Of a stretch of 24,184 nucleotides of DNA, positions 1 through 24,184 are shown in pieces (the first letter of the stretch is position 1; each line of letters opens with the position of its first letter). Below the pieces are notes generated by a model, which did not search any database, was not told the DNA's origin, and worked only from the letters and a program-made list of their open reading frames with translations. The position numbers and the translations under genes were made by a program. This DNA comes from a virus. The stretch is from positions 1-24,184 of the IMG/VR virus record IMGVR_UViG_3300020445_000073. The stretch is one strand, 5' to 3'.

Positions 1-1133
1 AAGGAAATTCTACTGTTTTGAAGTTGAGTATTGTCAATACCAGCAGTAGCGAAAGTAACGTGACCTGCTGCAGATACGTCAAAATCCTCTTGGGAGAAGG
101 ACGCAAGACCTTTCTGCGGTGTTGCACTCGCACCAAGATGTCTCCACGACCCTGCATCGCTAGTATCTGAATGAGTAGGTGCACCGCCTCCAGCTGCAAT
201 ACCTGCAATGGCTTGATAAAGTTTCGATGCATTAGTGATTTGATCACCACGGGAATAGGTCGTTCCTGCATTGTATGCTGCTGCTGTTGTACCTTCTGTA
301 GCAGTTGCAATCGGAATTGTCGCTGCTGCAGTTATTCTACCATAATCGTCAATAGTATATTGTCCTGCGTTAACAGTTTCTGATCCAGCAACAGAAGTCG
401 TACTTGCTGTGTTATAAGCAGCAGCAGTAACAGCAGTTGTTATAAGATCGATTGTTGGGTTACCAGTGGTACCAGCACCATCTGAAATAGCAATTCTAGT
501 TGCAGTACCTGTAATAGTTCTGGTTGCCATTGAACCACCACTAGTCCTAGATATCAATCCAGTAGTAGTAAGTCCAGCAACCGCAACTAGGTCTAAATCA
601 TATGGTTGTGCAGATTGACCTTCTGTAGTTCCATTAAGGTTATAGTCTGCAAGTGTTGATGGAATAGATCCATTAGTAATTCTTCCTTTAGCATCTACAG
701 TAACCTTTGTATAGTTACCTGTAGAACTAGAAGTACCATCATAATGAGGTAATGTTGAAACTAATTGTAACGATGTATTCAGAGTTAAGTTTGCAGATCC
801 ATCAAATACACCAGATCCTTGAATATCATCAGCTAACGAAATTTGACGTGTGGAAGCAAGTCTTGCAGAAGTTGAAGCATTACCAATTAGTGTTGCTGTA
901 ATAGTACCAGCAGCGAAGTTACCGTCTGCGTCTCTCTGTACTAAAGTGTTTGCAGTATTAGATATAGATTCGACTGGACGCTCGTACCTTAAAGAGTTCC
1001 ACGCTGAAACGCCATCTCCAATTTTAAATCTTCCAGTGTCTAGTTCTATCCCTAATTCACCTTGGGCTAGTGTAGGGTTAGCGTTTGCCCATTCTTGGGC
1101 ACCACCACGCCTTAATTGAATTCTATTTGCCAT
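1..1133 (-). CDS. Tail fibre-like protein with Mtd_N-type N-terminus (3' end cut by window edge)
   Basis: A reading frame opens at ATG 1133-1131 and stays open for 377 codons to the left edge, so the C-terminus is missing. Residues 1-50 (MANRIQLRRGG, LAQGELGIELDTGRFKIGDG, AWNSL) match the small N-terminal domain of major tropism determinant-like phage fibres (Mtd_N), which usually anchors the fibre to the tail. Residues 60-275 are Gly/Thr/Ser-rich beta sequence with two related motifs, YTKVTVDAKGRIT (141-153) and YTIDDYGRITAA (259-270). Residues 286-334 form a small chitin-binding-like module that recurs in the 1440-residue protein upstream. Residues 341-377 (GLASFSQEDFDV, then AGIDNTQLQNS) resemble a spacer I recall from marine phage fibres. 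The gene has its own late promoter and lies beyond a terminator, so it is probably expressed separately from the baseplate unit. The likely role is host recognition; the receptor is unknown. No strong Shine-Dalgarno is visible. Confidence 0.88.
   Translation of the reverse strand, partial: MANRIQLRRGGAQEWANANPTLAQGELGIELDTGRFKIGDGVSAWNSLRYERPVESISNTANTLVQRDADGNFAAGTITATLIGNASTSARLASTRQISLADDIQGSGVFDGSANLTLNTSLQLVSTLPHYDGTSSSTGNYTKVTVDAKGRITNGSIPSTLADYNLNGTTEGQSAQPYDLDLVAVAGLTTTGLISRTSGGSMATRTITGTATRIAISDGAGTTGNPTIDLITTAVTAAAYNTASTTSVAGSETVNAGQYTIDDYGRITAAATIPIATATEGTTAAAYNAGTTYSRGDQITNASKLYQAIAGIAAGGGAPTHSDTSDAGSWRHLGASATPQKGLASFSQEDFDVSAAGHVTFATAGIDNTQLQNSRIS
132..278 (-). other. Chitin-binding-like (CBM5/12-type) module inside the tail fibre
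   Basis: Residues 286-334 of the fibre protein read YNAGTTYSRGDQITNASKLY, then QAIAG, APTHSDTS and W330. This is the pattern of small carbohydrate-binding modules of the CBM5/12 type: a Tyr plus GD turn, a Tyr followed by A, a Pro-Thr-His loop and a late Trp. It aligns with residues 711-756 of the 1440-residue protein. Sugar binding is inferred from the pattern only. Confidence 0.5.
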
Positions 1134-1168
1134 TTTATTGGATCAACTTTGAGAACATGCTTCCAAGT

Positions 1169-1176
1169 TATTTATG
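1169..1176 (-). promoter_or_regulatory. T4-like late promoter core CATAAATA for the tail fibre gene
   Basis: Read on the minus strand the bases are CATAAATA, matching the T4 late consensus TATAAATA and the NATAAATA form reported for T4-like cyanophages. The motif lies 35 bases before the fibre ATG and directly after the terminator hairpin. T4 late promoters use only this -10-like element, read by a gp55-type sigma with the sliding clamp gp45. The same 8-mer occurs in two other gene junctions of this window. Confidence 0.75.
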
Positions 1177-1181
1177 CCATT

Positions 1182-1207
1182 AAAAAGGGGGAACGTTGTC
1201 CCCCTTT
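1182..1207 (-). terminator. Rho-independent terminator after the baseplate/coiled-coil unit
   Basis: On the minus strand a 9-bp stem (AAAGGGGGA paired with TCCCCCTTT) encloses a 6-base loop and runs into five T residues. It begins three bases past the TAA stop of the 90-residue protein. The GC-rich stem stands out in AT-rich DNA. It is the only clear intrinsic terminator in the window and separates the gp8-to-90-aa unit from the fibre gene. Confidence 0.88.
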
Positions 1208-1209
1208 GT

Positions 1210-1482
1210 TTATTCTTCAGTAGTTGGTGGAAATGGTGACCCATCACCTACATCATCACCAGGAATATCGACATTATCAACAATATCTGTGCCTGGAGGA
1301 TTCTCATTATAATACTCTAATGCTTCAATAGCACCCTGTAGTTTCAATGCAATTACTTCATTGTTCTTTATTTTCTTTGCTAATTCTTGGTTTTCATCCA
1401 GTACTTTTTGGAAACGCTCTCGAAACTGTGCTAACATAGTTTCTTGAGATACCTTTTCTACTGGTGTAGGGGTCTCTGTCAT
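1210..1482 (-). CDS. Small coiled-coil protein with acidic Pro-rich tail, 90 aa
   Basis: I do not recognise a named family. Residues 15-57 are a charged helix likely to form a coiled coil (RERFQKVLDENQELAKKIKN, then ALKLQGAIEALEYY). Residues 60-90 form an acidic Pro/Gly/Asp tail ending PFPPTTEE. Its ATG overlaps the TGA of the upstream 75-residue gene as ATGA (1482-1479), so the two are probably translationally coupled and made in similar amounts. It is the last gene of its unit, with a terminator immediately after its stop. Small helical proteins with a LKLQGAIEAL-like stretch are frequent beside tail genes of marine myoviruses (from memory). A minor virion component or assembly factor for the large neighbouring proteins are both possible. 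Confidence 0.8.
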   Translation of the reverse strand: MTETPTPVEKVSQETMLAQFRERFQKVLDENQELAKKIKNNEVIALKLQGAIEALEYYNENPPGTDIVDNVDIPGDDVGDGSPFPPTTEE

Positions 1483-1706
1483 GATTTGTTTTCAGCTAAC
1501 GTTAGTAAAAGTGCTTTAATCTCACTCATCTCTGATTTTAACCCAGAAACTGTAGTTTGTAAAGCCTCTAATTGTTTTTCTTTATCAAGTTCCGCACGAT
1601 ACCCCTTCATGAATTTTTCATATTTTGAAGCATCGCCACATAGAATAGTTCCAGAGGAAGCAGCTCTGAACCATCCTTCTTTTCCTTTTACAGGTATGTT
1701 ATCCAT
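1479..1706 (-). CDS. Small conserved-type phage protein with C-terminal coiled coil, 75 aa
   Basis: The first ~27 residues (MDNIPVKGKEGWFRAASSG, then TILCGD) look like a short beta segment. Residues 28-75 are a continuous amphipathic helix (KYEKFMKGYRAELDKEKQLE, then LQTTVSGLKSEMSEIKALLL) suited to a coiled coil. The start codon shares one base with the stop of the 2398-residue gene (TAATG, 1708-1704), and its stop overlaps the next start (ATGA), so three genes are coupled. From memory, T4-like cyanophages carry short proteins that begin in a similar way (PxKGxxGxxR followed by a Tyr-rich helix), but no function has been attached that I know of. No signal peptide or membrane segment is seen. 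It is probably a minor virion or assembly protein. Confidence 0.82.
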   Translation of the reverse strand: MDNIPVKGKEGWFRAASSGTILCGDASKYEKFMKGYRAELDKEKQLEALQTTVSGLKSEMSEIKALLLTLAENKS

Positions 1707-4700
1707 TATACAGCAAGAGCGATTGCCCTCAAATCTCTAATAGTTGGTACTAAAGCTTGGTTTTGTGATACAAATACAATCTTTATTTGGTATTGAGTAA
1801 AGTCCAATCCTTCAACTTCATATTCATAATCTTTATATTGTAATATTTCACTAGTTCCAGGTATAGTTGCTCCTGTAGTTGGGAAATACTCAAATCCATA
1901 TGTGTCTATAGAATCAGTAGATCCATTCGGAACCACTCTATATAGAGGCTTGATATATGTGTTAGGTGGACGGTATCCCGCAAAGATCAATTTGATTGAA
2001 GTTGAAGGATTAACAAGTTCAGCAGTCTTTGTAATATAGACCGCATCATGAGCATCTCCTGATGGTAATTTAGCAACGTTTACATCAGCAGGTGAATTAA
2101 TTCTCTGCGAAATCGTTGTGATAGACATTCTATCTGTGTCAACAACTGGTGAAACAGTAGTAGAAGCACTTGTTAAAGTTAAGTCCATTCTAAATGATTT
2201 TGCACCAGCAAGTTCGGCAGACTCATTAATAGGTGAACATATTAACTGTGGATTCCAGAAGTAATTATTCTGACTTAATACAACATCAATAAACTCTCCA
2301 GTGTTAGCAAAGGAGTTTTGTGAAAGTGTTACACCATCATTAATAGAAGTACCTGTGATTGTTGAAACTCTTGCAGTAACATTTGTTTTTGGTAACAACA
2401 GTTTTTCGATTTGAGGTGCAAGAATTTCATATTGAATATTTTGAGTAGCAACAATATTATTACCACCAGACTTAATACCCAATCTTGCAATAGAAGATGT
2501 TGCCAAATCATACGAATCTAAAGTAGGACCTTGGATATTTGTATGTGTTTTATTGACTTCTGTTAAAGGTATACCGTCAAGGTTATAGCATGCAACTTGA
2601 GATTCATCAACATGACTTACTGCAGTTGTGCCATCAACACCTCTTTCATGAGCAGTAATTGTTTTACCATCATTACTAATCGCTGAATACGATATGGTTT
2701 CAGTACCAATTTGCATATAACCAACATTAGTTGCACCAATTGTACCACCATTAATAACTTTATGGAATGCACTTGCATCATTAACAGCAATACTAGTATC
2801 ACTATTAGAGATAGCAGATGTTAGATACGTATTAGATACTTCAGATTGAACTCCAGTAATCTTGACATTATTATCAAGGTCATGCATACCATGATTAGAA
2901 TGATAAACACGAAGTTTTCTCTGACTTGTAGTGTATGTTGGAGCACTACCAGGATAAGCATCTTGTACAACAGAAGATGATACATTATCACCCGAATAAG
3001 TTATACTAGAAACTGTTGCAGTTACAGATGATTGACCACCTGTAATTGTTTCTGTAGATGCTGTAAAGACAGTAGAAACATATTTCAGAGTCAATGTATT
3101 TGTACCAGCAACCCAAGTAACAACTTCAGCAGTTGGAGTTACAGATGAGTTACCAGTAATTGTTTCACCAACTGTAAAGTCACCAGATGCACCTGTTACT
3201 ACCATAGTAGCAAGAGTCTTGGAAGAAACTAATCTGTTAGTAATAACACCACCAGTATTAGATCCAGCACCCCATGTTCCAGAGATGTCATTAATTATTA
3301 ATTGTACACCTGAAACATTATCAGTTACTTTAACAATAGTACCTTCTGCCAATGTAGTCTTCTGATAGACTCTAGCACCAACTGTATAAGGTATTGCTGC
3401 TAATTGGGCATTCATAACCAATTGCAATTCTGGTTGGAATGTTTGAACAGCATCATTACGGAGAAGAAGTTCTCCATTGTTACCTCTAGCAAGAGGAGAA
3501 TTATTTAAAGTAATCGAACTGTTTACAGTATTATCGAATTTTGCTCTATTGATAACAAACTTCAAATCTTCATACTGGTCAGCAGTCCACGTAGTTGCGT
3601 TCTGTGATTTAAATAGAACACCAGCATAAGGCTGTTCAGATATGGTTCTATTACCAGTAATATCAAGTTCACCCATTCTAGAGATCCAAACCTGATAAGA
3701 GTTGGAGTCAGAGAATAGAACGAAACAATGTTCGATAGATTGTGGAATATAAACTGGTGCTCTAAATGTAAATTTAGTAGCAACAGAACCTGTTTCAGAG
3801 ATTGAAATTTGTTCAGCAGTTAAAGTATTATCAGAGAATGGAAGAATTGTAGTTGTAGGATATCCATTTTCCATTGTCCTGATCTGCAATGAAATAGGAA
3901 TATTGGTATCCTTGGCAGCGAAATAGATATCAACTGAAGTAAGGAATGTACCACCTTCTTCATCAATCAAGAATGATTGTGCAAGTGGATCCCACCAACC
4001 AGTTTGACGTGTTTCTGTTCTGGTAGAACGTATAGTTCTTTCATCAGTTACAGTATCAGTAACTACTTCAGCATTTCTAACTGAAAGGACATTCTCTTGT
4101 ACTGTATTTAAAGTACCCTCTGCTTTATATTCTGCTTGTGCAGAAGATGCTACAACTCCAGGAATTCTAGAATCTTGTGCATCAGTTGTAAGACGTAGGA
4201 CTCTAGTACCAGTAGCCCAACGTGGGTTAGTATCAACATTAGGAGGTGGAATGAATAATGCTCCTCTATACTGTCCTAATCTATCACTGATTAATCTACG
4301 ATCTTTAACGACTGCTTTAGCACCAGAAGCACCAGTCAATACTTCACCAACTTGTATATTACCATAGTAATCACCAACTGCTTGTTTAGCAAGTGATTCG
4401 GTATCTACATTCAAGAATGCTGTTGTAGATGCATATGATGTAGCAAGTTCTGTATCATCATAAGGATTATACTTAAAGTAATCATTAGGTGCAGCAACTT
4501 TTAATTTACATCCACTTGTTTCACCAGTTACTGTTTCACCAACAACAAATGGTGTTGAGTTTGTTCTTGCATCAGTTGTTGGATTCTTAATAATTTCAAT
4601 AATTTTAGGTGTCAAATAAGCATCTACTGCTTGACCATCAAAGAATGCATAGAAAGATGTTCTTGGTTTTAAACGAACAATATTGCAATCTACATTTCTA

Positions 4701-7700
4701 GATCTAATCCAAGGAATTGAAGTAGCAGAAAGTAAACTATCACCTAAAGATCTTCTATCAATTCTAGGTATAACTCTAGTTCTAATACCACTTCTTGTTT
4801 GACCTTCACTTGTTGTTACGGTTCTAGATCCCATAACACGACGACCTCTACCAGCAACATAGTTAGCAAAGGTATGCTCTCTCCAAGTAGTCCATCCACC
4901 ACCTTCATCTTCACCAGTCCAAGTAGTTCTCCAAGAGTTCCACTGTGTAGGGGCAAATCCATTTTGGTCAACATTTAATTCACGTTGAGTTGATTGGAAA
5001 TCACCTTCAATATTCTGAACATTAGTAGGTAATCTATTAGTATCAATCCAATCATCAGATGCTGGAGTTAAATCTATACGTCCAATATAAGTGAATACGT
5101 TAAATGGGTTTACATTTTCAACTCTAGAAGCATATGGTTGTGTAATTAATGCCTCTTCAACATATGGAAGAGTGATAACAGGACCAGTTTGCTGATAGTT
5201 AGTTGATAATGAAGTATTAAGCTGAAGAGATACGTTAGTTGTATAGTGTAAAGGACGACATTCTCCTATCGTATAATCTAACGAAGCAGCATAATCCTCC
5301 ATAGATGTATCTGATTTTGAATGATCTGTAAAATCATCAACTAGGAAACCATTTTTCAAACGATTTCTACCAGAAGCATCTGTAATTTGAACATTAAATG
5401 TATCACTCTCTAACATATTGAGTGAAGTATAATATTCAACTTGGTCAACACGTTTTTCGATCTTACCAATATCTCTCATGGTATATCGCTTATTGACCGA
5501 TCTCTTAATAATTACATCTTCAGAAGGATCAAATCCATAAGGAGTATGTGTTAATGTTGCTAACAACATTCCATCCTTCAAATTATCTGGAGCAATTGGT
5601 TCTTCTTCAGACTTACCTTTAAGAACTTGGAACTCACCATTAGGTAATAGGAATATCTTATCAATTCTAGAAAGATACCAATCAAAGTCAGCTCTAAATG
5701 TACTAGCAACTTTAGGAATATCAAATAAAGTCGCAGAAGGAGAACCTGTAGTTGGGAATACTCTTGATTTAAAATCAAATGTAGAACAGTTTACATATGC
5801 TGGAGAAGCAACTGTACCTGTTCCACTATAAAGATTCTTACATCCTGGACGGAAGTCAAGATAATCTGCAAGGAATCTGTTGTTATATACCGTAACATTT
5901 TCATAATCAGTATTCAAATATGATTGACCACCAAAGTAATCTCCAGTTGCAGAATGACTATAGTAATCTAAAACAATCTTAACTTTTCTAATTGGTCTAG
6001 CAACTCCTTTCACTCTCTTCAAAGAAGAAGTTCCATATAAGAAATTAGTTTGACCTGTCGTTAACTTATATCTGTCAGTTATAACTTTTGAACCAGCTAC
6101 AATAGATCCTATAGAGTCATTAACAATACCTGCAATTGCAGTACCACTACTATTAACACCATCTAATGTTTCACCAGCAACAAATGAACCTTGTAGATAT
6201 ACAATAGTTAATTTAAGTGTACTTGAGTTGAAATCTACAACTCTTGCTCTTGCTTTAGATGTCTTACCAGTTACAACAGTTCCTGTTGCAAAGAATGTAG
6301 GTTCAACTAATATTACAGATGGGATTATAGGATCATTATCATCTAATGATTCATAGATTGCATGGATTTTGTAACCATCCATCAAACCAAGAGAAAGTTC
6401 TTGATCTTCAATTCTTGTTCCATAAAGACCAGAGAAAACTAATCCGTAATTAAGTTTATCTAAATTCTGAATAGTTTTATTAACCTTCAACACAAACATT
6501 TGTTGTGAAGATTTTGTTTTTCTTGTAGTAACGTTCTTGGAAATTGTTGCAGTTACTTTAATAGATGTGATATTAGTTAAATTATCAATCTGAAGAGTAG
6601 TTCTATCTGCAGATGTAAATGTTGTATATCCTATTGCACCTGAAGTAGTAGTTTGAATAGGAATTTGATCACCAACAGGATAAGTACCATTGGTTCCTGC
6701 CATCACAATGAATGTATAATTAGCATCTGTAATTGATTCAAACTGCTCATTCTCTGGAAGAGTAATTGAAATAGAGTTAGATGCTACTGTTTGAGCATCA
6801 AAAGTTCTTCTAACAACACATGATTCATCAGAGATACTCTTGATGAATGGTTTTGGCATTCTACTTAATAGAGATGCATCACGAGAATCTTGTAAGACTG
6901 CTCTATAACGTATTAGAGTAGTGTAAGTTCCTGCTGCAGGATAGTTAGATCCTGGAGGAGCCACTAATACTATCTGTGAACTATAGTTAAAAATTGTACC
7001 ATTATTTGTTGTCTGTAAAGCAGTAGGATCTACAAAATCAACATCAACATATTTGGTATCGGAGAAATAAATTCTATCTCCTGGACGTAAGTCTGAAGCA
7101 AAGTTAGAATTTAAACCAGTAATTTTTTCTGCACTACCAGTGGCATCATATGTAAATGTTACACCTTGTAGTAGTTTAGCATCATCTAAAAGAAGATCAC
7201 AAGTAAATTCAACAGCATTAGTACTCTCATCTTTTGATAAAATTTGTCTAGTATCTGAATACTGATAAACATGTAAATTTGTAATAGTATCTAATGATTG
7301 ACCATCTAAAGTCAACATCTCACCAGATTGGAAAGTACCTTCTACTTGATAGATAGGAAGATTTTGAGCACCAGAAATAGCATCAATAACATAACCTCTT
7401 GCACCTGAAGTTCCACCAACAACTACAGTTCCTTGTGCAATAGTTTTAGCAGTATTTAATCGAAGTACAGTAATCATTTGTACATCAAAAAGATGTAAAC
7501 GATACTGGTCATCAGCATCACCAAACGTTGTATTTGGATCGCCAATATGCTCCATAGAAGATACACGAGCATATCCAATTAGATTACCTACACTATCACC
7601 AGGAGTTGCTGTGAATCTATCACGCAATTCTACTGTCTGATATGCATTAGAAATTGTAGAACCAGAAACATTTGGGAAACCAAATACATTAGCAACTCTT

Positions 7701-8902
7701 GAATAATTACCCATCTCAAATGGAATAATTACGTTTTGAGCAGCATCTGTATCTCTTGGTTTTGGTAGATCAGTATAAGTTGGAGTTAAAGTTTTAATTC
7801 TATAACCTCTAACATATGCAGTACCTGGACCAAATTCTATTGAATAATTATCTTTTGATGCAGCTATACCACCACTTGTAATTTGTCCTGTTGTGTAAAC
7901 ACCATTATTAAAACCATCAGAGAGGTTTTCTCTCATAGTAATTTGGAAATCATTAACAACATAATCACCAGATTCTTCGTAAGTACGAAGAGCCATTGAT
8001 CTTTCTAATTCATCATATGCACTACGATCAACTAGTTTTTCAACTTTATCTCCATTGATACGTAATAGTTCGATGAAGTCTTTATCAGCATCATCTGTAA
8101 GTAATTTCTTAACTAGGTTTGTAGTTATTCTGAACCTATGAGAACCAGGAGCAGCATAATTAGATGTTCCTGCAGCGTTATCATTGAGTGATAAGTCATC
8201 TTCTGGGGTAACAATTGACTCAAGGATTTCGAGTCCAATTCTGTATTGAGGAGTGGTTCCATATTGATCAAGGAGGATATACTGATAAGGCACGTCAACA
8301 AAGAATCCTCTGATGAAATAAACACCAGGTTGGATATATGCAACAGATCCAGTAACGATGGATCCTGTTGGAAGTAACTGTGCAAAGGGAGAACCAACTT
8401 CAATCAAAGTGGTTCCAAATGTAATTTCTGTGTCTGTAACTAACTGTTCGTTATTAGTAAATGTTGATTGAGTATTTGCAGTACCGCCTGTTGCTGTACC
8501 AGATTCAATATACTTAACGTAAAGAGTAATATATCCTTTAGTTGAATCTGTTTCTGAAATACTATAAAGCACTTTTGCCTTAACGCCAGAAGTCAAACCT
8601 GTAATAATTTTACCTGTAAGCTGACTACGATAACTTTCGACATCAGCACCCAAGAAACTCTCTTGGAGCATAATCGCATCAACGTTCAGGTCATAACCAA
8701 CCTGACCAGGAATAACCATAGCACCATCTTTGAATAGGTGCGTTCCCATGTTCTCCACCTGATTCTGCATGATGGATTGCATGCCAGTGAGTTCTCTTGC
8801 CTGTATTGGGAAACCAGGACGGAACAGCACTCGATAAAAGTTCTTCGCTTTATCGAAATCGTCGTAGTATGGGGTGACGTTTAAATTGGTATTTTGTGCC
8901 AT
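1706..8902 (-). CDS. Giant DUF4815-type virion structural protein, 2398 aa (baseplate/fibre region)
   Basis: The N-terminus (NLNVTPYYDDFDKAKNFYRV, then LFRPGFPIQARELTGMQSIM and KDGAMVIPGQ, residues 6-70) matches the start of large DUF4815-type virion proteins of T4-like cyanophages as I remember them. Later family-like landmarks are WIRSRNVD then LKPRTSFYAFFDG near residue 1400-1420, WWDPLAQSFLIDEEGG near 1635-1650, and a C-terminus ending YQIKIVFVSQNQ then PTIRDLRAIALAV. Several GExITG/SGAxAxV beta units and one SDTSIAVNDAS module (near residue 2025) are inserted between these. A Trp-rich then Arg-rich stretch lies near residues 1316-1380. It starts four bases after gp8, where T4 has gp9/gp10, so a baseplate-attached role is likely; I see no similarity to those proteins. 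No catalytic motif was recognised. The start is well supported: it is the family N-terminus and follows gp8 tightly. Confidence 0.9.
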   Translation of the reverse strand: MAQNTNLNVTPYYDDFDKAKNFYRVLFRPGFPIQARELTGMQSIMQNQVENMGTHLFKDGAMVIPGQVGYDLNVDAIMLQESFLGADVESYRSQLTGKIITGLTSGVKAKVLYSISETDSTKGYITLYVKYIESGTATGGTANTQSTFTNNEQLVTDTEITFGTTLIEVGSPFAQLLPTGSIVTGSVAYIQPGVYFIRGFFVDVPYQYILLDQYGTTPQYRIGLEILESIVTPEDDLSLNDNAAGTSNYAAPGSHRFRITTNLVKKLLTDDADKDFIELLRINGDKVEKLVDRSAYDELERSMALRTYEESGDYVVNDFQITMRENLSDGFNNGVYTTGQITSGGIAASKDNYSIEFGPGTAYVRGYRIKTLTPTYTDLPKPRDTDAAQNVIIPFEMGNYSRVANVFGFPNVSGSTISNAYQTVELRDRFTATPGDSVGNLIGYARVSSMEHIGDPNTTFGDADDQYRLHLFDVQMITVLRLNTAKTIAQGTVVVGGTSGARGYVIDAISGAQNLPIYQVEGTFQSGEMLTLDGQSLDTITNLHVYQYSDTRQILSKDESTNAVEFTCDLLLDDAKLLQGVTFTYDATGSAEKITGLNSNFASDLRPGDRIYFSDTKYVDVDFVDPTALQTTNNGTIFNYSSQIVLVAPPGSNYPAAGTYTTLIRYRAVLQDSRDASLLSRMPKPFIKSISDESCVVRRTFDAQTVASNSISITLPENEQFESITDANYTFIVMAGTNGTYPVGDQIPIQTTTSGAIGYTTFTSADRTTLQIDNLTNITSIKVTATISKNVTTRKTKSSQQMFVLKVNKTIQNLDKLNYGLVFSGLYGTRIEDQELSLGLMDGYKIHAIYESLDDNDPIIPSVILVEPTFFATGTVVTGKTSKARARVVDFNSSTLKLTIVYLQGSFVAGETLDGVNSSGTAIAGIVNDSIGSIVAGSKVITDRYKLTTGQTNFLYGTSSLKRVKGVARPIRKVKIVLDYYSHSATGDYFGGQSYLNTDYENVTVYNNRFLADYLDFRPGCKNLYSGTGTVASPAYVNCSTFDFKSRVFPTTGSPSATLFDIPKVASTFRADFDWYLSRIDKIFLLPNGEFQVLKGKSEEEPIAPDNLKDGMLLATLTHTPYGFDPSEDVIIKRSVNKRYTMRDIGKIEKRVDQVEYYTSLNMLESDTFNVQITDASGRNRLKNGFLVDDFTDHSKSDTSMEDYAASLDYTIGECRPLHYTTNVSLQLNTSLSTNYQQTGPVITLPYVEEALITQPYASRVENVNPFNVFTYIGRIDLTPASDDWIDTNRLPTNVQNIEGDFQSTQRELNVDQNGFAPTQWNSWRTTWTGEDEGGGWTTWREHTFANYVAGRGRRVMGSRTVTTSEGQTRSGIRTRVIPRIDRRSLGDSLLSATSIPWIRSRNVDCNIVRLKPRTSFYAFFDGQAVDAYLTPKIIEIIKNPTTDARTNSTPFVVGETVTGETSGCKLKVAAPNDYFKYNPYDDTELATSYASTTAFLNVDTESLAKQAVGDYYGNIQVGEVLTGASGAKAVVKDRRLISDRLGQYRGALFIPPPNVDTNPRWATGTRVLRLTTDAQDSRIPGVVASSAQAEYKAEGTLNTVQENVLSVRNAEVVTDTVTDERTIRSTRTETRQTGWWDPLAQSFLIDEEGGTFLTSVDIYFAAKDTNIPISLQIRTMENGYPTTTILPFSDNTLTAEQISISETGSVATKFTFRAPVYIPQSIEHCFVLFSDSNSYQVWISRMGELDITGNRTISEQPYAGVLFKSQNATTWTADQYEDLKFVINRAKFDNTVNSSITLNNSPLARGNNGELLLRNDAVQTFQPELQLVMNAQLAAIPYTVGARVYQKTTLAEGTIVKVTDNVSGVQLIINDISGTWGAGSNTGGVITNRLVSSKTLATMVVTGASGDFTVGETITGNSSVTPTAEVVTWVAGTNTLTLKYVSTVFTASTETITGGQSSVTATVSSITYSGDNVSSSVVQDAYPGSAPTYTTSQRKLRVYHSNHGMHDLDNNVKITGVQSEVSNTYLTSAISNSDTSIAVNDASAFHKVINGGTIGATNVGYMQIGTETISYSAISNDGKTITAHERGVDGTTAVSHVDESQVACYNLDGIPLTEVNKTHTNIQGPTLDSYDLATSSIARLGIKSGGNNIVATQNIQYEILAPQIEKLLLPKTNVTARVSTITGTSINDGVTLSQNSFANTGEFIDVVLSQNNYFWNPQLICSPINESAELAGAKSFRMDLTLTSASTTVSPVVDTDRMSITTISQRINSPADVNVAKLPSGDAHDAVYITKTAELVNPSTSIKLIFAGYRPPNTYIKPLYRVVPNGSTDSIDTYGFEYFPTTGATIPGTSEILQYKDYEYEVEGLDFTQYQIKIVFVSQNQALVPTIRDLRAIALAV
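2605..2835 (-). other. SDTSIAVNDA beta module in the DUF4815 protein
   Basis: Roughly residues 2024-2098 contain TSAISNSDTSIAVNDAS, GYMQIGTETISYS, then a HERGVDGTTAVSH turn. The order (short strand with a 'tSIxVxDa' turn, 'G.I.I.tEtItYt', then 'RGv') is repeated in the 1440-residue protein at 11633-11815. Phage tail proteins often carry this small unit; its function is unknown to me. Confidence 0.55.
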
Positions 8903-8906
8903 TCGT

Positions 8907-10439
8907 TTAGAACTCGATTACGATTTTAATGTCTTCTACTTGGTCGTTTGCACGACTAATGGATCTCCTATTATCTATGTAAACAACCTGACCGCTATTT
9001 GACTTAATCTCTGGTTTTGCATATCCAGTATTAAATCTCATACCCAAATCATATTCAGTGTTATTAATAGTTCTAGAAGAAGAGTTTGGAACAGCAGGGA
9101 AGTTTACGTCTGGTTGACCAGCAGCACCTGAAGTTGCTCCACTTATAACGTTAGATCCATCAAACTCGTTCTGTGTACCAGTAACTTCAGGGAAGATACC
9201 ATCAACAGCGTTTTGATAGTATTTCAAAACTTTTGTAGTTGCATTCCATGAGATAACTCTTGCTCTAGCAGTAACGTTAGTACCACCAACAACACGTGTC
9301 TGGGTAATAATCTCGTCAGGAACATAGTTACCTTGGAAAGTAGGAGAGAATATAACCGCCTTACAAGCAGAAACTGTTAGGTCAGCAATTAATTCTGTTG
9401 TGCCGAATTTTAATGGGTTAGTGATAAGACCAATTCGACGATAGTCGTTATCAACTGGGAAGTCACCAGCACCTTCATCATATGAAAGTTTGGCGTTAAT
9501 CATTACTCGGAAAGCACCGAGTTCAACAATTGAATCACTTCCATGACCACCAGGAGGAGGAATAATAACATCCACCTGCCCACCAGTACCAGTACCAATA
9601 CCTGTAATATTGTCAACGCTAATCTTACCAAAGGTATAGCCAGTACCACCAGAAGTAACAGTAGCAGAGATAATCTTACCTCCATCAACAACGATAGAAA
9701 CACGACCACCAGTGCCGTCACCGTTAATAGCAACGTTATCATAAGTACCATTATTATATCCAGATCCAGCAGCATTGATTACAACTGTATCAACTTCACC
9801 TTCAACAGCATTGGTTTTCACCGCAGCATTGGTGAATACAGGCATATAATCATTACTAAAGAATTTAAGAACAGATGCAACAGGAATAGTGTACATATAC
9901 TTCCATCTATAACTGTCACCAGTTGTAATAATGGATGTAGAAGTACCAGTTGGTTCTACAGTAGAAGGTTTACCGTTAGGATCACTAGGGGAAGTTCCGT
10001 TATAGATGCACTTATAAACTTGATACTGGGAATTTACAACGTAAAAATCAGAATCATATAGTTTAGTAGCACCAGAGGCAGCAGTTTTACTTGGAGAATA
10101 GTCTTGACGATACATGTCATAGGTGAAACCTAGACCACCAGTAGTTTGTTCTGGGGAAACCCAGTCAATTCTACGACAAACTTGTACAGTATCAGCAGCG
10201 AGTACTCGCTTAAGTGATACCATATCATCATAAGAACCTGAAAATTCCGAGAATGAATCAACTGCCTGTGGAGGCGAGTTTTCATTATCCCATGCTTGCG
10301 GTCTTCCAATGAAAAGATAGACCCTATCACGAGTAGCACCTGCAGCAGTATCGCTTTGGGTTGCATCGGGACCTTCAAGAGCCTTGATGAATTTTTGTGC
10401 CGAAAAAATTCTAAATTGATCAGTTAATAGAGCTGCCAT
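8907..10439 (-). CDS. gp8: Baseplate wedge protein gp8 (T4-like), enlarged, 510 aa
   Basis: The protein carries the landmarks of T4 gp8 in order: VYLFIGRPQAWDNEN (40-54; T4 has IFITFGRSEPWSSNEN), CRRIDW (88-93; T4 PRRDW), VVNSQYQVYKCIYNG (134-148), GDSYRWKYMYTIP (174-186; T4 GDGYVWEYLFEIP), YRRIGLITNPL (333-343; T4 FRQISIITNPL), VVYIDNRRSI (485-494; T4 MIYMENRPPI) and a C-terminal DQVEDIKIVIEF. In T4, gp8 is a wedge component of the baseplate. T4 gp8 is 334 residues; the extra length here lies mainly in two blocks, about 212-300 and 345-475, that contain GxGY and TARARV-type beta units like those of the neighbouring tail proteins. A late promoter lies 26 bases upstream. An AGGA sits only two bases before the ATG and an AGAGGA lies further up, so the ribosome site is ambiguous. 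It is followed after four bases by the DUF4815 gene. Confidence 0.92.
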   Translation of the reverse strand: MAALLTDQFRIFSAQKFIKALEGPDATQSDTAAGATRDRVYLFIGRPQAWDNENSPPQAVDSFSEFSGSYDDMVSLKRVLAADTVQVCRRIDWVSPEQTTGGLGFTYDMYRQDYSPSKTAASGATKLYDSDFYVVNSQYQVYKCIYNGTSPSDPNGKPSTVEPTGTSTSIITTGDSYRWKYMYTIPVASVLKFFSNDYMPVFTNAAVKTNAVEGEVDTVVINAAGSGYNNGTYDNVAINGDGTGGRVSIVVDGGKIISATVTSGGTGYTFGKISVDNITGIGTGTGGQVDVIIPPPGGHGSDSIVELGAFRVMINAKLSYDEGAGDFPVDNDYRRIGLITNPLKFGTTELIADLTVSACKAVIFSPTFQGNYVPDEIITQTRVVGGTNVTARARVISWNATTKVLKYYQNAVDGIFPEVTGTQNEFDGSNVISGATSGAAGQPDVNFPAVPNSSSRTINNTEYDLGMRFNTGYAKPEIKSNSGQVVYIDNRRSISRANDQVEDIKIVIEF

Positions 10440-10465
10440 TTCCTAGTGACTATTGTCCTCTTGTT

Positions 10466-10473
10466 TATTTATG
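10466..10473 (-). promoter_or_regulatory. T4-like late promoter core CATAAATA for gp8 unit
   Basis: Minus-strand CATAAATA lies one base after the TAG stop of the 1440-residue gene and 26 bases before the gp8 ATG. It is an exact copy of the motif before the fibre gene and the 408-residue gene. It would drive gp8, the DUF4815 gene and the two small coiled-coil genes to the terminator at 1182-1207. Confidence 0.75.
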
Positions 10474-10474
10474 C

Positions 10475-13400
10475 CTATTTCGAGCGAACAATTGCTTGAT
10501 ACTCGATTCTCTTAATTCTGTACGTTGCTCCACCGTTACCAACTACCTTCTCACCACCCATAATTGCGTATGCTTTTGCACCCGCACCAGTGGTATCTCC
10601 AGCAGCATTAGTAAACGTCACCGTTGGGTGAAGATTGTAAGAACCATCGATAGTTTGTGGAATTCCATATCCACCATTAGTAATTGTTATAGAAGAAACT
10701 TGGTCACCAGCAGCAGTTAAGACTGCTGTACCTGTTGCTTGTATATCACCAGTACTTTCAATAGCTATTACTGGTGCTGCTGTATAGTTAGTTCCAGCAT
10801 CCTGTATATAAAAATCAACTACACTTGAGTCGTGAGAGAATTCATATAGATAACCTGCAATACCAACATTAATATTGCCAGTATTGAATGGAATAACATC
10901 CTTTAATGTTAGAACTGATGTTACTGGATTCCAAGAAACACATGTTCCTCTAACTCCAGATATATCACCAGTAATAATTTCATCAACACTAAAGTTTTGA
11001 CCATTGCCAACATTAGCATCAAGATAGAGATCTATAAGAGCAGTATGCTCTACACCTTCACTCAATCCACCTGCTGTAGATACTTGAGCATATTTGAATG
11101 GAATACTAGCATCCTTAATATTATCACCAACTTGGAATAAAGTAGTATTCTGTCCACCTAATGTTTCTTCAATACCATATAATGAATTGTATATACCACC
11201 TTCTAAACTAATTTGATTTTCAAATTCAGTACTAGTATTTACCAAGTCAGGTATACCATCTCCTGCACCAGAGTTTTCATCATCATCTTCAAACGCCTTA
11301 TCAGTTAAAGTTCCTATAGGTACTGTTAATGTTGTAATATTACTTCCAACTGCAGTAAGAACAACATGTGGTAGTTGTGCTGAAGCAGAACTAGCAGCAA
11401 CACCAGCATCAAACTGAACGATAGCATCTTCAGTAGAAGGAATACCACCATCAATAAATGCCAATTCATCAATCTCAAATGTTACTAGAAGTGCTCTAGT
11501 TGCAGGATCCCAGTCATATACTTTAGCAACCTTGTTAGTAGAACTTTCAACCTTTCTAATAACTCTGTCACCAACATTAAATTGGTATGTTGAATTACCT
11601 TGAGCATCATTCTGTCCTGTGTCAAGAATAATTCTCTGATCATAGTTAAAGTTTACACCCCTTGTCAAACCAGTAAACTTACCTGCTGTTTTAGAAGTAT
11701 ATGTAATAGTTTCTGTATTCAGAATAATCTGTCCAGAACCAGGATATGCATCTGTAGAGTCAACATATATGTTCCCTTCACTAGCAGTGAGATCCTTAAC
11801 TAATCCAGTAAGATATATTGGAGAAGCATTTAATGATTGTCTTGCTCTAGTCTTACGTTTAAGATTAACTAGTTTTGTAAAGATAATTGTAGGTGCGGAA
11901 GTATACCCTCTACCTGGTTCTGTAACAGTAATCCCAGTAATAGAACCTTGAGCAACTTGAGCAGTTGCTTTTGCACCAATACCACCTCCACCAGTAATTA
12001 AAATGTAAGGAGGTTCTTGATAATATTCACCAGTATCTACAACAGCAATAGAAGTAACTCTACCAAGAGTATCAATTGCTGCAGCACCTTGAGCACCTTG
12101 TCCACCACCACCTTCAAAGATTAGTGTCGGAGGAGTAGCATATTGTCTACCTGGATTACTTAAAGATAAACCAGTGATAGTTTGAACAATAGGAGACCCT
12201 AAAGCACCAGTACCTTGACCACCTAAAATTCTTGCAGTAGCAGGACCAAAGTAATTATCACCAAAAGATGTCATCTTAACATAAGAAATCTGTCCTGGAT
12301 TATCTGCACTTAAAACGACATTTCCTTCTGCACCTTCTGGGAAATTACTGACTAAAGTAGGAACTACTGTTCCTTCAAAAATAGGAGTACCAAAGAATTG
12401 AGGACCAATAACATAAGGGAATACAGGAACACCAGCAGCAGTTTGAGTCATAAAATATGCATAAGTTCCATTAGGATATTCTGGAGTTACAGCAAACTTA
12501 CCATTATGAGCATCAAGACTACCTACAACACCAACATACTTCCAATTACTTGTAGTACCACTAGTATGAGTAGGTTGTGATCCACCACTATTAATAGCAG
12601 CAGTTGCTTCATATATTACATTAGAAGAATTTCTAACAGTTTCATATATTGCATATGCAGTTGAACCACTCCAAGTAGGAGAATCATCCCAAATATAATC
12701 ATCTACTAAATCTCCAAGAGCATATCCATCAACAACACATCTAACTCCATGATCTGCAGTCGTATATGCAAACGTATAAAGTGCTATGGGTGAATCTACA
12801 GGAACAGTAATTCTAGTTTCTCTCTGTGCTGCACCATTAAATGAACTTAAATAAGTGGTATAAGTGACTTCTGAACCATTAATATAATACTTAATTCCAT
12901 TACCATCATAAATTTTTGATGTGTCACCAATTACAACAGGACTTGTACCATGCCAACCATCTTCTTGCGTAGAAATTAAAAGTTGTTGACTCGTATTACT
13001 TGCATCATTTTGTTGGAAAACATATGTAGATCCTCTTTCCAATTCTAAAAATGCAGGAGTAGATCCACCAAATAAGAATTTTCCATTAGAAACTGTTACA
13101 GCATATGTCACAGTTGCTGGAGTTACTACATCAGGTCTAGCACCTGCTAATTCTAAAGCAGTCTTATATCTAAATCCAGAGGTTTCTAAAACAGCACTTC
13201 CACCAGCATTATATCCATAAGGTCCATAAATTGGATAACCATCATAAGACATACCAAGAATCTTGGAATGACCATTAACATGTCTTCCATAATCTATAGT
13301 AGCAGGATCATTTGCATCACTCTGATAGAAATCAGTAACATAATAATCATTAGTTAATGGGTCATTATCAATCGTAGAATCAAAACTAATATAACCTTCA

Positions 13401-14797
13401 TCTCCAGCATACCCAGACATATATCTGTGATACTTACAATAATAATAAATGTTATTACTCTCATCCGCATTCATTATGAATAACGGTTGGAATTCATTTT
13501 CATAATCTGTAGATGGTGCATCTGTTACACCAGTACTATTATAATAAAGAGCACCACCATTCAATAAACCATCAGCAGTTGTACTAAACTGCATAGGATG
13601 TCCATTAGGATGAGTACCAGTTACACCATTAGTACTATCTGACTGATTCCAAATAATTAAATAATTTCTTTGAACCTTAATATCTTGTGGTGCAAAATAA
13701 TAAGTTCCAGGAACAAAAGCACCAAACTCTGCAGCATCTGTACCAAAATCAATATAGAAAATACCATGAACAAGTAATACAGGATCCTGACTTACAGTAA
13801 AACCAAATCCATTTGATCCTAAAAACTTATCATCCTTTGAAAAACTTCCTGTAGTTTTTCTTAAGTAAATCCTTGTAATAGCACCAGTATTATCTTTAAC
13901 TATTCTTGTAACTTCTCCTTTACCAGTACCAGATATTTCATCTACAAGTCTTCCTACTTCAACATTACCTAATGTTTGATCAACACTAGTAACTGGTAAC
14001 ATTACATTGTCAAATTCTACCTTTATATTCCAAGTAAACTGTCTGATTTTACCCCAATCAAATACACCATTTTGTGCATCCCATTCATTAAGAAGTCTAC
14101 TTGATTGATAATAATAAGCACCACCTTCTACTACGGCATCTGTTGTATTATTAGATTTTACATAATTATGTTTTACAGTATCAATAGAAAATCCTGGATG
14201 AGGATTGCCATCAGTTCCCCATTCTGGAGTGTGTAGCAAACCACCGTTTGCCATAATACCAGTAACTTTATCTGGTTGTGCTACCCTTGTAGTAGGATGA
14301 GGAACTTCCTTACCACCTCGGTATATAAATTGTTGATTAAAAGTTCTATCAGTTAATGGACCACCACCAGGAACTCTTTCTGTATCAATAACAGTTGGTT
14401 TAGGATCATTATCAGATACTATAGTAAGTCTATCAGTTGTACCGTCAAAAGAACCGCTAGTTGGAGAATTGGGATGTGATTGCCATATTTTATTAATATC
14501 AAATGAATTAACTACATTAGGAGTTTCCTGTGAAGGAGTAATCTGAAGACGAAGAGGATCATAACCTTTACCTCTATTCAGAACACGAACATGAGTTATC
14601 CTCCCTGAATCAGTATCAATTATTGGATATAATAATGCTTCCGATTCTGGGGTTCCACAACCATTAATAGTCAACCTTGGCGGGTCAGCAGGATCATATC
14701 CTGTACCACCATTTGTTACTTCTACCGCACGAACGCCAAAGGTATCATCAAATATTGGTTCAATAACGGCACCAGAGCCAGGAACAGTTCTTGCCAT
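10475..14797 (-). CDS. Mosaic virion protein with YHYH-type and cupredoxin-like domains, 1440 aa
   Basis: Domains in order. Residues 24-90: two GxGY beta units. Residues 150-260: region with Trp/His/Tyr-rich segments. Residues 340-472: cupredoxin-like, with H400, C454, H457 and M460 in type 1 copper order (YYYCKYHRYM). Residues 486-557: first part of a YHYH-type domain (GHSKILGMSYDGYPIYGPYG). Residues 560-700: a cupredoxin-like copy lacking metal ligands. Residues 711-756: chitin-binding-like unit. Residues 758-803: the rest of the YHYH-type domain (NGKFAVTPEYPNGTYAYF, PVFPYVIGP). Residues 840-975: three GxGY/GGGG beta units. Residues 995-1055: SAIS/IYVDST-type module. Residues 1266-1400: GExITG and further GxGY units. 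It follows the 408-residue gene by five bases, probably on one transcript. It sits just before gp8, where T4 has gene 7, but I see no similarity to T4 gp7. A tail-surface or baseplate-peripheral protein is inferred. Confidence 0.88.
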   Translation of the reverse strand: MARTVPGSGAVIEPIFDDTFGVRAVEVTNGGTGYDPADPPRLTINGCGTPESEALLYPIIDTDSGRITHVRVLNRGKGYDPLRLQITPSQETPNVVNSFDINKIWQSHPNSPTSGSFDGTTDRLTIVSDNDPKPTVIDTERVPGGGPLTDRTFNQQFIYRGGKEVPHPTTRVAQPDKVTGIMANGGLLHTPEWGTDGNPHPGFSIDTVKHNYVKSNNTTDAVVEGGAYYYQSSRLLNEWDAQNGVFDWGKIRQFTWNIKVEFDNVMLPVTSVDQTLGNVEVGRLVDEISGTGKGEVTRIVKDNTGAITRIYLRKTTGSFSKDDKFLGSNGFGFTVSQDPVLLVHGIFYIDFGTDAAEFGAFVPGTYYFAPQDIKVQRNYLIIWNQSDSTNGVTGTHPNGHPMQFSTTADGLLNGGALYYNSTGVTDAPSTDYENEFQPLFIMNADESNNIYYYCKYHRYMSGYAGDEGYISFDSTIDNDPLTNDYYVTDFYQSDANDPATIDYGRHVNGHSKILGMSYDGYPIYGPYGYNAGGSAVLETSGFRYKTALELAGARPDVVTPATVTYAVTVSNGKFLFGGSTPAFLELERGSTYVFQQNDASNTSQQLLISTQEDGWHGTSPVVIGDTSKIYDGNGIKYYINGSEVTYTTYLSSFNGAAQRETRITVPVDSPIALYTFAYTTADHGVRCVVDGYALGDLVDDYIWDDSPTWSGSTAYAIYETVRNSSNVIYEATAAINSGGSQPTHTSGTTSNWKYVGVVGSLDAHNGKFAVTPEYPNGTYAYFMTQTAAGVPVFPYVIGPQFFGTPIFEGTVVPTLVSNFPEGAEGNVVLSADNPGQISYVKMTSFGDNYFGPATARILGGQGTGALGSPIVQTITGLSLSNPGRQYATPPTLIFEGGGGQGAQGAAAIDTLGRVTSIAVVDTGEYYQEPPYILITGGGGIGAKATAQVAQGSITGITVTEPGRGYTSAPTIIFTKLVNLKRKTRARQSLNASPIYLTGLVKDLTASEGNIYVDSTDAYPGSGQIILNTETITYTSKTAGKFTGLTRGVNFNYDQRIILDTGQNDAQGNSTYQFNVGDRVIRKVESSTNKVAKVYDWDPATRALLVTFEIDELAFIDGGIPSTEDAIVQFDAGVAASSASAQLPHVVLTAVGSNITTLTVPIGTLTDKAFEDDDENSGAGDGIPDLVNTSTEFENQISLEGGIYNSLYGIEETLGGQNTTLFQVGDNIKDASIPFKYAQVSTAGGLSEGVEHTALIDLYLDANVGNGQNFSVDEIITGDISGVRGTCVSWNPVTSVLTLKDVIPFNTGNINVGIAGYLYEFSHDSSVVDFYIQDAGTNYTAAPVIAIESTGDIQATGTAVLTAAGDQVSSITITNGGYGIPQTIDGSYNLHPTVTFTNAAGDTTGAGAKAYAIMGGEKVVGNGGATYRIKRIEYQAIVRSK
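11633..11815 (-). other. Second copy of the SxxxIxVxDa beta module (1440-aa protein)
   Basis: Residues 995-1055 read LTGLVKDLTASEGNIYVDST, then GQIILNTETITYTS and a LTRGVNFNYD turn. The layout matches the unit at 2605-2835 in the DUF4815 protein (TSAISNSDTSIAVND, MQIGTETISYS, ERGVDG). The shared 'xIxTETIxYxS' core is the best-preserved part. Confidence 0.5.
12527..12685 (-). other. Chitin-binding-like module nested in the YHYH-type region
   Basis: Residues 705-757 (PTWSGSTAYAIYETVRNSSN, VIYEATAAINSGGSQPTHTS, then NWKYVG) resemble a CBM5/12-type carbohydrate-binding unit and align with residues 287-334 of the tail fibre. It lies directly before GSLDAHNGKF, where the YHYH-type sequence resumes, and so forms the second half of an insertion. 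Sugar binding is inferred only. Confidence 0.5.
12698..13120 (-). other. Degenerate cupredoxin-like domain lacking copper ligands
   Basis: Residues 560-700 align by eye with the cupredoxin-like end of the 408-residue protein: LERGSTYVFQQND with HRGFTYAFDN, QQLLIST with FRIQST, and TVPVDSPIALY with TVPMDAPTTLY. At the four positions that hold His, Cys, His and Met there, this copy has S603, A677, T680 and H683. It cannot form a standard type 1 copper site. It interrupts the YHYH-type domain. Confidence 0.6.
13382..13780 (-). other. Cupredoxin-like domain with amicyanin-type ligand spacing (1440-aa protein)
   Basis: Residues 340-472 include H400 (GHPMQFS) and the loop C454-K-Y-H457-R-Y-M460 after a YYY strand, followed by a GYISF strand. 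The order His...Cys-x2-His-x2-Met matches type 1 copper sites, and the loop length matches amicyanin. It leads straight into the YHYH-type domain. Whether copper is bound is not shown by sequence alone. Confidence 0.6.
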
Positions 14798-14802
14798 TTA
14801 TA

Positions 14803-16029
14803 TTAAGTTACTACGTTGATTTGCCCTTGCATTGCTGCATGGAGTGTACACTGATAATAAAGGGTTGTTGGAGCGTCCATAGGAACAGTCCAATACAATA
14901 CAGTAGTACCACTACCACTTTGTCCTGTTGTATAAGGAGTACCAGTCAAACCTTGAGTAGACTGAATCCTGAATGGATGAGCACCACCCTGAACAGTATT
15001 ATCAAATGCATAAGTGAACCCTCTATGTACATAAAGAGTTGGATCAGCAGTTGCAGAAGCAAATCCAGGACCATTCACCGTATAAGATGAAGCACCATCT
15101 GCATTTATTTCCCACCAAGTAATTGGACTACTTACTGGAACCCAATTAGTTCCATTATAAAAGAGTGAATCTCCTTGAGTAATGCCAGCAACATCAGTAT
15201 CTGTTAAAGCAGCAAGTGTTGTTACCAAAGTACCAGAGAAATTAACCGTTACAGTATCTCCAGAAACTGCTGTAGTGATATTAGTTCCACCAGCAATAGT
15301 TAATGTATCTGACTGACTATCTGCTGTTGTAGATCCTGTATCACCAGCAACTGTAGCAAACAAACTAATAGAAGCAATACCAGAATCATCATCTGCTGGT
15401 AACCATTTACTACTAGTAGAATTCCATTTTAAAACTTGATTATTAGTAGGAGCAGCAGTTGTAGTATCAACGTCTGCTAAAATATCAACACTAGAATATT
15501 GTGTTGCAACTTTTGCTCTAACATCACCAGCACCACCAGCAGTGATATTAATGTTTACATATGGATTATCATCACCATCTACTGTAAAGAAATATCCTGT
15601 ATACGTTGCAGCCGCAGGAGCAGCAGCAAGTGAAGCAAATTCGTTCTTATACTTTACTTTTGTTGGTAAATCTATTGTTCCGTCACTACCTTCAAATGTA
15701 CTAGTAACACCACCATTAGAAATAGTTACATCTCCAGTTCCGTTAGGAGCAATTACTATATTGCCATTAGATGTTGAAAGAATAGTATTACCATTAACAT
15801 CTAATGCTGATGTTAATTGACTATAATCAGATGGTGCAAATGACGAACCATTATATCTTAAAACTTGTCCAGTAGCAGGGTTGGTAACATTAACAGTTAA
15901 TGTCGTACCATTACCTATGGCAGTATATAATTCAGTAAAATTGTCATTAATTTTATCGCCACCACCTCGCAGAGTATCCCCCGTGTTGTCGTTAGCAGAC
16001 GTACCTAAATTTAGAGCCTGTTTTGCCAT
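14803..16029 (-). CDS. Fibre-like virion protein with C-terminal cupredoxin-like domain, 408 aa
   Basis: The N-terminus (LNLGTSANDNTGDTLRGGGD, then KINDNFTELYTAIGNGT, residues 6-42) is a recurrent start of phage tail-fibre and adhesin-like proteins. The middle is Thr/Ser/Gly/Ala-rich beta sequence with three copies of a short motif: VLRYNGSSFAP (56-66), VLKWNSTSSKWLP (199-211) and LFYNGTNWVP (289-298). Residues 305-408 form a cupredoxin-like domain: HRGFTYAFDN, H351 in GGAHPFRIQST, then TVPMDAPTTLYYQC394TLH397AAM400QGQI at the very end. The order and spacing match type 1 copper ligands of amicyanin. No signal peptide or membrane segment is present, as expected for a virion protein. A late promoter lies 20 bases upstream and the 1440-residue gene follows after five bases. 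No strong Shine-Dalgarno is visible. A tail-surface role is inferred; copper binding is untested. Confidence 0.88.
   Translation of the reverse strand: MAKQALNLGTSANDNTGDTLRGGGDKINDNFTELYTAIGNGTTLTVNVTNPATGQVLRYNGSSFAPSDYSQLTSALDVNGNTILSTSNGNIVIAPNGTGDVTISNGGVTSTFEGSDGTIDLPTKVKYKNEFASLAAAPAAATYTGYFFTVDGDDNPYVNINITAGGAGDVRAKVATQYSSVDILADVDTTTAAPTNNQVLKWNSTSSKWLPADDDSGIASISLFATVAGDTGSTTADSQSDTLTIAGGTNITTAVSGDTVTVNFSGTLVTTLAALTDTDVAGITQGDSLFYNGTNWVPVSSPITWWEINADGASSYTVNGPGFASATADPTLYVHRGFTYAFDNTVQGGAHPFRIQSTQGLTGTPYTTGQSGSGTTVLYWTVPMDAPTTLYYQCTLHAAMQGQINVVT
14806..15132 (-). other. Cupredoxin-like domain with complete type 1 copper ligand set (408-aa protein)
   Basis: Residues 300-408 contain H351, C394, H397 and M400; the codons were checked at 14977-14979 (His351) and 14848-14850 (Cys394). 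Amicyanin uses His53, Cys92, His95 and Met98 with the loop CTPHPFM; here the loop is CTLHAAM with the same C-x2-H-x2-M spacing, a similar His-to-Cys distance (43 versus 39) and a following QGQINV strand. The domain forms the protein's C-terminus. Confidence 0.65.
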
Positions 16030-16049
16030 TATTCGCTACGATTTTTAGT

Positions 16050-16057
16050 TATTTATG
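16050..16057 (-). promoter_or_regulatory. T4-like late promoter core CATAAATA for the 408/1440-aa unit
   Basis: Minus-strand CATAAATA starts three bases after the TAA stop of the giant gene and ends 20 bases before the ATG of the 408-residue gene. It is identical to the motifs at 10466-10473 and 1169-1176. All three sit in the few short gaps of the window, which argues against chance in AT-rich DNA. Confidence 0.75.
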
Positions 16058-16060
16058 GTG

Positions 16061-19000
16061 TTAGTTAGGTGGAACTTCCTCTTCCCCATATAGACTTAAG
16101 TCAGGGGCAGTCCAATCATCAGGAACTGATGTCTCAACAGCAACAGATGGATTTTCATATCCTGTTCCTGCGGCACTCATTTCCACACCAGCAACACCGA
16201 CTAGTGCGTTAATAACGCCTTCAAATCCAGATATAGAGTCAATCCTTACAGTTGGTCTGCTAGTGTATCCAGATCCACCAGAGGTTACCTGTACGGTATT
16301 AATGAATCCAGAAGTAATCGCTGCTTGACCTTTAGCATCTTTACCGAATACAGATCCAAGATAATCAAATGTAATCAAGGAGTTGGAAGATTCGATAACA
16401 GCAACTTCTCTGTCTGAAGTCTCACCTTGGATGTCAATAAAGTCACCTGGTTCGACTGGAGGTACAACTTCAGCAGCGTCAACGTCTGCTTCAGAACCAA
16501 CGTAGGAGAATCCAACAAATGTTGATCCTACACGAGGAACTTCAGAGAAGATTATACGTGAACCAACCAGTTCAAAACCAACGCCTGGTTCCTGAATAAC
16601 ACCATTGAGTGAAACGATGATATTATTTTCTGGTCTAATTGTTGAAGATTGAACACCATCAGTAAGCGTTAGTGAGTAGAATACGTCATTACGCTTAAGG
16701 TTGAAGGACTGACGTAAGGAGTCAAACTCGAATGATATATCATCCAATTGTCTCATCTTACCTACGTAGAATCCTGTGAATGATGCACCCAAATCTGGTG
16801 CTTCAGTAAACTGAATCTGGTTAGAGAACGCTGTATATGCGTTAGTACCGCCTGGAGGTTGTAATATACCATTAACGAATACCATCAAGTGTCCTGCAGG
16901 ATCTGGTAAGTAAGAAGTACCATTATCAATTGTTAATGGGAACGTAGTTGTGGTTCCATCAAATCCTTTAAATGCACGTTTTACTCTTGCTTTTAATACT
17001 TGCTTGGAAATAACTGCAGATTTATATCCATCAGGTCCAATAATTCCATCTTTAAGATCAAATACTCCAGCAATGCCAGAAAGGAATAGTCTTTGATTAA
17101 CACCAACTGTCTTAATATCTTGAACAGTTGCTGCAGCAGCACCAGTAGTAGCAACTATTGTAGTAATCTGACCATATCCTACAGGATATTGAGTAAGATT
17201 ATAGTCACCAACTAAATCACCTTGAGTGAATGAACCTTGATATTCTATACAATAAACATAGTTGTTATCAAGATCTACATCAGTAATAATTGCGTATGTA
17301 TTAGGATCTTCAGAATTGGTATTATTGATATTACCTGTAACCTTATACAGTTTATTACCAACGGTAAAGCTGTTAAGACCACTTAATACAACGATTCCAA
17401 ATCTCTTATATCCAGCAGATGCAATTCTATCACCAACACCAACATCAAGACCTGCATACTTACTTACTTCAAGATACTGTCTAGATGCAGAAGGATATAC
17501 AACAGAAGTTGTCTCAAATGCACCAAGAAGTGATTCAGTATCAACTGTTAACTTACCACCTGTATTATCAAGTATAGATGCTTCAGTCTTTAAGAATCCT
17601 GTAGGAGTTGCGGTAGCACCACTCTTATATCCCTTGAATGGGATATTATCATTGAAAGTACCCTTGAGATCAATGACATGGATGCGACTTTCAATTGCAC
17701 TAATTTGAGCAGTTGTTGAGTTTGCAGCACCAAGAATGGTATCTGTAACCGCCCATGTACCACCAGTGATCTTAACATCTAGGTACTTATAGTTTTCATC
17801 AAAATGATATCCATAAACAACACCAGTCTTTGATCCATCACCTTGCTTCTGAACTACCTCATTCATAGTGAATGGACCGTCAGTTATATCACCATCAATT
17901 CTAAATCTCTGATAAACTTGAACAACTTCACCTTCATTAACAGTAATAGATTCTAATTCAGCATATTCATTACTTTGTAGACCATATATGAAGTCAGCAG
18001 GTTTTAATCCACCACCAACACCAGCAGGTATTGTTCTAGCACCATAAGTCTTGGATGGAACTGATATTCCATTTGCAACTGTAAGATTAGTATAATAACT
18101 ATCAAGTGCTAACTGCTTACGAATAATATCTAAACAGTTACGAACGACTCTAGTATATGGTTTAACAGTATAGTATGCAGCAGATGCAACATCATAATAC
18201 TTGTAGAATCCAGAATTAGGAGCAGGAGAAGTTAAACCATCTTCAAGTGCTTGTGTAATGTAAGTCTGTAATAAATCTAGAGCATATATCTTAATATTAT
18301 ACTCATTATCAGCATAGAAAATCTTACCATCATTAGATGTATATGGATCTAAAGTACCTCTAGTAAGTTTAGCACCCCATACATATAATCCATCACTACC
18401 ATTACCAGTATAAGATAGAGAACCACCTGCATTCTTAACAAATATTTGTGGTCTTAATTGAGAGAAACCATAAGAGAATGTACCAGTTAGATATACTCTA
18501 TACCATCCATCTCCATAAGGAATAGCACCAAATGCATTGGTAGTAATACCATTTCCTGAATTAAAGATAGACCCGCTAGTTCCATCATTCAAATTAAGAT
18601 CAAAGAATGCTTCCTGAACACCAGCAGTACCTAAATCTAGACCGATTTGGAAACGTACATAACTGTATTCACCTTTCTTGATGAATGTTGAATATGTAAA
18701 TTGCTGTGTATTATCTTCTAGACTTATAGCACCAGTGTCAAATGTTTCACCAGTAGAGTCAAATTTAACACCATCAGTATCAAACGTTTCATAAGCACTT
18801 AAGTTAAAGTTTCTGTATATTATGTGCTCACCAGCAACTGCAGTAGATGCTAGTTTTTCAGCAGTAAGAGTTCCATCAGGTGCAGTAAATGCATCATCAA
18901 GAATTAGTGATTCTGTACCAGTCCAATCAGGAGTAAAGTTTTCTGAATTAGTAAAGAGGTTAGCACCAGATACTTGACCCATAATGTTAGAAATTATATT

Positions 19001-22000
19001 TCTTGCATTAGCAAGTGTTCTAACATTTCCTGGAGCAGTAAACCAATCATAACCAAATGCAATACCATTAGCATCGATATTTGCTCTTGCATTAGAAGTC
19101 TGACCAACTAAATCATCTCCACCTCTCCATGCAGTTCCTGTAACAGGACCACATACAAAGAAATTAGTTTCATCATTAAATTCTAATACTGTTGCATATC
19201 CACCACCACTAGAATTAACTTGCTCACCAGCAACAAAGTTGCCAACTACAGTATTAACTGAAATCTCATATCCTGTAGTTTTATTACTAACATCAGTTGT
19301 CATAGCATCATGACAGATGTCAAGAATAATCTGATCTATGAAAGTATTATAAGTCCAAGATCCAGAACCAAATTGTGCATTAACGATTGTCTGAATTTCT
19401 TCTTTATAGTAGTTCTTATTGTAGAAGAGATTTGTGGCAGCACCTCTAGCAGATTTAGTTCCAGGTGAAAGAATACCAAGTGCAATATCAACTAAATCTT
19501 CCAATCTCTTAACTACATTAGCAATAGCAGTTGGAGATTCAGTATCTCTATATGCAGTTCTCATACTATGTTGTAATTGATATTGATCACCAGTTACAGG
19601 TTCACTATTTGAATATAATTTATTTTCTAGTGCAGACTTACCTAAAGTCTTAATTTGCTCTATAGCATATAGTGTTGCTAATAACTCATTTTCAACTTGA
19701 TCAATTTGCTTATTTGCATCAAGATATTTTTCTATAGCATCAATAGTACTAAATGTACCACTAGTCTGTAAATCAGAAATAATACCCAACATAATCAACT
19801 TAAGGTCTCTCTGACATGTACCTTCACCAGTTGCTTGCCCACCAGTAGAAGGATATGAGAAGAGAGTGTAATTTGCTGAATTTAATGTGATTGTAAAGTT
19901 AGAAGTTACAAGACCAGTGATTTCTTCTGCAAGAGTTGCTCTATTGAAATATAATCTATCAGCACCAATAGCAAAATCATTATCAGTAGGAATAATGATG
20001 CTATTAACACCATCAACTAAAGTATCGATAGCAGTCTTAACATTTGCACATCCACCACCATCTTGAGTGATATCCCAATCACCAAATATAATCTTATCAG
20101 TATTAGTGCTGTCAAGATCACCAGTAACTGCTTGCTTCATGTAGTGAGCAAGACGATTGTGGGCATAAATTGACTGGAATACTTGTAATCTAACATGTAG
20201 AAGAACATTATCAGTTCCAAGATAGAATTGGGCAACATTAGTTGTATAGAAGTTACCACCATCTTCTAAATCCTTACAGAATTCTTCAAGAATTAAAGAA
20301 AGGTCAGTCTTACACTGCAACGTACCTGCATCACTACCACCTACGTTTCTAGGCATTTCAGTATTAAGATCTGGATACCTGGTAAGCATATCGTAAGATG
20401 CTTTATCTACAATAGGACCAGCATTCTGACGAATTATGTTAGCAGCATCACGGTATCTGTACTGTGTATCTTCATCAATTTGATTAGTATAGATAAGATC
20501 ATTTGCAGCATCATGATAAGAAACTGGGAATGGAACTTCTCGATATGCACCAACTTTACCACCAAGGAATGAATAAGCAGGTGAACGTTTTACAAGAGTG
20601 CCAAGATGATCTATAGGAGTAGGTAAATTAGCACTAGTTAATGTATCTGTAAGAATATTAATTAAGTTTTCACAACTTGTTTGTACATCTGTGCAATCTT
20701 CAGCACTCTGATAATTCAGAACAACAACTCCATTAGATGCTGCAGTAACATAAGTGTGTTGTCTAAGAACTCTCTTAACAGCACCAGGATTAGCACTTAT
20801 GAATGTATGTGTTTCTTGTGGTTTATATTGTACACAGTTAGAAACAGCACTTACAAATGTGTGTGCATAATCACCACCACTACTTACAACTGCTCTCTTA
20901 ATAGCATTTGCAGCAATAGCAGTACAAGTATGTGCAAATACATTAGTTGAAGGAATATTATCTAAAACTTGAACATCAAATGTATTTGTAGCAACGTTAG
21001 AAATTACCAACCATTTCTTACTTACAGGATCAGTTGCTCTTGGATACTTATGAGTAGTAGCATTACTGTCTAGACCACAAGTAAAGGATAGAGATTCATC
21101 TGCAATTTGAATATGTTCACCATTAATGAATCCATGTCCATTCATAGTGAAGGTTATTATACCTGTTGTAGGATTGTAAGTTAGAGATGATGGTGTATAT
21201 GTGTTATTAGCATTCTGGAAAGTATGTGCAGTAGTGTTAGAAGATGTTCCAACATTTACAGTAATAGTGTTACCTGTTACTGCAGTAATAGCAACAGCAT
21301 CGTTGTATGCTGGATCATCAGCAGATGCACCGCCCTGACCATTTGCACGAGGGTATGTCTTATCTCCAGCACCAGCACCACACTGATACACTAATGAATT
21401 ATTTGCAATTCTTATACTTGTACCAACAGTAAGACTATGATTACCGATAGTTAAAGTTAGAACACCCGAAGAAGGATTGTATGTAGAACCAGTAACGTCA
21501 AATCCCTTAATTGGAGATTTACCAACGTTAACTGTAATTACACCACTCTGTTTACGAAGACCTTTGGTAGTTGCAGATTTGAATATATGTGCAGAAGTAT
21601 CAGGAGAAATGCCTACATTAACTTCAAAAGTATTAGTTGCAACGTTAGAAACAATTAACCATCTTCCACTTGGATAATCAGTTGAACGAGGATATGCATG
21701 ATCAGTAGTATTACCATCTAGTGCACATCTCATTGTAAGAGATTCATCAACTATCTGAACATAATCACCATTAGAGAATCCATGAGAGGTAATTGTAAAC
21801 TGCATAACGCCTGTAGCAGGTGTATATGCTGCACCTTCTACTGTATGATGTGTATGTCCTACATGTGTAATAGGAATAGACTTAAGACCACCATAAGGGT
21901 CAGTTGCACGAGGATAATCCTTATTAGAAGATCCTCCATCCATTGTACAATTGAATTTCAATCCACTATTTGCAATAGTGATATTTGATCCAACACGAAT

Positions 22001-24184
22001 ACCATGTTGACCAATAGTCAATGTCATATCTCCAGTCTCTGCATCATAAGTTGCTGCAGAAGGAGTGAACTGTGCATTTGCAGAAGCAGCACCAACATTA
22101 ACTGTAATAGTTCTATCTGCGTCAGCAACACCCTGTCCTGAAGTTACTGCAGTAATATCAAGTACTCTATTAGAAGCACGTGTATCATGATTTGGACGTG
22201 GATATGTCTTGGTAGATTGATTGTTATCCATTGTACATGTGAATGCCAAGGAATTATCATCAATAGTAACTTTATCAGCAGGAGTTAATTCATGACCAGG
22301 AATCTTCAGAACCATATTTCCATTTGAAGGATCATATGTAACTTCAGTTGGAGTATATGGAGTATTAACAAGATTAGCAAGAGACTTACCAACATTTACT
22401 GTAAATGTATTAGCATCATACTTGTAAACTTTCAATGCAGAATTATAAGCAGGATCAGTCTTACGAGGATATGTGTGATTAGTAGAATCTCCATCCATAT
22501 CACAAGTGAATGTTAATGCATTTTCATTAAGTTTAATAGCAATACCTTCCTTATGGATAGCATTTGCTACAGCAGATCTAAAGGTATGAGTGTAATTACC
22601 ACCTGTCATAACAACACCTCTAGTAATACCACCAGTACTTGCAGATACAAATGTATGAGCATCAGTATTTGTGGAAGGTGTATTTGCTAGAACTTGAATA
22701 TCAAATGTATTTGTAGCAACGTTAGAAACAGTAATCCACTTACCACTTACAGGATCACTTGGTCTTGGATAAGATTTCTGTGCAGCAGCACCTGAAGCAC
22801 CACCAAATGCACAACTGAATGTTAATGAATTATCAGCAAGTTTAACAACATCACCATTCTCCATTCCATGACCATTAGATGTAATAGTCATTACACCTGT
22901 AGTTGGGTTATATGCAGCAGTTGATGCTGTTAAGTTAGTTGTAGGAACAAATGTATGTGAATAAGTACCACCAGCAACAATTGCATTAGATTTTGCTCTT
23001 ACAAATGCATGTGTAGTAGTGTTAGAAGATGTTCCAACATCTATAGTAATTGTTCCGTCTTGAACCTTAATATTGTTAGATGATGTACCACCATTATAGG
23101 TGTGTGCATTGTTACCAAAGTCAGTCTTTCCAACAAATATATCAAAAGTATTAGTCTGACTATTTGTAATAGGAATGAATCTCTCACTAACTGGATCAGT
23201 AGCACGAGGATATGTCTTGGTAGCATTACCACCATCAAAAGTACATGTGAATGATAGTGAATCAGCAACCAATCTCACAGAAGAATTTGCTTTCTTAAGT
23301 CCACTTGCAACAGAAGATATGTAAACATGCTGACTTAAATCTGTGGACTTACTTACATTAATATCAAATGTATTTGTAGTTACTCCAGAGATTGTCAACC
23401 ACTTATCAGAAACTGGATCAGTAGCACGAGGGTAGGTATGATCTGTAGCATAGTTATCCTTGGCACATCTGAATTTCAGCATGTTAGCATCAAGTCTAAC
23501 CCTATCACCATTATTCCATCCATGAGATGCAATTGTTAGTGTTAGTTTTCCTGTTAATGGAGTATATGCAGCATCTGTTACTGTATGAGAAGTTGCTCCA
23601 GTCAATCCATGACCATTACTGGTAAGTGTTAAAATACCTGTAGTAGGTGTATAAGTTGCCCCAGTTGTAGACTTATTAGTTGTACCAGCAGTAATAGAAA
23701 CCGCAGTATCATATGAACTATCTCGTTTCTGACTTATAGCATTAGTTACACCAGATACAAATGTATGAACATGAGTGTTAGAAGATGTTGTACCTTGTAA
23801 TACATCTACTGTAAATGTGGTTGTATTAGTTACAGTTGCCTGAATCCATCTTCCGCTAACTGGGTCTGTTGAACGAGGATAATCATGATTAGTAGATCCA
23901 CCATCTAGTGCACAGGTAAAGCGAAGTGCATTGTCTGCAAACTTAATCCAGTCACCAGACTGCATTCCATGAACAGAAGAAGTGACAATAGTTAAGACAC
24001 CTGTTTGAGGATTATATGCTGTACCAGTGGTTGCAGTATGAGTATCAATAGTAGTTCTTGGATATGAGTGCTCTGATACATCACTATCTTGATCACAAGT
24101 GAATGTGAATGCCTCATTCTGAATCTTAACGGTATCACCATCTGTTAGATCATGTGTACCAACTGTCAAGACCATATTTCCATT
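16061..24184 (-). CDS. Giant repeat-containing tail/adhesin-like virion protein (5' end cut by window edge), >2707 aa
   Basis: The frame is open to the right edge, and the first Met in the window (24175) is internal: NGNMVL falls inside a repeat, as in SNGNMVLKIPGH further on. Visible parts in order: eleven repeats of about 105 residues, each with a FxC strand and a YPR turn (to about residue 1153); a helical Cys-containing region (about 1154-1640); beta segments with a GExVxSSGG unit; a lectin/CenC-like module (NLFTNSENFTPDW ... GDGWYRVYLTG ... LYVWGAKLTRG ... DPYTS, about 1735-1945); two copies of a VNGxxQxPG ... GxxFxGFxxVG unit (about 2430-2470 and 2517-2560); and C-terminal GxGY units ending in an acidic EEEVPPN tail. 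This composition fits a long host-contact or tail-decorating protein. No catalytic motif was recognised. A late promoter for the next gene lies right after its stop. Confidence 0.88.
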   Translation of the reverse strand, partial: NGNMVLTVGTHDLTDGDTVKIQNEAFTFTCDQDSDVSEHSYPRTTIDTHTATTGTAYNPQTGVLTIVTSSVHGMQSGDWIKFADNALRFTCALDGGSTNHDYPRSTDPVSGRWIQATVTNTTTFTVDVLQGTTSSNTHVHTFVSGVTNAISQKRDSSYDTAVSITAGTTNKSTTGATYTPTTGILTLTSNGHGLTGATSHTVTDAAYTPLTGKLTLTIASHGWNNGDRVRLDANMLKFRCAKDNYATDHTYPRATDPVSDKWLTISGVTTNTFDINVSKSTDLSQHVYISSVASGLKKANSSVRLVADSLSFTCTFDGGNATKTYPRATDPVSERFIPITNSQTNTFDIFVGKTDFGNNAHTYNGGTSSNNIKVQDGTITIDVGTSSNTTTHAFVRAKSNAIVAGGTYSHTFVPTTNLTASTAAYNPTTGVMTITSNGHGMENGDVVKLADNSLTFSCAFGGASGAAAQKSYPRPSDPVSGKWITVSNVATNTFDIQVLANTPSTNTDAHTFVSASTGGITRGVVMTGGNYTHTFRSAVANAIHKEGIAIKLNENALTFTCDMDGDSTNHTYPRKTDPAYNSALKVYKYDANTFTVNVGKSLANLVNTPYTPTEVTYDPSNGNMVLKIPGHELTPADKVTIDDNSLAFTCTMDNNQSTKTYPRPNHDTRASNRVLDITAVTSGQGVADADRTITVNVGAASANAQFTPSAATYDAETGDMTLTIGQHGIRVGSNITIANSGLKFNCTMDGGSSNKDYPRATDPYGGLKSIPITHVGHTHHTVEGAAYTPATGVMQFTITSHGFSNGDYVQIVDESLTMRCALDGNTTDHAYPRSTDYPSGRWLIVSNVATNTFEVNVGISPDTSAHIFKSATTKGLRKQSGVITVNVGKSPIKGFDVTGSTYNPSSGVLTLTIGNHSLTVGTSIRIANNSLVYQCGAGAGDKTYPRANGQGGASADDPAYNDAVAITAVTGNTITVNVGTSSNTTAHTFQNANNTYTPSSLTYNPTTGIITFTMNGHGFINGEHIQIADESLSFTCGLDSNATTHKYPRATDPVSKKWLVISNVATNTFDVQVLDNIPSTNVFAHTCTAIAANAIKRAVVSSGGDYAHTFVSAVSNCVQYKPQETHTFISANPGAVKRVLRQHTYVTAASNGVVVLNYQSAEDCTDVQTSCENLINILTDTLTSANLPTPIDHLGTLVKRSPAYSFLGGKVGAYREVPFPVSYHDAANDLIYTNQIDEDTQYRYRDAANIIRQNAGPIVDKASYDMLTRYPDLNTEMPRNVGGSDAGTLQCKTDLSLILEEFCKDLEDGGNFYTTNVAQFYLGTDNVLLHVRLQVFQSIYAHNRLAHYMKQAVTGDLDSTNTDKIIFGDWDITQDGGGCANVKTAIDTLVDGVNSIIIPTDNDFAIGADRLYFNRATLAEEITGLVTSNFTITLNSANYTLFSYPSTGGQATGEGTCQRDLKLIMLGIISDLQTSGTFSTIDAIEKYLDANKQIDQVENELLATLYAIEQIKTLGKSALENKLYSNSEPVTGDQYQLQHSMRTAYRDTESPTAIANVVKRLEDLVDIALGILSPGTKSARGAATNLFYNKNYYKEEIQTIVNAQFGSGSWTYNTFIDQIILDICHDAMTTDVSNKTTGYEISVNTVVGNFVAGEQVNSSGGGYATVLEFNDETNFFVCGPVTGTAWRGGDDLVGQTSNARANIDANGIAFGYDWFTAPGNVRTLANARNIISNIMGQVSGANLFTNSENFTPDWTGTESLILDDAFTAPDGTLTAEKLASTAVAGEHIIYRNFNLSAYETFDTDGVKFDSTGETFDTGAISLEDNTQQFTYSTFIKKGEYSYVRFQIGLDLGTAGVQEAFFDLNLNDGTSGSIFNSGNGITTNAFGAIPYGDGWYRVYLTGTFSYGFSQLRPQIFVKNAGGSLSYTGNGSDGLYVWGAKLTRGTLDPYTSNDGKIFYADNEYNIKIYALDLLQTYITQALEDGLTSPAPNSGFYKYYDVASAAYYTVKPYTRVVRNCLDIIRKQLALDSYYTNLTVANGISVPSKTYGARTIPAGVGGGLKPADFIYGLQSNEYAELESITVNEGEVVQVYQRFRIDGDITDGPFTMNEVVQKQGDGSKTGVVYGYHFDENYKYLDVKITGGTWAVTDTILGAANSTTAQISAIESRIHVIDLKGTFNDNIPFKGYKSGATATPTGFLKTEASILDNTGGKLTVDTESLLGAFETTSVVYPSASRQYLEVSKYAGLDVGVGDRIASAGYKRFGIVVLSGLNSFTVGNKLYKVTGNINNTNSEDPNTYAIITDVDLDNNYVYCIEYQGSFTQGDLVGDYNLTQYPVGYGQITTIVATTGAAAATVQDIKTVGVNQRLFLSGIAGVFDLKDGIIGPDGYKSAVISKQVLKARVKRAFKGFDGTTTTFPLTIDNGTSYLPDPAGHLMVFVNGILQPPGGTNAYTAFSNQIQFTEAPDLGASFTGFYVGKMRQLDDISFEFDSLRQSFNLKRNDVFYSLTLTDGVQSSTIRPENNIIVSLNGVIQEPGVGFELVGSRIIFSEVPRVGSTFVGFSYVGSEADVDAAEVVPPVEPGDFIDIQGETSDREVAVIESSNSLITFDYLGSVFGKDAKGQAAITSGFINTVQVTSGGSGYTSRPTVRIDSISGFEGVINALVGVAGVEMSAAGTGYENPSVAVETSVPDDWTAPDLSLYGEEEVPPN
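18335..18970 (-). other. Lectin/CenC-like carbohydrate-binding-type module
   Basis: About residues 1735-1945 of the giant protein follow a pattern common in phage spikes and fibres: NLFTNSENFTPDW, APDGTLTAEKLAS, FTYSTFIKKGEYSYVRFQIG, GDGWYRVYLTGTFSYG, then LYVWGAKLTRGTLDPYTS. In such proteins the fold is a beta sandwich like carbohydrate-binding modules. The ligand is unknown. Confidence 0.65.
19255..20714 (-). other. Helical region with repeated Cys-xx-DL motifs in the giant protein
   Basis: About residues 1154-1640 are mostly helical, unlike the rest of the protein. Two segments resemble each other: LQCKTDLSLILEEFCKDLED with FYTTNVAQFYL, and GTCQRDLKLIMLGIISDLQT with FSTIDAIEKYL. Further short related starts are EDCTDVQTSCENLINILTD, GGGCANVKTAIDTLVDGV and VRNCLDIIRKQL (the last lies further downstream). 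I do not know a named family for this. Confidence 0.5.
20715..24184 (-). repeat. Eleven diverged ~105-aa Cys/YPR repeats (protein-level) in the giant gene
   Basis: Each unit has a strand pair (AxYxPxTGxLTLTxxxHGxxxGD), an 'IADNSLxFxC' strand with one Cys, a D-G/N-rich turn, a [HK]xYPR motif, usually TDPVSxxW, then TNTFDIxVG and a HTFVSA-type tail. I count eleven YPR motifs and eleven matching Cys. The array continues past the right edge. Copies are diverged at DNA level, so this is an old duplication array and not a recent tandem repeat. Confidence 0.85.

Follow-up and report, generated by a model that had tools for sequence, protein, structure and literature searches.

A predicted cupredoxin domain with a type-1-like ligand set in the cyanophage baseplate protein gp9 and in other marine phage tail proteins

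The C-terminal domain of a tail protein encoded in the 24,184-base virus sequence analysed here (the whole record, referred to as the window) almost certainly has a cupredoxin fold, as judged from structure prediction, and the evidence supports a complete mononuclear type-1-like predicted copper site formed by His351, Cys394, His397, and Met400. The domain is homologous to blue copper proteins and recurs in many virion proteins. We consider it probable that it represents a copper-binding, type-1-like site in the fibre-docking or host-contact part of the tail. The first-pass annotation had proposed an amicyanin-type copper site at this C-terminus, a reading that our analysis supports as largely right for the site predicted from sequence and model, but too narrow. 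The features of the gene are the following:

14803 to 16029, minus strand: gp9 of T4-like cyanophages, which connects baseplate wedge and tail fibre (408 amino acids, phrog_677)
15610 to 16023, minus strand: N-terminal T4 gp9/gp10-like baseplate-anchoring domain, amino acids 3 to 140 (Pfam PF07880)
14806 to 15126, minus strand: C-terminal domain, amino acids 302 to 408, assigned as cupredoxin by AlphaFold2, Foldseek against the PDB, PDB profiles, and hhalign
14977 to 14979, minus strand: H351, predicted to be the first copper ligand and part of the motif HPFRI (93% in 61 copies, invariant in 69)
14848 to 14850, minus strand: C394, predicted to supply the thiolate ligand of the copper (invariant in 69 aligned copies)
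14839 to 14841, minus strand: H397, second predicted histidine ligand (97% in 61 copies, invariant in 69)
14830 to 14832, minus strand: M400, predicted axial methionine ligand (95% in 61 copies, invariant in 69)

The 408-amino-acid open reading frame is identified by its sequence as cyanophage gp9. The family phrog_677 ("baseplate wedge tail fiber protein connector") spans amino acids 1 to 407 with an E-value of 2.4e-198, and gp9 of Prochlorococcus phage P-SSM4 shares 77% identity over the full length. The Pfam domain T4_gp9_10_N (PF07880) covers amino acids 3 to 140 (E 2e-11), and a phmmer search of gp9 against the PDB matched T4 gp10 (2fl8, 6e-06) and T4 gp9 (1pdp, 5e-04) in the N-terminal region. 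The neighbouring genes agree with this identity. Downstream are a protein of 1440 amino acids that matches phrog_708 ("baseplate wedge subunit") and contains a YHYH domain, a gp8-like protein of 510 amino acids (phrog_438), and more virion proteins; upstream lies a virion structural protein of 2704 amino acids. The earlier description as a phage fibre-like protein thus holds as far as a tail protein is concerned, and is made more precise as the connector between baseplate wedge and tail fibre. In comparison with T4 gp9, the N-terminal region is homologous, and annotation and gene neighbourhood are the same, whereas the C-terminal domain had no T4 gp9 match in the phmmer search against the PDB. 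The cupredoxin stands where T4 gp9 has its own fibre-binding C-terminal domain.

Two repeats were seen in this part of the window. A short motif occurs twice in gp9, as VLRYNGSSFAP at amino acid 56 (15832-15864) and as SLFYNGTNWVP at amino acid 288 (15136-15168), the second copy immediately preceding the cupredoxin domain. In the 2704-amino-acid virion protein (16061-24175), a unit with a conserved cysteine and a YPR motif is repeated about ten times (C...YPR at amino acids 25, 86, 235, 309, 453, 556, 645, 741, 930, and 1031). This protein starts 9 bases from the end of the record and may be truncated.

The translation of the open reading frame places H351, C394, H397, and M400 where the first-pass annotation had them, the last three within the loop CTLHAAM (Cys-x2-His-x2-Met). 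The domain was modelled with AlphaFold2 from amino acids 296 to 408 of gp9 together with 69 aligned sequences (pLDDT 94, pTM 0.86). In the model, a strand at amino acids 389 to 394 ends in the cysteine, the loop with histidine and methionine follows, and the last strand covers amino acids 401 to 407, which is the strand-loop-strand layout expected from the first reading; H351 directly precedes a strand at amino acids 353 to 356. In shuffles of the C-terminal 109 residues of gp9, the pattern H-x(30-60)-C-x2-H-x2-M arose in 28 of 200,000 cases. A chance origin of the pattern is disfavoured, decisively because the ligand columns are conserved in 69 diverse copies of the domain.

A Greek-key cupredoxin fold, as had been anticipated, was borne out by comparison of the model with known structures, the top Foldseek matches in the PDB all being cupredoxins. 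The best was a three-domain copper nitrite reductase (8e-5), with rusticyanin at 1.6e-4; the 12 matches with E < 1e-3 were rusticyanins or three-domain nitrite reductases, and amicyanin (1.7e-3), AcoP, pseudoazurin, and laccases came next in rank. The similarity is moderate (TM ~0.5, rmsd 4.5-6 Å), so that the gp9 domain is best described as a divergent cupredoxin whose sandwich departs from the known ones, and this distance counts against the copper-site reading. The relationship emerges with profiles, single-sequence searches being weak: phmmer of the single domain sequence against the PDB gave only sub-threshold or chance matches, as did the Pfam search of the whole gp9 for the C-terminal domain. 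In an hmmsearch of the PDB, a profile built without the gp9 of this record matched nitrite reductase (1e-6), plastocyanin (1e-5), rusticyanin (8e-5), and amicyanin (2e-4), and all 60 of the 60 chains listed were blue copper, copper nitrite reductase, CuA, or other cupredoxin proteins. A larger family profile again matched blue copper proteins, and its alignment to plastocyanin put the His, Cys, His, and Met of plastocyanin on the four conserved columns. With hhalign, the domain family matched bacterial cupredoxins collected for comparison with a probability of 97% and an E-value of 6e-11, the ligand columns being aligned. None of the Pfam and NCBIfam models reached its cut-off for the domain of this gp9. 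The Pfam model At5g54830 gave a weak match (0.002-0.014), the PDB profiles being clearer; PF00127 (plastocyanin/azurin) had no match in the gp9 of this record, and weak ones in 6 of 20 relatives (best E 0.0011).

Among the known cupredoxins, amicyanin (TIGR02657; PDB 1sf3, 1aac) has the same ligand order and the same Cys-x2-His-x2-Met spacing (profile 2e-4, fold 1.7e-3), but its first ligand lies in an HN motif instead of HP, and it is a periplasmic electron carrier, whereas the gp9 domain is part of a virion protein. The term amicyanin-type is therefore appropriate for the loop spacing but not for the family, since gp9 scores 13.6 bits against the TIGR02657 equivalog cut-off of 110.2. Rusticyanin and three-domain copper nitrite reductase (1rcy, 2dv6, 6tfd) rank first by fold (E 8e-5 to 6e-4; rusticyanin profile 8e-5), but they have longer ligand loops and 16-25% identity, and they are enzymes or soluble carriers, not structural proteins. 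Plastocyanin shares the fold and the four aligned ligands. Cyanophages carry petE, the plastocyanin gene, as a separate gene (PMC3037559), which is in line with the distinction drawn in the first-pass annotation between a stand-alone, host-derived electron carrier and a domain fused to a structural protein; the gp9 domain also has the shorter loop. Direct recruitment of petE was considered and is unsupported, as neither the profile nor the Foldseek comparisons placed plastocyanin clearly nearer to the domain than rusticyanin, nitrite reductase, or amicyanin.

Plastocyanin, azurin, and amicyanin have an asparagine after the first histidine, and laccases have His-Pro at the type-1 site. With proline after H351, the hydrogen bond from the backbone NH to the cysteine, usual in His-Asn sites, would be missing. 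The expected lack of one typical hydrogen bond is another point against a copper site in gp9.

The four residues do not vary freely among marine phage homologues. Among 69 diverse copies of the domain, with identities down to about 24%, only H351, Y392, C394, H397, and M400 are invariant. Conservation was quantified in 61 cysteine-bearing copies filtered at 60% identity, in which C394 was present in 100% (by selection), H397 in 97%, M400 in 95%, and H351 in 93%, with a median column of 36%. The proline after the first histidine was found in 92% of this set, and the top conserved positions of the family were the four ligands together with Y392 and P352. All four ligands are kept in 311 of 357 unique copies. 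Most of the other copies have lost several or all of them, so that loss is mostly concerted; a few copies have an incomplete or changed set (HSAM or YCYY, for example), and some gaps stem from truncated contigs.

Further copies of the domain were detected in the protein encoded directly downstream of gp9:

10475 to 14797, minus strand: baseplate/virion protein of 1440 amino acids with a YHYH domain and two cupredoxin-like copies (phrog_708, Pfam YHYH)
13388 to 13735, minus strand: second cupredoxin-like copy, amino acids 355 to 470 (profile match E 7e-7)
12728 to 13105, minus strand: third, ligand-less cupredoxin-like copy, amino acids 565 to 690 (family HMM, alignment)

The protein matches phrog_708 ("baseplate wedge subunit") with an E-value of 0 and Pfam YHYH with 1e-14. 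The ligands of the second copy are H400, C454, H457, and M460 (GHPM...CKYHRYM); in 46 homologues, the two histidines and the cysteine are invariant and the methionine is found in at least 90%. The third copy, matched by the family HMM at amino acids 571 to 674, lacks all four ligands and is flanked on either side by a conserved half of the YHYH region. The AlphaFold2 model of amino acids 335 to 810 was too uncertain overall (pLDDT 68, pTM 0.36), for which reason the assignment of these copies rests on sequence; laccase matches of this poor model in Foldseek were discounted (TM about 0.16). YHYH-domain tail proteins are predicted metal-dependent hydrolases (PMC7824862). The YHYH domain adjoins cupredoxin copies in the 1440-amino-acid protein but is a separate domain and is absent from gp9. 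Within 12398-13360 (amino acids 480 to 800), it is split by the ligand-less copy; its namesake motif appears to be TYAYFMT, so that this protein and its relatives seem to lack the YHYH histidines.

The ligand-less copy implies that copper is not needed for the fold as such, which argues against the copper-site reading and for a metal-free beta-sandwich interaction module, in which the four residues would be kept for packing or assembly. Many beta-sandwiches serve as spacers in virion proteins. However, the four separated type-1 residues rank with the most conserved columns of the family, even though identity is below 35% for many copies, and loss of the cysteine is usually accompanied by loss of other ligands. 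Near-absolute conservation and concerted loss are expected of a metal site and are hard to square with packing alone. A metal-free module is thus rather improbable, and the gp9 domain quite probably binds metal in the virion. The site might hold a metal other than copper, for example zinc, as a structural center: Cys/His/Met sites can accept zinc, which is also easier to obtain in the cytoplasm. An axial methionine, however, is what copper sites typically have and structural zinc sites seldom do, and the relatives with solved structures that were listed are all copper proteins. We regard a non-copper metal as very unlikely and copper as the likely occupant of the gp9 site.

The domain is not a one-off fusion. 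That it is joined to a structural protein was read correctly at first, but it belongs to a domain family found in many marine phage tail proteins. A tblastn search with the domain retrieved 350 phage records, mostly of Synechococcus and Prochlorococcus phages. In the podovirus P-GSP1, the domain is located in a protein encoded beside a tail fibre gene, in S-SKS1 in one large protein, in S-H9-1 in a protein annotated as subtilisin-like protease, and in the pelagiphage Baldr in a tail fibre; P-SSM5, P-TIM68, and MED4-213 also encode proteins with the domain. Long tail fibre proximal subunits in a viral structure library match its fold, too. In environmental viral contigs, one query yielded 368 relatives, and a second query yielded at least 587. 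Tandem copies occur in several viral open reading frames (L252, L243, L242, L248, L237, and L256), with five copies in 11 open reading frames of the set; some of the tandem copies have altered ligands (Tyr-Cys-Tyr-Tyr or His-Ser-Ala-Met). In the same structure library, the fold is also matched by four "beta-sandwich proteins" of giant viruses (A0A481YWX9, A0A481Z6J5, A0A481YY19, and A0A481Z7Q7), which come from metagenome genomes of Marseillevirus and Pithovirus.

A possible recent host origin was addressed in a narrow search with one conserved pattern across 84,980 prokaryote species genomes, which returned seven loci. Two of them, L100 and L102, encode gp9 and its neighbours and are clearly of phage origin, and two (L098 and L099) are probably phage contigs; all four are filed under bacterial MAGs. 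The MAG labels of these phage-like contigs are Planctomycetota, Gammaproteobacteria, Rickettsiales, and Rhodopirellula. The remaining three (L101:3014-6046, L103:3560-4288, and L104:1269-2138) encode apparently genuine bacterial proteins of Bacteroidetes/Actinomycetota with all ligands, which are possibly exported.

On the copper-site reading, the T4 gp9/gp10-like N-terminus would anchor a gp9 trimer on the baseplate rim, by analogy with T4, and the cupredoxin domain would be exposed at the distal end, the place at which the long tail fibre docks on gp9 in T4. Each domain would hold one Cu(I)/Cu(II), amounting to up to 18 per virion if six trimers are present as in T4. A further point against this reading is that T4-like phages are assembled in the cytoplasm, which offers little copper. 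Because free cytoplasmic copper is negligible, loading is proposed to occur most likely after lysis, or from host copper freed at lysis. The metal would lock the short Cys-His-Met loop and the adjacent surface at this end of the sandwich, and the resulting rigid, possibly redox-poised surface would contact the fibre or the host envelope. Photosynthetic electron transport is not part of the proposed role.

A structural or contact role is somewhat favoured over redox catalysis. A redox switch or electron carrier, in which Cu(I)/Cu(II) chemistry in the baseplate would serve to sense the host envelope or to detoxify oxidants as infection proceeds, would agree with the complete His-Cys-His-Met set, which belongs to the electron-transfer type of the fold, and with the tandem domains in some virion open reading frames. 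It appears improbable nonetheless: no partner oxidoreductase is visible within the 24,184 bases, a fixed virion protein would be a poor diffusing carrier, and hosts ranging from cyanobacteria to SAR11 count against a photosynthetic partner. Iron-carrying HxH tail fibres have been proposed as host-recognition devices in marine phages (PMC11705849), and a copper "Ferrojan horse" would work likewise, the tail metal being recognized by, or coordinating, a host surface component and thus aiding adsorption. In both cases, a protein-bound transition metal is proposed in the tail of marine phages, and the domain is found in host-contact proteins, namely gp9, long tail fibre proximal subunits, other tail fibres, and the pelagiphage tail fibre. 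The HxH sites of T4 gp37 and marine phages (PMC11705849), however, are octahedral histidine sites in intertwined fibres, whereas the gp9 domain is globular and of the blue-copper type with a cysteine thiolate. In type-1 sites, the metal is usually buried and bound tightly, in contrast to the exposed iron sites, no receptor is known, and gp9 is normally a connector and not the receptor-binding tip. Copper-mediated host contact of this kind is accordingly given a low probability.

The fold and the ligand set of the gp9 domain are known; what appears to be new is the occurrence of type-1-like cupredoxins as virion tail domains. In the open-licence literature, we found no description of a cupredoxin or blue copper domain in phage tail proteins, which is weak evidence of absence. 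The recurrence of the domain in marine virus tail proteins may mean that phage tails carry copper. It is conceivable, though put forward tentatively, that marine tailed phages possess widespread, so far undescribed copper-loaded blue-copper domains in baseplates and tail fibres, which serve fibre attachment or host recognition and constitute an unrecognized pool of copper ligands in seawater. If copper is bound, the tails of very common ocean viruses would hold redox-capable metal centers, a novelty in virion biology. Copper binding would also provide a testable link between copper chemistry and infection by cyanophages or pelagiphages, widen the idea of metals on phage tails to include copper besides iron, and account for a domain that is labelled only as part of gp9 or as "hypothetical protein" in hundreds of phage genomes.
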